Source of the DNA: Fodinicurvata sediminis DSM 21159
GTDB taxonomy: Bacteria; Pseudomonadota; Alphaproteobacteria; Kiloniellales; DSM-21159
Assembly (NCBI RefSeq): GCF_000420625.1
Contig: NZ_ATVH01000020.1
Location: forward strand, 62,001 to 126,000
Direction: 5' to 3'
DNA: 64,000 nt
A program made the translations under genes and the position numbers. The notes beneath the pieces are model-generated. The model worked only from the letters and a program-made list of their open reading frames with translations, was not told the DNA's origin and made no database searches. Of this stretch, positions 1 through 64,000 are shown piece by piece; the stretch's first letter is position 1; each line of letters opens with the position of its first letter.

Positions 1-612
1 CTGGGCGACATCTTCTCGGATCTCTTCGGGCGCGGATTTTCGCGTAAGGACAAGCGCTCGACCTTCCGGCAACGCGGAACCGACATCTCCTATCGCCTTC
101 AGGTCGGATTCCTGGAAGCGGCCAATGGGGCGCGTAAACGCGTACAGCTGGGCGAGGGACGTACACTGGACGTGAACATCCCGCCCGGGACCGAAGATGG
201 CCAGACGCTGCGCCTGAAGGGCCAGGGACTTGGCGGTATGGGCGGCGCCCCGGCCGGCGATGCCTATATCGAGATCCAGGTGCAGCCGCATCCCCACTTC
301 GAGCGCAAGGACAATGACATTCACCTTGAGCTGCCGGTCAGCCTGTCGGAGGCGGTGCTGGGCGCCAGCATCCAGGTTCCCACCGTGGAGGGCAAGGTGA
401 CCATGAAGATACCACCGGGCTCCAACAGCGGTTCGACCCTGCGCCTGAAGGGCAAGGGGATTCCGGCCCGTCGTGGCGGGCAGCGTGGCGACCAGTACGT
501 GAAGCTGAAGGTCGTGCTGCCCGAGAAGCCGGATTCCGAACTGAAGGACTTCATATCCGGATGGGCGAAGAAACATGCCTATGACCCGCGGGCAAAGGCG
601 GGAATGGTATAG
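1..612 (+). CDS. cbpA: DnaJ-class co-chaperone CbpA, C-terminal part (5' truncated by window)
   Basis: The reading frame is open from base 1, so the N-terminal J domain lies outside the window. About 203 residues are visible, and they hold the two beta-sandwich substrate-binding domains of a type II Hsp40: a first repeat ending in NIPPGTEDGQTLRLKGQGL and a second ending in KIPPGSNSGSTLRLKGKGI. There is no CxxCxGxG zinc-finger region, which separates CbpA-type proteins from DnaJ. CbpA works with DnaK and also binds curved DNA in the nucleoid. The cbpM modulator gene follows after 27 bp, as in the classical cbpAM operon, and this supports the choice of cbpA over a generic DnaJ paralogue. Confidence 0.9.
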   Translation: MGDIFSDLFGRGFSRKDKRSTFRQRGTDISYRLQVGFLEAANGARKRVQLGEGRTLDVNIPPGTEDGQTLRLKGQGLGGMGGAPAGDAYIEIQVQPHPHFERKDNDIHLELPVSLSEAVLGASIQVPTVEGKVTMKIPPGSNSGSTLRLKGKGIPARRGGQRGDQYVKLKVVLPEKPDSELKDFISGWAKKHAYDPRAKAGMV

Positions 613-639
613 CCGGGCCAATGCGCAAGGAGGTTTGAA

Positions 640-987
640 ATGCCTGTGACCTTGCAGGAAATCGTGGAACAGACCCGTGCCGCCGGGCTGGAGATCAGCG
701 AGACCGAGGTGCGCAGCTACGTGTCGGAAAACTGGGTGTTGGCCGAAGTTCGGGAAGACACCTACTACTTCGACGAGACCGATGCGGCGCGTGTGAAGCT
801 GATCGTTGAATTGAAGCGCGACATGGCCGTCAACGACGAGGCGGTGCCGGTCATCCTCAATCTCCTGGACCAGCTCTACGGCATGCGCGAGGTGCTGGAA
901 GATATCGGTCTGGCCGTGGAACGCCTGCCGCCCTCCCTGCGGCGCGAGCTGGAGGACTGCCTGGCCCGTGTGCCCGGCAGGTCATGA
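640..987 (+). CDS. cbpM: Chaperone modulator CbpM
   Basis: This 115-residue protein has a MerR-like helix-turn-helix fold. The N-terminal part (TLQEIVEQTRAAGLEIS) reads as the small HTH segment and the rest is helical. CbpM family proteins bind the J domain of CbpA and inhibit both its DnaK co-chaperone and DNA-binding activities. An AAGGAGG-type ribosome binding site lies just upstream of the ATG. Position directly behind cbpA is the strongest support. The length matches the family (about 100-115 residues). Confidence 0.8.
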   Translation: MPVTLQEIVEQTRAAGLEISETEVRSYVSENWVLAEVREDTYYFDETDAARVKLIVELKRDMAVNDEAVPVILNLLDQLYGMREVLEDIGLAVERLPPSLRRELEDCLARVPGRS

Positions 988-1096
988 CGCCGGGTCTCTC
1001 CTTTCGGCTCCCTCTCGGCTGAAAAGAATGGCATGATGCAGACTGCTTAGACATGTAATCCCGCGCGAAGCGCGCGGCAGGGATAGGGCAGCGGCC

Positions 1097-2899
1097 ATGG
1101 CGGAGGTCTTTATCGCTCAGACAGTCGGACCCGCGGTCGTGCTGCTCGGCTCGGCAGTGGTCTTCGTCCCCCTTTTCCGCAAGTTGGGACTGGGCTCGGT
1201 TCTGGGCTATTTCGCTGGCGGACTGCTGGTCGGTCCCTCGGTCCTGGGCATCTTCACGGAGCCCTCGACCATCCTGCACGTCTCCGAACTGGGCGTGGTG
1301 ATGTTCCTGTTCCTGATCGGACTCGAGATGCGTCCGCACAAGCTTTGGGCGCTGCGCGCGCAGATCTTCGGCCTCGGCCTGGCCCAGGTCGTGGTGTGTA
1401 CGGCCCTGCTCTCCGGGGCGGGGATGGCCCTTGGCCTGCCGCCGGTGATCGCCTTCATCGCCGGCGCAGGCTTCGTCCTTTCTTCGACCGCTGTGATCAT
1501 GTCCGTCCTGCAGGAGCGGGGAGAACTGGCCAGTCGCCAGGGCCAGCAGGGGGTTTCGATCCTGCTGCTGGAGGATATCATGATCGTGCCACTGCTGGCG
1601 CTCGTCGCCTTCCTTGGGGCACTGTCTGCCGGCGGCGAGGCAAACGGCATCGATGCCGTCTCGGTTCTTGTTGCCGTGGGCGCCATCGCGCTGGTGATCG
1701 CAGCCGGCCACTGGCTGCTCGATCCTTTTTTCGCGCTGCTGGCCCGGGCCCGCACCACGGAGGTGCTGACCGCGGGCGCCCTGCTGGTCGTCCTGGGATC
1801 GGCCCTGCTGATGGAAGTGAGCGGGCTGTCCATGGCGATGGGCGCCTTCCTGGCCGGCGTCATGCTTTCGGGTTCCAGCTACCGTCACCAGATCCAGACG
1901 GATATCGAGCCCTTCAAGGGCCTGTTGATGGGGCTTTTCTTCCTGGCCGTGGGCATGTCCCTCGACCTTGGGCTGGTGGTCTCCGAATGGCACATGATCC
2001 TGGCACTGCTGGCCCTCTTCGTCGTCGTGAAGGCCGTCGGCATCTATGGCGTGGCCCGGGCCTTCGGCGCCACCAATCAGCAGGCTTTGCGCCGCGTTTC
2101 GCTGTTCGCCCAGGGTGGTGAGTTCGCCTTCGTGCTCTATTCGGCGGCGACCAGCGAAGGAGTCATCGGCACCAGTGAGAACGCGGTCTTCTCAAGTGTC
2201 GTCATCCTTTCGATGGCCTTCACGCCACTTGTCCTGCTGGCTGCGGACCGCTTGCTGAAGGACGATGCCGTTTCCACGGAGGGGGTCGAGGTGCCCGATG
2301 GTCTCAGGGGGCGTGTCCTGATGATCGGTTTCGGGCGCTTTGGACAGATCGCATCGCAGCTTTTGCTGGCGCAGAGCGTGAAGGTTTCGCTGATCGACAA
2401 CGATCCAGATCGCATCCGGGAAGCCCGGAAGTTCGGGTTCAAGGTCTATTACGGGGATGGCATGCGCTTGGACATATTGCGCCAGTCGGGGGCCGAGAGC
2501 GCGGACATCATCATGATCTGCGTGGATGACCGCCGGGCGGCCAATCGCATCGTCGAGCTGGTGCGGGAGAATTTCCCCGCCGGCCGCCTGCTGGTACGCT
2601 CTTATGATCGCGGACATGCGATCGCCCTGCGCCATGCGGGCGTGGACTTCGAGGTGCGCGAGACCTTCGAATCGGCGCTGGCGTTTGGCGGGGCCGGGCT
2701 GAGAGCCCTCGGCATGCCCCCCCTCGATGTCGGCGAGGTTACGGCCGATATTCGCCAGCGTGATGCCGAAAGATTCGAGGCGCAGGTGCAGGGCGGCCTG
2801 CAAGCCGGGCGCGACAAGCTGCATGTCGACCCCCGGCCCGAGCCGCTTGTCGCGCCGCGCGGCAAGACCGAGTCAGCAGAATCAGGGAGCGAGCCATGA
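1097..2899 (+). CDS. CPA2-family monovalent cation:proton antiporter with RCK domain (KefB/KefC-like)
   Basis: 600 residues. Residues 1 to about 390 are a Na+/H+-exchanger domain of some 12 membrane segments, including the FLFLIGLEMR and GFVLSSTAVIMSVL motifs of CPA2 carriers. Residues from about 404 hold a TrkA-N/RCK domain that begins with the dinucleotide motif GFGRFGQIAS and is followed by LIDNDPDRI. KefB/C proteins extrude K+ to protect against electrophiles and are gated through the RCK domain by glutathione adducts. Whether this one is glutathione-gated cannot be read here. The stop codon overlaps the start of the following FMN reductase (ATGA), as expected for an antiporter with a flavin oxidoreductase partner. 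Confidence 0.85.
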   Translation: MAEVFIAQTVGPAVVLLGSAVVFVPLFRKLGLGSVLGYFAGGLLVGPSVLGIFTEPSTILHVSELGVVMFLFLIGLEMRPHKLWALRAQIFGLGLAQVVVCTALLSGAGMALGLPPVIAFIAGAGFVLSSTAVIMSVLQERGELASRQGQQGVSILLLEDIMIVPLLALVAFLGALSAGGEANGIDAVSVLVAVGAIALVIAAGHWLLDPFFALLARARTTEVLTAGALLVVLGSALLMEVSGLSMAMGAFLAGVMLSGSSYRHQIQTDIEPFKGLLMGLFFLAVGMSLDLGLVVSEWHMILALLALFVVVKAVGIYGVARAFGATNQQALRRVSLFAQGGEFAFVLYSAATSEGVIGTSENAVFSSVVILSMAFTPLVLLAADRLLKDDAVSTEGVEVPDGLRGRVLMIGFGRFGQIASQLLLAQSVKVSLIDNDPDRIREARKFGFKVYYGDGMRLDILRQSGAESADIIMICVDDRRAANRIVELVRENFPAGRLLVRSYDRGHAIALRHAGVDFEVRETFESALAFGGAGLRALGMPPLDVGEVTADIRQRDAERFEAQVQGGLQAGRDKLHVDPRPEPLVAPRGKTESAESGSEP

Positions 2900-3462
2900 C
2901 GAAGATATTCGGACTATCGGGAAGCTTGCGGGAGAACTCTTACAATACAGCCTTGCTGCGCGCCGCGGCTACCGTCGCCCCCAAGGGCGTGGAGGTCGAC
3001 ATTTCCACGATCCGTGGCGTGCCGCTGTATGACGGCGACCTGGAAGTCAGCGAGGGCGTGCCTGCCGAGGTGGAGAGCCTGAAGGAGCGTCTTGTCTCGG
3101 CCAATGGCCTGCTCCTGGTCACGCCCGAATACAACAACGGTATTCCCGGTGCCTTCAAGAATGCCATCGACTGGATGTCCCGGCCGCCGGCCGATATTTC
3201 AAAGGTTTTCAAGGGCCGGCCGGTTGCGATCATGGGCGCCTCGCCGGGCGGCTTCGGGACCATCTTGGCTCAGAACCACTGGCTGCCGGTGTTGCGTACG
3301 CTCGGCATGCGGCCCTGGTTCGAGGGGCGTCTGATGGTCTCGCGTGCCGGCTCCGTTTTCGATGAAGAGGGCAACCTGACGGATGACGCCCTGCGCGAGC
3401 GCTTGCAGGACTTCGTGGCGGGTTTTGCCTCTTTCGTCCAGGGCCACGACCGGACGACGTGA
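2896..3462 (+). CDS. NADPH-dependent FMN reductase / quinone reductase-like flavoprotein
   Basis: 188 residues with the flavodoxin-like FMN_red fold: the phosphate-binding loop GSLRENSYNTALLRAA near the N-terminus and the flavin-contacting TPEYNNGIPGAFKNAIDW near residue 80. Family members (ChrR, azoreductase, YieF) reduce quinones or chromate by two electrons using NAD(P)H. The ATG lies inside the antiporter stop (ATGA, 4-bp overlap), so translation is probably coupled. In enterobacteria KefC is activated by KefF, a flavoprotein of a different family. A regulatory role for this gene is an inference from the coupling. Confidence 0.85.
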   Translation: MTKIFGLSGSLRENSYNTALLRAAATVAPKGVEVDISTIRGVPLYDGDLEVSEGVPAEVESLKERLVSANGLLLVTPEYNNGIPGAFKNAIDWMSRPPADISKVFKGRPVAIMGASPGGFGTILAQNHWLPVLRTLGMRPWFEGRLMVSRAGSVFDEEGNLTDDALRERLQDFVAGFASFVQGHDRTT

Positions 3463-3513
3463 AGGGCCACAGCGAAATGTCGTTGCCGTCCGGCTGATCA
3501 CTTGTTGTCGTTC

Positions 3514-5619
3514 CTATTCCAGTACGACCCGCACGCTGGTGCTACGGCCGGCCGCGTCGATCACCGTCAGCGTGGAGGAGCCTTGCCCATCCGGCGTCCA
3601 GGAGGCGATGCGACGGCGATAGCTCTTGGGCAGTGGTTTGCCGTTGGCCAGCCATCGGAAGGGAGGCCGTCCGCCATTGATCTTGAGCGCGAGCGGTGTC
3701 GTTGTCGACCCTTGCGCCAGACCCAGATCGATTTTTGTGCCCTCTGGCGGAAAAACAATTTCCGGGGCCGGCTCTGTTGGTGCCCCAGCCTCTACATGCC
3801 GGGTGGCGGAGGTGAAGCGGCGTTGCGAGAACGGCAATTCGGAAGCGGCAAGGCGCACAGCGCCGGCCGGGGCGCGCGGCAGCGGTGTCAAGCCGATACC
3901 GGAACGGGAAAACGCCTCGAACAGGATGGGGGCGGCGGCACGATAGCCCGTCAGACCAGGCACGGACCCACCATCGGGCCGGCCTGTCCACACGCCGAGT
4001 ACGTGACGGCCGTCATAGCCGACGGCCCAGGCGTCGCGGTAGCCGTAGGAAGTGCCGGTCTTGTAGGCAATGCCGAGGCGTGGTGCCCCCTCGGGCGGGG
4101 TGACGCCCGACAGCATATCGGCAATCTGCCAGGTGGCCTGGGGGGTGAGCACAGTAGACGGATGGGAGGCGGACTCGGACTCCTTGAGATAGCGCAAGGG
4201 TTCGGCCTTTCCGTGGTTGGCAAGGCCGGTATAGAGCTGCACCAGTCCTTCCAGCGTCATGCCCGCGCCGCCAAGGCCGATGGCCAGCCCCGGCGCTTCC
4301 CCCGGCGGCAAGGTCGGAGGGACGCCGGCGCGCTTCATCCGTGCCACGAGCCGCGCCGGTCCGACCGCATCGAGCAGGCGGATCGCCGGGACGTTGAGGG
4401 ACATCTGCAGCGCTTCGCGCACCGTTACGTCGCCTTGATACTCCATGTCGAAATTTCTTGGCCGGTAGCCGGCGAAATTCCCTGGTCGATCCTCGATCAT
4501 CGTCTCCTGCATCACCAACCCTTCCTCGAAGGCGAGGCCATAAATGAAGGGCTTCAGCGTGGAGCCGGGCGAGCGTTCCGCGACGCTCATGTCGATCCAG
4601 CCGGCGCGGGCGCTATTGAAATAATCGGCCGAGCCGACCCGTGCCAATACCGCACCGCTGCGTGCGTCGGCTAGGAGCATGGCGACGGAGACGCGCGGTC
4701 CCTGGCGTCGCGCCGCGTCGCGCGCCACGCGCTCCAGACTGGCCTGGACGCCGCGGTCGATCAGCAGGCTGTGGCGGTGCCTGTCGGGTGCGGCCTGCCT
4801 TACCGAAGCGGTCAGATGCGCGGCGTAGGCCGGTATCTGCCGGCGCGTGCTCTTGACTGCGACGCGCGCGGCACGTGCCACCTCGCTCCTGGCGATCACA
4901 CCGGCCCCGGCCATGCGGGCGAGGACCCGGTCACGGGCCGCCTGCGCCCTCCCGGGGTGCCGGTCGGGCCGTCGTGCTTCCGGCGATTGCGGCAGGGCGA
5001 CGAGCAGCGCAGCCTCCGCGAGGCCTAGATTTCGGGGCTCCTTGCCGAACCAGGCGAGACTGGCCGCACGCACGCCTTCCAGATTGCCGCCATAGGGCGC
5101 CAGCGTCAGATAGCGTTTCAGGATCTCGCGCTTGGAAAGCCGCCGCTCGATCTGCAGGGCGCGGGCGATCTGACGGAACTTGGCGGTGAAGCTGCGCTCC
5201 TCCCGCGGCTCGATCAAGCGGGCGAGCTGCATGGTCAAGGTCGAGCCGCCCGAAACGATGCGGCCATTTGCGGCAAGCTGCCAGGCCGCACGCAGGAGCG
5301 CCAAGGGATCGACCCCCCAATGCGACCAGAAACGCCGGTCTTCATAGGCGATCAGCATCTCGAGGAACTGTGGGTCGAGCCTGTCGATGTCAGCCGAGAG
5401 CCGCCAGCGCCCGTCGGGCGCAGCGAAGGCGCGCAGAAGCGCACCTTGGCGATCCACCACCTCTGGAGAAAGCACGATGTCCTTACCAAGCGGGGGCGGG
5501 TAGGCCTTGTCCAGCCGGTCGAGCGCGACCATGCCGATGACGGCAATCCCCAAGACCGTAGTCAAGGCGAGGGCGGCGCCTCGCGCCCACCGGGGAAGCC
5601 TTGTGCGCCGTCCGGCCAT
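3514..5619 (-). CDS. pbpC: Penicillin-binding protein 1C (bifunctional glycosyltransferase/transpeptidase)
   Basis: 701 residues from the ATG at 5619, which begins 2 nt after the stop of the alpha-2-macroglobulin gene. A longer in-frame start exists but lies inside that gene. A signal anchor follows MAGRRTRLPRW. The GT51 domain has AYEDRRFWSHWGVDPLALLR and SGGSTLTMQLARL. The transpeptidase domain has S353-T-L-K356 (nucleophile in SPGSTLKPF), SLNVPA (SxN) and YKTGTS (KTG). The C-terminal part (DGQGSSTLTVIDAAGRS and before) matches the PBP1C-specific C-terminal domain. PBP1C polymerises peptidoglycan; its pairing with a bacterial alpha-2-macroglobulin is a recognised arrangement and is seen here. 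Confidence 0.93.
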   Translation of the reverse strand: MAGRRTRLPRWARGAALALTTVLGIAVIGMVALDRLDKAYPPPLGKDIVLSPEVVDRQGALLRAFAAPDGRWRLSADIDRLDPQFLEMLIAYEDRRFWSHWGVDPLALLRAAWQLAANGRIVSGGSTLTMQLARLIEPREERSFTAKFRQIARALQIERRLSKREILKRYLTLAPYGGNLEGVRAASLAWFGKEPRNLGLAEAALLVALPQSPEARRPDRHPGRAQAARDRVLARMAGAGVIARSEVARAARVAVKSTRRQIPAYAAHLTASVRQAAPDRHRHSLLIDRGVQASLERVARDAARRQGPRVSVAMLLADARSGAVLARVGSADYFNSARAGWIDMSVAERSPGSTLKPFIYGLAFEEGLVMQETMIEDRPGNFAGYRPRNFDMEYQGDVTVREALQMSLNVPAIRLLDAVGPARLVARMKRAGVPPTLPPGEAPGLAIGLGGAGMTLEGLVQLYTGLANHGKAEPLRYLKESESASHPSTVLTPQATWQIADMLSGVTPPEGAPRLGIAYKTGTSYGYRDAWAVGYDGRHVLGVWTGRPDGGSVPGLTGYRAAAPILFEAFSRSGIGLTPLPRAPAGAVRLAASELPFSQRRFTSATRHVEAGAPTEPAPEIVFPPEGTKIDLGLAQGSTTTPLALKINGGRPPFRWLANGKPLPKSYRRRIASWTPDGQGSSTLTVIDAAGRSTSVRVVLE

Positions 5620-5621
5620 GA

Positions 5622-8600
5622 TCAGTCGCTCGAGATTTCCAGTATGCCGGTCGCCGTGCGCGCGGAAAGCTGCGGCCGGTACATGTCCTCGACGGTAGCT
5701 GCAGGATGCATGTAAACGCCTGGCGTGACTGCGCGGACCACATAGGCAAGCCTGTAGTTGCGGTCGTCGCCGCTGCGTTCGAATGCGGCGATGAAGCGGT
5801 CGGCGCGGAATTCGGTGTGAGCGGCATCGGTTTCGGCCAGCCATGCGAAATTCTCGAGCTTGGCACTGTCGACAAGTCGCGGGTTGTCGATCTCGAAGCC
5901 GGCCGGCAGCAGGTCGGAGACGAGCAGGCGCGAGGGCCAGGTGTTGGCCTCCGTGATATCCAGAACCACCACATAACGCTCGTTCTGAAGAGCTTCCGAG
6001 ACATTCGCCTTCGTGCCGTCGAGGCGGTAGTAGCTGCGCTCGATGGTGAAGCCCTCTCCGCCAGCCGGCAAAGGCTGGCGGGGCGCGGCCACGGTGGTCA
6101 GCGCCACCTCCTGCGGTTCGGTGCCGGCATTGGTGATTACGAAGGGATCTGCCGTGATCTCGCCGCCGGAAAGGCGCCGTGCGAAGGAGCCTTCATGGGG
6201 GCTGCCATCGACCGTTAGCGCGATGTCGCCACTCGCCTCGCTCAAGGCCCGGGAGGCCAGCAGCATCCAGGCCTCGTCCTGCGTGCTCATGTGCCGGGTG
6301 CGGTGGCTCAAATCGGAGACGAAGTCCACCAATTGCGGCACCATCTGCGGCTGGGGCCGGCTTTCGGCGGCGAGCGCCAGCATGGCCGCAGCGTCACGCA
6401 GGCGCGAGCCGTAGTCGGAGCGCGCCATATCGCTCTTTGCCGATTGCGCCTGGCGGAAGGCGGAGCGGAACGTCGACTCGGCGCGCGGCGTATCGCCGTA
6501 AAGTGCCAGCGCTGCGGCGAGCTGGGCCCGTGCGAGTGGGCTTGCAAATTCGTCGAGACGTGCACCGGCGTAGTAGCGCAGGTCACCGACCGAGGCCATG
6601 CGGTTGCGCGCCAGAACATAGAGCGCGTAGGCGATCTTGTCGCCGTTGGACTCGACGTCCGTTTCATAGGCGAGATCGTTCTTGAGGTTCTGTAGCGCCT
6701 GCGTCATGGCCTGTTCGGGCACGGCAAACCCCTGTTCTCGTGCCCGCGTCAGAAAGTCGGTAATGTAGGAATCCAGCCAGAGATCACCTCTGCCCGGTCC
6801 CCACAGCCCGAAGCTGCCCGATGAAGACTGGTAGGAAAGCAGCTGCGTGAGGGCCTGCTCGATGCGATCCCTTGTGTCAGGCTCCTGCTCGAGGCCGGCT
6901 ATCTTCGACAGCTCGTTCACATAGAGAAGTGGCAGGGCGCGGCTGGTGATCTGCTCGGCGCAGCCATAGGGATAGCGATCGAGCGACATGAGCAGCGCCG
7001 GGATATCGAAGGCTCCGGCCGGCGAGACATTGACCGTGACAGAGGCGTCCTCGATATAGCGATCGGCAAGCAGGCCGCTGTCGACCCTGAGGTGCCCGCC
7101 ATCGGCGGCGAGCGTGACTGTCTGCCGCGTGGTTACCGGCGTGACGCCGGGACGGACCGGCAGGCTGACCGATTTCTCCACCTTCGGGCCCGACTCGTGC
7201 ACGAGGGAGACGTCGAGGCTGGCCGTGCCCGCCTCCTGCGCGACAAGCGGCAGGGAAAGGCTCGTCTTGCCGCCGGCCACGAGGTCGAGGCTTGTTGGTG
7301 CGGCGCTCGTGTCGATGGTGGCCGGGCCATTGGCCGAGACCGCCAGCGCGTAGGTGCCGGCAGGTCCGTCCGTATTGGCGATCTCGATCAGCATTCGCGT
7401 CTCGTCGCCGGGGGCCAGGAAGGCAGGCTGGCTCGTCGTCACCACCAGAGGATCGCGTACGATCACGTCCTTCGAGGCCGCCCCCACGGCGTCCTTCGAC
7501 CAGGCGACGGCCATGACGCGCAGGGTCCCGTTGAACTGCGGCATGTCGAAGCCGATCTCGGCCTTGCCTTCCTCGTCGAGGCGGACGATGCCGGAGAAGA
7601 AGGACACCAACTCCTCGCTCGGCGGACTGCCGCGCGCTGTCATGCCGCCGGTATCGCCGCCCATGCGCAGCCGTCCTGTTGCTCCCAGGGATCCGTCGAT
7701 CAGCCGGCCAAAGATGTCGCGGATCTCCAGTCCCAGCATGCGCTGGCCAAAGTACCAGTCGGTCGGATCTGGGGGGTCGTAACGTGTAAGATTGAGGATG
7801 CCGACGTCGACCGCAGCGAGGGTGACATAGGCTTCCTCGCCGGCGGCGTGGTCCCCGAGGGAAACGGGAACCGTCAAGCGTTCGTTCGGCCGGGTTGTTT
7901 CCGGGGGGTCGAGAGCGACGTCAAGGGCCCGTTCCCCCGGATCCACCTCCAGCCATCGCACACCGATGGCACGCATGGGCAAGCGGTTCTCCGTGGTCTC
8001 GCCCGGCCGGAAAAGTGTCGCGGTCACATAGGTTCCGGCGCCCAGGTCCTTGGTCACCGGGATGTCGACCGTGGTGCCCTCGGCCGGGACACTGACCCTC
8101 ATGCTGTGCTGCAGGCTCTCGCTGCCGAGCGTGATCAGGGCCTCGCCGGCAAAGCGCGGGGAAATCTTCAGCTGCGCTGTGTCGCCGGGTTCGTAGCGCG
8201 CGCGGTCGAGCGCGACCTCCAGGCCGTCCGGAGTTTCGGTCGAGCTTGCCTCGACATACCAGCCGGCCTCGAACTCCACGCTGGAAATCGGGCCGCCGGG
8301 CTCGGAGTGTTGTACCTCAAGCCGGTAACGGCCCCAATCCACCGAGGCACTGACCTGCGGCTCCGAGTCAGCCGTTGCGTCGAGCGTGCCTTCGCGCACC
8401 AGGCTTGTGGTGGTAATCGGCTCGTAGTCCCATGCACTGCCGTTGCGGTACCACTGGTAATGCCGTTCTACTTTGTAGAGCGACCATTCCAGCTCCGGCA
8501 TGGCAATACGCTCACCTGATGGATCGGCGGCGAGGACGCGGAAATTCGCCGTCCCGCCTTCTTCCACCTGCCCGCCAGAAAATTCGGGCTTTAAGCCGAT

Positions 8601-11078
8601 GACAGGGGTCTGCGGCTCAACGTCGATTTCGAGCGAACGCTCGACGGCGCGGCCACCGGCTTCGCGCATCTGCACATGCATCTCGGCCGTCAGAAGCCGG
8701 GTGGTGGAGGGCACGCTGTCGATGGAAACGTCGAAGACGGCCCGGCCCTCCGCGTCGGTCTCGGGCAATCCGGCGAGCGGCGTGCGCAGGGGCTCCACGC
8801 CCTCCTCGTCCGCGAGACCGAAAACATAACCGGGAAAGCGCGCCCACTCCCGTGTCGGCTTGACCGTCAATTCGCCTTCGAGGGCAAGGCCGGCCGCTGG
8901 GGCGCCGTAGAGATAACGGCCTTCGAGGGCGATCTCGGTCGAGCCGCCGACGGCGAGGCTATCGGTGGCGCTCGTCAGATCGAACTCCGTGCGGTCTGGC
9001 ACGAAGTCTTCCACCAGGAACATCTTTTCGGTGATCGGCGGCTGTTCGGGATCGGTGTGCACACGCAGGTTCCAGGTACCGTGCATGGCGTTATCCGGCA
9101 GCACCAGATCGACGGCGTGGCCGCCGAGGGCGGTGCCCTGAGAGACGATGCGCCTGTCCTCCACCCCGTCCGGGCGCTCGAAGATGAAGGTGAGCGGCAG
9201 ATCGTCCACTGCCTCGACGGCGCCGTCGCGTGCCAGTGCGGCCGCATGCACGATGTCGCCAGCACGGTAGATACCGCGTTCGGTCCAGGCATAGATGTCG
9301 AGGGGGCCGGGCGCCGGGCGGCCGGTCACGCCGCGGTCCGACAGGTCGAAGCCGGCACGCGTCATATCGAGAAACACGAAATCCTCATCGCCTTCGGCCA
9401 GAAGCGCGGCCGGCGCAAGCCCGGCATCACCGCGCGTAAGGCCCGGCGCGAAGCGGGCATGGCCGTCAGTGTCCGTCGTCGCCTCGCCTAGCACCGCGTT
9501 GTTGCGGGCAAGCAGCGTGAGCTTGAGGCCTTCCGTCGGTTTGGCCGTGGCGAGAGAGCGGGCGAAAACCGAAAGCCCGTCCGCGCCCGCAAAGGTCGAC
9601 AGACCGATGTCGGAGATCAGGAACCACTGGGTGGCACGGTTTTCCCAAACCTTGCTGTCTACGCTCTCGGGAAGGGCGGTCATCATATAGACGCCGGGCT
9701 CTCGCTCCGGCAGGGCTTCATCTATGGGTATGCTGGTGGTGACGTTTTCGTTCAGCTCGGACTCGATGTCGATGGTGCCCTGCCAGACCGGCGCGCCCAT
9801 GGTGCCGGCGACCTCCTCGATTTCGTAGCTGTTGAGCTGCTGCAGGAACTTTGACTCGGAAAGCAGCTGCGTCAGCGCGCGGTCGCCCACGCGATAGAGT
9901 GAAAGCTGTGCGCTGTCGGCATTGACCGAGACGAGAGGGATGCCGTGCCGGGCCGTCGACGGCAGCACGAAGTTGTCGCCGGTAAAGCGCAATGCCGGGG
10001 CGCGGTCGCGAATATAAACCTCGAGGGGCACGGGCTCGGCAATCACCTCGCCGATCTCCGAGGGCAGGCCCTGGCGGATGGTGATGCGGTACTGCTCGCC
10101 ATGCTGCAGGCCGGTTACGCAAAGCTGCTTTTCGTCCTGGTTGACGGCGGGGGCGCGCGCAGAGTCCACCGTCACATACTGTTCGTAATCGACGTCGCTT
10201 CTTTCCAGGGTCTCGGAGAACTGCACGCACACGCGTGGCGTGGCACTGTCGGAATCCACCGAGTGGTCGACGACGCGGAAGCCCTTGCGGCGCTTGAGAC
10301 TCGCGTAGTGCGCCTGCACCTGAGGCGAGGAATGCAGGGCAAGGCTTGCCTCATAGGCGCTGAGGGCGGGGCGGAAGAGGCTGCGCTTCTCCAGTGCGGC
10401 GGCAAGGGCGGCGAGCGCATCGGCCCGCCCGCGCGCGCTGCGGGACAGGCGATAGGCGGCTACGCCCGCCCCCGTGGCGGCGCGCTCCAGGGTGCCTGCA
10501 GTCTGCTCGTCCGTCGGCTCTGCCGCCGTGGCCGCACGGGCCAGGCCAGTCCAGACGGTCGCATTCTCCGGTTCGATCGCGATCGCGGCAATGTAGTCGC
10601 GCATGGAGCCTTGCGCGTCGCCCTCGTCGAGCGCCTGCGCGGCTGCCCGGGTGAGCGCCACGAAGCCGGAATTGTCTGCACTGGCCTCGCGCAGCAAGGT
10701 GTCGCGATAGCGCTCGGCTTCCTGCAGCACATGAGCAGGCAGGAAACGCAGCGCGGGCGGTGCTCCGATATCCGCTTCGGCGCTGGCCGTCACCACTTTG
10801 CCGGCAATCGCGCCGTCGAAGGGGTTCAGGCTGCCGAAATCCGATTTCAGGAAGCACCAGCGGGGGGCCGTATTGTAGGTGAAGGCCCGGCATTGCGGAT
10901 CGTTGAGGCAGACTCGCTTGCATCCATCCAGCGAGACGTCCTGCTCCGTCCGCAGATCGAAGCCGAAATAATCGGCGTTCTCCGTCGTAACGATGCGCCG
11001 CGAGTCCTGCGCCGAGGCGGTGGCTACCAGGGCAAAAAGTACGACAAGGATAAAGGAAAACCTGCCGAACCAGCCCAT
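5622..11078 (-). CDS. Alpha-2-macroglobulin family protein with N-terminal PAN-like domain and thioester motif
   Basis: 1818 residues from an ATG at 11078 that is preceded by GGAGGG. A longer in-frame ATG at 11129 lacks this site. Residues 1-24 are a signal peptide ending ATASAQ, with no lipobox cysteine. A short cysteine-rich PAN/apple-like domain follows (DGCKRVCLNDPQCRAFTY), then a helical TPR-like stretch, macroglobulin domains, and the reactive thioester motif YGCAEQ with Cys1373 and Gln1376. Bacterial A2Ms (YfhM type) trap proteases in the periplasm and are thought to guard the cell wall together with PBP1C, whose gene follows by 2 nt. E. coli YfhM is a lipoprotein; this one appears soluble or differently retained. 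Confidence 0.92.
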   Translation of the reverse strand: MGWFGRFSFILVVLFALVATASAQDSRRIVTTENADYFGFDLRTEQDVSLDGCKRVCLNDPQCRAFTYNTAPRWCFLKSDFGSLNPFDGAIAGKVVTASAEADIGAPPALRFLPAHVLQEAERYRDTLLREASADNSGFVALTRAAAQALDEGDAQGSMRDYIAAIAIEPENATVWTGLARAATAAEPTDEQTAGTLERAATGAGVAAYRLSRSARGRADALAALAAALEKRSLFRPALSAYEASLALHSSPQVQAHYASLKRRKGFRVVDHSVDSDSATPRVCVQFSETLERSDVDYEQYVTVDSARAPAVNQDEKQLCVTGLQHGEQYRITIRQGLPSEIGEVIAEPVPLEVYIRDRAPALRFTGDNFVLPSTARHGIPLVSVNADSAQLSLYRVGDRALTQLLSESKFLQQLNSYEIEEVAGTMGAPVWQGTIDIESELNENVTTSIPIDEALPEREPGVYMMTALPESVDSKVWENRATQWFLISDIGLSTFAGADGLSVFARSLATAKPTEGLKLTLLARNNAVLGEATTDTDGHARFAPGLTRGDAGLAPAALLAEGDEDFVFLDMTRAGFDLSDRGVTGRPAPGPLDIYAWTERGIYRAGDIVHAAALARDGAVEAVDDLPLTFIFERPDGVEDRRIVSQGTALGGHAVDLVLPDNAMHGTWNLRVHTDPEQPPITEKMFLVEDFVPDRTEFDLTSATDSLAVGGSTEIALEGRYLYGAPAAGLALEGELTVKPTREWARFPGYVFGLADEEGVEPLRTPLAGLPETDAEGRAVFDVSIDSVPSTTRLLTAEMHVQMREAGGRAVERSLEIDVEPQTPVIGLKPEFSGGQVEEGGTANFRVLAADPSGERIAMPELEWSLYKVERHYQWYRNGSAWDYEPITTTSLVREGTLDATADSEPQVSASVDWGRYRLEVQHSEPGGPISSVEFEAGWYVEASSTETPDGLEVALDRARYEPGDTAQLKISPRFAGEALITLGSESLQHSMRVSVPAEGTTVDIPVTKDLGAGTYVTATLFRPGETTENRLPMRAIGVRWLEVDPGERALDVALDPPETTRPNERLTVPVSLGDHAAGEEAYVTLAAVDVGILNLTRYDPPDPTDWYFGQRMLGLEIRDIFGRLIDGSLGATGRLRMGGDTGGMTARGSPPSEELVSFFSGIVRLDEEGKAEIGFDMPQFNGTLRVMAVAWSKDAVGAASKDVIVRDPLVVTTSQPAFLAPGDETRMLIEIANTDGPAGTYALAVSANGPATIDTSAAPTSLDLVAGGKTSLSLPLVAQEAGTASLDVSLVHESGPKVEKSVSLPVRPGVTPVTTRQTVTLAADGGHLRVDSGLLADRYIEDASVTVNVSPAGAFDIPALLMSLDRYPYGCAEQITSRALPLLYVNELSKIAGLEQEPDTRDRIEQALTQLLSYQSSSGSFGLWGPGRGDLWLDSYITDFLTRAREQGFAVPEQAMTQALQNLKNDLAYETDVESNGDKIAYALYVLARNRMASVGDLRYYAGARLDEFASPLARAQLAAALALYGDTPRAESTFRSAFRQAQSAKSDMARSDYGSRLRDAAAMLALAAESRPQPQMVPQLVDFVSDLSHRTRHMSTQDEAWMLLASRALSEASGDIALTVDGSPHEGSFARRLSGGEITADPFVITNAGTEPQEVALTTVAAPRQPLPAGGEGFTIERSYYRLDGTKANVSEALQNERYVVVLDITEANTWPSRLLVSDLLPAGFEIDNPRLVDSAKLENFAWLAETDAAHTEFRADRFIAAFERSGDDRNYRLAYVVRAVTPGVYMHPAATVEDMYRPQLSARTATGILEISSD

Positions 11079-11271
11079 TGCATCCCTCCAGGAGCTACTA
11101 CCATACCTATGGCATTCACCCAGTTTCATGAAGGCCTGTCAACTCTGCGCTCGCTGCCGGGGATATATCCCTTGCCCAGGAGCACGTCTGCTTCGGCCAT
11201 CAGAATGCACTGCCTTTATCGTCGATCATCGCAGAGTCCTGCCCCGTGCCCGGCGCCGAGGATCCTTTCCG
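11079..11271 (-). other. A2M upstream region with possible hipA-start remnant
   Basis: No intact gene. On the minus strand an ATG at 11200 opens a short frame beginning MAEADVLLGKGYIPG that ends within about 25 codons. The first eight residues resemble the start of HipA-type kinases, and the frame lies just downstream of the decayed XRE antitoxin. This resemblance is short and weak. The promoter of the A2M-pbpC operon should also lie here, but no confident -35/-10 pair was picked. Confidence 0.25.
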
Positions 11272-11480
11272 TCAGGGCTTGGTGCTCCACTCAGGTAGCC
11301 TCGTTCTGTCGAGCGTCAGCGCGGTGTCGTCACGTTCAGGATCGAGCAGTTCGGCCAGGCGGTCCAGTTTCCCTAGTGCCAGCAGGGTCATGGCGAGAGA
11401 CTTGTCGGTCATACCGATGCGTTCGCAGAAATCAGCCACCGAAAGGCGGTGCCTGATTGAACGGGATAAAACGTTGATTT
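11272..11480 (-). pseudogene. Decayed XRE-family (HipB-like) antitoxin fragment
   Basis: On the minus strand a frame open from about 11480 to a TGA at 11274-11272 encodes RHRLSVADFCERIGM, then LALGKLDRLAELLDPERDD. The second part closely follows the C-terminal helix and tail of XRE antitoxins paired with HipA kinases (typically ALGLLDRLAELADPERDE). The first part matches the start of their HTH. The recognition helix and turn between them (about 20 residues) are missing, and there is no proper start codon after the in-frame TAA upstream. I read this as a gene remnant with an internal deletion. The assignment rests on recalled family pattern only. Confidence 0.45.
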
Positions 11481-11568
11481 AAAGACGATGGATTTTCAGT
11501 ATTTTCGAGAGATCGTGTCATCGAGGCGGAAACACTGACTTGATTCTGTTGTAACGGAAGCCGAGAGG

Positions 11569-12459
11569 CTATGTGGTATTGGTGCCATCAGCCTCCGCAC
11601 TTTCCCGGTTCATTGACCTTTCAAACTTATCCTGTCGGGCTTCAATGTCCTCAAGCGCAAGATCCCGTTCTATGCGCCACCGGCTCATTATCGCCTCGTT
11701 GGCCAGAATTACAGCAATAATCATGAAATTTGCTGTGTAAGGCCAAACCTTGATGCCGAATACAGGCTGGGCGGTCGCTGCCAGAAAAGCGGCCAGCGTG
11801 CCAAACATCATGAGGCTGACCCGTTCGATTTGTGGTTTCCACACCCAATATTCCAAGGCAATGGTACGCCGCTCCTTGATGAAGGGACCCAGCAAGTCAG
11901 ATTCATGCGGATTGAATTCGGGCTTCAGGAAATGGCGCACAAGGTTTTTTCGCAGGATATTGTTGCCCATCGCGTCCTGCATGTTCAAAACCAGCATGAT
12001 CAAGCAGAAGAGAGGTAGGTAATCCATCGTCAATGCCAGGCCGAAGAATGCGATTGTCAGCCCGATGGACAACAATGGAATCATCCGAGCGCCAATCGTC
12101 TTTTCCCAGTCATGCGGAGGGTTGATTCGGGAGTACAGGCTGACCAGGATTTGCATCTCCGACTTTACCGCAAGTCGGTAAAGGAAGAACCATACCATGA
12201 TGAACAGGGCGAATAGGATGTCGGCCCACCGCTGTTCCAGGAAAATCGGTAAGGCGTCCCAGAAAGTCCGGTCCAACACACGCCCGGCATTTACCCCCGA
12301 TTCGCCAAAGTAGTATTTGACATCGAGTTTCCAATTGAAGATGAGACCAAAAAATCCCAGAGCGATTAGGTTTTCGGAAAAGCCCATGTAGAATCTGAGG
12401 TTGTCCTCGACGGAGGTTCTTTTGGACCGGACGAAAAATTTCCGCACTATATTTATCAT
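11569..12459 (-). CDS. Membrane protein of unknown function
   Basis: 296 residues; I do not recognise the family. About five or six hydrophobic segments are visible: LIALGFFGLIF near 31-41, ILFALFIMVWFFLY near 80-94, two between 123 and 160 (LLSIGLTIAFFGLALTMDYL), one near 217 and one near 237-255. The N-terminus is basic (MINIVRKFFVRSKR), and the C-terminal 45 residues are charged and probably a cytoplasmic helix. Codon usage is visibly less GC-biased than the neighbours. It stands alone beside a decayed antitoxin remnant, which suggests an acquired islet. Confidence 0.7.
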   Translation of the reverse strand: MINIVRKFFVRSKRTSVEDNLRFYMGFSENLIALGFFGLIFNWKLDVKYYFGESGVNAGRVLDRTFWDALPIFLEQRWADILFALFIMVWFFLYRLAVKSEMQILVSLYSRINPPHDWEKTIGARMIPLLSIGLTIAFFGLALTMDYLPLFCLIMLVLNMQDAMGNNILRKNLVRHFLKPEFNPHESDLLGPFIKERRTIALEYWVWKPQIERVSLMMFGTLAAFLAATAQPVFGIKVWPYTANFMIIAVILANEAIMSRWRIERDLALEDIEARQDKFERSMNRESAEADGTNTT

Positions 12460-12791
12460 GGCGCGCGTCCGGGTGTTTTCTCTTTGCCGCCAGCAAACTG
12501 GAAAACGGCTTCGAACAGATACGGTTGGATCAAAGCCAAGAGGTGACTGCCTTTGAACTATTCGAAGATTTTTTCTTCCTGATTTTATTTTGAATTGTAA
12601 AGGACTGTCTTGTCTACAAGACAGGGTCGTCCATTCCGAGGTATAGCCAACTCTCGAAGGGGCGAAACTGGCCGGCGCCGCGTTGGAGACCTTCGCGTTC
12701 TCCTTATAGGGGTCGGCATCGATGTGGATGCCAAAGGAACGCCCCTACCGGCCCGTCAAGCAAGCCTGGAGCGCGTAGGCGAACCGCAGAG
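12460..12791. other. AT-richer intergenic region, no gene seen
   Basis: No credible coding sequence. One small hairpin, CTGTCTTG-TCTA-CAAGACAG at 12605-12624, is the only clear structure. It lacks a U-tract on either strand, so I do not call it a terminator. The promoter of the unknown membrane protein should be in the 12460-12600 part. Confidence 0.5.
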
Positions 12792-13838
12792 TCAATGCTC
12801 GGCCTTGTCGCCACGACTGCCCTGCTGAAGCTCCTCGGGAACGTTGTAGTGCCCCTCGACGAAGGAGAGGTCGAGGAAGACCGAGGGGTCAGCTTCAGGG
12901 TCCACAAGACCTTCCTCCTTGTACCATTCCACCTGGCGGTAGATCGAAGCCACGTCCAGGCGTCCCTGCGGGTCGATATAGCTCGCGCCCTCCCGTATCA
13001 CGTTCGGTGGGGCCTCGATGTAGTTCCGCAGCAGTGCCGTCAGGTCCTTTTCTTTCTGGGATGGGGCACCTTCCCCACTGTCGTGGAAGGCTTCCGCGTA
13101 ATCCTGGGCGGCGCGCTGGTAGGCCCTGAGGAAACGCTGCAGGGTATCGCGTTCCTGTTCGGCCATGTGGCGCGAGGTAAAGATTCCGCCCAGCTGGTAG
13201 GGGGTCTCATCGCTGACCCAGCCGAGGATCCGGGCACTGCCTTCATTCTCCAGCCGGCGGGCCTGGGCGAAGGGCAGGATGGTGGCATCCGTGTCATTGC
13301 GGCGGATGGCCTCGACCATGCGCGAGACCCGCTCGAGCTGGACCAGTTCGATTTCGTCGATATCGAAGCCCTTCTCCTCGGCCAGCAGGCCTGCCATCAG
13401 GTGAAAGCTCGAGCCGATCTGGGTGATACCCAAGCTGTGGCCGGGCAGTTCCTCGGGACGACGAAGGCCTTGCTGCCAGGCGATCGTGGAAGCGACATAT
13501 GCCAGGAACCTGTAGCCCGGCTCCTCCCGGCTCTGGGCCGCAATCACCCTAAGTGTATCCTTGGCGGCCAGGTTGTAGAAACCGGCGGTAAAGGCGGTCG
13601 CACCGATTTCGGCCTGCCGGTTCGCAACGGCTATGGCAATCGGCTGTGCGGCATCGAAGAACTGGAAGGTGACCTCGAGATTTTCCTCTGCGTAATAGCC
13701 GAGCTCCTTGGCCAAAAAGAGCGGGGCGCTGGAAGGAAATGGGATGGCCGCGATATTCAGTTCGTCGCTCTTGGCCTGAGTGTGCAACGGCGCCAAGCAC
13801 AGGCAGAGCCACAGCATCAAGGCGCAGCACCATCTCAT
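12792..13838 (-). CDS. NMT1/SsuA-like periplasmic substrate-binding protein (orphan)
   Basis: 348 residues. A signal peptide (MRWCCALMLWLCLCLAPLHTQA) is followed by ELNIAAIPFPSSAPLFLAKELGYY, the typical opening of NMT1/THI5-like or nitrate/sulfonate/taurine-type binding proteins, and by HSLGITQIGSSFHLMAGLL in the second lobe. These proteins usually deliver a small organic ligand to an ABC importer. No permease or ATPase gene is adjacent. The gene instead overlaps the end of the yihY-like gene by 4 bp (ATGA), so the two are probably co-translated. The ligand is unknown. Confidence 0.8.
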   Translation of the reverse strand: MRWCCALMLWLCLCLAPLHTQAKSDELNIAAIPFPSSAPLFLAKELGYYAEENLEVTFQFFDAAQPIAIAVANRQAEIGATAFTAGFYNLAAKDTLRVIAAQSREEPGYRFLAYVASTIAWQQGLRRPEELPGHSLGITQIGSSFHLMAGLLAEEKGFDIDEIELVQLERVSRMVEAIRRNDTDATILPFAQARRLENEGSARILGWVSDETPYQLGGIFTSRHMAEQERDTLQRFLRAYQRAAQDYAEAFHDSGEGAPSQKEKDLTALLRNYIEAPPNVIREGASYIDPQGRLDVASIYRQVEWYKEEGLVDPEADPSVFLDLSFVEGHYNVPEELQQGSRGDKAEH

Positions 13839-15250
13839 TCGGAGGAACTCCCGATAATTGCCGTTCGCTTGCCGGATCCCGGGGCGGGCAGTGTTGTAGC
13901 CTGTGTTTCCCGTGACCTGGATTCTTCTTTCTTTTCAGTATCCTGCCCGTTCGCTAGCAAGCTGTCCAGGGTTTGTGACAAGGGGCCTTCAAGTTCTGCC
14001 TGCAGACCAGCCAGAGCATCCTGTACCAGGCCAGGCCAATCCTCGCGATTGCGCGGGGCCAGGTCCAGGCTTTCGGCAAGCTCGCTCAAGGTTACCGTTG
14101 ACAGGTCGCGCCCCAGGATTTGTGTATCGTTTGCGGTGCCCACCACTAGGCCGGCTTCACGCAAACGCTCGACGACCTCTCCGGCTTCGGTGGGCGTTGC
14201 CGGCAGGCCGGCAACCAGCATGCGTTGTTTCAGGGGCCGGCCGCGGCGATGGGCATTGCGCAGGCGTTCCATCAGGGCCAGGGCCAGCACCAGACGGTTG
14301 ATGGGTGCTTCATCGAGATGTCCGTGCCGGATGACCGCGCGCCATTCCGGGAGCGCGGCGGCCAGCTGGGCACCCAACAGGATGACTGCCCAGGCCAGGT
14401 ACATCCAGATGAGGAAGATGGGCAGAGCCGAGAGCGCCCCATAGACCGCCTGATAGGACGGCACCTGACCCACATAGAGCCCGAAGCCGTATTTGAGGAC
14501 CTCCAGCAGAACGGCCGCCAACAGACCGCCGGCCAGGCCGGCGGTCAGACTGACCGGTCGGTTCGGTACCAGGATGTAGAAACTGGCACAGCCAAGCGTG
14601 GCGAGCAGGATGGCGAAAAAGCGCGAAAGCGGTATCGAAACCGCTTCCAGGGTCCCGGAACTGTGGACCGTGGCAAAGGCGTAGCTGGTGATCGACAGCG
14701 AGGCGCCCAGCAGGATCGGGCCCAGGGTCAAGAGCGCCCAGTAGACGAGAAGGCGAAGCACAAGAGGGCGTTCCTGACGGACTCGCCAGATAATGTTGAT
14801 TGCGCTGTTGATGTTGGAGAGCAGCAGCAGGGCCGTAACCCCCAGGCCGATGATGCCTGGAGCGGTCAGCTTCGCGGCATTCCTGAGAAAGGAATCGAGA
14901 TGTTCGTTGGCACGTGCTGCCTGGTCCGGGGGTATGGCCTGGAAGAGCATTTCACGCAAACTTTCGCGGGCCGCGTCAAAGGCCGGGAAGGCGGCCAGCA
15001 ATCCCAGGGCAATGGCCAGCAACGGGACAAGCGCCAAAAGGGAAGAGTAGCTGAGTCCTGCGGCCATCTGCAGGCAGCGGTCCTGCCCATAGCGGCGCAA
15101 GAGATAGCGCAGGAAGAAATAGATCTGGCGCAGGGAAATCAGCCTGAACCGTGTCCACAGTCGCATGAGTCGAGTGGGTTGGCGTGGCTTGTCTGTCACA
15201 CCGTCTCGGGCGCCTTTGCCTGCAGGTTCCAAATCATTTTTTCCCATCAT
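13835..15250 (-). CDS. YihY/virulence factor BrkB family inner membrane protein
   Basis: About 471 residues from the ATG at 15250. An ATG three bases on, and a longer in-frame start at 15367, are alternatives; the long one would overlap the fabI promoter region. The core begins RYGQDRCLQMAAGLSYSSLL, followed by six membrane segments and the family signature region YQAVYGALSALPIFLIWMYL. Residues after about 300 form a helical cytoplasmic domain like a winged helix. The family was once misnamed RNase BN; no RNase residues apply, and transport or envelope integrity roles are suspected. It ends overlapping the binding-protein start. Confidence 0.85.
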   Translation of the reverse strand: MMGKNDLEPAGKGARDGVTDKPRQPTRLMRLWTRFRLISLRQIYFFLRYLLRRYGQDRCLQMAAGLSYSSLLALVPLLAIALGLLAAFPAFDAARESLREMLFQAIPPDQAARANEHLDSFLRNAAKLTAPGIIGLGVTALLLLSNINSAINIIWRVRQERPLVLRLLVYWALLTLGPILLGASLSITSYAFATVHSSGTLEAVSIPLSRFFAILLATLGCASFYILVPNRPVSLTAGLAGGLLAAVLLEVLKYGFGLYVGQVPSYQAVYGALSALPIFLIWMYLAWAVILLGAQLAAALPEWRAVIRHGHLDEAPINRLVLALALMERLRNAHRRGRPLKQRMLVAGLPATPTEAGEVVERLREAGLVVGTANDTQILGRDLSTVTLSELAESLDLAPRNREDWPGLVQDALAGLQAELEGPLSQTLDSLLANGQDTEKKEESRSRETQATTLPAPGSGKRTAIIGSSSE

Positions 15251-15350
15251 GGAACAAGAGACTAGCACGAATGCCTCGCCCGACCATCCGACATGGCGCA
15301 CGCGGTGAACGGGGCCATGCGGAAACTGCTTCACAGGGCGGTGGACGGCT

Positions 15351-15378
15351 TTGACGTGCCGGATCATTGGTGTAGGAT
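15351..15378 (+). promoter_or_regulatory. Candidate promoter of fabI
   Basis: A TTGACG -35 element at 15351-15356 and a TAGGAT -10 element at 15373-15378 are separated by 16 bp. This is about 75 bp before the fabI start and diverges from the yihY-like gene. Confidence 0.4.
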
Positions 15379-15453
15379 GCGCGCCAGAATCCCGAGGTTA
15401 CAGTCGCGGCCGCCAATCACGCCGGGGTCGTCGACGGCAGAGCGAGATCAAGC

Positions 15454-16293
15454 ATGAACAACACGACGACGCTGATGTCCGGCAAACGCGGTCTGATCAT
15501 GGGTGTGGCCAATGATCGCTCGATTGCCTGGGGGATCGCCCAGGCATTGGCGGCTCAGGGCGCCGAGCTAGCCTTTACCTATCAGGGCGATGCGCTGGAG
15601 AAACGCGTACGCCCCCTGGCCGAATCCCTTGGCAGTTCGCTGGTGATGTCCTGCGATGTCAGTGACGATGCTTCCATCAATGCGACTTTCGATGAACTGC
15701 GCGAGAGTTGGGACAGCCTGGATTTCGTGGTGCATGCCATTGCCTGGGCGGATCGGGACGAGCTCAAGGGCCTCTATCTCAACACCAAGCGCGACAGCTT
15801 CGTGCGCTGCATGGACATTTCCTGCTATTCCTTCACGGCGGTGGCGCAGCGGGCCGTGCCCATGATGCGCGAGGGCGGCAGCCTGCTGACATTGAGCTAT
15901 TACGGTGCCGAGCGTGTCATGCCGCATTACAATGTCATGGGGGTCGCCAAGGCGGCGCTGGAAGCCTCTGTGCGCTACATGTCCGCCGACCTCGGTGGAG
16001 ACAATATCCGTGTCAATGCGATCTCGGCCGGTCCGATTCGCACCCTGGCCGCCTCTGGTATCGGGGATTTCCGCTATATCCTGAAGTGGAACGAGTACAA
16101 TTCGCCCCTGCGCCGCAACGTGACCCTGGACCAGGTTGGCAGTTCCGCGCTTTACCTGCTCTCGGACCTTGCCTCGGGTGTGACCGGTGAGGTGCATCAC
16201 GTTGACTCCGGCTATCACACCGTCGGCATGATGGCTGTCGATGCGGCGCCGCAGCTGCGCGAGCTGCTTGAAGGCTTCAAGAACGAGGCCTGA
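15454..16293 (+). CDS. fabI: Enoyl-[acyl-carrier-protein] reductase (NADH), FabI type
   Basis: 279 residues, a short-chain dehydrogenase fold of FabI type. The cofactor loop is [13 protein letters not shown], and the catalytic pair Y159-x6-K166 is in [15 protein letters not shown]. FabI reduces the trans-2-enoyl-ACP double bond, the last step of each fatty-acid elongation round. The substrate-loop region around [17 protein letters not shown] is also present, so this is not a generic SDR. It is followed after 34 bp by aroC on the same strand, a common alphaproteobacterial neighbour. Confidence 0.96.
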
Positions 16294-16327
16294 TGAAACC
16301 GCGCCACGCGCCGGGAAGGTAAATGCC

Positions 16328-17413
16328 ATGCCAGGGAACAGCTTTGGCCAAGCCTTTCGTTTCACGACCTGGGGAGAAAGCCACGGGCCGGCCATCGGCT
16401 GCGTGATCGATGGCGTGCCGCCACGCATCCCCCTTTCTGAAGCCGATATACAGCCCTTCCTGGACCGGCGCCGTCCCGGACAGTCTCGCTATACCACCCA
16501 GCGCAAGGAGAGCGATGAAGTCCGGATCGTGTCCGGTGTATTCGAGGGCGAGACCACAGGCACGCCGCTTACTCTGGTGATCGAGAACCAGGACCAGCGT
16601 TCCAAGGACTACGGCGATATCAAGGACAAGTTCCGCCCGGGCCATGCCGACTATACCTATTGGCAGAAGTACGGCATTCGCGACTACCGCGGCGGCGGAC
16701 GCTCCAGCGCGCGCGAGACGGCCATGCGAGTGGCGGCCGGCGCCGTGGCGCGGCGTGTGCTGGCGCAGGTCCTGGGTGCGGAGCAGACTTCCATTCGGGG
16801 CGCCCTTGTGCAGATGGGTGCCGACAGCGTGGATCGCCTGCGCTGGGACTGGGCCGAGGTGGACCGCAACGCCTTTTTCGGACCCGACGCAGCCATGGCC
16901 GAGATCTGGGCCGCGCGCTTGGACGAGGCGCGCAAGAACGGGTCTTCGCTGGGCGCGGTGGTCGAGGTCGTGGCTCAGGGCCTGCCGGCCGGTCTGGGCG
17001 AGCCGGTCTATGACAAGCTGGATGCCGATCTGGCCAAGGCCATGATGTCGATCAATGCTGTCAAGGGTGTCGAGATCGGCGAAGGCTTTGCGGCCGCTGC
17101 CCTGAACGGCGAGGAGAATGCCGACGAACTGCGCATGGAGGGCGACGAGGTTACCTTCCTCTCCAACAAGGCTGGCGGTGTGCTGGGCGGACTGTCCACC
17201 GGCCAGGATCTGGTCGTGCGTTTTGCCGTGAAGCCTACCTCCTCGATCCTTTCACCGCGGCGAACCGTGGACCGTTTCGGACAGGAAACGGAGATCGTCA
17301 CCAAGGGCCGGCATGACCCCTGCGTGGGCATACGGGCCGTGCCGGTGGGCGAGGCCATGATGGCCCTGGTTCTGGCCGATCACCTGCTGCGCCATCGAGG
17401 GCAGGTTGGCTGA
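16328..17413 (+). CDS. aroC: Chorismate synthase
   Basis: 361 residues from the ATG at 16328, which follows a GGAAGG site. An upstream in-frame start would overlap fabI. The opening [20 protein letters not shown], the [20 protein letters not shown] segment and the [17 protein letters not shown] motif are diagnostic. The enzyme eliminates phosphate from 5-enolpyruvylshikimate 3-phosphate to give chorismate, using reduced FMN. The end of the gene overlaps the next frame by 8 bp. Confidence 0.97.
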
Positions 17414-17924
17414 TCACCTCATTCGGGTGGCCGAAGCCGAAGACGCCGGGCGTCTGGCGCGCCTGCTGCAGGAAACCTATGCCTTCTATGGCGAACGACC
17501 CCCGGTTCCGGAATCTACGTTGGTCGAGCGCTTGCAGACTTATCTGGGGGCGAATCCCGGGTTCGAGGCCTTGATCGCCGAACAGGGCAATCAGGATCTG
17601 GGCTATGCCATCTACGCGCCCGTCTTCTGGACCAGCGATTGCCAGTTGTCCCTGTTTCTGAAGGAGCTCTATCTGGTCGAATCGGCGCGTGGGCGCGGGC
17701 TCGGGCGTGACCTCATGGTGCGCCTGGCGGCCATCGCGCTGGAGCGCGGCTGGACCCGCATGATCTGGACCGTGGACCGGCACAATCTCAAGGCCAGGCG
17801 CTTCTATGAGTCTCTGGCTGGCGCCCAGGCGTTGGACAAGGTGGTCTACCTGCAGAGCGAAAGCGTTCTAAAACGCTTGGTCACCTCGGGGGATTCCCGC
17901 TTCCCCTTCAGTTTTCGGGTTTGA
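17406..17924 (+). CDS. GNAT family N-acetyltransferase
   Basis: 172 residues, with a TTG start at 17406 inside the end of aroC and a GAGGG site seven bases before it. The acetyl-CoA binding motif A is [20 protein letters not shown], and the C-terminal [13 protein letters not shown] is motif B. The beta strand [12 protein letters not shown] is typical of the diamine/polyamine-type GNAT branch, but the substrate cannot be assigned. The 3' end overlaps the convergent response-regulator gene by 17 bp. Confidence 0.85.
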
Positions 17925-18303
17925 CGTCCGACGGTGTATCGGACAGGAGAGCTTTCACCTTCTCAAGAAAAGTTGAGGGTCGGAAAGGCTTCTCCAGGAT
18001 ATCATCGGCACCCATGGCCTGGGCTGCAGGCAGGTAGTTTTGGCTGATCGCCCGGCCGCCGCCCGAAATGGCCAGGATTTTAAGGCTGGGGTTGGCGGCT
18101 CTGACATTGCGTACAACCTCGATTCCGTCGGCGTTGGGCATCATCAGATCCGTTACGACCAGATCGAGATTCTGCAGCAGCTCGCGATCTTCGCTGCGAC
18201 GGCCATCCAGGGAAGTGGTTACGCTGTGCCCATCCTTTTCCAGAACCTCGGCCATGAGGCGCAAAAGCGCTTCCTCGTCATCCAGAAGCAGAATACGTGC
18301 CAT
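17908..18303 (-). CDS. Single-domain response regulator (CheY-like)
   Basis: 131 residues, one receiver domain with no output domain. The acidic pair is D8-D9, the phosphoacceptor is D52 in VVTDLMMPNADG, the switch residue region is ILAISGGG, and the conserved lysine is in ILEKPF. A single-domain regulator acts by binding a partner or passing phosphate in a relay. No kinase is adjacent; the kinase genes at 34.8 and 40.7 kb are possible but unsupported partners. Confidence 0.88.
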   Translation of the reverse strand: MARILLLDDEEALLRLMAEVLEKDGHSVTTSLDGRRSEDRELLQNLDLVVTDLMMPNADGIEVVRNVRAANPSLKILAISGGGRAISQNYLPAAQAMGADDILEKPFRPSTFLEKVKALLSDTPSDVKPEN

Positions 18304-18445
18304 GAAGTTGTGTTGTTCCCATCTTCGTTAAAGCGCAGAGCTACAGCCCGCCATAAGGTGAATACAAGAGTAAAGGAAGGGTTAAGGCCTTGCTTGCTTC
18401 TGACTGTGGCCGAGCGGACACGGCATTTCCGATCTTCAGGGAGAG

Positions 18446-19309
18446 TCACAGACCGTAGCGGGCCCAGAGCGCACGGGTTTCCGCGGCGTCCAGAAGGCCG
18501 TGGGCAAGTTCGGCGCTGCCCGGAAAGCCTGCCTGCGCCTTCAAGCGGCGGCGCAGCCAGGAATCCTGCTGCTGGAAGCCGCGCAATCGTACCTTCTCCC
18601 CGAAGCGCCGGCGCAGTTCACCGCGCGCTTCGGCAATACCGTCCACCAGCCCCAGCTCCACGGCGCGCCGTCCGGTCCAGAAGGCGCCGGTGAAGAGCTC
18701 GTCCTCGGATGCCTTGAGGCGCCCCACGCGCTGGCGGCGGACCTCGCCCTTGAAGCTTTCGTGAAGTTCGTCGAGGATCCCCTTCAGGTGCTCCATGTCC
18801 TCGTCTTTCCGGGGCTCGAATGGGTCCAGCATGTTCTTGTTGCTGCCGGCGGTCTGGACACGCCGTTCCACGCCGATCTTCTGGATCAGTTCGGTAAAGC
18901 CGAAGCCCTGGGAGGCCACGCCGATGGAGCCGACGATGGAGCTTTCGTTGACATAGATCTGTTCGGCGGCGCAGGCCAGCCAGTAGCCGCCCGAGGCGGC
19001 CGCATCCTCGACGAAAGCCAGCACGGGCACCTTCTTCTCCTGCGACAGGTCGCGGATGCGCTGGGCGATGAGGGCCGACTGCACGGGCGAACCGCCGGGG
19101 GAGTTGATGATCAGCGCCACGGCCTGGAGCCTCTTTAGGGAGAAGGTCTTCTCAAGGGTTGGCGCCAGGCTTTCCAGGGTCATGCCGCTGCGCATGGAGC
19201 CCACGGAACCAATCACGCCGCGCAGGCGTATGACCCCGACCAACGGTGGGGGATTCTGGACAGCCTTGATGGGAATGTACTTGCGCAGGTCGTTCGGCAG
19301 GAAGGTCAT
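18446..19309 (-). CDS. S49 family serine peptidase (SppA/SohB-like)
   Basis: 287 residues. The Ser-Lys dyad is visible as S107 in DAAASGGYW and K158 in TAGSNKNM, a spacing of 51 that fits SppA-type signal peptide peptidases. The SPGGSPVQSALIAQRI segment is the conserved ClpP-like loop. No obvious N-terminal membrane anchor is present. The enzyme would cleave remnant signal peptides or membrane protein fragments. The ATG immediately follows the stop of the HDAC-family gene with no gap. Confidence 0.9.
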   Translation of the reverse strand: MTFLPNDLRKYIPIKAVQNPPPLVGVIRLRGVIGSVGSMRSGMTLESLAPTLEKTFSLKRLQAVALIINSPGGSPVQSALIAQRIRDLSQEKKVPVLAFVEDAAASGGYWLACAAEQIYVNESSIVGSIGVASQGFGFTELIQKIGVERRVQTAGSNKNMLDPFEPRKDEDMEHLKGILDELHESFKGEVRRQRVGRLKASEDELFTGAFWTGRRAVELGLVDGIAEARGELRRRFGEKVRLRGFQQQDSWLRRRLKAQAGFPGSAELAHGLLDAAETRALWARYGL

Positions 19310-20341
19310 TCAGGCGGCCTCCTCGAAGCCGGTCAGCAGGTTTACTGTATTGATACCGATTTCCTCCACGGCATAGCCCCCTTCCATGATGAAGAGGGTC
19401 GGGCGGTTCAGGCCAGCCAGGGCGCGGCCGATCTTGAAGTAGTCGTCGCTTTCAAGCTTGAAGCCGGATATGGGGTCGTCCTTGAAAGTGTCCACCCCCA
19501 GCGAGATGACCAGGACATCGGGGCCATAGTCCCGCAACCGCTCCAGGGCTTGGTTGAAGGCGTCCTGCCAGCTGTCGAAGCCACTGCCCCAGGCCAGGGG
19601 CCAGTTGGCATTGAAGCCTTCGCCGGCGCCGCGGCCGGTCTCGTCGGCATGGCCCAGGAAAAAGGGAAAGTTCTCGTGCGGGTCGCCATGGACCGAGGCG
19701 AAGAAGACATCGGCGCGATCATAGAAGATCGATTGCGTGCCGTTGCCGTGGTGATAGTCCACGTCGAACACGGCCACGCGTTCGGCACCTTGATCGCGCA
19801 ACGCCTGGGCCGCAATGGCGGCATTGTTGAGAAAGCAATAGCCGCCATAGTAGTTGGCGGCCGCATGGTGACCCGGCGGTCGGCAGAGCGAGAAGACAGC
19901 GCGATGGTTCTCGCGGATTAGGCGCACCTGCCCGCTGAGCGCAACATCGGCTGAGCCTTTGACGGCCTGCCAGGTGCCGGCCGTGATCGGCGTGCCGGCA
20001 TCGAAGGAGTAGTAGCTGAGCCGCCCCATGATGGACTGCGGTACGATATCCCTGAGCCCGCGCACAGACCAGGCCAGTGGCAGGGCGTCATGACTGCGTC
20101 CGTCAGCCGACCAGTCGGTCCAGGCGTTCTGCAGGAAATCCACATAATCACGGTCATGAACGCGGGTCAGCGCTTCCAGCGGCCAATCCTCGGGGGACTC
20201 CACGGCGCCCAGGCCGCGCTGTTTCACCTGGTCGAGGACCAGGTCGGCGCGTCGCGGCATCTCGTAGCAGGGCTTCAACTGCCCGTCGACCAACTCGGAC
20301 TGGCCGTGCTGCAGGCGGTGACTGTCGCTGTAGATCGTCAG
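19310..20341 (-). CDS. Histone-deacetylase superfamily protein, acetylpolyamine amidohydrolase-like
   Basis: About 343 residues. The conserved N-terminus TIYSDSHRLQHGQSELVDGQ begins right after a CTG at 20341, with ATT at 20344 as the other option. No ATG fits, and a GAGGAG site lies just upstream. The start overlaps the nitrilase stop. Zinc-site residues are in FDVDYHHGNGT and SLGVDTFKDDP, with RPPGHHA and the active-site-type EGGYAVEEIG. The N-terminal pattern matches bacterial acetylpolyamine amidohydrolases, which remove acetyl groups from acetylated polyamines. With the nitrilase this suggests polyamine catabolism. Confidence 0.87.
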   Translation of the reverse strand: MTIYSDSHRLQHGQSELVDGQLKPCYEMPRRADLVLDQVKQRGLGAVESPEDWPLEALTRVHDRDYVDFLQNAWTDWSADGRSHDALPLAWSVRGLRDIVPQSIMGRLSYYSFDAGTPITAGTWQAVKGSADVALSGQVRLIRENHRAVFSLCRPPGHHAAANYYGGYCFLNNAAIAAQALRDQGAERVAVFDVDYHHGNGTQSIFYDRADVFFASVHGDPHENFPFFLGHADETGRGAGEGFNANWPLAWGSGFDSWQDAFNQALERLRDYGPDVLVISLGVDTFKDDPISGFKLESDDYFKIGRALAGLNRPTLFIMEGGYAVEEIGINTVNLLTGFEEAA

Positions 20342-21270
20342 AATGGCTCTGTCTCCTCGGATAGCTCGATGTGACGGGCCGACCAGGGGCCGGGCCAGAC
20401 CTCGGCGCCGCCGCGGCGCAGCGCGCGCAGGCGTTCTATCGGAATATCGACGTTCAGAACAGGGCCTTCGTCCGGAGCGTCGCTGTGCCCGGACAGGGAT
20501 CCGCCATCCCCATCGCCGCCCAGTACAGGCTCGCAGGGCAGGAAGAGCGCGGCGCCAGCATGATAGCCATCGCGCGGCCGGCCCGTTGCGGCGGCCCCGA
20601 TCACCCCCACGGCGGCCACGGCCGTCATGGACTCGATGGCGCGTGCCCGAGCGCAGTGGAAGACGCGGTGGTAGCCCGCGGGGCCGCTGGTCTGGGAGGG
20701 AACAAGAATCAGATCCGGCTGCAGAGCTGAGACCTGGCCGGCCAGGTCGGGCAGCTCGCAATCCAGGCAGATCAGGATGACAATGCGCAGGCCCTTCCAG
20801 TGAATCAGCTTCAATGTCCGGCCGGGGGACAGCTGCCAGTCATCGGGATCCTGTTCCGCCGGTGTCAGGCAGAGCTTGTCCTGGCCAATCCGGCGCCCGT
20901 TTGGCAGGCAGAGCCAGGCCCGGTTGACGAAGGGAATTTCGCCCTGTGCGGCCTGAGGGTCCTTGACCGGCATGCTGCCGGCCAGCAGCGCGATGTCATG
21001 TTCCTGCGCCAGTGTGCCGGCGATCTGGACGGCGGTTTCGGCCTGCGCGGCCATCCATGCGATCTCGCTGCTGGCCGGCAGGTCGCTCGGTGCAAAGGAC
21101 AGCCATTGCTCGCAGGCATACTCGGGCAGGACCAGCAGTTCCACCTTCTCGGCCCGGGCCTGTCGGATTCGGGCTTCGAGCTGTGCGCGCCATGCGTCGA
21201 GAGAGGCAAGAGGGTGCGCCAGATTCACGATCCAGAGGGCGGCGCGCAGGCTATCGGGCGTGTTGGACAT
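20338..21270 (-). CDS. Carbon-nitrogen hydrolase (nitrilase superfamily)
   Basis: 310 residues. The Glu-Lys-Cys catalytic triad is visible: E50 in LLVLPEYACEQW, K132 in RIGQDKLCL, and C168 in VILICLDCELP. The family hydrolyses amides or nitriles; N-carbamoylputrescine amidase is one branch. Translational overlap with the acetylpolyamine amidohydrolase-like gene makes a polyamine-linked amide plausible, but this is an inference from context. Confidence 0.85.
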   Translation of the reverse strand: MSNTPDSLRAALWIVNLAHPLASLDAWRAQLEARIRQARAEKVELLVLPEYACEQWLSFAPSDLPASSEIAWMAAQAETAVQIAGTLAQEHDIALLAGSMPVKDPQAAQGEIPFVNRAWLCLPNGRRIGQDKLCLTPAEQDPDDWQLSPGRTLKLIHWKGLRIVILICLDCELPDLAGQVSALQPDLILVPSQTSGPAGYHRVFHCARARAIESMTAVAAVGVIGAAATGRPRDGYHAGAALFLPCEPVLGGDGDGGSLSGHSDAPDEGPVLNVDIPIERLRALRRGGAEVWPGPWSARHIELSEETEPF

Positions 21271-21314
21271 GCAGGCGACTCATCGTTCGTGTGCCGAATT
21301 TAACCAGAGACACT

Positions 21315-22106
21315 TCAATCCAGGCAGAGGGACTGGGCCTTGCGCAGGATCGCATCGGCTTCAGGCGTGAAGTGCTGTCCCGCACCATGGAGTTCAAGAC
21401 CGGGCAGCAGCCGGGTGGGGGCACCGCTGTCCTTGCGTGCGCGCAGCAGCACGCGCCGGGCGGCCTGCCCCTGGCGTGGCCAGAGGGGAAAGACGGCGAT
21501 GTCCCCTGCCCGGAGGTGCAGGGCGGCCAGCAGCTCGTGCAACCTGTCGGCGCGGTGGATCACGCTCAAATGTCCGCCAGGGCGCAAGTAATGGAGAGCT
21601 GCGCACAGCCAGTCCTGAAGGCTGCCTTCGCTTTCCTGGTTGGCCAGACTCTTGCCGGCTGTAGGCGAGGGTGTGGCCTGGCCATCGGCCAGATAAGGAG
21701 GGTTGGTCATTACCAGGTCGAAGCGTCCATGATTGGCGGAAACGCGCTCCAGTCCGTTCCGGCAGGTCGCCGCGAACCGTTCCCGGACGTCGTTCCGGGC
21801 CGAATTCTCTCGAGCCAGCTCGGCCAGTTCGGGCTGGAGCTCCCAGCCGGTCACATGGCAGCCCGGCACGCGGGCCAGCAGACAGAGAGCTGCCGCGCCG
21901 GCACCGCAGCCCAAGTCCAGGACCGTCTGGCCGTCCCGTGCAGGTGTTGCCGCGGCCAGGAAGACAGGGTCAATGGCCACACGGTAGCCGTTCAACGGCT
22001 GGCGCAGATGGACCCGTCCGTCCAGCAGAAGATTGTCCGTGGTCTGCCCGATCGATGGCTTCTGGCCGTCGGGGGAAGTGGCCTGCGGTACTGACATCGC
22101 GGTCAT
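21315..22106 (-). CDS. TrmN6/YfiC-like adenine N6-methyltransferase
   Basis: 263 residues from the ATG at 22106 (10 nt after the DUF2007 stop). SAM motif I is VLDLGCGAGAAALCLL, and motif IV is VMTNPPYL, typical of N6-adenine methyltransferases. The N-terminal LLLDGRVHLRQPLNGYRVAIDPVFLAA is characteristic of the tRNA1(Val) A37 N6-methyltransferase family. It shares an operon with DUF2007 and is followed by the nitrilase. The exact RNA target in this organism is not shown by the sequence. Confidence 0.85.
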   Translation of the reverse strand: MTAMSVPQATSPDGQKPSIGQTTDNLLLDGRVHLRQPLNGYRVAIDPVFLAAATPARDGQTVLDLGCGAGAAALCLLARVPGCHVTGWELQPELAELARENSARNDVRERFAATCRNGLERVSANHGRFDLVMTNPPYLADGQATPSPTAGKSLANQESEGSLQDWLCAALHYLRPGGHLSVIHRADRLHELLAALHLRAGDIAVFPLWPRQGQAARRVLLRARKDSGAPTRLLPGLELHGAGQHFTPEADAILRKAQSLCLD

Positions 22107-22116
22107 TCGGACAAGC

Positions 22117-22371
22117 CTATTCCTGGGAAGAGCTGTCTTCGAGCGTTGTCGGCTCTTCCCCCATGGGGGCCGCATCAGCTTCAGCCAATAGGGTGCAGGC
22201 CTGCTCGAAATCGTCATCAATCACCATCAGGCGCCGGGTGATGGCCACGATCGAGCCTTCGAGTACCGAGGCGTGATTGTCGAAGGTGACCGCCTCGATG
22301 CCGGCATCGGCAAGATAGGCCTGCACCCAGGACAGGCGAACCAGATCATTGGTACGTAGCAGTTCGCGCAC
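22117..22371 (-). CDS. DUF2007-type small protein
   Basis: About 84 residues from a GTG at 22371 preceded by GAGAGGTG. The pattern ELLRTNDLVRLSWVQAYLADAGI followed by VLEGSIVAITRRLMV matches the DUF2007 (putative signal-transducing, ferredoxin-like) family. The last 20 residues are acidic and probably disordered. It lies divergently from the octaprenyl diphosphate synthase gene and directly before the methyltransferase, a common alphaproteobacterial arrangement. Its function is unknown. Confidence 0.8.
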   Translation of the reverse strand: MRELLRTNDLVRLSWVQAYLADAGIEAVTFDNHASVLEGSIVAITRRLMVIDDDFEQACTLLAEADAAPMGEEPTTLEDSSSQE

Positions 22372-22544
22372 ACAGCACCTCTCAATTCGGTCACGCCGGG
22401 CGCGTGACTTTGTAGCAACCCCGGGACTTCCGGTTCCGCTTGACCGAGACTCGTCACGGCCTATTGTGCGGAGCCGAAGGGCCTGTGGTCCGGACCCTGG
22501 ATACACTGCGCGATCCTGCAGGCCAGCGCAACAACGGGCCACTA

Positions 22545-22576
22545 CATCCACGGGTTAGCGCATCCACGGGTCAGCG
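22545..22576 (+). repeat. Two tandem 16-bp repeats upstream of the polyprenyl synthase
   Basis: CATCCACGGGTTAGCG at 22545-22560 is followed directly by CATCCACGGGTCAGCG at 22561-22576, with one mismatch. The pair ends 19 bp before the start codon. Confidence 0.7.
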
Positions 22577-22595
22577 CAAGCATGGGAGATGGCGA

Positions 22596-23621
22596 ATGGC
22601 CGGCATGGCCGATCCGAATCAGATCCAGCAGGACAGCAAGAAGGCAGGACTGGACGCCCTGCTGGACCTGCTGGGTGACGACATGACGCGCGTCAACGAG
22701 ATCATCCTGGAGAACATGCAGTCTCCGGTCAGCCTGATTCCGCAGTTGGCCGGCCACATCATCGCGGCCGGCGGCAAGCGCCTGCGCCCTCTTCTGGTGC
22801 TTGCTTCGGCGCGTCTTTGCGGGGCCGAGGGCGAGCGCCAGATGGCCCTGGCAGCCTGTGTGGAATTCATTCACACCGCCACGCTGCTGCATGACGATGT
22901 GGTGGACGAAAGCGACCTGCGCCGAGGCCAGGCTTCCGCCAAAGCGGTCTGGGGCAACCAGGCCTCGGTCCTGGTGGGTGATTTCCTGTTCAGCCGTTCC
23001 TTCCAGCTGATGGTGGCGGATGGCTCGCTCAAGGTCCTCAAGCTGCTGTCGGACACGGCCGCCACCCTGGCCGAGGGCGAAGTGCACCAGTTGATGACCG
23101 CCAACGACACCGAGACGAACGAAGAGGCCTACCTTGAGGTGGTGCGCGCCAAGACGGCGTCGCTCTTCGCCGCCTCCTGCCAGGTGGGTGCCCAGGTGGC
23201 CGAACGGCCCGATGCGGAAGAAGAGGCGCTGCGCCGTTTCGGCGGCGCGCTGGGCATGGCCTTCCAGCTGGTGGACGACATCCTGGACTATACGGCCGAA
23301 GTGGACCCCAAGCTGGGCAAGTCCGTGGGCGACGATTTCCGCGAGGGCAAGATCACCCTGCCCGTCATCCTGGCGTTCGAGCGCGGGGACGAGACGGAGA
23401 AGGCCTTCTGGCGCCGCTGCCTGGAGGAGCAGGACATCCGCGATGGTGACCTGGAGCAGGCCTTGCAGCTGCTGGTGCGTCACAACGCCCTGGAGGATGC
23501 CAAGACACGGGCCTTCGCCTATGCCGGGGAGGCGCGCGCCGCAATGGAGATTTTTCCCGAGAGCGAAATCCGGAGCGCCCTTCTGGAAAGCGTCGATTTC
23601 TGTGTGGAGCGGCTTTATTGA
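22596..23621 (+). CDS. ispB: Polyprenyl diphosphate synthase (octaprenyl-type)
   Basis: 341 residues from the ATG at 22596, with GGGAGA upstream. The first aspartate-rich motif is LLHDDVVDESDLRRG and the second is LVDDILDYTAE. GGKRLRP near the N-terminus binds the allylic pyrophosphate. It makes the long isoprenoid side chain of ubiquinone. The exact chain length cannot be read with certainty. The gene is divergent from DUF2007 and ends just before a strong bidirectional terminator. Confidence 0.92.
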   Translation: MAGMADPNQIQQDSKKAGLDALLDLLGDDMTRVNEIILENMQSPVSLIPQLAGHIIAAGGKRLRPLLVLASARLCGAEGERQMALAACVEFIHTATLLHDDVVDESDLRRGQASAKAVWGNQASVLVGDFLFSRSFQLMVADGSLKVLKLLSDTAATLAEGEVHQLMTANDTETNEEAYLEVVRAKTASLFAASCQVGAQVAERPDAEEEALRRFGGALGMAFQLVDDILDYTAEVDPKLGKSVGDDFREGKITLPVILAFERGDETEKAFWRRCLEEQDIRDGDLEQALQLLVRHNALEDAKTRAFAYAGEARAAMEIFPESEIRSALLESVDFCVERLY

Positions 23622-23640
23622 GCCAAGGGTGCAGAAACAA

Positions 23641-23668
23641 AAAAGTCTGCCGCAAGCGGCAGACTTTT
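23641..23668. terminator. Bidirectional intrinsic terminator between ispB and tRNA-Pro
   Basis: A perfect 13-bp stem, AAAAGTCTGCCGC at 23641-23653 and its complement at 23656-23668, with a 2-nt loop. A U-run closes it in both directions, which suits two convergent genes. Confidence 0.9.
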
Positions 23669-23682
23669 CGTCCTGGATTTAC

Positions 23683-23759
23683 TGGTCGGGGAGAGAGGAT
23701 TTGAACCTCCGGCCCCCACGTCCCGAACGTGGTGCTCTACCAGGCTGAGCTACTCCCCG
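23683..23759 (-). tRNA. tRNA-Pro (anticodon CGG)
   Basis: The minus strand folds as a complete 77-nt tRNA. The acceptor stem CGGGGAG pairs with CTCCCCG, the discriminator is A, and the 3' CCA is encoded. The D arm GCTCAGCCTGGTAGAGC is present. The anticodon stem CCACG/CGTGG encloses loop TTCGGGA, giving anticodon CGG, and the T arm carries GGTTCAAATCC. Confidence 0.96.
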
Positions 23760-23856
23760 GATGCGCGCGGGTTATAGCCCTTCGTTGCGTGCGATGCAAT
23801 GGACAACCTGCAGAGTTTTCACCAGATGCCGTCGCCGTAGATGCTGTCATTGTGAC

Positions 23857-24657
23857 TCAGTCTTCCGTGGCGTGGGTGCCTGCTGTGAAATCCTGCTGGC
23901 TTCGGGAATTTTCCATCAGGCCATAGAGGCTTTCCAGCTGCCGCTCGACATCGATATCCAGCCAGGAGGTGATTTCCAGGCGGCGGTCCTCCAGGACGTT
24001 TTCCGAGGGACGGCTGCTCTGCCAGCGTGCGAGTTGGCGATCGCGTTCGCGTACCAGGGCACAGATCTGGGGGCGGAAAAATCGCAGCATGGCCGTGATC
24101 CAACGGTTTGTCGGCCAGGACGGCTGGGCATGGCCGATGGCAAATCGGTCCAGCATTCGGTTGACCTCGTGGGCGCGATAGAGCGTTTCTCCCGTCACCC
24201 AGCGGTTCACGGTGAAGAGGGCCCGCGCGCGGCCGTGGCCATCCATCGAGATTGCGATCAGGTGACAGGGACCGTCCTGGCCGACCTCCAGCAGGTGACC
24301 GGGGGCCGCCGGTGCCGGCCGGATGCCGCGCGGCATGCCTTCGGGGCCCAGGAAGGTGTGGAAATGGCCGTGTTCCCCCGGCGGCCGGCGATCCGGCGCA
24401 TGGGCATGGTAGTAGTATTGGGCGTGGGTTTCCTTGTCCTCGACGCCGCCGGCGGGATAGCTGTCCCATTCATAGAAGGCGCCCTGGTTGCGCAGGACCT
24501 CGGAGACCACGTTGTCGCCGGTGCGTGCAAGCACAGCTTCTACCGTGCGGATCTCTTCTCCGGCTTCGCACAGGTCGGACAGTTCCTGTAGCGACAGAGC
24601 CTGGAGTTCAGCCTCTGCTGCGGTAGGGGGATGTTCCTGCGGGCGCGGCGACTTCAT
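23857..24657 (-). CDS. Conserved hypothetical protein (possibly DUF6969)
   Basis: 266 residues from the ATG at 24657; upstream in-frame codons overlap the usp gene. I am not certain of the family. Visible features are a tyrosine/histidine-rich stretch QYYYHAHAPD followed by GEHGHFHTFLGPEGMPRG, and NRWVTGETLYRA with a hydrophobic RWITAMLRFFRPQI near residue 190. The HxHF pattern could bind metal or a cofactor. No signal peptide or membrane segment is seen. It lies between tRNA-Pro and the TRAP cluster. Confidence 0.65.
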   Translation of the reverse strand: MKSPRPQEHPPTAAEAELQALSLQELSDLCEAGEEIRTVEAVLARTGDNVVSEVLRNQGAFYEWDSYPAGGVEDKETHAQYYYHAHAPDRRPPGEHGHFHTFLGPEGMPRGIRPAPAAPGHLLEVGQDGPCHLIAISMDGHGRARALFTVNRWVTGETLYRAHEVNRMLDRFAIGHAQPSWPTNRWITAMLRFFRPQICALVRERDRQLARWQSSRPSENVLEDRRLEITSWLDIDVERQLESLYGLMENSRSQQDFTAGTHATED

Positions 24658-24727
24658 AGGCCAAGTGATACCCTGCCAGAAGGGGTTTGACGAGGGGGGC
24701 TTGAAGCGTGTCGATGAAGCGAGGGAA

Positions 24728-25156
24728 TCAGTCCCGCACCACCAGGACCGAACAGTCGGCGTGGCGGACGACGCGGGCTGCGTTGGGTCCCAGCAGGTAA
24801 TCCTCAAGGCCCGGCCGCGTGGAAGCCATGACGATCAGGTCACAGTTTGTCTGCTTCGCATAGTGCAGGATTTCCTTGTAGATCGTGCCGTGAGCCAGGA
24901 TGTGCTGAACCTTGATGCCTTCGGGAACGTGTTCCTTCACGAAGGCATGCAGGGCCTGGTTGCCCTTTTCGAGCGCCTGCTTCTCGTAGTCCTTGGGAAA
25001 GAAGCTGCCCACCATGCTGAGCCCGAAGTCGGGAAGTACGCTGATGACATGCAGCGTCGATCCGAAGGCCTGTGCATACTCGACAGTCGTTTCCAGGGCT
25101 TTCTTGTGCGTGTCGGGATCGTCCAGATCCACAGCCAGGAGTATGTCACTGTACAT
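24728..25156 (-). CDS. Universal stress protein, TeaD-like (TRAP-associated)
   Basis: 142 residues of the UspA fold. The start MYSDILLAVDLDDPDTHKKA, the middle VGSFFPKDYEKQALEKGNQA and the end RPGLEDYLLGPNAARVVRHA closely resemble TeaD, the ATP-binding Usp that modulates the ectoine TRAP transporter TeaABC. The gene is 51 bp downstream of the fused TRAP permease on the same strand. A role in tuning that transporter is inferred from family and position. Confidence 0.85.
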   Translation of the reverse strand: MYSDILLAVDLDDPDTHKKALETTVEYAQAFGSTLHVISVLPDFGLSMVGSFFPKDYEKQALEKGNQALHAFVKEHVPEGIKVQHILAHGTIYKEILHYAKQTNCDLIVMASTRPGLEDYLLGPNAARVVRHADCSVLVVRD

Positions 25157-25206
25157 GACGGTTTCTTCCGTTCACTAGGATTGCCGGTTCGATCATGGCC
25201 CGGGCC

Positions 25207-28005
25207 TCAGGTCTGTGCCTGGGCGGTCTGTCCGCTTTCCCGCGGACGGCGTCTGCGCTGCAGGTACCAGACTCCGCCGACCAGAAGGAGCGCGGGGACC
25301 AGCATGATTTCCCCTGGCGGGCGATCCGGATTGGGCAGCAGGACAGAGGTGACGGTGAAGCCGAAGCCGATGTTGAAGTCACTGGCCTCGCTGCCCTGGG
25401 TCACGCGGTCGATGCGCACTTGGTCGCCTGCGGTGGAGACATGGAGGCCGGTGTTTGCCGACAGCCGTTCCTCGGGGCTTTCTCCAGGCTCGCCCAGGTT
25501 CAGCATGATGGTCTTGGTGACCTCGTCGCCCATGTCGCTCAGCCCCTCGACCTCCATGCGCAGGTATCGGTTGGGCGGGGAGTTTTCGACGATCTCCATG
25601 AGCTGCGCCGGCGGTTGCGGCAGATAGGCTTCGGTGAACTGGTCCAGGAACAGCCCGGGGCGGAAGATCATCAGGGCCGCCAGCAACAAGGCGGCGCTTT
25701 CCCATATACGGCTCTTTGTGACGAAGAAGCCCTGAGTCGCGGCAGCGAAGATCAGCATGGCCAGCTGGGCCGTAACAGCCACCACGACCACATGGGTGAT
25801 ACTGTCGACCCCGATCAACAGAAGCTGCGTGTTGAAGATAAAGATGAACGGCAGGATGACCGTGCGCAGGCTGTAGTAGAAAGCCTGGAAACCGGTCTTG
25901 ATCGGGTCACCGCGCGATATGGCCGCTGCCGCGAAAGAAGCCAGCCCAACCGGTGGCGTGACGTCCGCCATGATGCCGAAATAGAAAACGAAGAGGTGCA
26001 CGGCGATGAGCGGCACGACCAGGCCGTTCTGAGGACCCAACTCGACAATCACCGGCGCCATGATGGTGGCGACCACGATGTAGTTGGCCGTAGTCGGCAG
26101 GCCCATGCCAAGGACGAGGCAGAGCACGGCGGTGAGGATCAGCATGATCATCAGGTTGCCGCCGGAGATGTTTTCCACAACACCAGCCAGGACCTGGCTC
26201 AACCCCGTCTGGGCCACCACACCGACGATGATGCCGGCGGTGGCCGTGGCGACGGCAATGCCAACCATGTTACGGGCTCCGGCAATGAAGCCGGCGACCA
26301 GGTCCTCGACGCCCGCCCAGGCGGCCCGTCCGACACTGCCGGCCTGGCGGAAGACGGCCAGGATGGGGCGCTGGGTCAGCAGGATGAAGATCATGAAGGC
26401 CACGGCATAGAAGGCCGAGAGCCCCGGCGAGAGCCGCTCGATCATCAGGCACCAGATCAGGATCACCACCGGTAGCAGGAAGTAGAGGCCGGACTTGACC
26501 GTGGGGCCTGCCTCGGGAAGTTGCAGGATCGGCGCATTGGGGTCATCCATGTGCAGTTCCGGCACCCGTGACGCCTGCCAGAGCAGCGCCAGGTAGGCGG
26601 CAAGCACCAGCAGCAGGATGACGATCAGCGAGGCTTCGCCCGCCACCACCTTGATCCAGCCGATGCCGTAGTAGACCAGTCCGGAGAGGATGATCAGGCT
26701 GGTGACGGTGATGCCCACCCGCAGCAGCGTGCCCATCAGCGTGGTTGGATTGCGTTTCGGCAGGCCTTGAAGGCCCATCTTCAGGGCCTCGAGATGGACG
26801 ATGTAGAGCAGCGCCACATAGGTGATGACGGCCGGCAGAAAGGCATGCTTGATGATCTGGATGTAGGGGATGCCCACGTACTCGATCATCAGGAAGGCGG
26901 CCGCGCCCATGACCGGCGGCATGATCTGGCCGTTCACGGAACTGGAGACCTCGATTGCGCCCGCCTGTTCGGGCCTGTAGCCAACCCGCTTCATCAGGGG
27001 AATGGTGAAGGTGCCTGTGGTCACGGTGTTGGCGATGGAGGATCCGGAGATGATGCCGGTCATCCCCGAGGAGACCACGGCCGCCTTGGCGGGTCCGCCC
27101 CGCATGTGACCCAGGAAGGCGAAGGCAACCTGGATGAAGTAGTTGCCGGCCCCGGCCTTGTCGAGCATCGAGCCAAAGAGCACGAAGAGGAACACGAAAC
27201 TGGTGGAAACCCCCAGCGCAATGCCGAACACGCCTTCCTGTGTCAGCCATTGCTGGGAGGCCATGCGACTGAAGGAGGCGCCCCCGTGGGCGATCATGTC
27301 CGGCATGTAGGGTCCGGCGAAGGCATAGACCAGGAAGACCGCCGCGATGCTCGTCAGCGCCGGCCCCAGGGAGCGGCGCGAGGCCTCGAGCAGCAGGATC
27401 ATGCCGATTCCTGAGACCACGAGGTCCGCCAGGATCGGTGCGCCCGGGCGCTGGGTCAGCTGCTCGTAGAAGACGAAGAGATAGAGAACACTGGCCACCG
27501 CCAGCAGCGCCAACAGCCAGTCCATCAGGGGAATGCGGCTGAGCGGGGCCGGACGAAAGGACGCCAGGCAGACAAGCAGGGCGGTCAGGCCGGTCGCTGC
27601 GAATATGACGGCGCGTGCACCGTCACCGCCCAGAAACGCCATGGCCGCGTAAACGAGCGTGACCAGGCCGCCGATACCGAAAATGCTGCTGAAGATAGGG
27701 TAGCCACGCGCCGTGCTGATCATGCCCGGGAAGGACAGGAAGGCCAGGAAAATGGCGAAGGCCAGATGGATGGAGCGGGCCTGCGTGGAGTTGAAGAGGC
27801 CGAAGCCGACAATGAAGGGCAGGGGCGAGGCGATCCAGACCTGGAAGGCCGACCAGAGAAAGGCCACCGTGAGGATGAGGCGCTTGGGAAAGCCTTCGGG
27901 CACGCGGGCGCCGGTTTCAACCTTGGCGACCAGATCCTGTGCCGCGTCCGGGGAATTTGCCGTGCTCTGGGAAGCTTGCGTTCCGCCCGTGTCGCTGTTC
28001 GTCAT
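25207..28005 (-). CDS. TRAP transporter permease, fused small and large subunits (TAXI-type)
   Basis: 932 residues with roughly 18-20 hydrophobic segments. The first approximately 200 residues form the 4-TM small subunit and the rest the 12-TM DctM-like large subunit, with family motifs such as SGSSIANTVTTGTFTIPLMK and GLPTTANYIVVATIMAPV. The last approximately 130 residues form an extra non-membrane domain followed by a terminal hydrophobic anchor (VPALLLVGGVWYL). TRAP systems import organic acids or similar solutes using the sodium gradient. The TAXI binding protein is encoded upstream and Usp downstream. Confidence 0.93.
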   Translation of the reverse strand: MTNSDTGGTQASQSTANSPDAAQDLVAKVETGARVPEGFPKRLILTVAFLWSAFQVWIASPLPFIVGFGLFNSTQARSIHLAFAIFLAFLSFPGMISTARGYPIFSSIFGIGGLVTLVYAAMAFLGGDGARAVIFAATGLTALLVCLASFRPAPLSRIPLMDWLLALLAVASVLYLFVFYEQLTQRPGAPILADLVVSGIGMILLLEASRRSLGPALTSIAAVFLVYAFAGPYMPDMIAHGGASFSRMASQQWLTQEGVFGIALGVSTSFVFLFVLFGSMLDKAGAGNYFIQVAFAFLGHMRGGPAKAAVVSSGMTGIISGSSIANTVTTGTFTIPLMKRVGYRPEQAGAIEVSSSVNGQIMPPVMGAAAFLMIEYVGIPYIQIIKHAFLPAVITYVALLYIVHLEALKMGLQGLPKRNPTTLMGTLLRVGITVTSLIILSGLVYYGIGWIKVVAGEASLIVILLLVLAAYLALLWQASRVPELHMDDPNAPILQLPEAGPTVKSGLYFLLPVVILIWCLMIERLSPGLSAFYAVAFMIFILLTQRPILAVFRQAGSVGRAAWAGVEDLVAGFIAGARNMVGIAVATATAGIIVGVVAQTGLSQVLAGVVENISGGNLMIMLILTAVLCLVLGMGLPTTANYIVVATIMAPVIVELGPQNGLVVPLIAVHLFVFYFGIMADVTPPVGLASFAAAAISRGDPIKTGFQAFYYSLRTVILPFIFIFNTQLLLIGVDSITHVVVVAVTAQLAMLIFAAATQGFFVTKSRIWESAALLLAALMIFRPGLFLDQFTEAYLPQPPAQLMEIVENSPPNRYLRMEVEGLSDMGDEVTKTIMLNLGEPGESPEERLSANTGLHVSTAGDQVRIDRVTQGSEASDFNIGFGFTVTSVLLPNPDRPPGEIMLVPALLLVGGVWYLQRRRRPRESGQTAQAQT

Positions 28006-28088
28006 GCCGTGCCCCGAATGTCTTCATTCCTTGACCCACCCGACTGCCTGACCAGGCCGGCATGGGGATGAATGAAAAACGGAAAAAG

Positions 28089-28117
28089 AACCGGAGACGC
28101 GGCAGGCGTCTCCGGTT
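28089..28117 (-). terminator. Intrinsic terminator/attenuator between TAXI binding protein and permease genes
   Basis: A 12-bp stem AACCGGAGACGC / GCGTCTCCGGTT with a 5-nt loop, followed on the minus strand by CTTTTTCC. It sits 13 bp after the binding-protein stop, so it probably lets the binding protein be made in excess of the permease. Confidence 0.8.
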
Positions 28118-28129
28118 CCAGATCAAAGC

Positions 28130-29116
28130 TTACTCTTCGAGGAGGCCTTCTTCCTCGAAGTACTTCTTGGCACCGTCATGCATTGGTGCGGAACTGCCGT
28201 CGTTGGCCATGGCGCTTGCGTCCAGGACTTCGAAAGCCGGGTGCAGGCCCTTGAAGGTGTCCAGGTTGTCGAAGACAGCCTTGGTCACCTGATAGACGGC
28301 ATCCTCGGGCACGTCGGCAGAAGTCACCAGCGTGGCGCCGACACCGAAGGTGTTCACGTCTTCCTCGTTGTTGTACATGCCGGCCGGAATGGTGGCGTTG
28401 AAGTAGTAGGGATATTCCTCGACCACCTGGTCGATGATTTCGCCTTCCACCGGCACCAGGACAGCGTCGCAGGTGGCGATCGGTTCCTCGATGGAACCGC
28501 TGGGGTGGCCGACGGAGAAGACGAAGGCGTCATAGTTGTTGTCGCAGAGCGCCTGCGCCTGTTCGCGGGACGGCAGTTCCGAGGCCTGCTCGAAGTCGTC
28601 CTGCGTCCAGCCGTGCTCTTCCATCAGCAGGTCCATGATGTTGCGCTGGCCGGAGCCCGGATTGCCGATGTTGACGCGCTTGCCCTTCAGGTCCTCGAAG
28701 CTCTCGATTCCGGCATCCGGACGGGCCACGACGGTGAAGGGCTCCGGATGCAGCGAGAAGACAGAACGCAGGTTCTCGTCAGGACCGGCGTCCTCCATGG
28801 CGCCCTCGCCGTTATAGGCAAAGTACTGCACGTCGGACTGGGCCACACCGAAATCCAGTTCGCCCTCGCGGATGGCGTTCACATTGAATACCGAGCCGCC
28901 GGTGCTTTCCGCAGAACAGCGGATGCCGTGTTCGGAGCGGCCCTGGTTGACCAGGCGGCAGATCGCGCCGCCGGCCGGATAGTAGACGCCGGTGACACCG
29001 CCGGTGCCGACGGTGATGAAGCGCTGGTCCTGAGCCTCTGCGTCAGGGGTTGTCAGGCCTCCGTAGGCACCGGCCGCAAGCGCGGCAACGGCAGCTGTGA
29101 GTGCGATTTTCTTCAT
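28130..29116 (-). CDS. TAXI family TRAP transporter solute-binding protein
   Basis: 328 residues. A signal peptide ([19 protein letters not shown]) is followed by [20 protein letters not shown], the opening motif of TAXI (TRAP-associated extracytoplasmic immunogenic) proteins. The conserved [20 protein letters not shown] is the ligand-cleft segment. TAXI proteins bind glutamate or related carboxylates in some species. The ligand here is unknown. The gene is the first of the TRAP operon and is separated from the permease by a terminator-like hairpin. Confidence 0.93.
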
Positions 29117-29532
29117 TTCCGTATCCTTCTTTACTGCTGAATCCTGATATCGGAGAGCCCGTGATACAGTCGGCCGTGGTCAGGCCGACGCCTGCCGGCA
29201 GCAGGCTGTCCGCGATGGGCCGGAAGGAATGCGAAGTGTTTCGCCAAGCAACCGCATGACAGCGGCGCTCCCGGATCGCGTCTGGATAGCGGTTTTCCAC
29301 CTATGGTCATGGCTTCTGCCGGCGTTTCCCAAGGCTCACCTGTTCTCTATCGTTGTTCGGCGGCATCTTCTGCGCCGCCTTTCAAGGTAAAATTAAACAC
29401 CTTTTTTGCTCCGGCGCTACCCCCAAATGCAGCACGCATGCCCGCTGGGGCAAAGGCGTCCGGATGGCTGGAATCTGCAATCTAAAGGAGAGGTTGTAAA
29501 CAGTCGTCCTGGTTCGGCGCGCTTCCGAGCCT
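29117..29532. other. Intergenic region upstream of the TAXI gene
   Basis: No credible gene. It must hold the TRAP operon promoter and the end of the BKACE transcript. One hairpin, GGCGGC-9 nt-GCCGCC at about 29363-29383, lacks a U-tract on the relevant strand. No confident promoter pair was picked. Confidence 0.5.
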
Positions 29533-30378
29533 TCAGCTTTCCTGCGGCCCGGCCAGCATTTTCCGTGCCATGGCGGCGTCAGCCAGCGGGCGGCCCATGG
29601 CCTCTGCAGCCTCGGCGGCTGCACGCACCAGGGCTGCGTTGTCGGGGGCGGTCTCGCCGTGTGGCAGACGCATGTTGTTCTCGAACCCGATACGCGCATG
29701 CCCGCCCAGGGCGGCGGCAGCTCCGGCACAGGCACATTCCCGCGGTCCAAACGCGCAGACGGCCCAGCGGAAGCCCTTGCTGTTGGCCTGGACAAAGGGC
29801 AGCAGATCCAGGGGGTGCGACGTCATGTCCTTGCTGTAGCGCCCCAGTACGAAAAGTACGAAAGGATGGCGAGAAGGAATGAGGCCACGTTCGGCCAGGT
29901 CGTTGAAGCGCAGGACATCCTCGGCGTCGTAGAGAATAAACTGCGGCAGGATCCCGGCCTCGTCCATCCAGGACAGGAAGGCGGCGGCCTCGTCTTCTGC
30001 GTCGGCATCCGGGATGAGTTCACGCACGGCCAGGCTGACAGCCTCGGGTTCCACGGCGCGCACGCAGTCCATCTGCTGCTGGCGGTCATAGATGCCAACG
30101 GCCTCGGTGGTGATCTGCAGGATCATGTCCTGGCCAACTGCTTCGCGTACCGCAGCTGCGGCTTCGCGATAGCGCCCGGGATCCAGGCTGTGCCGTTCAT
30201 CGGCGTCGCGCACATGCAGGTGCAGCAGGCTGGCACCCGCCGCGCAACTGGCGCGGGCCGTTTCGGCAAGCTCCTCGGGGGTGATGGGCAGTTTCGGGTG
30301 ATCTTCCTTGGTCTTGCGTGCACCGTTGGGGGCAACGGCCAGGATCAGCGGTTCCCAGGCGTCCTGTGTCTGGCTCAT
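29533..30378 (-). CDS. BKACE family (DUF849) beta-keto acid cleavage enzyme
   Basis: 281 residues from an ATG that overlaps the aminotransferase stop by 4 bp (ATGA). The opening LAVAPNGARKTKEDHPKLP and the metal-binding LLHLHVRDADERHSLDP are diagnostic of BKACE enzymes. These use Zn2+ to cleave a beta-keto acid with acetyl-CoA into acetoacetate and a CoA ester; 3-keto-5-aminohexanoate is the founding substrate. The substrate here is unknown. Coupling to an aminotransferase suggests an amino-keto acid pathway. Confidence 0.88.
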   Translation of the reverse strand: MSQTQDAWEPLILAVAPNGARKTKEDHPKLPITPEELAETARASCAAGASLLHLHVRDADERHSLDPGRYREAAAAVREAVGQDMILQITTEAVGIYDRQQQMDCVRAVEPEAVSLAVRELIPDADAEDEAAAFLSWMDEAGILPQFILYDAEDVLRFNDLAERGLIPSRHPFVLFVLGRYSKDMTSHPLDLLPFVQANSKGFRWAVCAFGPRECACAGAAAALGGHARIGFENNMRLPHGETAPDNAALVRAAAEAAEAMGRPLADAAMARKMLAGPQES

Positions 30379-31715
30379 GCGCCCGCTCCGATCTCTTTCA
30401 GCGCGTCCTGGATGGCGGCCTCCAGGCGGTCCTGGATTTCCTGGACCTGCTGCGCGCCGATGATGAAGGGTGGCGCCAGCAGGATGTGGTCGCCGTCCTG
30501 GCCGTTCCTGGTGCCGCCGTTGGGATAGCACATCAGCCCGTGCTCCATGGCCTTGGCCTTGATGCGGGCAAAGAGCTTGTGGGCCGGAGCGAAAGGCTGC
30601 TTCGTCGCGCGATCCTGGACCAACTCTATGCCGAGGAAGAGCCCACGTCCCCGTATATCGCCGATATGGGGATGGTTGCCGAAACGCGCCTCGAGCCCCT
30701 GGCGCAGCTTCGCGCCCTGTGTCTGCACGTTCTCCAGCAGGCCCTCGCGTTCGATGGTGCGCTGGACTTCCAGGGCGCCGGCACAGGCGGTGGCATGGCC
30801 GATGTAGGTGAAGCCGTGCTGAAAGGCGCCGCTGCCGCCGACAATGGTGTCGTGGATCCTGTCCGACAGAAGGCAGGCGCCGATGGGTTGGTAGCCCGCG
30901 CCCAGGCCCTTGGCACAGGTCAGCAGGTCGGGCGCCACCCCGTCTTCCTCGCAGGCGAAGAGGCAGCCGGTGCGGCCCATGCCGCTCATGATCTCGTCCA
31001 GGATCAACAGGATGCCGTGACGATCACAGACCTCGCGAATCTTCCTGAAATAGCCGGGTACAGGTTCGACGGCGCCCAGGGTCGCGCCGACCACCGTTTC
31101 GGCCACGAAGGCGATCACGGTCTCGGGGCCCAGTTCGCGGATCTTCGCGTCCAGCTCGTCGGCCAGGCGCTGGGCATAGGCCTCCTCGCTCTCCTCGGCC
31201 GGCTGTTCGCGATAGGGATAGCAGGGCGAAACATGGTTGGCCGGCAGGAGGATGGGTTCATAGACCGCGCGGCGCCCGGGATTGCCGCCGATGGAAAGCG
31301 CACCCAGGGTGTTGCCGTGATAACTCTGCCGCCGGGCGATGAAATGCCGGCGTTGCGGCTCGCCCTTCTCGTAAAAATACTGCCGTGCCAGCTTCATGGC
31401 CGTCTCATTGGCTTCCGAGCCGCCGGAGACGAAATAGACCTTGTTGAGGTCGCCGGGCGCGCGGGCTGTCAGATGCGCGGCCAGGTCTTCGGAGGGCTGA
31501 TTGGCGAAGAACCCGGTGTGTGCGTAGGGCAGTTGGTCCAGCTGGGCCTTGATGGCCTCGACCACGGCCTTGTGGCTGTGGCCCAGGCAGGACACGGCCG
31601 CGCCGCCCGAAGCGTCCAGGTAGCGCTTGTTGTTGCTGTCGATCAGGTAGGGGCCGTCCCCGGCCACGGCGAGGGGCAGGGGCTGGCTTGGCTGGCGGTG
31701 CAGTATGGCTGTCAT
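30375..31715 (-). CDS. Class III PLP-dependent aminotransferase
   Basis: 446 residues, fold type I. The PLP-contacting motifs are VSGGSEANETAMKLARQYF, RRQSYHGNTLGALS and LILDEIMSGMGRTG, and the Schiff-base lysine is in LLTCAKGLGAGYQPIG. Relatives act on omega-amino groups of beta-alanine, GABA, taurine or similar compounds with pyruvate or 2-oxoglutarate. It starts 9 nt after the response regulator stop and overlaps the BKACE gene, forming a three-gene operon. The amino donor is unknown. Confidence 0.92.
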   Translation of the reverse strand: MTAILHRQPSQPLPLAVAGDGPYLIDSNNKRYLDASGGAAVSCLGHSHKAVVEAIKAQLDQLPYAHTGFFANQPSEDLAAHLTARAPGDLNKVYFVSGGSEANETAMKLARQYFYEKGEPQRRHFIARRQSYHGNTLGALSIGGNPGRRAVYEPILLPANHVSPCYPYREQPAEESEEAYAQRLADELDAKIRELGPETVIAFVAETVVGATLGAVEPVPGYFRKIREVCDRHGILLILDEIMSGMGRTGCLFACEEDGVAPDLLTCAKGLGAGYQPIGACLLSDRIHDTIVGGSGAFQHGFTYIGHATACAGALEVQRTIEREGLLENVQTQGAKLRQGLEARFGNHPHIGDIRGRGLFLGIELVQDRATKQPFAPAHKLFARIKAKAMEHGLMCYPNGGTRNGQDGDHILLAPPFIIGAQQVQEIQDRLEAAIQDALKEIGAGA

Positions 31716-31724
31716 GAGGAGAGC

Positions 31725-32819
31725 TTAGGCCGCCGGCGTTCCACCATCAAGTGCACCTTGGGGTAGCGTGGCCAGGGCCGTCAGCACCAGCGCGATCAGG
31801 TCGGCCTGTCGATTCGTGCCTGTCTTGTCGAAAAGATTGCGCAAATGGAAGGCCACCGTGGTCTGGGAGACGCCCAGATCACCGGCGATCTGGTCGGTGC
31901 GCCGGCCATGTGCCAGGGCGCGGGCGACCTCGCTTTCCGTGGGGGTCAGCTCGAAGAGTTCGGACAGGACGCTGCCGGGCAGTTCCGGCCGTCGTTCGGG
32001 ATCGGAGAGGAAGATCACGGCCAACGGATCGTCGCATCCTTCCCCGGCGACAGCGGGCAGCGCACAGGCAATGAGCAGCAGGTCGCGCCGGCCAGAGGGA
32101 CGCGGCACCGACAGGCTGGCGACCAGTTCCCGGCCCTGGCGCGCGGCCGAGCGACAGGATTCGAGCTGTTTGCGCAGCTGGCGATTCAGGTGCGCCGATC
32201 CGGTCTGCAGCTCCGGCGTGATTCGCAAGCCGTCATTCGCCTCGTGCAGGGCGCGTGCCGCCTGGTTGGTGAAAAGCCGCCCCTCGGCGCCGATCAGAAC
32301 CACGCCGAAGGCCAGCAGGTCGAGAATCCGGTGCAACCCACTGTGGTCTCCGGCGTTGGCCTTGGCCAGGGCAGCGCGAAGTGAGTCCAGTTCCTGCCCA
32401 AGCTTGCTGTTGATTCGCTGGACCTGCTGCAGGCGGGCCTCGATGCTGGCCAGCAGCAGGTCATAGTCGATGGGCTTCACCAGGTAGTCGTCGGCCCCTG
32501 CACGCTTGCCGCTGATAATCTCGTCGCGCTGATTCAGGGCGGTCAGGAAGACGAACGGGACATCGGCCAGGTCAGGGCGTTTGCTGCGCAGGTGGGCCAG
32601 CAGTTCATAGCCGTCGAGCTGGGGCATGGAGATATCGCAGAGGATCAGGTCGGGCCGCCGATTCTCCAGGGTGGCCAGGGCCTCGACTCCGTCTTCGGCG
32701 CCGATGGCGCGATAGCCGGCTGTGTGCAGCTCGTCGAGGATATCCTGACGCAGGTAGGGCTCATCCTCGATGCAGAGGATGGTGCCTCGCATCCCGGCCT
32801 GTTCCGTTTTCATCCCCAT
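31725..32819 (-). CDS. Response regulator with LuxR-type HTH output
   Basis: 364 residues from the ATG at 32819, which follows GGGAGGA. Receiver domain: CIEDEPYLRQD with acidic pocket, phosphoacceptor D62 in LILCDISMPQLDG, conserved lysine in YLVKPIDYD. The middle (residues about 160-240) resembles a PAS-like domain and the C-terminus (LTPTESEVARALAHGRRTDQ to ALATLP) is a LuxR/GerE HTH. It is the first gene of an operon with the aminotransferase and BKACE enzyme and probably controls them. No partner kinase is adjacent. Confidence 0.88.
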   Translation of the reverse strand: MGMKTEQAGMRGTILCIEDEPYLRQDILDELHTAGYRAIGAEDGVEALATLENRRPDLILCDISMPQLDGYELLAHLRSKRPDLADVPFVFLTALNQRDEIISGKRAGADDYLVKPIDYDLLLASIEARLQQVQRINSKLGQELDSLRAALAKANAGDHSGLHRILDLLAFGVVLIGAEGRLFTNQAARALHEANDGLRITPELQTGSAHLNRQLRKQLESCRSAARQGRELVASLSVPRPSGRRDLLLIACALPAVAGEGCDDPLAVIFLSDPERRPELPGSVLSELFELTPTESEVARALAHGRRTDQIAGDLGVSQTTVAFHLRNLFDKTGTNRQADLIALVLTALATLPQGALDGGTPAA

Positions 32820-32827
32820 TGGTCCTC

Positions 32828-32875
32828 CCTGAACCTTTCCCGGCTTGAACCTTTCCCGGCCTGAACCGCTCCCGG
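32828..32875 (-). repeat. Three 16-bp direct repeats in the response regulator leader
   Basis: Units at 32828-32843, 32844-32859 and 32860-32875 read (plus strand) CCTGAACCTTTCCCGG, CTTGAACCTTTCCCGG and CCTGAACCGCTCCCGG. They end 9 bp before the start codon, so they span the leader and overlap the ribosome binding region of the regulator gene. Confidence 0.75.
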
Positions 32876-33038
32876 GGGTCTTCCCAAACTATGGGGTATC
32901 TCTTTCGGGGTAGAGTTAGTCCGCAAAGTGCCTTCCAGGCAAGTCCCGCCTGCATGTTCCCCTTTAAACGAACGGGGACGCGTCTCTTTATAGTGCGTAG
33001 GATTCTCTTTTCCGAATCATGGGGGAAGAGAGGATACC

Positions 33039-34040
33039 ATGTGGGATTTCTCGGTTGGCCGGGCGCTTGGCCTGATGGGCCAGACCTTGCCATTCCTGTT
33101 GCTGCGCATTGCCGTCTATTTCGGCGTTGCGGTGGCCTATGTGCTGATGACGGGGGTCGGCGCCGGAGTCGGATGGGGCATCGGCGGCTTCGGCGATGCC
33201 GGTTTCCAGGCCGGCGCGACCTTCTGGGGCGGCCTGATCGGCTTTGGCATCGTCGGTGCCGTGATGTACTTCCTGCGTGAATACATCCTGTACATCGTGA
33301 AGGCCGGTCACATTGCCGTTCTGGTCAAGCTGCTGGACGGCGAGAAAATGCCGGAAGGCCGCTCGCAGATCGCCTATGCCCGCGAGGAGGTTACCAACCG
33401 TTTCGCCCAGGCCAGCGTGCTGTTCGGCGTGGACCAGTTGGTAAAGGGCGTACTGCGGGCGATCACGGGGCTGGTCCGCGGGATCGTGACCATCCTGCCG
33501 ATTCCCGGGGCTCAGCAGCTGGTCAGCATTCTGAAGGCTTTCCTGAAGATTGCCGTGGGATTCATAGACGAAGTAATTCTGGCCTATGCGATTCGCACCG
33601 GTTCGACCAATGCCTGGGGCTCGGCGCGCACCGGGCTAGTGCTCTATGCCCAGAACTACAAGCCCATGTTGAAGAACGCGGCCTGGCTGGCGTTGATCGT
33701 CTACGGCCTGTCCTTTGTCATCTTCCTCCTGATGCTGGCTCCGGCGGCCCTGGCCGTCTACCTGATTCCTGGCGCCTGGTCGGCGGGGGGGATCGTCTTC
33801 GCCCTCCTTTTTGCCTGGAGCGTGAAGGCCGCCATTCTGGAGCCCTTTGCGATTACCTGCATGATGGAGGTCTACTTCCGCACGATCGAGGATCAGACGC
33901 CGGATCCGGCCTGGGAGTCCAAGCTGGAACAGCTGTCAGGCAAGTTCGGCAAGCTGAAGGAAAAGGCCCGCGCCTATGGCGCCTCGACGGGCGATGCCGG
34001 GGACGGGGGCCTGGCACAAGCCAATCAGGGCGCCTCGTGA
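33039..34040 (+). CDS. Conserved multi-pass membrane protein of unknown function
   Basis: 333 residues; I do not recognise the family. Glycine-rich hydrophobic segments are seen at about 14-50 (LPFLLLRIAVYFGVAVAYVL), 63-80, 138-160 and 215-280 (LALIVYGLSFVIFLLMLAPA). The C-terminal 45 residues are charged and end in a low-complexity tail. A strong GAGAGGA site precedes the ATG. It is divergent from the response regulator and lies in its own transcription unit ahead of the sensor pair. Confidence 0.7.
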   Translation: MWDFSVGRALGLMGQTLPFLLLRIAVYFGVAVAYVLMTGVGAGVGWGIGGFGDAGFQAGATFWGGLIGFGIVGAVMYFLREYILYIVKAGHIAVLVKLLDGEKMPEGRSQIAYAREEVTNRFAQASVLFGVDQLVKGVLRAITGLVRGIVTILPIPGAQQLVSILKAFLKIAVGFIDEVILAYAIRTGSTNAWGSARTGLVLYAQNYKPMLKNAAWLALIVYGLSFVIFLLMLAPAALAVYLIPGAWSAGGIVFALLFAWSVKAAILEPFAITCMMEVYFRTIEDQTPDPAWESKLEQLSGKFGKLKEKARAYGASTGDAGDGGLAQANQGAS

Positions 34041-34216
34041 GGCCTTTCGCCGGGCGGAGCCAGGTGCTCCGCCCGGCGGCGGCGCACTTTCTCATTCCAT
34101 AGATGGCTCCTGTCCCAGCTGGATCTTCAAGCGGCCGGCAGGCGTGGACAGGCCTGCCGGATTCTGCTGTTCTGAACGGAAGATATCAATAATCCGTCAG
34201 ATAGCGGGAGGAAGGC

Positions 34217-34789
34217 ATGTCGTCTGTTCGCATAAGGAAACTGCGCGCGGTGAAGGAAACCGAAAGGGGCCGGTTCCATGCCCTGGCATTTTTTCCGACC
34301 GTGGTTTTGACGATGATGCTGGCGATGGGGGCTGTGTCTGCTGGTGCTTCTGAACTGCCCAGTCCCACGGGAGAGGTCCTGCTGACCGTGACCGGCAACA
34401 TCGGGCAGACGAATGACGGTGACAGGGCGCTTTTCGACAGGGAGATGCTGGAGACCCTGCCGTCGCAGACGCTGGAGACCCGCACCGTGGTGACCGACGG
34501 TGTGAAAACCTTCGACGGAGTCCTGATGCGCGACCTGCTGGCATGGGTAGAGGCCGAGGGCGAGACCGTCACGGCCAGCGCGCTGAACGACTATGTCATC
34601 GAGATTCCCATGGAGGATTTCCACGACTTCGACGTTGTGGCGGCAACGCACATGGACGGCGAACGTCTCTCGCCACGCGACAAGGGCCCCTTGTGGATCG
34701 TCTATCCACGCGACGATCACGAGGAACTGCAGGATATCCGCTATGACTACCGTTGGGTCTGGCAGCTGATTCAGCTCGAGATCGAATGA
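34217..34789 (+). CDS. Secreted protein with oxidoreductase molybdopterin-binding (SUOX-like) fold, no cysteine
   Basis: 190 residues with a signal or anchor segment at about 22-43 (LAFFPTVVLTMMLAMGAVSA). The remainder, with FDREMLETLPSQTLETRTV, DGVLMRDLLAWVEAEG and RDKGPLWIVYPRDD, is the short form of the SUOX/molybdopterin-binding domain. In true enzymes a cysteine ligates molybdenum; this protein has no cysteine at all, so it cannot use that ligand. Its stop overlaps the following histidine kinase start (ATGA). I infer a sensory or accessory partner of that kinase rather than an enzyme. Confidence 0.75.
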   Translation: MSSVRIRKLRAVKETERGRFHALAFFPTVVLTMMLAMGAVSAGASELPSPTGEVLLTVTGNIGQTNDGDRALFDREMLETLPSQTLETRTVVTDGVKTFDGVLMRDLLAWVEAEGETVTASALNDYVIEIPMEDFHDFDVVAATHMDGERLSPRDKGPLWIVYPRDDHEELQDIRYDYRWVWQLIQLEIE

Positions 34790-36108
34790 AGCGGCGCCAT
34801 GACGTCATAGCCTATGCTGTCTCGGGCATCGCCATCCTGGCCTTTGCCGTTGTCCTGGTCTTCGCGCTCTGGCGGCTGCTGGAAACCGAAAGCGAGATGC
34901 GCCGCAACGAGGGCGACAACATGCTCTGGGCCATCTCGCAGGCGCAGACGGCCACCCTGCTGCTGGATGCCACGCTGGCACGGCGGGCCGGCGGCCTGGA
35001 AGAGGGCAGCGAGGTCGAACGCCGTTACAACGTGTTGCTCAGCCGATTGAACCTGCTCTCCCAGGGGCCGCAGGCCCGCTACATGGCGGACCTCGGTTTC
35101 GCGGCGCCATTGGCCGAGGATGCGCGTGCGCTGCGCAGTCTGGAGGATGTCATCCTGGAGAAGGCGGGCCTGCTCGAGGCGCCGGCGACGGAGGTCCATT
35201 TCGTTCTGGACGAACTGGAGCGGGATCTGGGACGTGCCGCAAACGAGTCCATGGTCGCTCACTGGGACCGGACCGGTGCGCGCCTGGACCGGCAACGCGA
35301 AGCCATCCTGCAGGTGATCGTCTCCATCCTGGCCATCCTGGCGCTTGGCGTTTTCCTGTCCGTCACCATGCTGCGCGCGCTGGCCCAGAGGGAGCACATG
35401 CGGCGGACCCTGGTCCGGGAACAGGAGGTGGCCGAGATCTACCGCAGTTTCGTGGCTCTGGTGTCCCATCAGTTCCGCACGCCCCTGGCGGTGATCGACT
35501 CCTCGATGCAGCGCCTGCAGCGCCAGGGAGACGGCCTGTCGCGCGAGGATATCCAGGAGCGGGCCCGGCGGACCCGAACGGAAGTCCAGGGTCTGGCGCG
35601 CCTGGTGGACACGACGCTGGATGCCATACGCCTCGAGGGCGGGGGCATCTCCGTGGAGGCACACGACTGTGAAATTGCCCAGTTGCTGGAGCGCGTGCGG
35701 GAGCGGCAACTGGCTGTCACGCCCGAGCGCAGCATCACGCTGTCCATTGCCGACGAGGTGCCGCCCTACATCCGTACCGACCCGCTACTTGTGGAGCAGA
35801 TCCTGGGCAACCTGCTGTCCAACGCGCTCAAGTATTCCCCGGAGAGCGAGAGCGTGTCCTTGAATGTGCGTGCAGAGGGACACCGCATTCTCTTCTCGGT
35901 GGTCGATAGCGGGATCGGCATCCCGCAGGACGAGCAGAACAGGCTGTTCAGCCGCTTCTTCCGCGCCACCTCGGCGGCGGGCACACGGGGGGCCGGCATC
36001 GGCCTGAGCATTTCACACCAGCTGGCCGGCGTGCTGGGCGGGGAATTGAGCTTCGAGAGCCACAGCGGTCTTGGCTCGAGCTTTACCCTGGCCCTTCCAA
36101 ATTCCTGA
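34786..36108 (+). CDS. Membrane-bound sensor histidine kinase
   Basis: 440 residues from the ATG overlapping the upstream stop. Membrane segments near 10-27 (AYAVSGIAILAFAVVLVF) and about 170-190 flank a periplasmic domain of roughly 140 residues. The phosphoacceptor is H228 in ALVSHQFRTPLAV. The N box is NLLSNALKYSP, G1 is DSGIGIPQDE and G2 is RGAGIGLSIS. It phosphorylates an unidentified regulator, as no response regulator gene is adjacent. Overlap with the SUOX-like protein suggests they sense together. Confidence 0.9.
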   Translation: MKRRHDVIAYAVSGIAILAFAVVLVFALWRLLETESEMRRNEGDNMLWAISQAQTATLLLDATLARRAGGLEEGSEVERRYNVLLSRLNLLSQGPQARYMADLGFAAPLAEDARALRSLEDVILEKAGLLEAPATEVHFVLDELERDLGRAANESMVAHWDRTGARLDRQREAILQVIVSILAILALGVFLSVTMLRALAQREHMRRTLVREQEVAEIYRSFVALVSHQFRTPLAVIDSSMQRLQRQGDGLSREDIQERARRTRTEVQGLARLVDTTLDAIRLEGGGISVEAHDCEIAQLLERVRERQLAVTPERSITLSIADEVPPYIRTDPLLVEQILGNLLSNALKYSPESESVSLNVRAEGHRILFSVVDSGIGIPQDEQNRLFSRFFRATSAAGTRGAGIGLSISHQLAGVLGGELSFESHSGLGSSFTLALPNS

Positions 36109-36282
36109 GAACTGCCAAATTCCTGACGGCCACCCGTCACCCGGTCGTGAATTCCAGGCCGGCCTTGTCATGCTGCCTCGTGCCCGTTATAACCCGCCTC
36201 TCGACGCACGGCGGTGCGGCCAACAGGCATGCCCAGCCGCCGCTATTTTGCTGTCCGAACAGCGACCAGACCAGAGGACAAA

Positions 36283-36483
36283 ATGCCGAAACTGAAGACA
36301 AAGAGCAGCGCGAAGAAGCGCTTCAAGCTGACAGCCACCGGCAAGGTGCGCGTCGGCTCCGCTTTCATGAGCCACAACATGCGCAAACGGCCGCAGAAGA
36401 TGAAGCGTAATGCGCGCGGGACGAAGCTGCTGAGCAGCACGGACGCCCGCATCGTCAAGCGCTATTACATGCCAAACGACTGA
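36283..36483 (+). CDS. rpmI: 50S ribosomal protein L35
   Basis: 66 residues from [20 protein letters not shown], the invariant L35 start. A longer in-frame opening is not used. It begins the rpmI-rplT-pheS-pheT cluster; infC, which often precedes it, is not here. Confidence 0.97.
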
Positions 36484-36498
36484 CGGGAGAGCCGAGCC

Positions 36499-36867
36499 AT
36501 GTCACGTATCAAACGCGGTACCACCGCACACGCCCGTCACAAGAAGATCCTGAAGCAGGCCAAAGGCTACCGCGGCCGCAGGAACAACGTCTATCGCGCC
36601 GCCGTTCAGCAGGTCGAGAAGTCCCTGCAGTACGCTTATCGCGATCGCCGTGTCCGCAAGCGCAATTTCCGCTCGCTTTGGATCCAGCGCATCAACGCCG
36701 GCGCCCGCGAGCACGGCCTGACCTATTCGCAGTTCATGAATGGCATGCGGAAGGCCGGGATCGAGCTGGACCGCAAGGTGCTGGCCGATATTGCCGTGCG
36801 CGAGCCGGAGGCTTTCAAGTCCCTGGCCGAGCAGGCACAGAGCGCACTGAACCAGGCCCAGGCCTGA
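36499..36867 (+). CDS. rplT: 50S ribosomal protein L20
   Basis: 122 residues with the L20 signatures [20 protein letters not shown] and [20 protein letters not shown]. It binds 23S rRNA early in 50S assembly and autoregulates its own operon in several bacteria. It follows rpmI after 15 bp. A GC-rich stem (36881-36889 with 36904-36912) lies just beyond the stop but has no U-run, so its role before pheS is unclear. Confidence 0.98.
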
Positions 36868-36999
36868 ACGCCTCCTGAATCCGGGCGGCTGCGGCCCCGC
36901 AAGGCCGCCCGGCATCGGCCCTCCGCTGTCACCGCTGTTGCGGGGCGTCTTTCCGCGCGTGAGAGCCCCATTGACCTGAAGACTGCGACAGACGTGCCG

Positions 37000-38073
37000 A
37001 TGCAAGACCTGGAACAGCTCAAGCAACAACTGCTGGACGAGGCCGCCGAGGCGGCCGACCTGGACAGCCTGGAAGCTCTGCGTGTGCGCGCGCTTGGCAA
37101 GAAGGGTGAGATCACCCAGCGCATGAAGACGCTGGGCCAGCTTTCGCCCGACGAACGCCGCGAGGCGGGCCAGGCGCTGAACCAGGTGAAGGATGCCCTG
37201 GCCGACGCCATCGAGACACGCCGCGATGCGTTGGAGGCGACGGCCCTGGAGGCGCGCCTGCAGGCCGAGCGCATCGATGTCTCGCTGCCCGTGCGTCCCG
37301 AACGCAGCGGGCACATCCACCCCATCAGCCGCACCATCGACGAACTGATCGCCATCTTCGGCGAGATGGGGTTCTCGGTGGCCGAGGGGCCGCATATCGA
37401 AGATGCCTTCCACAACTTCTCGGCGCTGAACATTCCCGAGTGGCACCCGGCGCGTCAGGACATGGATACCTTCTACCTGAAGGCCGAGCCCGAGGACGCG
37501 GAACGTCCGGTGCTGCGCACCCACACCTCGCCGGTTCAGATCCGCCACATGCTCTCGGGCCAGCCGCCGGTGCGCATCATCGCACCGGGGCGCACCTTCC
37601 GCGCCGATCACGATGCCACCCACAGTCCCATGTTCCACCAGGTCGAGGGGCTTGTGGTGGACGAGACCACGCACATGGGGCACTTGAAGGGCACGCTGAT
37701 CGAGTTCTGCCGCGCCTTCTTCGGCGTGGAGGACCTGCCGGTGCGCTTCCGGCCCAGCTATTTCCCCTTTACGGAACCTTCCGCCGAGGTGGACATCGGC
37801 TGCTCGCACGAGGGCGGCCAGCTGGTCATCGGCCCGGGCAAGGACTGGCTGGAGATCCTGGGCTGCGGCATGGTGCACCCCAAGGTCCTGGAGAACTGCG
37901 GCATCGATTCCACGCGCTATCAGGGCTTTGCCTTCGGCATGGGGATCGAGCGTATCGCCATGCTGAAGTACGGCATCCCCGATCTGCGCACCTTCTATGA
38001 GTCCGACCTGCGCTGGCTCAGGCATCACGGCTTCCTGCCGCTGGATGTGCCGTCCATGGTGCGCGGGTTGTAA
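37000..38073 (+). CDS. pheS: Phenylalanyl-tRNA synthetase alpha subunit
   Basis: About 357 residues. ATG at 37000 gives MQDLEQLKQQLLDEA; a GTG two codons upstream (36994) is an alternative. The class II motif 2 region LLRTHTSPVQIRHM, GRTFRADHDATHSPMFHQVE and motif 3 YQGFAFGMGIERIAMLKYG are clear. It forms an alpha2-beta2 enzyme with PheT and charges tRNA-Phe; a tRNA-Phe gene lies at 55.4 kb in this window. Confidence 0.97.
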   Translation: MQDLEQLKQQLLDEAAEAADLDSLEALRVRALGKKGEITQRMKTLGQLSPDERREAGQALNQVKDALADAIETRRDALEATALEARLQAERIDVSLPVRPERSGHIHPISRTIDELIAIFGEMGFSVAEGPHIEDAFHNFSALNIPEWHPARQDMDTFYLKAEPEDAERPVLRTHTSPVQIRHMLSGQPPVRIIAPGRTFRADHDATHSPMFHQVEGLVVDETTHMGHLKGTLIEFCRAFFGVEDLPVRFRPSYFPFTEPSAEVDIGCSHEGGQLVIGPGKDWLEILGCGMVHPKVLENCGIDSTRYQGFAFGMGIERIAMLKYGIPDLRTFYESDLRWLRHHGFLPLDVPSMVRGL

Positions 38074-38086
38074 GGGGGCATAAGCG

Positions 38087-40504
38087 ATGAAATTTACCTT
38101 CAACTGGCTGAAGGATCACCTGGAGACTACGGCGCGCCTGGAAGAGATCGTCGAGCGCCTGTCCATGCTGGGCCTGGAGGTCGAGGACGTAACGGACAGG
38201 GGCAAGCAGCTGGCGCCCTTCACCGTGGCGCATGTCATCGAGGCGGCCCCGCATCCCGATGCCGATCGGCTGAAGGTCTGTCGTGTGGCCACGGGCGAAG
38301 GCGAGGCCCAGGTGGTTTGTGGCGCGCCCAACGCACACACGGGCATGTACGGCGTCTTCGCCGCGCCGGGCAGTTACATTCCCGGCACCGATCTGGATCT
38401 GAAGCCCGGCGTGATCCGTGGGGTCGAGTCCCGGGGCATGCTGGTGTCCGAGCGCGAACTGGGCATTTCCGACGAGCACGAGGGCATCATCGAACTGAAT
38501 CCCGAGGATTTCGGTGGTGAACTGAATGTGGGGCAGGCCTTTGCCCCTTTGGCCGGGCTGGACGATGCGGTGATCGAGATCGCCATCACGCCCAACCGTG
38601 GCGACTGCCTGGGCGTGCGTGGCATTGCCCGCGACCTGGCAGCTGCTGGCCTGGGCACCCTGAAGCCGCTGAAGGCCGAGCCGGTGCAGGGCAGTTTCGA
38701 GAGCCCGCGCACCTGGAAGCGCGACCTGCCGGCCGATGACCAGGGGGCCTGTCCCTACGTGGCTGGCCGCAGCTTCCGAGGCGTGAAGAACGGTCCCGCG
38801 CCCAAGTGGCTGCAGGACCGCCTGCGCGCCATCGGCCTGCGTCCCATTTCGGCCCTGGTGGACATCACCAATTATGTCACCTTCGACCTGGGGCGGCCGC
38901 TGCACGTTTTCGACGCCGGCAAGCTGTCGGGCGATCCCACCATGCGCCTTGCGCGCAAGGGCGAGAGCCTGGAAGCGCTGGACGAGAACAGCTACGCGCT
39001 GGACGAAGACACATTGGTGATCGCCGACGACAACGGCCCCCAGGCCATCGGCGGCGTCATGGGCGGCGAGGAGACGGGCTGCCAGGAGGACACCACCGAG
39101 GTTTTCCTGGAAGTCGCCCTGTTCGATCCGATCCGCATCGCCTTCACGGGCCGGCGCCTCGGCATCCATTCCGATGCCCGCTATCGCTTTGAACGCGGTG
39201 TCGATCCGGAGAGCGCGCACTGGGGCGTCGAGGTTGCCACGCGCATGATTTTGGATCTCTGCGGCGGCGAGGCCAGTGAAGCGGTTTCCGCCGGAACCCT
39301 ACCTGAGGCACGTCCGGTGGCGGACCTGCGGGCCAGCCGGGTCGCAAGCCTGGGCGGTGTCGAGATTCCCGCCGCAGAGCAGCAGAGCCTGCTGGAGAAG
39401 CTGGGATTCGAGGTCGAGATGAAGGGCGAGACCCTGTCCTGCACCGTACCGAGCTGGCGCCCGGACATCGAGGGCGAGGCCTGTCTGGTGGAGGAGGTGC
39501 TGCGCCTGCACGGCTACGAGGCCCTGCCGCTGACTCCGCCGAAACGGGACGAGAGCCTGCCGCGTGATGTGCTGACCGTGAAGCAGAAACGCTTTTCGGC
39601 CGTGCGCCAGGCATTGGCCTGGCGCGGCCTGGAGGAGGCCGTCACCTTCTCGTTCATTGCCGAGCGGCAAGCACGACTCTTCGGCTGGCAGGACGAGGCC
39701 TTGCGGGTGGACAACCCCATCTCCAGCGACCTGGACGTCATGCGTCCCTCGATCCTGCCGACCCTGCTGGATGCGGCTTCACGCAACGCGGCGCGCGGCT
39801 ATCCCGATGGCGCTTTCTTCGAGATCGGTCCGCAGTATGCCGGCACGGCCCCGGAGGAGCAGATCGACCTGGCGGCCACCCTGCGCAGCGGACGGGCTGT
39901 TACGCGGCACTGGCTGGCCGAAAGCCGCGCGGTGGATGCCTTCGATGCCAAGGCCGATGCGCTCAAGGCACTCGAGGCGGCCGGTGCACCGGTGGACAGC
40001 CTGCAGGTCACGGCGGATGCGCCGGCCTGGTACCATCCGGGGCGTTCAGGACAGCTGTGCCTGGGTCCCAAGGTGCTGGCCAGCTTCGGCGAACTGCACC
40101 CACGGGTGCTCAAGGCCTTCGACCTGAAGGATAGAGCGGTGGCCTGTGAGGTCTATGTGGAAAGCATTCCCGAACCCAAGGCCAAGGCAAGCAAGGCACG
40201 GCCTGCTCTGGAACTTTCAGCTTATCAGCCCGTGGAGCGGGACTTCGCCTTCCTGATGGATGCGGACGTGCCTGCGGAGAAGGCGATCCGGGCGGCCAGG
40301 GGCGCAGACAAGAAGCTGGTCACCGGCGTCGAGGTCTTCGATGTCTACAGCGGCAAGGGCGTGCCCGAGGGCCAGAAATCGCTGGCACTCTGCGTCATCC
40401 TGCAGCCGCGGGACAAGACCCTGACCGACGAGGACCTGGACGCGGTCAGCGCGAAGATCATCGCCCAGGTGGAAAAGGCAACGGGCGGCAGCCTGCGCGG
40501 ATGA
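38087..40504 (+). CDS. pheT: Phenylalanyl-tRNA synthetase beta subunit
   Basis: 805 residues. The N-terminal tRNA-binding EMAP-like domain includes HPDADRLKVCRV and VVCGAPNAHTGMYGVFA. The B3/B4 editing domain follows (ISALVDITNYVTFDLGRPLH), then B5 and the catalytic-like core, and the C-terminal anticodon-binding FDX-ACB domain with RDFAFLMDADVPAEKA. The start is 13 bp after pheS. The length is normal for the family. Confidence 0.98.
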   Translation: MKFTFNWLKDHLETTARLEEIVERLSMLGLEVEDVTDRGKQLAPFTVAHVIEAAPHPDADRLKVCRVATGEGEAQVVCGAPNAHTGMYGVFAAPGSYIPGTDLDLKPGVIRGVESRGMLVSERELGISDEHEGIIELNPEDFGGELNVGQAFAPLAGLDDAVIEIAITPNRGDCLGVRGIARDLAAAGLGTLKPLKAEPVQGSFESPRTWKRDLPADDQGACPYVAGRSFRGVKNGPAPKWLQDRLRAIGLRPISALVDITNYVTFDLGRPLHVFDAGKLSGDPTMRLARKGESLEALDENSYALDEDTLVIADDNGPQAIGGVMGGEETGCQEDTTEVFLEVALFDPIRIAFTGRRLGIHSDARYRFERGVDPESAHWGVEVATRMILDLCGGEASEAVSAGTLPEARPVADLRASRVASLGGVEIPAAEQQSLLEKLGFEVEMKGETLSCTVPSWRPDIEGEACLVEEVLRLHGYEALPLTPPKRDESLPRDVLTVKQKRFSAVRQALAWRGLEEAVTFSFIAERQARLFGWQDEALRVDNPISSDLDVMRPSILPTLLDAASRNAARGYPDGAFFEIGPQYAGTAPEEQIDLAATLRSGRAVTRHWLAESRAVDAFDAKADALKALEAAGAPVDSLQVTADAPAWYHPGRSGQLCLGPKVLASFGELHPRVLKAFDLKDRAVACEVYVESIPEPKAKASKARPALELSAYQPVERDFAFLMDADVPAEKAIRAARGADKKLVTGVEVFDVYSGKGVPEGQKSLALCVILQPRDKTLTDEDLDAVSAKIIAQVEKATGGSLRG

Positions 40505-40570
40505 GGGCAGGCGGCGCAAGGAGCTGCCGCCCCGTCCTCCTGTCCTGATTCAGCAAACCTCAACAAGGTT

Positions 40571-40600
40571 TTGATTTTCCTGCACAAGGTCTGATATATA
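40571..40600 (+). promoter_or_regulatory. Candidate promoter of the GAF histidine kinase
   Basis: TTGATT at 40571-40576 and TATATA at 40595-40600 are separated by 18 bp, in a short AT-rich stretch 60-90 bp before the kinase start. Confidence 0.45.
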
Positions 40601-40661
40601 GGAAGAATGCCAGACCTGCAGGTGTCTGCAGGCTGCTGGCCAAAAGCAACAGGCAGTCCAG

Positions 40662-42428
40662 ATGCAGGCACCGGAGAGACCCCTCGAGGAAAGGGAACGC
40701 CAGGAAACCCTTGAGCGTTACGGCATCCTTGATAGCGGTCCGATTGCCGAACTGGACATCCTGACGCGCCTGGTTGCCCGTCATTTCTCCGTGAATTACT
40801 GCATGCTGAGCTTGGTCGACCAGGACCGCCAGTTCTTCAAGTCGCGGCATGGCCTGGAAGCCGAGGAAATTCCACGCGATCTGGGGCTGTGCGGGCACGC
40901 CATCCTGCAGGACGAGGCCCTGGTCATCCCCGACACGAAGCAGGATGCGCGTTTTTTCGACAATCCTCTTGTCGTTGGGGAACCTCACGTGAATTTCTAT
41001 GCCGGCGCGCCCTTGAAGGTGTCCGAAGGCTTTCGCCTTGGCACGCTCTGCATCGCCGATAGGAAACCACGGCAGGATTTCGACGAGCAGGATAGGGAAA
41101 GTCTTCTGGATTTCTCTTTTTTGGCCATGGATATCCTGGAGCGCGAACGCCTCCAGCGTCAGCATCGCATGCAGAACCAGGCCCTGGTCGGCCTGGTGTC
41201 CTCGCGCGCCCTGGCCGACGGGGATGTTGACTCCGTGGCCGATGAGGTCTGTGCCCTGCTGACCGATATCCTGATGGTCAAGCGGGCCTCGGTCTGGATG
41301 TTCGGCGATGCACAGATGGAGGCTGTCTGCGTGCGCGATCTGCGGGAAGCGCATGGTTCCAGTGGTATTTCACTCAGTTTCAAGGAACTGGAGGGGTATC
41401 TGTCGGCGGTAACCCAGCGCCGTGGCATCATCGCGCCGGACGTCCAGCAGGACCCGGCCCTTCTGGCGCAGTTAACCGACTATATCCAAAGGTACGACAT
41501 CGGAGCCCTCATCGATTCGCCCATTCGGGTGGCGGGCGAGGTTGTGGGCGTGGTTTCCGCCGAGCATGTCGGGGCACAGCGCAACTGGGCGGATGAGGAA
41601 ACGGCCTTCGTGGCCTCGCTGGCCGATACGATTTCCCTGGCTCTGGAAGCGCGCGAACGCGCGCGCGCTTATGCCCAGAGCCTGCAGGACCGGGACCAAG
41701 CCGAAGCGGCAAATCGGGCCAAGGAGAACTTCCTGGCTTCCATGAGCCACGAGCTGCGCACGCCGCTGAATGGCATCATCGGGTTCAGCGAGGTGATGGA
41801 GCAGGAGTTGTTCGGGGCGCTGGGCAACGATAAGTATCGAAGCTATATCCGCGACATTCGGCAGAGCGGCCAGCACCTGCAGCGCATCATCGGTGATATC
41901 CTGGAGATCGTGAAGCTGCAGCGCAACGAGGTGGCCCTGGAGGAAACCGAACTGGATCCACATGACCTGCTCGATGAATGCCTGGCCCTGTTGCAGCAGG
42001 ATACACCCCGCCAGGATCTGGAGGTGGTGCGCGGCTACGGCCTGTCGGGTGTGCGCCTGCGCGGGGATGCCAAGCGCCTGCGTCAGGTGTTCCTGAACAT
42101 TCTGTCCAATGCCTTCAAGTACAGCTATCACAACAGCCGGCTGTCTGTACGCAGCTGGCAGCAGGGGGCTTGCCTGCATATTGCCATCGAGGATCAGGGT
42201 GTGGGGATTCCGGCCGAGGACTTGGCCCGCATCCGCGAACCCTTCGAGCGGGTTCGTTCGGCCATGGCCTCCGACGGGGGCGGGCTTGGCCTGGGGCTGT
42301 CCACGGCGATCGAATACATGCGTGCGCACGATGGCGAGGTGGAAATCGAAAGCGAACCGCGCCGTGGCACACGGGTGACCCTGTGCTTTCCAGAAACACG
42401 GACCCTGAGGGATGTGCAGTCCGCCTGA
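40662..42428 (+). CDS. Soluble GAF-domain sensor histidine kinase
   Basis: 588 residues with no membrane segment. The first GAF domain is residues about 20-165 (LGLCGHAILQDEALVIPD and VNFYAGAPLKVSEGFRLGTL), the second about 175-340 (IGALIDSPIRVAGEVVGVVS). The phosphoacceptor is H363 in SMSHELRTPLNGIIG. ATPase boxes are NILSNAFKYSY, DQGVGIPAED and GGLGLGLSTAIEYM. It should sense a cytoplasmic signal. No regulator gene follows; the stand-alone receiver at 17.9 kb is a possible but unproven partner. Confidence 0.92.
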   Translation: MQAPERPLEERERQETLERYGILDSGPIAELDILTRLVARHFSVNYCMLSLVDQDRQFFKSRHGLEAEEIPRDLGLCGHAILQDEALVIPDTKQDARFFDNPLVVGEPHVNFYAGAPLKVSEGFRLGTLCIADRKPRQDFDEQDRESLLDFSFLAMDILERERLQRQHRMQNQALVGLVSSRALADGDVDSVADEVCALLTDILMVKRASVWMFGDAQMEAVCVRDLREAHGSSGISLSFKELEGYLSAVTQRRGIIAPDVQQDPALLAQLTDYIQRYDIGALIDSPIRVAGEVVGVVSAEHVGAQRNWADEETAFVASLADTISLALEARERARAYAQSLQDRDQAEAANRAKENFLASMSHELRTPLNGIIGFSEVMEQELFGALGNDKYRSYIRDIRQSGQHLQRIIGDILEIVKLQRNEVALEETELDPHDLLDECLALLQQDTPRQDLEVVRGYGLSGVRLRGDAKRLRQVFLNILSNAFKYSYHNSRLSVRSWQQGACLHIAIEDQGVGIPAEDLARIREPFERVRSAMASDGGGLGLGLSTAIEYMRAHDGEVEIESEPRRGTRVTLCFPETRTLRDVQSA

Positions 42429-42525
42429 ACCAGAAAATCCTTGCAGCCGTCGCAAAGGATTTCCAAGTCTAGACCTGTTACACGCGAGCAAAGCGGTCGA
42501 TCACGACAGAAGAAGGACCGATTTG

Positions 42526-42996
42526 ATGAAGAACACAGCCACGATACTTGCCGGCGGCCTTGCCGCCTTGATAGCGGCGTCGGCCTTCGCCTCGGATGGT
42601 GCCGATGATTACGAACGCCGGGCCGCGCACCAGGAGCGCATGCAGGCCTGGATGGAAGGCATAGATGTGAACAACGATGGCTATATAGATGCCGATGAGG
42701 CCGAGACGGCGCGCAACGCCATGTTCGAACGCCAGGACATGGATGGAGACGGCCGGATTGCCCGAGACGAGATGGCCGAATTCGTCGAGAGCTATCACAG
42801 GGACCGTCCGCCCCGCGCGAACAGCGAAGAGATGCGCAATCGGATGTTCGAGCAAATGGACCGGAACGATGACGGCGTCATCAACGAGCAGGAATATACG
42901 GCGGCGGGCGAGGTTCGCTTCAACCGGATGGCCGGCGATGACGAGCGTATCCGTATTTCCGAGCTCATGGAGCGCATACGCGAGCGCCGCGACTGA
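42526..42996 (+). CDS. Secreted EF-hand calcium-binding protein
   Basis: 156 residues from MKNTATILAGG. Signal peptide to about residue 22 (AASAFA). Three EF-hand loops are clear: DVNNDGYIDADE, DMDGDGRIARDE and DRNDDGVINEQE, each with acidic ligands at positions 1, 3, 5 and 12 or near substitutes. A degenerate fourth loop may lie near DDERIRISELME. It is probably a periplasmic calcium-binding protein; the biological role is unknown. Confidence 0.85.
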   Translation: MKNTATILAGGLAALIAASAFASDGADDYERRAAHQERMQAWMEGIDVNNDGYIDADEAETARNAMFERQDMDGDGRIARDEMAEFVESYHRDRPPRANSEEMRNRMFEQMDRNDDGVINEQEYTAAGEVRFNRMAGDDERIRISELMERIRERRD

Positions 42997-43019
42997 GGCA
43001 CGCTTTCAGCGTGGAATTG

Positions 43020-43061
43020 ACGAATGCCGGGGGTGAAGACCTTCCCGGCATTCGTTGTTTT
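43020..43061 (+). terminator. Intrinsic terminator after the EF-hand gene
   Basis: A 12-bp stem (43020-43031 with 43044-43055, ACGAATGCCGGG / CCCGGCATTCGT) and a 12-nt loop, followed by TGTTTT. Confidence 0.85.
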
Positions 43062-43120
43062 GAGGGTAGGGGCCGGGCGGCGCCGCTGGCGTTCTTCCAG
43101 GCTCCACCGTCTATGCCAAG

Positions 43121-43266
43121 GTGCTTCGAGGCTTTGCCTATGGCAAAGCTCCTCAGCATGAGGTCATCTTTATCTAACTGGAATTACTAAAATATTCTTC
43201 ATCCAGAGGTGCCTTGCCGTAAGGCAAGGCCTCGAAGAGCCTGTCCTGAGCCGGTCGAAGGGATGA
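43121..43266. repeat. Palindromic intergenic repeat, copy A
   Basis: GTGCTTCGAGGCTTTGCC, CTCCTCAGCATGAGGT, an AT-rich centre, then GCCTTGCCGTAAGGCAAGGC and CTCGAAG. The arms are related inversely, as in the palindromic elements common between genes of alphaproteobacteria. The tail GTCCTGAGCCGGTCGAAGGG is a further variant motif. A related copy is at 44128-44252. Confidence 0.75.
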
Positions 43267-43306
43267 AGCCACACGCTGCGGCAATTCAGTTGGCCAAGCG
43301 TCGACG

Positions 43307-44053
43307 CTATAGCTGACCGACGCGCAGGCTGAGGGGCCAGGTTATGCGGCGGATGACGCTGGGGTCGCCCCAGGCCTGTTCGAGTTCCTCCAGAAAACTG
43401 TGGAAAGGCGTCGGCCCCTGGTCCTGTTCAAGGTGCCTTACGGCGGACCAGGTGCCGAGATAGCCGCTGTAGGCCTGGAAGCTCCAGGTGGCTTCCATGC
43501 GGAAGTTCGGAGCTGGAATCTCCAGGAAGGGGAAATTCAGGCGGGCGTAGCCGTCTTCCACATGGCGCCGCTCCGGCGGCCAGTAGGCTGCGGCCGCGCC
43601 GTCGTAGAAGCGCTGGACCACGGCATCGATCTCGGGCGATACCCGGGCCAGGCCATAGCTGATGAGCGCCAGCACACCCGCGGGCCGCAGGACGCGCCGG
43701 ACTTCCTGGTAGAAGGTCGGCAGGTCGAACCAGTGGGCGGCCTGGGCCACGGTGACCAGGTCGGCGCTGCCGTCCGGCAGGCCACTGTCCTCGGCCGGTG
43801 CGACGTGATACGCGACCGCTGGATGAGGCTCGGCCTGCGCGATCTGTTCCGCGCTGGCGTCGGTGGCGATGACATGATCGAAGACATCCCCCAGAAGACA
43901 CGCGAATTGTCCCGTGCCGCAGCCGCAATCCAGCGCCAGCTTGCGCGTGGGGGCGAGCTCGCCCAGCCAGGCCGCCAGCGCCGGCGGATAGCCGGGGCGG
44001 TAGCTGGCGTAATCCGCGGCATGGTTTGAGAAGTGGTCCTTGAAGGTCGTCAT
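43307..44053 (-). CDS. Class I SAM-dependent methyltransferase
   Basis: 248 residues. SAM motif I is LALDCGCGTGQFACLLG, motif II is VIATDASAEQIAQAE, and motif III is VTVAQAAHWFDLPTFYQEV. The start SNHAADYASYRPGYPPAL matches the small-molecule methyltransferase branch near UbiE/BioC-like proteins with unassigned substrates. It is a lone gene bounded on both sides by related palindromic repeats. Confidence 0.88.
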   Translation of the reverse strand: MTTFKDHFSNHAADYASYRPGYPPALAAWLGELAPTRKLALDCGCGTGQFACLLGDVFDHVIATDASAEQIAQAEPHPAVAYHVAPAEDSGLPDGSADLVTVAQAAHWFDLPTFYQEVRRVLRPAGVLALISYGLARVSPEIDAVVQRFYDGAAAAYWPPERRHVEDGYARLNFPFLEIPAPNFRMEATWSFQAYSGYLGTWSAVRHLEQDQGPTPFHSFLEELEQAWGDPSVIRRITWPLSLRVGQL

Positions 44054-44127
44054 GGGCCCGGATCATAGCTTGCCGTTCGGGGGTAGAAAACCCGGCAATG
44101 GGGCCCAGGCCGCTCCGTACGTGCCAG

Positions 44128-44252
44128 GATGCTTCGAGGCATTGACTGGCGTCAATGCACCTCAGCATGAGGTGATTCTATTTTTATTATCAATATTTTA
44201 CTATAACACACCTCATCTTGAGGAGCCTTGCCGTTGGCAAGGCCTCGAAAGA
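44128..44252. repeat. Palindromic intergenic repeat, copy B
   Basis: GATGCTTCGAGGCATTGAC and CACCTCAGCATGAGGTG, a 35-bp AT-rich centre, then CACCTCATCTTGAGGAGCC and TTGCCGTTGGCAAGGCCTCG. It shares arms with copy A (43121-43266); together they bracket the methyltransferase gene. Confidence 0.75.
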
Positions 44253-44301
44253 TCGGCGGCTTGGCTCGACTCTGTCGCAGAGACGTACGTCCTCGCGTCA
44301 G

Positions 44302-44334
44302 AAAAAACGCCCGGACCATAAGGCTCCGGGCGTT
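44302..44334 (-). terminator. Intrinsic terminator of the gltDB operon
   Basis: On the minus strand AACGCCCGGA and TCCGGGCGTT form a 10-bp stem with a 9-nt loop, followed by a run of six T. It is about 75 bp after the gltB stop. Confidence 0.88.
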
Positions 44335-44409
44335 GGAGGGGCCGCCGTCCGGCCTGAATAACGGGTGGCCAGCCGGCAGCTTCGGGTGTTCAAAGTCTGA
44401 AGTGCGTAT

Positions 44410-48990
<4,581 letters not shown>

Positions 48991-49028
48991 TGTCTCGATT
49001 CCTTTCGCGGCTTTATTCGGCGGCCATG

Positions 49029-50477
49029 TTACTCTGCGGCCATGACGGCCGGCCCTTCGGCCTTGGCCTTCAGGTGGCGGTCGATGGATTCGGCGGCATC
49101 GCGGCCGTCGCGGATGGCCCAGACCACCAGCGAGGCGCCGCGCATGATGTCGCCGGCGGCGAAGACGCCGTCCAGGTTCGACATCATGGTGCGATGATCC
49201 ACGCGCACCGTGCCCCAGTTGGTGGTTTCCAGCTCCGGTGCGTTGAACAGCACCGGCAGGTCCTCGGGATCGAAGCCCAGGGCCTTGATGACCATGTCGG
49301 CCTTCAGCGTGAAGTTGGAGCCCTCCACCGGCTGCGGGGTCTGGCGCCCGGTGGCGTCGGCCACGCCCAGATGCATGCGCACGGCGCGCACCTGCTCGAC
49401 GGTGTTGTCGCTGCCGTCGAAGGCCTCGGGGGCGGCCAGCCAGACGAACTCCACGCCCTCTTCCTCGGCATTGGCGACCTCGCGCTGCGAGCCCGGCATG
49501 TTCTTGCGGTCGCGGCGATAGAGGCACTTCACGGAGGTGGCGCCCTGGCGCACGGCGGTGCGCACGCAGTCCATGGCGGTGTCGCCGCCGCCGATCACCA
49601 CCACGTCGCGGCCTTCGGCATTCAGGGTGCCGTTGTCGAAATCCGGAACCTCGTCACCCAGGCCCTTGCGGTTCGAGGTGATCAGGTAGTCCAGTGCCGG
49701 GAAGACGTTCTGCAGCCCGGCGCCCGGCAGCTTCACGTCGCGCGCCTTGTAGACGCCGGTGGCCAGCAGGACGGCGTCATGCCTGGCGCGCAGCTCGCCC
49801 AGGCTGGCATCGCGGCCCACCTCGAAATTCAGGCGGAATTCCACGCCGGCATCGGCGATCAGGCGGCTGCGCCGTTCGACGACCTCCTTCTCCAGCTTGA
49901 AGTTGGGGATGCCATAGATCATCAGGCCGCCGGCCCGATCGTAGCGGTCGTAGATGGTGACTTGGTAGCCCTTGCGGCGCAGCTGCTCGGCGGCGGCCAT
50001 GCCGCCCGGCCCGGCGCCGACGATGCCGATGGACTGGTCGCGCTCGTGGGTCGGCTTGACCGGCTGGACCCAGCCTTCCTCCCAGGCGGTGTCGGTGATG
50101 TACTTCTCGACCTGGCCGATGGTGACCGTACCGTGGCCGGCCTGTTCGATGACGCAGTTGCCCTCGCACAGGCGGTCCTGGGGACAGATGCGCCCACAGA
50201 TCTCGGGGAAGTTGTTGGTGGCCTGGCTGACCTCGTAGGCCTCTTCCAGGCGGCCTTCCGCCGTCAGCATCAACCAGTCGGGGATGTTGTTGTGCACGGG
50301 GCAGTGCACCTGGCAGAAAGGCACGCCACACTGCGAACACCGCCCGGCCTGGTCGGCGGCGGAGTCCGGGTCGAACTCGTCGTAGATCTCCTCGAAATCC
50401 TCACTCCGCTCGGACGCGCTGCGCTTGTGCGGCATGCGCTGATCAAGGGAGACGAATTTCAGCATGCGATTCGGCAT
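49029..50477 (-). CDS. gltD: Glutamate synthase (NADPH) small subunit
   Basis: 482 residues from the ATG at 50477 with AGGA five bases before it; a further upstream ATG at 50561 lacks support. N-terminal 4Fe-4S cysteines: RCSQCGVPFCQVHCPVHN and CGRICPQDRLCEGNC. The FAD-binding motif is GIVGAGPGGMAAAEQL and the NADPH-binding motif is VVIGGGDTAMDCVRTA. It feeds electrons from NADPH to GltB. It is the first gene of the gltDB operon. Confidence 0.97.
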   Translation of the reverse strand: MPNRMLKFVSLDQRMPHKRSASERSEDFEEIYDEFDPDSAADQAGRCSQCGVPFCQVHCPVHNNIPDWLMLTAEGRLEEAYEVSQATNNFPEICGRICPQDRLCEGNCVIEQAGHGTVTIGQVEKYITDTAWEEGWVQPVKPTHERDQSIGIVGAGPGGMAAAEQLRRKGYQVTIYDRYDRAGGLMIYGIPNFKLEKEVVERRSRLIADAGVEFRLNFEVGRDASLGELRARHDAVLLATGVYKARDVKLPGAGLQNVFPALDYLITSNRKGLGDEVPDFDNGTLNAEGRDVVVIGGGDTAMDCVRTAVRQGATSVKCLYRRDRKNMPGSQREVANAEEEGVEFVWLAAPEAFDGSDNTVEQVRAVRMHLGVADATGRQTPQPVEGSNFTLKADMVIKALGFDPEDLPVLFNAPELETTNWGTVRVDHRTMMSNLDGVFAAGDIMRGASLVVWAIRDGRDAAESIDRHLKAKAEGPAVMAAE

Positions 50478-50891
50478 CGTTCCTGACTTTCCTGCTTTTT
50501 CCTGGGAGCCCGTTTTTGGCGGGCCGCCGGTCATCTTTGCGGCGGTTATAAGACATTTCATCCGCTTTGACGAGCAAAAATCATTATATAGGTCAGCAAT
50601 AGATAACTAAATGGCAGCTGGCATGGGCCGAAAGTGCAGCTTTTGTCAGGCTTCAAATAAACCATCGAGAATGGTAGTACCGAAACGAGACTAAATTTGT
50701 CGCTAGTAGGAAAAATCACGACGCCGCTCTTGCGTTCACGGGGGCGAACGCCCTATATGCGAATGCGCCGCGCGGTGCGATTGTGAATTCCAGACAAAGA
50801 CTGTATGATCCGCCCGCTTTCCGACAGGCGAATGCTTGGGGATGGCCGCGACGGCGCTTTTGCCTGAAAGAACAACGACAGAAACTTAGGT
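50478..50891. other. Divergent intergenic region between gltD and infA
   Basis: No gene seen. The gltDB promoter candidate is in the AT-rich part (50583-50611). The infA leader occupies the other side; no clear promoter for infA was picked. Confidence 0.5.
50583..50611 (-). promoter_or_regulatory. Candidate promoter of gltDB
   Basis: On the minus strand TTTAGT (50611-50606) and TATAAT (50588-50583) are 17 bp apart. The -10 is a perfect consensus while the -35 is weak, which is consistent with activator control. Confidence 0.5.
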
Positions 50892-51110
50892 ATGTCCAAA
50901 GAAGACCTGATGGAATTTCAGGGCACGGTTGCCGAACTGTTGCCCAACGCCATGTTCCGCGTGAAGCTGGACAACGGCCACGAAGTCCTGGCCCACACGG
51001 CCGGAAAGATGCGCAAGCACCGCATCCGCGTGTTGGCCGGTGACCGCGTCAACGTGGAAATGACGCCCTACGACCTGACCAAGGGCCGTATCACCTTCCG
51101 CTACAAGTAA
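50892..51110 (+). CDS. infA: Translation initiation factor IF-1
   Basis: 72 residues with the full-length IF-1 pattern [19 protein letters not shown] and [20 protein letters not shown]. An S1-like OB fold that binds the ribosomal A site during initiation. It is followed after 11 bp by maf. Confidence 0.98.
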
Positions 51111-51121
51111 GGGGGCCGGCC

Positions 51122-51700
51122 GTGGCCGCTGCCCACTTCATTCTCGCCTCGGCTTCGCCGCGCAGGCGCGATCTGTTGCGTCAGATCGGCCTGCCACCGG
51201 ACGTGATCGACCCGGCCGACCTGGACGAGACGCCGTTGAAGGGCGAACTGCCCCCGGCCTATGCCAGGCGCATTGCGCGCGACAAGGCCGAGGCCGTGGC
51301 CGCCCGGCAACAGGGTGCATATGTCCTGGCCGCCGATACGGTGGTGGCCCTGGGCCGGCGCATCCTGCCCAAGCCGGCGGATATGGCGACGGCGCGCAGC
51401 TGCCTGGAAAAGCTCTCCGGCCGGCGCCACCGCGTGCTGGGCGGCATCACGCTGGTGCGCCCCGACGGCACGCTCTCCGAACGGCTGGTGACCACGGCGG
51501 TGCGCTTCAAGCGCCTGGATGAGATCGAGATCCAGGCCTATCTGGACTCCGGGGAGTGGGACGGCAAGGCCGGTGGCTATGCCATCCAGGGCTTTGCCGC
51601 CGCCTTCATCCCCTGGATTAACGGCTCCTACGACAATGTCGTGGGCCTGGCCGTGGATCAGGTCTGGAACCTCCTGAGGGGCGCGGGATACCGGCCGTGA
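51122..51700 (+). CDS. maf: Maf-like nucleotide pyrophosphatase
   Basis: 192 residues, GTG start at 51122 just after a GGGG site. ILASASPRRRDLLRQIG and LAADTVVALG are the nucleotide-binding and metal-binding motifs. The segment GGYAIQGFAAAFIPWINGSY is the third. Maf proteins remove pyrophosphate from dTTP, UTP or modified nucleotides. The stop overlaps the RNase start (GTGA). Confidence 0.93.
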   Translation: MAAAHFILASASPRRRDLLRQIGLPPDVIDPADLDETPLKGELPPAYARRIARDKAEAVAARQQGAYVLAADTVVALGRRILPKPADMATARSCLEKLSGRRHRVLGGITLVRPDGTLSERLVTTAVRFKRLDEIEIQAYLDSGEWDGKAGGYAIQGFAAAFIPWINGSYDNVVGLAVDQVWNLLRGAGYRP

Positions 51701-52851
51701 GCGGGCGGCTGCTGATCTCGTCCTGGCCGGGGGAAACCCGGATCGCCCGCCTGGACGCGCATGACGAGCTGACCTTCCTGCGCGTCCTGCGCGACGAACG
51801 CCCGCCCGCCCTGGACGACATCTACCTTGCGCGTGTGACGCGCCTGGACAAGGGGCTGAACGCCGCCTTTGTCGCGCTGGGCGAGGGGCAATCCGGCTTC
51901 CTGCCCCTGGGCAAGGCAGTGACGCGCCCGGACGAAGGCGCGGCCTTGACCCTGCGGGTGACTCGCGCGCCGGCCGAGGACAAGGGCGCCAAGCTGGCGC
52001 CGGCCCAAGTGGCGGTGCCCGCGGGCGTGAAGCCGCCCGCCTGCCTGCAGCGCGGCGAAGAGCTGACCGCCCTGGTGCGTGGCCTGGCACAGGCCGACGA
52101 CGAGATCATCTGTGACGACAGCGCGACCTGCAACGCCCTGAAGGCGGCGGGCCACCAAGTGACCCATCACAGGGGGCCGGGCCCGCTGTTCGACGCCGTC
52201 CTGGAGGCGGAGATCGAGGCCCTTCTTCTGCCCCAAGTGGCCCTGCCCGGGGGCGGCGGCCTGTTGATCGAGCCGGTGCGCACCCTGACCGCCATCGACG
52301 TGAACAGCGGCCGCCAGGACGGGCGCGGCGGCGCCCAGCGCAAGGCTCTGGAGGTCAATCTCGACGCCGCCGCCGAGATCGCCCGCCTGCTGCGCCTGCG
52401 CGACCTGTCGGGACGCATCGTGGTGGATTTCCTGGAGATGGCGGGCAAGCGCGAGCGCGAACAGCTGATGGAGGCCCTGCGCGCCGCCGTGGCCGACGAT
52501 CCCGAGCCGGTGCAGATCCAGCCGCTGAAGGGCAGCGGCCTGGCCGAGCTGACCCGGCGGCGCAGCCGCCAGCCCCTGCATGAAGTGCTCTGCATGCCGG
52601 TGGGGCCGGGCGGCTGTGGCTGGGCCAAGTCGGCAGTGACCCGGGCCTTCGAACTGGTCCGGGCAATCGATGCCTTGCCGCCCGCGCGCGGCCCTGGGGT
52701 CACGGTGACGCCCGCGGTCGGCCAGGCGCTGGACGGACCGGCGGCCGCCGCCCTGGCCCGGCTGGCCGAACGGCGCGGACGACAGCCGGATATTGCAATC
52801 CGCGCGGCGGACGCGCTAAACCGGGACGGCTATAGCCTGGAAGAGGGGTAG
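51697..52851 (+). CDS. Ribonuclease E/G family protein (short form)
   Basis: 384 residues with a GTG start inside the maf stop. The S1-like part includes GLNAAFVALGEGQSGFLPLG. Catalytic aspartates D201 in LTAIDVNSG and D244 in RIVVDFLEM are present, so the active site should be functional. The usual zinc-link CPxC is altered; only CMPVGPGGCG is seen. It is shorter than E. coli RNase G (about 489 residues). The last 68 bases are duplicated at 54931-54998, behind the inserted AbiE module. Confidence 0.88.
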   Translation: MSGRLLISSWPGETRIARLDAHDELTFLRVLRDERPPALDDIYLARVTRLDKGLNAAFVALGEGQSGFLPLGKAVTRPDEGAALTLRVTRAPAEDKGAKLAPAQVAVPAGVKPPACLQRGEELTALVRGLAQADDEIICDDSATCNALKAAGHQVTHHRGPGPLFDAVLEAEIEALLLPQVALPGGGGLLIEPVRTLTAIDVNSGRQDGRGGAQRKALEVNLDAAAEIARLLRLRDLSGRIVVDFLEMAGKREREQLMEALRAAVADDPEPVQIQPLKGSGLAELTRRRSRQPLHEVLCMPVGPGGCGWAKSAVTRAFELVRAIDALPPARGPGVTVTPAVGQALDGPAAAALARLAERRGRQPDIAIRAADALNRDGYSLEEG

Positions 52852-52867
52852 GCAGCCATGAGCGGCG
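52784..52867 (+). repeat. 84-bp direct repeat, left copy
   Basis: Starts AGCCGGATATTGCAATCC and ends at AGCCATGAGCGGCG. It is attached to the complete rng gene and carries a severed yacG start. Confidence 0.95.
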
Positions 52868-52887
52868 CTTTGTTCCATCTGACATGA
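52858..52887 (+). pseudogene. Severed yacG start codon region
   Basis: Within the left repeat copy the yacG start is preserved (ATGAGCGGCG) but then runs into insert sequence, encoding only MSGALFHLT before a stop. It is the original or duplicated 5' end of yacG; the complete gene starts at 55005. Confidence 0.75.
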
Positions 52888-52923
52888 TGATCTCCTCCTG
52901 GTCGGATCAGGTCGTCCACAGCA

Positions 52924-53838
52924 TCACGTCAAGGCTTGCCAAGGAAGTGACAGATAGAATCCGCGCACGACTGCGAAGCGTTCTTCAAAGGGCGGCAGAT
53001 CACCCAGTTCAAGCGCAAGCGACTCCCAGTCCTGCTCGGCGCGTCGATAAACTTCCGGATCATCCATTGATTCGGTCGTGGGCGTGATCCTCCGACTGCG
53101 GCATTTCTCGATCAGAGTGGTCAGGATGATCCTTCTGGCTTCATCATCGAGGTTCTGCCCCTCAACCAGGTAAGAGATATCGTAGATATCCTGACGTCGG
53201 TTCCGGTTTCGGATGGTTTGTTGCAACAGGGCCCGCAGTTTCTCCGCGATGACCTCATGCAACGTGAAGGCCCTTACAGCCACATTGGCGCCGGTGAGAT
53301 TGAGTTCCTGGAACGCATGGACCTGATCTCGAAAGCTGATTTCGAGATCAAGAACCCGTGGGGCTTTGCCATTTTCCAGTTTTTGCTCTTCGCCTGTTCC
53401 GCGTTTGGCAGAGCCGACACGGACCAGCAGGGCCGGGAAGCTGTGGTCTTCAAAGTCCTGAGGCCGCGGCATCTTCTTGACGGTCTGTACACGGCAGAGC
53501 AGATCCAGGTAACCGAGCCTGGTTGCCGTGCGGGGCAGCACAGCGTTGAGATCCTCGCCAATCCTGTCAGCGAGATCCGCGGGCTCAACCGTAGCGGTGA
53601 AATCCACGTCGGCTGTGACCCGACTGCTCTTGAAGGCAAGCGCCATGACGGCACCGCCCTTGAGTACAAGGGTGTCATGCAGACTGGGGGTCAGGCCGAT
53701 GGCGGCCAGGACGATCTCGGTTACCTGGCGATCCCGATAGAGGGTTGGGTCTGTTCTTGCCGTCTCGACCCAGGCTCGGACATCGACATCAACAATGTCC
53801 GGCGTTGGCGCGCGCTCTTCCGGATCGAGATCAGACAT
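52924..53838 (-). CDS. abiEii: AbiEii/AbiGii family nucleotidyltransferase toxin
   Basis: 304 residues. The nucleotidyltransferase core is TLVLKGGAVMALAF followed by the metal-binding DVDF in RVTADVDFTATV; the later motif VIAEKLRALLQQT then NRRQDIYDISYLV is typical of the AbiEii/MenT-like toxins. These transfer nucleotides to RNA or bind GTP to stop growth, giving abortive phage defence. The start overlaps the antitoxin gene by 8 bp (ATGTCTGA), so synthesis is coupled. GC is lower than the flanking genes. Confidence 0.88.
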   Translation of the reverse strand: MSDLDPEERAPTPDIVDVDVRAWVETARTDPTLYRDRQVTEIVLAAIGLTPSLHDTLVLKGGAVMALAFKSSRVTADVDFTATVEPADLADRIGEDLNAVLPRTATRLGYLDLLCRVQTVKKMPRPQDFEDHSFPALLVRVGSAKRGTGEEQKLENGKAPRVLDLEISFRDQVHAFQELNLTGANVAVRAFTLHEVIAEKLRALLQQTIRNRNRRQDIYDISYLVEGQNLDDEARRIILTTLIEKCRSRRITPTTESMDDPEVYRRAEQDWESLALELGDLPPFEERFAVVRGFYLSLPWQALT

Positions 53839-54712
53839 TCAGCGAGATCATCCACTTTTCAGAAAAGACAGGGGCATAGTCCGCTTCCGGATCCAGTTTC
53901 CGGGATCCACCCCTTTGCGCATACTGCTCCCAGTTGTGGATGAGGGGGTGCGAAATGTCCATGACCTCGGATAGGATGTAGCCGGCACGGACCTTTGCAA
54001 TCTTGCTCTCGAGCTGATCGACAGCCTCTACGATTTCAGGAATCCAGGCATCAGCTTCCCTTTCCCAGATATCAATGACATGGCGCATGCCGCCGCAGAG
54101 TTCTGGTTCTGTCAGCATGTCGGCAAAGGTCCGGCCGATGGAGGTGATGCGTGTCTGCTCTCCGCTTATGGCAACCGGTGTCGCCGGATGACTTGATTCG
54201 TGAAGGACCACGGGCCGGCGCCGGATGGTTGGATTGAAGCCGGGGCGAACGAGAAGTGGCCGCTCAGCCGTGGGGATATGAGACATATCCTTGCGCATTT
54301 TTTCATCGCGCAGCTGGGTCCAGAGTTTAGGTGTTGGTGTGGTGAGGTGGAGCGCCTTGGGGCTTCTGTCGGTGAGATTGTATCTCTGCATTGCAGAGAG
54401 ATGAGAGACATAAGCAAAGGGATCGGCCAGGCAGGCGACTTCTTCGGCCGAGCCGGCGCGTGTGGCTTCGATAACGCGCCAAACGTTGGAGCGGAAATCG
54501 GAATCCCTGGTAAGGACCTTGTTGTCTTCGAGCCGTTTTATGTCGCGCGATGTGCGCGATAGGCTCCATTCCTTTGGTATATATTTTAGAGGTGTTCCTT
54601 TCCTGGAACCTCTGGAGAAGAGTTCGTATCCGAGGAGAAAGATCTCGTAATAGGTGATGATCGGGAGGTCACGATCCAGGAGCGCCTGTTTGAAGGCGTC
54701 GTTGAATTTCAT
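53831..54712 (-). CDS. abiEi: AbiEi-family antitoxin and autoregulator
   Basis: 293 residues. The N-terminal part (residues 1-80, ITYYEIFLLGYELFSRG and SLSRTSRDIKRLEDNKVLTR) reads as a winged-helix DNA-binding domain. The middle has LADPFAYVSHLSAMQRYNLTD, a typical AbiEi stretch, and the C-terminal domain is alpha/beta. AbiEi proteins neutralise AbiEii and repress their own promoter. The ATG follows AAGGGAGGGTATAAA, so the ribosome binding site lies in the arm of a 43-bp palindrome. Confidence 0.85.
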   Translation of the reverse strand: MKFNDAFKQALLDRDLPIITYYEIFLLGYELFSRGSRKGTPLKYIPKEWSLSRTSRDIKRLEDNKVLTRDSDFRSNVWRVIEATRAGSAEEVACLADPFAYVSHLSAMQRYNLTDRSPKALHLTTPTPKLWTQLRDEKMRKDMSHIPTAERPLLVRPGFNPTIRRRPVVLHESSHPATPVAISGEQTRITSIGRTFADMLTEPELCGGMRHVIDIWEREADAWIPEIVEAVDQLESKIAKVRAGYILSEVMDISHPLIHNWEQYAQRGGSRKLDPEADYAPVFSEKWMISLNV

Positions 54713-54715
54713 TTT

Positions 54716-54758
54716 ATACCCTCCCTTATATGTCCTGAGGACATATAAGGGAGGGTAT
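54716..54758. promoter_or_regulatory. 43-bp palindrome overlapping the abiE promoter and ribosome binding site
   Basis: Arms 54716-54736 and 54738-54758 are exact inverse copies (21 bp each) around one central base. The sequence contains the core TATGTCCTGAGGACATA. It begins 3 bases before the abiEi start codon on the minus strand and covers the ribosome binding site and the -10. It is probably the operator for AbiEi and may also form an RNA hairpin that hides the site. Confidence 0.85.
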
Positions 54759-54770
54759 TATCTTTGTCAA
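54742..54770 (-). promoter_or_regulatory. Candidate abiE operon promoter
   Basis: TTGACA (54770-54765, perfect -35) and TATATG (54747-54742) are 17 bp apart on the minus strand. The -10 falls inside the palindrome, consistent with direct repression. Confidence 0.65.
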
Positions 54771-54807
54771 GTTACTTACGATCGTGCAACCTTGCATTGG
54801 TTGACAG

Positions 54808-54856
54808 ACAGTATCCCTTAGCTTATGTCCTCAGGACATAAGCTAAGGGATACTGT
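54808..54856. promoter_or_regulatory. 49-bp palindrome with the same core, upstream of the abiE promoter
   Basis: Arms 54808-54831 and 54833-54856 are exact inverse copies of 24 bp around one base, with core TATGTCCTCAGGACATA. It shares that core (apart from the central base) with the promoter palindrome 49 bp away, but its outer arms differ. I take it as a second operator site. Confidence 0.8.
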
Positions 54857-54930
54857 GCAAGACTTTTACACAGCAGCTTGCAGTTAACTGCACGCAATAG
54901 GGCCGGTTCTCAAGTTGACTGAATTGCAGT

Positions 54931-55014
54931 AGCCGGATATTGCAATCCGCGCGGCGGACGCGCTAAACCGGGATGGCTATAGCCTGGAAGAGGGGTAGGC
55001 AGCCATGAGCGGCG
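54931..55014 (+). repeat. 84-bp direct repeat, right copy
   Basis: Same as 52784-52867 apart from GGGATGG for GGGACGG. It supplies the ribosome binding site (GAAGAGGGGTAGG) and start codon of the intact yacG gene. Confidence 0.95.
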
Positions 55015-55292
55015 GTGACGACAGCGCAAGCGGCAAGAAGAACAGCGGTGCGGAGGCGGATGAGGCCAAGGTGATCTCGCTGCAGGCGCGCAAGCGCCAG
55101 GGGCGCAGCTGTCCCATCTGCAGCAAGCCGGAGGTCCAGGCCTATCGCCCCTTCTGCTCGGCCCACTGCAAGAACGTGGATCTGAACCGCTGGCTGGGCG
55201 AGCGCTATCGCATTCCCACCGAGGAGGCACCCGACAGCCTGCCCGCCGGCGGCCATGAGGACGACGACGATCCTGGCCCGCAGAGTGCGTGA
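55005..55292 (+). CDS. yacG: DNA gyrase inhibitor / zinc-finger protein YacG
   Basis: 95 residues. The four-cysteine zinc site is CPICSKPEVQAYRPFCSAHC, followed by the conserved DLNRWLGERYRIP. The N-terminal 35 and C-terminal 20 residues are low-complexity tails. YacG binds GyrB and inhibits gyrase. The first bases are within the right 84-bp repeat. The position after the RNase and before tRNA-Phe is the usual alphaproteobacterial one. Confidence 0.93.
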   Translation: MSGGDDSASGKKNSGAEADEAKVISLQARKRQGRSCPICSKPEVQAYRPFCSAHCKNVDLNRWLGERYRIPTEEAPDSLPAGGHEDDDDPGPQSA

Positions 55293-55435
55293 GAGCGGCC
55301 GCGAGCATTTTCTCCGGCAGGACGCGGATAAAAATCCGTCCCGGCTCTGGACAGAACCCGCCTCTTCTCCTATAAGCCCGAACTGCCCGCTGCATTCGGG
55401 ATGCGCCAACCGCCCGACGAGACCCGCAGCCCGGC

Positions 55436-55511
55436 GCCCAGGTAGCTCAGTTGGTAGAGCATGCGACTGAAAATCGCAGTGTCGGTGGTTCGATTCCGCC
55501 CCTGGGCACCA
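55436..55511 (+). tRNA. tRNA-Phe (anticodon GAA)
   Basis: A complete 76-nt cloverleaf. Acceptor GCCCAGG pairs with CCTGGGC, the discriminator is A and the CCA is encoded. The anticodon stem GCGAC/ATCGC encloses CTGAAAA, giving anticodon GAA. The T arm contains GGTTCGATTCC. The region just after it holds an IS remnant and the defence island, as is common for tRNA-linked insertion sites. Confidence 0.97.
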
Positions 55512-55550
55512 CCTGCTTCACAGAAAATCAAGCTGAAACAAGCGCTTATG

Positions 55551-55676
55551 GGCTCTTCCCCATGAACGGGGGATGGGTATCCATCAGACCCGGTTAATTA
55601 CACCATTCCATCCGGCTCTTCCCCATGAACGGGGGATGGGTATCCATCAGACCCGGTTAATTACACCATTCCATCC
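55551..55676 (+). repeat. Two perfect 63-bp tandem repeats containing an ISL3-like end
   Basis: Unit 1 is 55551-55613 and unit 2 is 55614-55676, identical. Each begins GGCTCTTCCCCATGAACGGG, which resembles ISL3-family terminal inverted repeats (GGCTCTT). Each also carries the last codons of the transposase frame on the minus strand. Confidence 0.9.
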
Positions 55677-55814
55677 GCAGAGGGCTAGGACCCTCATCCG
55701 GTAATTCTGGAAATTCCTGAAGCCGAAGACGCAGCGCGAGATCATCTCCATCTTGGTATGGAAGCCCACGGTGACGTCGTTGGATTTGGAAAACCGCCAC
55801 ATGCGGCTACGCGT
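55647..55814 (-). pseudogene. C-terminal fragment of ISL3-family transposase
   Basis: On the minus strand the frame encodes SNDVTVGFHTKMEMISR and CVFGFRNFQNYRMRVLALCG before a stop at 55647-55649. This is the C-terminal signature of IS204/IS1001/IS1096/IS1165 (ISL3) transposases, as I recall the family. The upstream catalytic part is missing, so this is a remnant. Confidence 0.65.
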
Positions 55815-55936
55815 TCGTGCCCGGGATTCATGATTCTGGGGATTTCATCGCTCAGGAGACCAGAAAGAAAACGCAATAGTTGCAGATCTCTTTGTGCTTG
55901 CTAGGCTGAACCGCGCGCAACACGGAGGTTCCCTGC

Positions 55937-58699
55937 ATGCAGACACCCGAAGACAAGGCCCGGGCAGAGATCGACCGCCTTCTGAGCTCTGCGGGCTGGG
56001 TGTTGCAGGATATGGGGAACTTCAATCGCAATGCGGCGCTGGGCGTTGCGGTGCGGGAGTTCCAGTTGCCGGCCGGGCCTTGCGACTACCTGCTGTTCGT
56101 CGCCGGCAAGGCGGCCGGGGTGATCGAGGCCAAGCGCAGTGGTGTGACCCTGAGCGGCGTGGCGGAGCAGTCCGAAAAGTACATGGGGGCCCTGCCGCCG
56201 CACCTGGCCAGCTGGGGCGATATCCTGCTCTATGATTACGAGAGCACGGGCACGGAGACCCTGTTCCGCGACCTGCGCGATCCGAAGCCGCGCTCGCGCC
56301 GCATCTTCGCCTTCCATCGCCCGGAAACACTGCAGGCCTGGCTGCAGCAACCGGACACCCTGCGCGCCCGGCTGCAGAAGATGCCGCCGCTGGACAGCAG
56401 CGGGCTGCGCGACTGTCAGGTCGAGGCCATCACCAATCTGGAACGCTCGCTGGCCGAGGACCGGCCGCGTTCGCTGATCCAGCTGGCGACCGGGGCGGGC
56501 AAGACCTTCACGGCCTGTTCCTTTTCCTATCGCCTGATCCGCCATGCCGGGGCGCGGCGTATCCTGTTCCTGGTGGATCGCAACAACCTGGGCGACCAGA
56601 CGCTGCGGGAATTCCAGAACTTCCAGCCGCCGGGGGCGGCCAATCGCTTCACCGACACCTATATCGTGCAGCACCTGCACGCCCACCACATCGACCGCGA
56701 TGCCAAGGTGGTCATCACGACGATCCAGCGCCTCTATTCCCTGTTGCGCGGCGAGGAGCTGGAGGACGAGGCCGAGGAGCATTCAGCCTTCGAGATGGAT
56801 CAGGCGGCGGGCAGCGAGGTGGCGCCCCTGGGCTATAACCCGGAGATTCCCGTCGAAACCTTCGACTTCATCATCACCGACGAGTGCCACCGCTCCATCT
56901 ATGGCCTCTGGCGCCAGGTGCTGGAGTATTTCGATGCCTCGATCATCGGCCTGACGGCCACGCCGTCCAAGCATACCCTGGGCTTCTTCAACCAGAACCT
57001 GGTGGCTGAATACCCCTATGAGCGTTCGGTGGCCGACGGCGTGAACGTGGGTTACGAGATCTATCGCATCCGCACGCAGGTCAGCGAAGAGGGCGGGCGC
57101 ATCGAAGGCACGGATACCGGTTTCCAGGTGCCCGTGCGGGACAAGCGCAGCCGCAAGCTGCGCTATGAACAGCTGGATGCCGACCTGGAATACAGTGCCA
57201 GGGAGCTGGATCGCTCGGTGGTGAATCCCAACCAGATCCGTACGGTGCTGCAGACCTATCGCGAGCGGGTCTTCACCGAGCTGTTCCCAGACCGCAGCGG
57301 CCAGTGGCTGCCAAAGACCCTGATCTTCGCCAAGGACGACAACCACGCCGAGGAGATCGTGCATGCCGTGCGCGAGGTGTTCGGCGAGGGCAACGAGTTT
57401 GCCAAGAAGATCACCTATCGCAACAGCGGCGAGGACCCCAAGGCCCTGATCAAGGCCTTTCGCGTCGATCCCTTCCCCCGCATTGCGGTGACCGTGGACA
57501 TGATCGCCACCGGCACGGACATCAAGCCGGTGGAGGTCCTGATCTTCATGCGCGACGTGAAGTCCGAGGGCTATTACGAGCAGATGAAGGGCCGTGGGGT
57601 GCGCTCCATTCCCGATGCCGACCTGAAGGCCGTGACACCCGATGCGAAGACCAAGACGCGCTTCATCCTGATCGATGCCGTGGGCGTCTCCGAGACCAAG
57701 AAGAACGCTTCGCAGCCATTGGAGCGCAAGAAGACCGTCAGTTTCGATGCCCTGCTGGACCAGGTGGCCATGGGGCGGCGGGACGAGGACGCCCTGTCCT
57801 CCCTGGCCGGCCGCCTGTCGGCCCTGGACCGCAAGCTGGGCGAGGAGGAGCGCCACCGCATTGCCGAGGCCAGTGGCGGCAAGCCGCCGCGCGAGCTGTC
57901 CAACGACCTGCTGGACGCCATTGACCCGGACCGGCAGGAAAGCGCCATCCAGCAGCAGCATGGCCCGCAGGCCACCCCGGACCAGGAAGCCGCCGTGGTG
58001 GAAAAGCTGATGGACACGGCCTGCCAGCCCTTTGATTCGCCGCAGCTGCGTGACCTGCTGAAGGACATCAAGCAGAAGGCGGACATCGTGATCGACGAGA
58101 TGACGACCGACAGCCTGCTGGGAGCGACCTTCGACAGGAAAAAGGCCGAAGAGACGGTGACCAGTTTCCGCAAGTTCATGGAAGACAATCGCGACCAGCT
58201 GACCGCCCTGCAGATACTCTATAACCAGCCGCGCGGACAGCAGAAGCTGACCTATCAGGCCATCCGCGAGCTGGTCCAGCGCCTGGGCGATCCGCCGCAT
58301 TACCTGACCACCGCCACTGTGTGGCAGGCCTATCGCCGGCTGGAGGCGGCCAAGGTGCGCGGCGCGCCGCTGGACGACCAGCTGACCGAGGTGGTCAGCC
58401 TGGTGCGCTTTGCCCTGGGCCAGGACGAGGTGCTGGAGCCCTTCGGAACCGTGGTGGAACAGCGCTTCAACCTGTGGCTGGGGCGCGAGAAACGCGCCGG
58501 CCGGGACTACACGGCCGAGCAGGAAGACTGGCTTCGCACTATCGCCTCCTATATAGCGGCGAACGCCGAGATTACGCCGCGCGATTTCCAGGAAGCCCCC
58601 AGCCTGGCCGACCGCGGCGGGATCATACAGGCGCGCAAGGTTCTGGGACCGGAGTTGAACGACATGCTGGATGATCTGCAGGGAGCCTTGGTGGCGTGA
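55937..58699 (+). CDS. hsdR: Type I restriction enzyme, R (restriction) subunit
   Basis: 920 residues with GGAGG before the ATG. The PD-(D/E)xK nuclease has D50, E64 and K66 in CDYLLFVAGKAAGVIEAKR. Superfamily 2 helicase motifs follow: Walker A with K189 in ATGAGKTFTA, DECHRS at about 315-320, LTATP, and later TGTDIKPVEVLIFMRDVKSE. The C-terminal 250 residues fit the EcoEI-type tail. It translocates DNA and cuts unmodified targets. The stop overlaps hsdS (TGATG). Confidence 0.95.
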   Translation: MQTPEDKARAEIDRLLSSAGWVLQDMGNFNRNAALGVAVREFQLPAGPCDYLLFVAGKAAGVIEAKRSGVTLSGVAEQSEKYMGALPPHLASWGDILLYDYESTGTETLFRDLRDPKPRSRRIFAFHRPETLQAWLQQPDTLRARLQKMPPLDSSGLRDCQVEAITNLERSLAEDRPRSLIQLATGAGKTFTACSFSYRLIRHAGARRILFLVDRNNLGDQTLREFQNFQPPGAANRFTDTYIVQHLHAHHIDRDAKVVITTIQRLYSLLRGEELEDEAEEHSAFEMDQAAGSEVAPLGYNPEIPVETFDFIITDECHRSIYGLWRQVLEYFDASIIGLTATPSKHTLGFFNQNLVAEYPYERSVADGVNVGYEIYRIRTQVSEEGGRIEGTDTGFQVPVRDKRSRKLRYEQLDADLEYSARELDRSVVNPNQIRTVLQTYRERVFTELFPDRSGQWLPKTLIFAKDDNHAEEIVHAVREVFGEGNEFAKKITYRNSGEDPKALIKAFRVDPFPRIAVTVDMIATGTDIKPVEVLIFMRDVKSEGYYEQMKGRGVRSIPDADLKAVTPDAKTKTRFILIDAVGVSETKKNASQPLERKKTVSFDALLDQVAMGRRDEDALSSLAGRLSALDRKLGEEERHRIAEASGGKPPRELSNDLLDAIDPDRQESAIQQQHGPQATPDQEAAVVEKLMDTACQPFDSPQLRDLLKDIKQKADIVIDEMTTDSLLGATFDRKKAEETVTSFRKFMEDNRDQLTALQILYNQPRGQQKLTYQAIRELVQRLGDPPHYLTTATVWQAYRRLEAAKVRGAPLDDQLTEVVSLVRFALGQDEVLEPFGTVVEQRFNLWLGREKRAGRDYTAEQEDWLRTIASYIAANAEITPRDFQEAPSLADRGGIIQARKVLGPELNDMLDDLQGALVA

Positions 58700-60162
58700 T
58701 GACGGTTGGTGAGCAAAGCCTTCCAAGAGGATGGATAAAGGCGCGCTTAGGTGATCTCATACCCAAGCCTCGCCCGAAGATTCCTGCCAATCCCGATAGC
58801 CGTCTTCCATTTATAGGAATGGACCATATTGAACCGTCATCGTTCTCTCTAAAAGGCCACGATCAATTTGCACGGATGAAAAGCTCGGGTAGTTATTTTG
58901 AACCCGGAGATGTGCTTTATGGTCGTCTCCGCCCCTATTTGAATAAGGTGCACTGCGCCAAGTTTGAGGGTGTTGCATCAGCTGAATTCATCGTTTTGCC
59001 GTCTTCCGATTGCTTCGATAGCGACTTTATCAAATATCTCATACATCAGAGGAAATTCGTTGATTATGCGATGAGTCATTCATCGGGTGATCGCCCACGG
59101 GTTAAATTCGACGACATAGCCGATTACGAGTTTCCCCTCCCACCCCTCAACGAACAACGCCGCATCGTCGAGAAGATCGAAACGCTCTTTGCTCGATTGG
59201 ACAAGGGTGAAGAGGCGCTGCGCGAGGTGCAGAGGCAGCTTTCCACCTATCGCCAGTTGGTGTTGAAGGCGGCCGTTACAGGGCAGCTGACCGCCGATTG
59301 GCGTGCGCAGAACGCGCATCGCCTGGAACAGAGCCGCGACTTGCTGGAGCGCATCCTGCAGACCCGCCGCGAAACCTGGAAAGGCCGCAGCAAGTACAAG
59401 GAGCCGGTGGCTCCCGACACGTCCGACTTGCCGGACCTTCCGGAAGGATGGGTTTGGGCTTCTTTAGATGAACTATCAGTGCATCTCACAAGTGGCTCCC
59501 GGGATTGGAAAAAATACTATGGCCAAGGCAAGGGGATTTTTATTTTAGCTCAGAATGTGCGGCCAATGAATTTCGATCTTTCACAGAAGTTCATGGTCGA
59601 TCCACCCCCGAGCAGTCCTGATGCTCTAAGAAGTGAAGTTAGACGAAATGATATTCTCATAACGATTGTTGGTGCTAATACTGGGGACGTATGTCGCTTC
59701 CCTAACGACGCTCGTGGCCACTATGTGTGCCAGAGCGTTGCGTTACTGCGATTGGCGGATTCGAGCATAAGTCCGTTTGTCGAGATGTATTTATCCGGCA
59801 AAGGGGCAGGAAGGGATCAACTAGATAACTTTATCTACGGTGCAGGACGTCCGCATTTAAGCTTTGAGCAAATACGAACGGTTGCAGTTCCTATCCCGTC
59901 AAATGAGGAACAGGCTCAGATTATGCTTCTTGTCAAAGAAGCATTTGAGCGTGTGAGCCGGATTGATCGAATCTGCAAAACCGAACTCACCAGATCGGCC
60001 GCCCTGAGACAATCCATACTGAAAGATGCTTTTGCAGGCCGTCTTGTTCCCCAGGACCCGAATGATGAATCGGCGGCTGACCTTGTTGCTCGCATCAAGG
60101 AAAACCGTGATGTCAGGTCGAAGCGGTATCGGAGACAGTCCACAAGAAAGCTGGCATCATGA
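58699..60162 (+). CDS. hsdS: Type I restriction-modification specificity subunit S
   Basis: About 487 residues; ATG at 58699 overlaps the hsdR stop, with a GTG one codon upstream as the other option. There are two target recognition domains (about 8-150 and 245-420), each followed by a helical spacer; the central one includes PPLNEQRRIVEKIETLFARL. Base usage in both recognition domains is far less GC-rich than in hsdR or hsdM, as expected for swapped domains. It sets the DNA target. The stop overlaps the nuclease gene by 4 bp. Confidence 0.94.
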   Translation: MTVGEQSLPRGWIKARLGDLIPKPRPKIPANPDSRLPFIGMDHIEPSSFSLKGHDQFARMKSSGSYFEPGDVLYGRLRPYLNKVHCAKFEGVASAEFIVLPSSDCFDSDFIKYLIHQRKFVDYAMSHSSGDRPRVKFDDIADYEFPLPPLNEQRRIVEKIETLFARLDKGEEALREVQRQLSTYRQLVLKAAVTGQLTADWRAQNAHRLEQSRDLLERILQTRRETWKGRSKYKEPVAPDTSDLPDLPEGWVWASLDELSVHLTSGSRDWKKYYGQGKGIFILAQNVRPMNFDLSQKFMVDPPPSSPDALRSEVRRNDILITIVGANTGDVCRFPNDARGHYVCQSVALLRLADSSISPFVEMYLSGKGAGRDQLDNFIYGAGRPHLSFEQIRTVAVPIPSNEEQAQIMLLVKEAFERVSRIDRICKTELTRSAALRQSILKDAFAGRLVPQDPNDESAADLVARIKENRDVRSKRYRRQSTRKLAS

Positions 60163-61073
60163 GTGACCTAAAACTTTTTCAGACGCAGGGCGCGTCGCTT
60201 TGTGAACTGGATAGCTCGTCGGCACCCCTGGAGCGTGGGCTGCAGACAGTCTTCGAAAATAACCTCGAAACTCTCCTGGGCGTGCGCTTCCTGGCGTCCG
60301 AGTATTCCACCACTCATGGCGGACGCATGGACACTCTGGGTGTGGATGAGAATGGCTATCCGGCCATAATAGAATACAAGCGTGAGCGCTCGGAGAATGT
60401 GATCAACCAGGGGCTTTTCTATCTCGACTGGCTGATGGACCATCGGGGGGATTTCGAGCTTCTGGTCCGTGACCGTTTTGGACGGGAGGCGGCTGCCCAG
60501 ATCGAATGGAGTGCTCCACGCCTGATCTGCATCGCCGCGGACTTCACCAAGTATGACACTCATGCCGTAAAGCAGATGGGCCGAAACATCGAGTTGGTTC
60601 GCTATCGCAAGTTCGGCGAAGATCTGTTGTTGCTGGAACTGCTTACCGCCGTTTCTGCTACCTCGCCGTCTACAGCCTCGGTGGATCCCATGAACGGGGG
60701 CACCAAGGCCAGCAAGTATAAGACCGTCTCGGAAATGGTTTCGGATGCGGGCAGTGCGCTGGCGAATCTCCATTCCGATGTTGAGACCTACCTGTTGGGC
60801 CTGGGCGACGATGTGACCAAGAAAACCCTGAAGAACTATTTTGCCTTTCGCCGGATCAAGAACTTCGCCTGCGTCGAGGTCAAGACGACCCTTGATCTGG
60901 TGCGGCTGTACCTGAAGATCGATCCCGGGACCGTCGAGCTGGAGGACGGCTTTACCCGCGACGTACGGCATGTCGGTCATTTCGGCACCGGTGATCTGGA
61001 AGTCACGCTGAAATCCCATGACGATCTGGAGCGTGCGAAGCCTTTGATCGAGCAGTCCTACGAGGCATCCTGA
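60159..61073 (+). CDS. NucS/DUF91-like PD-(D/E)xK nuclease with DUF5655-like C-terminus
   Basis: 304 residues. LERGLQTVFENNLETLLGVR and then D58, E72, K74 in GRMDTLGVDENGYPAIIEYK form a restriction-fold nuclease site like that of NucS/EndoMS and DUF91 proteins. The second half (SDVETYLLGLGDDVTKKTLK and after) matches the DUF5655 domain as I recall it. ATGA overlap with hsdS and TGATG overlap with hsdM place it inside the type I operon. Its role in restriction or as an accessory nuclease is not known. Confidence 0.82.
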   Translation: MSDLKLFQTQGASLCELDSSSAPLERGLQTVFENNLETLLGVRFLASEYSTTHGGRMDTLGVDENGYPAIIEYKRERSENVINQGLFYLDWLMDHRGDFELLVRDRFGREAAAQIEWSAPRLICIAADFTKYDTHAVKQMGRNIELVRYRKFGEDLLLLELLTAVSATSPSTASVDPMNGGTKASKYKTVSEMVSDAGSALANLHSDVETYLLGLGDDVTKKTLKNYFAFRRIKNFACVEVKTTLDLVRLYLKIDPGTVELEDGFTRDVRHVGHFGTGDLEVTLKSHDDLERAKPLIEQSYEAS

Positions 61074-62554
61074 TGAGCAACAAGGAACAACTGGTCCAGA
61101 AGGTCTGGAACTATGCCCATGTGCTGCGCGACCAGGGTATTTCCTATGGCGACTATATCGAGCAGATCACCTTCCTGTTGTTCCTGAAGATGGACCAGGA
61201 GCGGGTGGATCATCTGGGCGAGCCCTCGACCGTGCCGCCGGAGTGGAGCTGGGCGCAGCTGGCGGGCAAGGACGGCGAGGACCTGGAACAGCAGTATCGC
61301 CGCAGCCTGGAGGCGCTGGCCCGTGAAGACGGGCTGGTGGGCACGATCTTCCGCAAGGCGCAGAACAAGCTGTCCGATCCGGCCAAGCTGAAGCGTGTGG
61401 TCAGCCTGATCGACAAGGAGGGGCCCTGGATCGGCCTGGACGTGGACGTGAAGGGCGAGATCTATGAGGGGTTGCTGGAGCGCAATGCCTCGGAAGTGCG
61501 CTCGGGCGCCGGGCAGTACTTCACGCCGCGGCCGGTGATCGACGCCATGGTGAAGTGCGTGGACCCGAAGGTGGGCGAGACGGTCTGCGACCCGGCCTGT
61601 GGCACTGGCGGCTTCCTGCTGCAGGCCTATGAGCACATGAAGGAACAGTCCCTGGACCGGGAGAAGTTGCGCGACCTGCGCCACACGGCCTTTACCGGCA
61701 TGGATATCGTGGACGAGGTGGTGCGGCTTTGTGCCATGAACCTCTACCTGAACGGCGTCGGCAATGGCGGCAGTCCGGTGGAGCGTGGCGATGCCCTGTC
61801 GAATGATGGCGGGGATCGCTTTGACGTGGTGCTGACCAATCCGCCTTTCGGCAAGAAATCCAGCTATACCGTGGTGGGCGAGGATGGCCAGGTGGCGACC
61901 GAGCGCGAGAACTACGAGCGCGAAGACTTCAAGTTCACCACCTCGAACAAGCAGTTCAATTTCCTGCAGCACATCATGACCATCCTTCAGGCGAACGGGC
62001 GTGCGGGGGTGGTCATGCCGGACAACGTGCTGTTCGAGGCGGGTCGGGCCGGCGAGGGCCTGCGCCGGCGCCTGTTGGACGGTTTCAACTTCCACACCCT
62101 GCTGCGCCTGCCCACCGGCATCTGGTACAGCCCCGGCGTGAAGGCCAACGTCCTGTTCTTCGACAAGCGCCCGGCGGCGCGCGAGGCGCAGACGCGCGAG
62201 CTGTGGGTCTATGACTATCGCACCAACGTGCACAAGACCCTGCGCACCAAGCCGCTGACCCCCAGCGACCTGGACGATTTCGTGCGCTGTTACCACGAGC
62301 GGCAGGAGACCGAGCGCTTCCGCCGCTTCACCTATGACGAGCTGATCCAGCGCGACAAGGTGAACCTGGACCTCTTCTGGCTGCGCGACGACAGCCTGGA
62401 GGACACCGAGAACCTGCCGGCCCCCGACCTGCTGGCCGCCGAGATTGTGGAGAACCTGGAATCGGCCCTGGAACAGTTCCGCAGCGTGGCGAGCGAGCTG
62501 GGGGGTGACGCTGATGATGATTCAGCCGATGCGCCAAGGGATGCCAGTGCGTGA
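61073..62554 (+). CDS. hsdM: Type I restriction-modification methyltransferase subunit M
   Basis: 493 residues. The N-terminal HsdM domain (SNKEQLVQKVWNYAHVLRDQ) precedes SAM motif I at D173 in VCDPACGTGGFLL and the N6-adenine motif IV at 256-259 in VVLTNPPFGKK. It methylates adenine in the target set by HsdS. It is the last gene of the overlapping operon, whose order R-S-X-M differs from the common R-M-S. Confidence 0.95.
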   Translation: MSNKEQLVQKVWNYAHVLRDQGISYGDYIEQITFLLFLKMDQERVDHLGEPSTVPPEWSWAQLAGKDGEDLEQQYRRSLEALAREDGLVGTIFRKAQNKLSDPAKLKRVVSLIDKEGPWIGLDVDVKGEIYEGLLERNASEVRSGAGQYFTPRPVIDAMVKCVDPKVGETVCDPACGTGGFLLQAYEHMKEQSLDREKLRDLRHTAFTGMDIVDEVVRLCAMNLYLNGVGNGGSPVERGDALSNDGGDRFDVVLTNPPFGKKSSYTVVGEDGQVATERENYEREDFKFTTSNKQFNFLQHIMTILQANGRAGVVMPDNVLFEAGRAGEGLRRRLLDGFNFHTLLRLPTGIWYSPGVKANVLFFDKRPAAREAQTRELWVYDYRTNVHKTLRTKPLTPSDLDDFVRCYHERQETERFRRFTYDELIQRDKVNLDLFWLRDDSLEDTENLPAPDLLAAEIVENLESALEQFRSVASELGGDADDDSADAPRDASA

Positions 62555-62570
62555 GGTGGAGCCGCAAACC

Positions 62571-62660
62571 ATGACAACATCGCAGCTGTTCAACATCTAT
62601 TGCGATGAAAGCTGTCACCTCGAGCATGAGGACGCATTCTTTCTAATGCGACAATCTTGA
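62571..62660 (+). pseudogene. Truncated DUF3800 protein N-terminus
   Basis: A 29-codon frame, MTTSQLFNIYCDESCHLEHE and then DAFFLMRQS and a stop. The IYCDESCHLEH segment is the usual N-terminal motif of DUF3800 (RNase H-like fold) proteins found near restriction systems. Homology ends after about 20 codons and the rest of the gene is not seen in the following 220 bp. It follows hsdM by 16 bp. Confidence 0.5.
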
Positions 62661-62812
62661 TGTCGATCAGCAGTCTGTAGGACTCACTATTTCACAGCCG
62701 ATTACGTCGTTGATGCCAGCCAATAGTACGGCGAGGCTTCTATGAACGAGACTTCCTTTTTGCTCCCCACATCATCTAGTTGAGTAGATTGGGGTATATC
62801 AGCGATCTGAAA

Positions 62813-62841
62813 TTGTGTCCGTTCTTATTTTGTTCTATGAT
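62813..62841 (+). promoter_or_regulatory. Candidate promoter of tcmP
   Basis: TTGTGT at 62813-62818 and TATGAT at 62836-62841, 17 bp apart, in an AT-rich stretch 45 bp before the start codon. Confidence 0.4.
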
Positions 62842-62885
62842 GCATTTATCGAAACTCTAAGCAACCAAATGATTCGGAAAACCTC

Positions 62886-64000
62886 ATGACCGAGAAGTTT
62901 TTTGAAGAAAGAAAAGAGCAATCCGAAGCCAAGGCTCGGATTATCACAAAGTACTTCTTTGCGTGGGCACGGGTCATTATGCCGACCGCAGAACAAAGAG
63001 GGGGTAAGATCGCATACATAGATCTGTATGCGGGCCCTGGTCGCTATAAGGACGGTGCCGAGTCAACACCCTTGTACATTCTGAGGACTGCAATCAACCA
63101 TCCCAAGATATCTCAGATGCTTGTCTCATATTTTAATGATGCTGAGAGTGCCAATACCCGAGCTCTCGAAGAAGAAATCAGAAAATTTCCAGATATTAAC
63201 AGACTAAAGTATGCGCCAGTGATACGCTGTGGGGCAGTTGACGATGAAGCCGAACACTATTTTAACGAAACGCGCCTAATACCCGCATTTTCCTTCATTG
63301 ACCCATTCGGATACAAAGGACTTTCATCCAAAATAGTTAAAGGTGTTATCAAGGACTGGGGGTGCGATTGCGTGTTTTTCTTTAACTATAATCGCATCAA
63401 CGCCGGAATCTCCAATGAGATCGTCACTCCTCATATTGATGCGCTTTTCAGCAAAACGCGTGCTGACAAGCTTCGAGGGACACTACCGGGTCTGCCCCCT
63501 GATCTTCGTGAAGCAGCAATCCTAGAGGAGCTTGCTAACGAAATTAAAGACCTTGGTGGTAGGTACGTTTTGCCGTTTACCTTCAAGAATGCAGCCGGTT
63601 CACGGACTTCGCACAAGCTAATTTTCGTTTCGAAGAATTTTAAGGGCTATGAGATCATGAAAGATATCATGGCCAAAGAAAGCTCGACAGAAGATGAAGG
63701 CGTGCCATCTTTTACATATTCCCCAGCAGACGCCTCCATGCCGCTATTGTTCTCTCTTGCGCAGCCTTTAAGCAAACTGCGGAAAAGTCTTTTGATGAAG
63801 TTTGCGGGTCAGGAGGTCACTCTCAACCATATTTATCAGACCCATAGCGTCGATACACCGTATGTCAAAAAGAACTATAAAGCGGTGATTGAGGAACTCG
63901 AAGAAGGGGGCGTTGTGTCAGTCAATTCAACGAAAGGCAAACGGCGCAGAGGAACCTATCCGGACCATGTCCTCATAAAATTTCCAGAAGGAGCAGCGGA
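62886..64000 (+). CDS. tcmP: Three-Cys-motif partner protein TcmP (3' truncated by window)
   Basis: 371 codons are open to the end of the window with no stop. KIAYIDLYAGPGRYKDG, then SFIDPFGYKGLSS and FFFNYNRINAGI, match the TcmP family (methyltransferase-like Rossmann fold with a C-terminal winged helix; VKKNYKAVIEELEEGGVVSV fits the latter). In other genomes tcmP sits next to a gene for a three-Cys-motif protein; that partner would lie beyond the window. Base composition is much lower in GC than the host genes. Confidence 0.78.
   Translation, partial: MTEKFFEERKEQSEAKARIITKYFFAWARVIMPTAEQRGGKIAYIDLYAGPGRYKDGAESTPLYILRTAINHPKISQMLVSYFNDAESANTRALEEEIRKFPDINRLKYAPVIRCGAVDDEAEHYFNETRLIPAFSFIDPFGYKGLSSKIVKGVIKDWGCDCVFFFNYNRINAGISNEIVTPHIDALFSKTRADKLRGTLPGLPPDLREAAILEELANEIKDLGGRYVLPFTFKNAAGSRTSHKLIFVSKNFKGYEIMKDIMAKESSTEDEGVPSFTYSPADASMPLLFSLAQPLSKLRKSLLMKFAGQEVTLNHIYQTHSVDTPYVKKNYKAVIEELEEGGVVSVNSTKGKRRRGTYPDHVLIKFPEGAA

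Follow-up and report, generated by a model that had tools for sequence, protein, structure and literature searches.

Two long, exact palindromes with a common core lie upstream of the abiE operon in the window, the 64-kb stretch of DNA analysed here, and raise the question of what such elements do at this operon and by what means their arms are kept exact. The operon, a toxin-antitoxin system of the phage-defence kind, consists of abiEi (53831..54712, minus strand; PADLOC PDLC02237, E 2.8e-115), encoding the antitoxin and presumed repressor, and abiEii (52924..53838, minus strand; PF08843, E 3.8e-28; PADLOC AbiEii, E 4.8e-110), encoding a nucleotidyltransferase toxin (DUF1814). The antitoxin gene lies upstream, its ORF overlaps that of the downstream abiEii by 8 bp, and this gene content and order are those of a type IV AbiE operon, a type in which AbiEi neutralises the toxin activity with no direct contact between the two. 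No Pfam or NCBIfam match was obtained for the AbiEi of the window; the C-terminal domain AbiEi_1 was matched by 7/14 family members, and the PF11459 (AbiEi_3) family control had no match anywhere. A PDB sequence search with AbiEi returned no credible relative, and an AbiEi structure model built from a 4-row alignment had a pLDDT of 37 and was not used.

Two exact palindromes over predicted promoters

The initial annotation had described two exact palindromes with arms of 21 and 24 nt and a common core, and this description was confirmed. The first palindrome, P1 (54716..54758, no strand assigned, 21-S-21), has its 21-nt arms at 54716-54736 and 54738-54758 around a single central base, and the second, P2 (54808..54856, no strand assigned, 24-S-24), has its 24-nt arms at 54808-54831 and 54833-54856, again around one base. 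Both are exact inverted repeats; P1 has counterparts 5′ of abiEi in relatives, where P2 is conserved as well. Common to the two is the 17-mer TATGTCCT-S-AGGACATA, which takes the form TATGTCCT-G-AGGACATA in P1 (54729..54745, no strand assigned) and TATGTCCT-C-AGGACATA in P2 (54824..54840, no strand assigned). Compared with a next longest perfect arm of 13 in the 64-kb window (loop ≤3), and with longest arms of 8–12 in simulated windows of the same dinucleotide make-up (n=20), the arm lengths of P1 and P2 are far beyond chance. The whole-genome search, which covered the core pattern only, showed the core to be confined to these two sites of the 3.69-Mb genome, even when ≤2 mismatches were allowed. 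Folded as single-stranded DNA, each palindrome tested gave one full hairpin of −15 to −32 kcal/mol, as is expected of any such sequence. A 17-mer inside abiEi (54407-54423) equals the P2 arm at 16/17 bases; this match is likely due to chance, because the coding stretch is conserved in the related locus L005 and the P2 arm of L005 is not.

Every promoter considered here is a prediction. For abiE, the predicted elements on the minus strand are a −35 TTGACA (54765..54770; sequence and consensus scan) and, at a spacing of 17 bp, a −10 TATATG (54742..54747; consensus scan) that begins 10 bases before the P1 centre, so placed that the predicted start falls at this centre, at about 54735-54736. A likely RBS, GGGAGGG (54719..54725, minus strand; read from the sequence), is spaced 6 nt from the ATG and forms part of the right P1 arm. 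P1 spans this RBS of abiEi together with the predicted −10 and start, and the placement of a −10-like element and RBS inside it, already proposed earlier, held up in the sequence and the consensus scan. Overlooked at that time was a divergent promoter at P2, predicted on the plus strand from a −35 TTGACA (54801..54806) and a −10 TATGTC (54824..54829) spaced by 17 bp (sequence and consensus scan for both); P2 spans its predicted −10 and start. In the window this promoter points towards the rebuilt yacG (55005-55292; promoter to gene end 54801-55292, plus strand), and since it faces yacG, AbiEi might also control yacG here.

The abiE cassette is located between 84-bp direct repeats (52784-52867 and 54931-55014, one mismatch) that correspond to the rng 3′ end/yacG 5′ end and exceed the length of an ordinary transposon target duplication. 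The related locus L030 shows a single, empty site for the cassette, and no integrase was found in the 2.1-kb insert. Further along, an exact 63-bp tandem duplication (55551-55676) lies just 3′ of a tRNA-Phe gene (55436-55511), and a defence island adjoining abiE is made up of type I restriction-modification genes (55937-62554), among which a PDC-S18 gene separates the specificity gene from the methyltransferase gene.

A constant centre and complementary arms among relatives

Conservation of the core 5′ of relatives' abiEi genes, which the initial annotation had made the test of its proposal, was examined, and the core was present in nearly every relative read, so that the proposal was not refuted by its own test. 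The closest relatives (AbiEi identity 87%, 67% and 66%) have two exact palindromes each, with the same core and other arms. When the search was widened from these to plasmids and genomes, 39 loci carrying 70 such palindromes (two in 31 loci, one in 8) were obtained from alpha-, beta- and gammaproteobacteria, mostly on plasmids, including a 4.7-kb E. coli plasmid that bears the system; AbiEi identity among them goes down to 28.5%, in small enterobacterial plasmids. This set of loci depends on AbiEi homology and its members share ancestry, L046-L049 being near copies of L039. The palindrome pair is not indispensable, because eight loci have one palindrome, some of them with both genes (L020 and L035); L049, another of the eight, is interrupted by the record end. 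L016, L021 and L028, each showing one palindrome, seem to be without a full-length AbiEii. Beyond the 39 loci, L012 carries a variant palindrome with an arm of 25 and a 3-base centre. The perfection of the arms was not built in by the search, because the 11-mer NTCCTNAGGAN alone as query still yielded exact arms of 18–28 at every match 5′ of abiEi in the 39 loci; at the few matches not 5′ of abiEi, the arms were just 5–6.

The same or nearly the same abiE promoter geometry was predicted by the consensus scan in most loci, with the exceptions of L009, L023 and L026, where the predicted −10 lies 32–34 bases before the P1 centre. In the window, L005-L008, L011, L015, L022, L024, L041 and others, the predicted promoter that P2 overlaps is directed away from abiE; on the E. 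coli plasmid, the better of those predicted at P2 faces abiE. The neighbours behind the divergent promoter differ between loci, and no gene conserved there was seen. The distance between the centres of P1 and P2 is 84–152 bp, and no common helical phase was apparent by eye.

Exact palindrome pairs were absent from the other AbiEi families sampled: inverted repeats at 16 AbiEi_1 matches, where present, were shorter or imperfect, and almost none were seen at 30 AbiEi_4 matches, some of them weak. Upstream of another AbiEi_1 gene, L091 (about 2133-2265) has three palindromes with a common core TAGTATA/TATACTA, whose arms differ and one of which has a mismatched base; this may point to a comparable design in a further AbiEi subfamily. 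On the Xanthomonas arboricola plasmid pXac18 (L032, 705-1316), a divergently oriented recombinase gene has an annotated start that overlaps P2 (1271-1315). In viral contigs, no AbiEi relative and no match to the second core variant were found. Two phage contigs have exact palindromes with the 17-mer core (L013 5471-5509, arm 19; L014 213-249, arm 18), near which no abiE genes were seen; they were taken as chance occurrences among many phage hairpins and set aside as abiE-type sites, although this is not proven.

Counted outward from the centre, bases 1–4 do not vary in 59 distinct arms (TCCT-N-AGGA, nearly always GTCCT-N-AGGAC), positions 6–10 are partially constrained (YATAT-like), and from position 11 outward the information drops to about 0.1–0.2 bit per position. 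Any base may occupy the centre (34 T, 22 A, 10 C, 4 G), and arm lengths are 18–28, mostly 20–23. Arms of different loci are mostly unalike. Base-pair covariation is the normal mark of RNA structure, and a G-T pair is the usual intermediate when selection sees an RNA stem. In the inner 18 bases of 52 palindromes that differ in this stretch, 936/936 pairs are Watson-Crick pairs, with 0 mismatches and 0 G-T pairs, the 936 not being independent events because related sequences share history. Sliding one arm by 1–3 bases reduces the pairing to 21–28%, and all four pair types were seen at each of positions 11–18. The unlikeness of the outer arms of P1 and P2 had been recognised from the window alone; what had been missed is their perfect covariation across the family. 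Within a locus, P1 and P2 agree at 36% of positions 11–18, and palindromes of different loci at 28% (permutation P 0.004); given this small excess over chance, AbiEi may read some of the outer bases. This pattern suggests that pairing between the halves, beyond the letters themselves, matters or is actively maintained, and the arms are very probably kept through complementarity at the DNA level, by whatever means.

How the arms change and what may keep them exact

Six reasonably independent close pairs (window/L005, L006/L007, L017/L018, L032/L033, L037/L038 and L039/L047) were compared. Across them 22 arm pairs have changed with both sequences still perfect; the changes are often adjacent (positions 18–20, 14–15 and 20–21), and the central base changes too. 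Because both sequences are perfect, the mirrored changes do not count as independent evidence, and the independent facts are the perfection and the rate: at positions ≥11, 21/128 pairs differ, compared with 134/379 spacer bases (P 3.7e-5). In enterobacterial plasmids, P1 is identical while the spacer is 67% identical. Judged from these alignments, the arms hold their sequence over short times and vary freely over long ones, and their two halves stay complementary throughout. Such a history would result from compensatory evolution in which pairing is required, or from template switching that repairs a site under weaker constraint.

P1 and P2 are best read as operators of AbiEi, because their position, number and arm length are as in known AbiEi sites, and by this analogy and their position we consider such a role highly probable. 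The dual control proposed in the initial annotation is supported in part: at the level of transcription it is suggested by the position over −10/+1, the conserved core and the presence of two sites as at characterised AbiE promoters, and at the level of translation it found no support for the predicted abiE promoter. As the explanation that we favour, with some reserve, P1 and P2 would be a variant of AbiEi operators in which the arms are kept complementary at the DNA level by template switching together with selection. AbiEi would repress its own operon via both palindromes. It would recognise chiefly the central TCCT-N-AGGA, favour YATAT beside it, and cover the −10/start of the predicted abiE promoter at P1 and of the predicted divergent promoter at P2. 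The outer arms would be maintained by complementarity and not by their letters: one-sided changes would be removed, or copied across by replication template switching within the hairpin, and selection would retain about 20 paired bases. The exact arms, the 936/936 pairs, the outer arms of ~0.1 bit, the slower rate and the −10/start over the dyad all count for this explanation, as does the clustering of changes, such as template switching would make. Further points in its favour are the low agreement (36%) of P1 and P2 at positions 11–18, the binding of known AbiEi repressors to inverted repeats over their promoters (PMC3985639, PMC7319586) and the lack of exact pairs in the other AbiEi families sampled. 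Counting against it are the slight likeness of P1 and P2 within a locus, the common ancestry of the loci and their dependence on AbiEi homology, the eight loci with one palindrome and the predicted promoters further upstream in L009, L023 and L026. Its weakest step is selection on DNA form, in which a hairpin or cruciform would perhaps be used; that such selection acts, rather than mere homogenisation, is a tentative proposal that we would sooner doubt than accept. Somewhat more doubtful still is that the operators work through DNA structure, with AbiEi binding or shifting the balance of duplex versus extruded hairpin or cruciform. If this were true, the promoter, with its start at the extrusion point, would sense supercoiling or single-stranded DNA, triggers such as plasmid entry or phage replication could act through it, and ~20 bp would be kept whatever their letters.

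The most serious rival is a plain operator with mutation bias. AbiEi would read the centre, and template switching, a process that evens out any long inverted repeat as soon as one exists, would have made the outer arms perfect as a neutral side effect. Template switching in bacteria does perfect imperfect inverted repeats, as in E. coli quasipalindromes (PMC7202029), and can maintain stems (PMC8794818); the symmetric changes here are clustered, and the outer arms hold almost no sequence information. However, changes in arm pairs are less than half as frequent as those in the spacer, which argues against homogenisation alone on neutral arms, for which an equal rate would be expected. Moreover, the arm length holds at 18–28 over three proteobacterial classes, where unselected ends should erode, and the imperfect inverted repeats at other AbiEi_1 loci were not perfected, leaving this rival possible but doubtful. 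That AbiEi instead reads whole arms, with operator and protein coevolving in each lineage and an arm sequence specific to each AbiEi, is improbable. It would fit the conservation of arms in close relatives while the spacer diverges, the slight likeness of P1 and P2 within a locus and the 23 bp per arm of known AbiEi sites (PMC3985639, PMC7319586), but one AbiEi would have to accept both P1 and P2, at 36% agreement at positions 11–18, yet with each palindrome exact; Rv2827c, with four unequal arms of unequal affinity (PMC7319586), indicates that AbiEi binding does not require identical arms.

The initial annotation had also raised an RNA hairpin, in which the leader folds, hides the RBS and adds translational to transcriptional control. 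A read-through transcript with both arms, which would have to begin further upstream, would form a 20-bp hairpin containing the RBS (−45 kcal/mol, z −9.9), and the promoters predicted for L009, L023 and L026 lie before P1 and would have both arms transcribed. In most loci, however, the predicted start is at the dyad, which leaves one arm in the abiE RNA, unable to form the proposed hairpin; the leader from the predicted start in the window folds no better than shuffles (z −0.36), and P2 lies upstream of the abiE promoter. The lack of G-T (in RNA, G-U) pairs among the 936 also disfavours RNA as the selected form, since covariation under such selection would include G-U intermediates. For the predicted abiE promoter, translational control by a hairpin did not find support, and we regard this reading as very improbable. 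The slightest chance is given to terminators of transcription or mobile repeats located 5′ of abiEi by coincidence. Both typically have hairpins that are long and exact, but no T-run follows the stems, the core has no other genomic copy, and the palindromes are always tied to abiEi while the neighbours are unrelated.

Significance and comparison with known systems

The evolutionary pattern of the arms should surprise specialists, since it represents RNA-style covariation, with no exception or wobble in 936 pairs, in apparent DNA operators of a protein across three proteobacterial classes. Either the repressor or promoter would use folded DNA, or template switching would homogenise operators enough to set their evolution. 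Two exact palindromes with TCCT-N-AGGA also provide a simple signature by which to recognise an AbiEi subfamily missed in this genome by Pfam and NCBIfam. In a literature search that covered few subscription journals, no description of the exact-palindrome, covarying-arm pattern was found. Template-switch stems described previously are likewise perfect stems kept through multi-base compensatory changes (PMC8794818, PMC7202029), but those are in RNA genes and mutation reporters, whereas putative protein operators without wobble pairs are concerned here.

In S. agalactiae, AbiEi represses by binding both arms of inverted repeats over the promoter (Dy et al. 2014, PMC3985639); the operator is one pair with 23 bp per arm, an N3 centre and 4 mismatches, with a conserved 11 bp at the outer ends, a start 26 nt from the ATG and a −35/−10 spacing of 17 (PMC3985639). 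The locus studied here is alike in having the antitoxin gene first in a two-gene operon, repeats over the promoter and a −35/−10 spacing of 17, with a predicted start about 24 nt from the ATG, and its arms of 18–28 and predicted promoter geometry agree with operators of ~23 bp per arm over −10/−35/+1. It differs in having two pairs instead of one, a 1-base instead of an N3 centre and no mismatch, and in place of the conserved TGTTGCTTTTA at the outer ends of the S. agalactiae type, the conserved part is central and the outer arms are free. An ICE of Streptococcus suis encodes an AbiEi with two palindromic binding sites (IR1, IR2) in its own promoter, which it represses, and this protein binds oriT as well (PMC11062541); here no such second target was found, the core being unique to this locus in the genome. 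The operator of Rv2827c in M. tuberculosis, which consists of two pairs of ~23-bp inverted repeats, is bound by this protein no more than 131 bp from the start codon (Beck et al. 2020, PMC7319586), and two inverted-repeat pairs overlapping the promoter are common to that operator and the present one; its four arms differ and are bound with different affinities, and 13 bp separate the two members of each pair (PMC7319586), whereas the arms here are exact complements around a 1-base centre. Relative to known AbiEi operators, what is new in these putative operators is the constant part at the centre together with exact arms.
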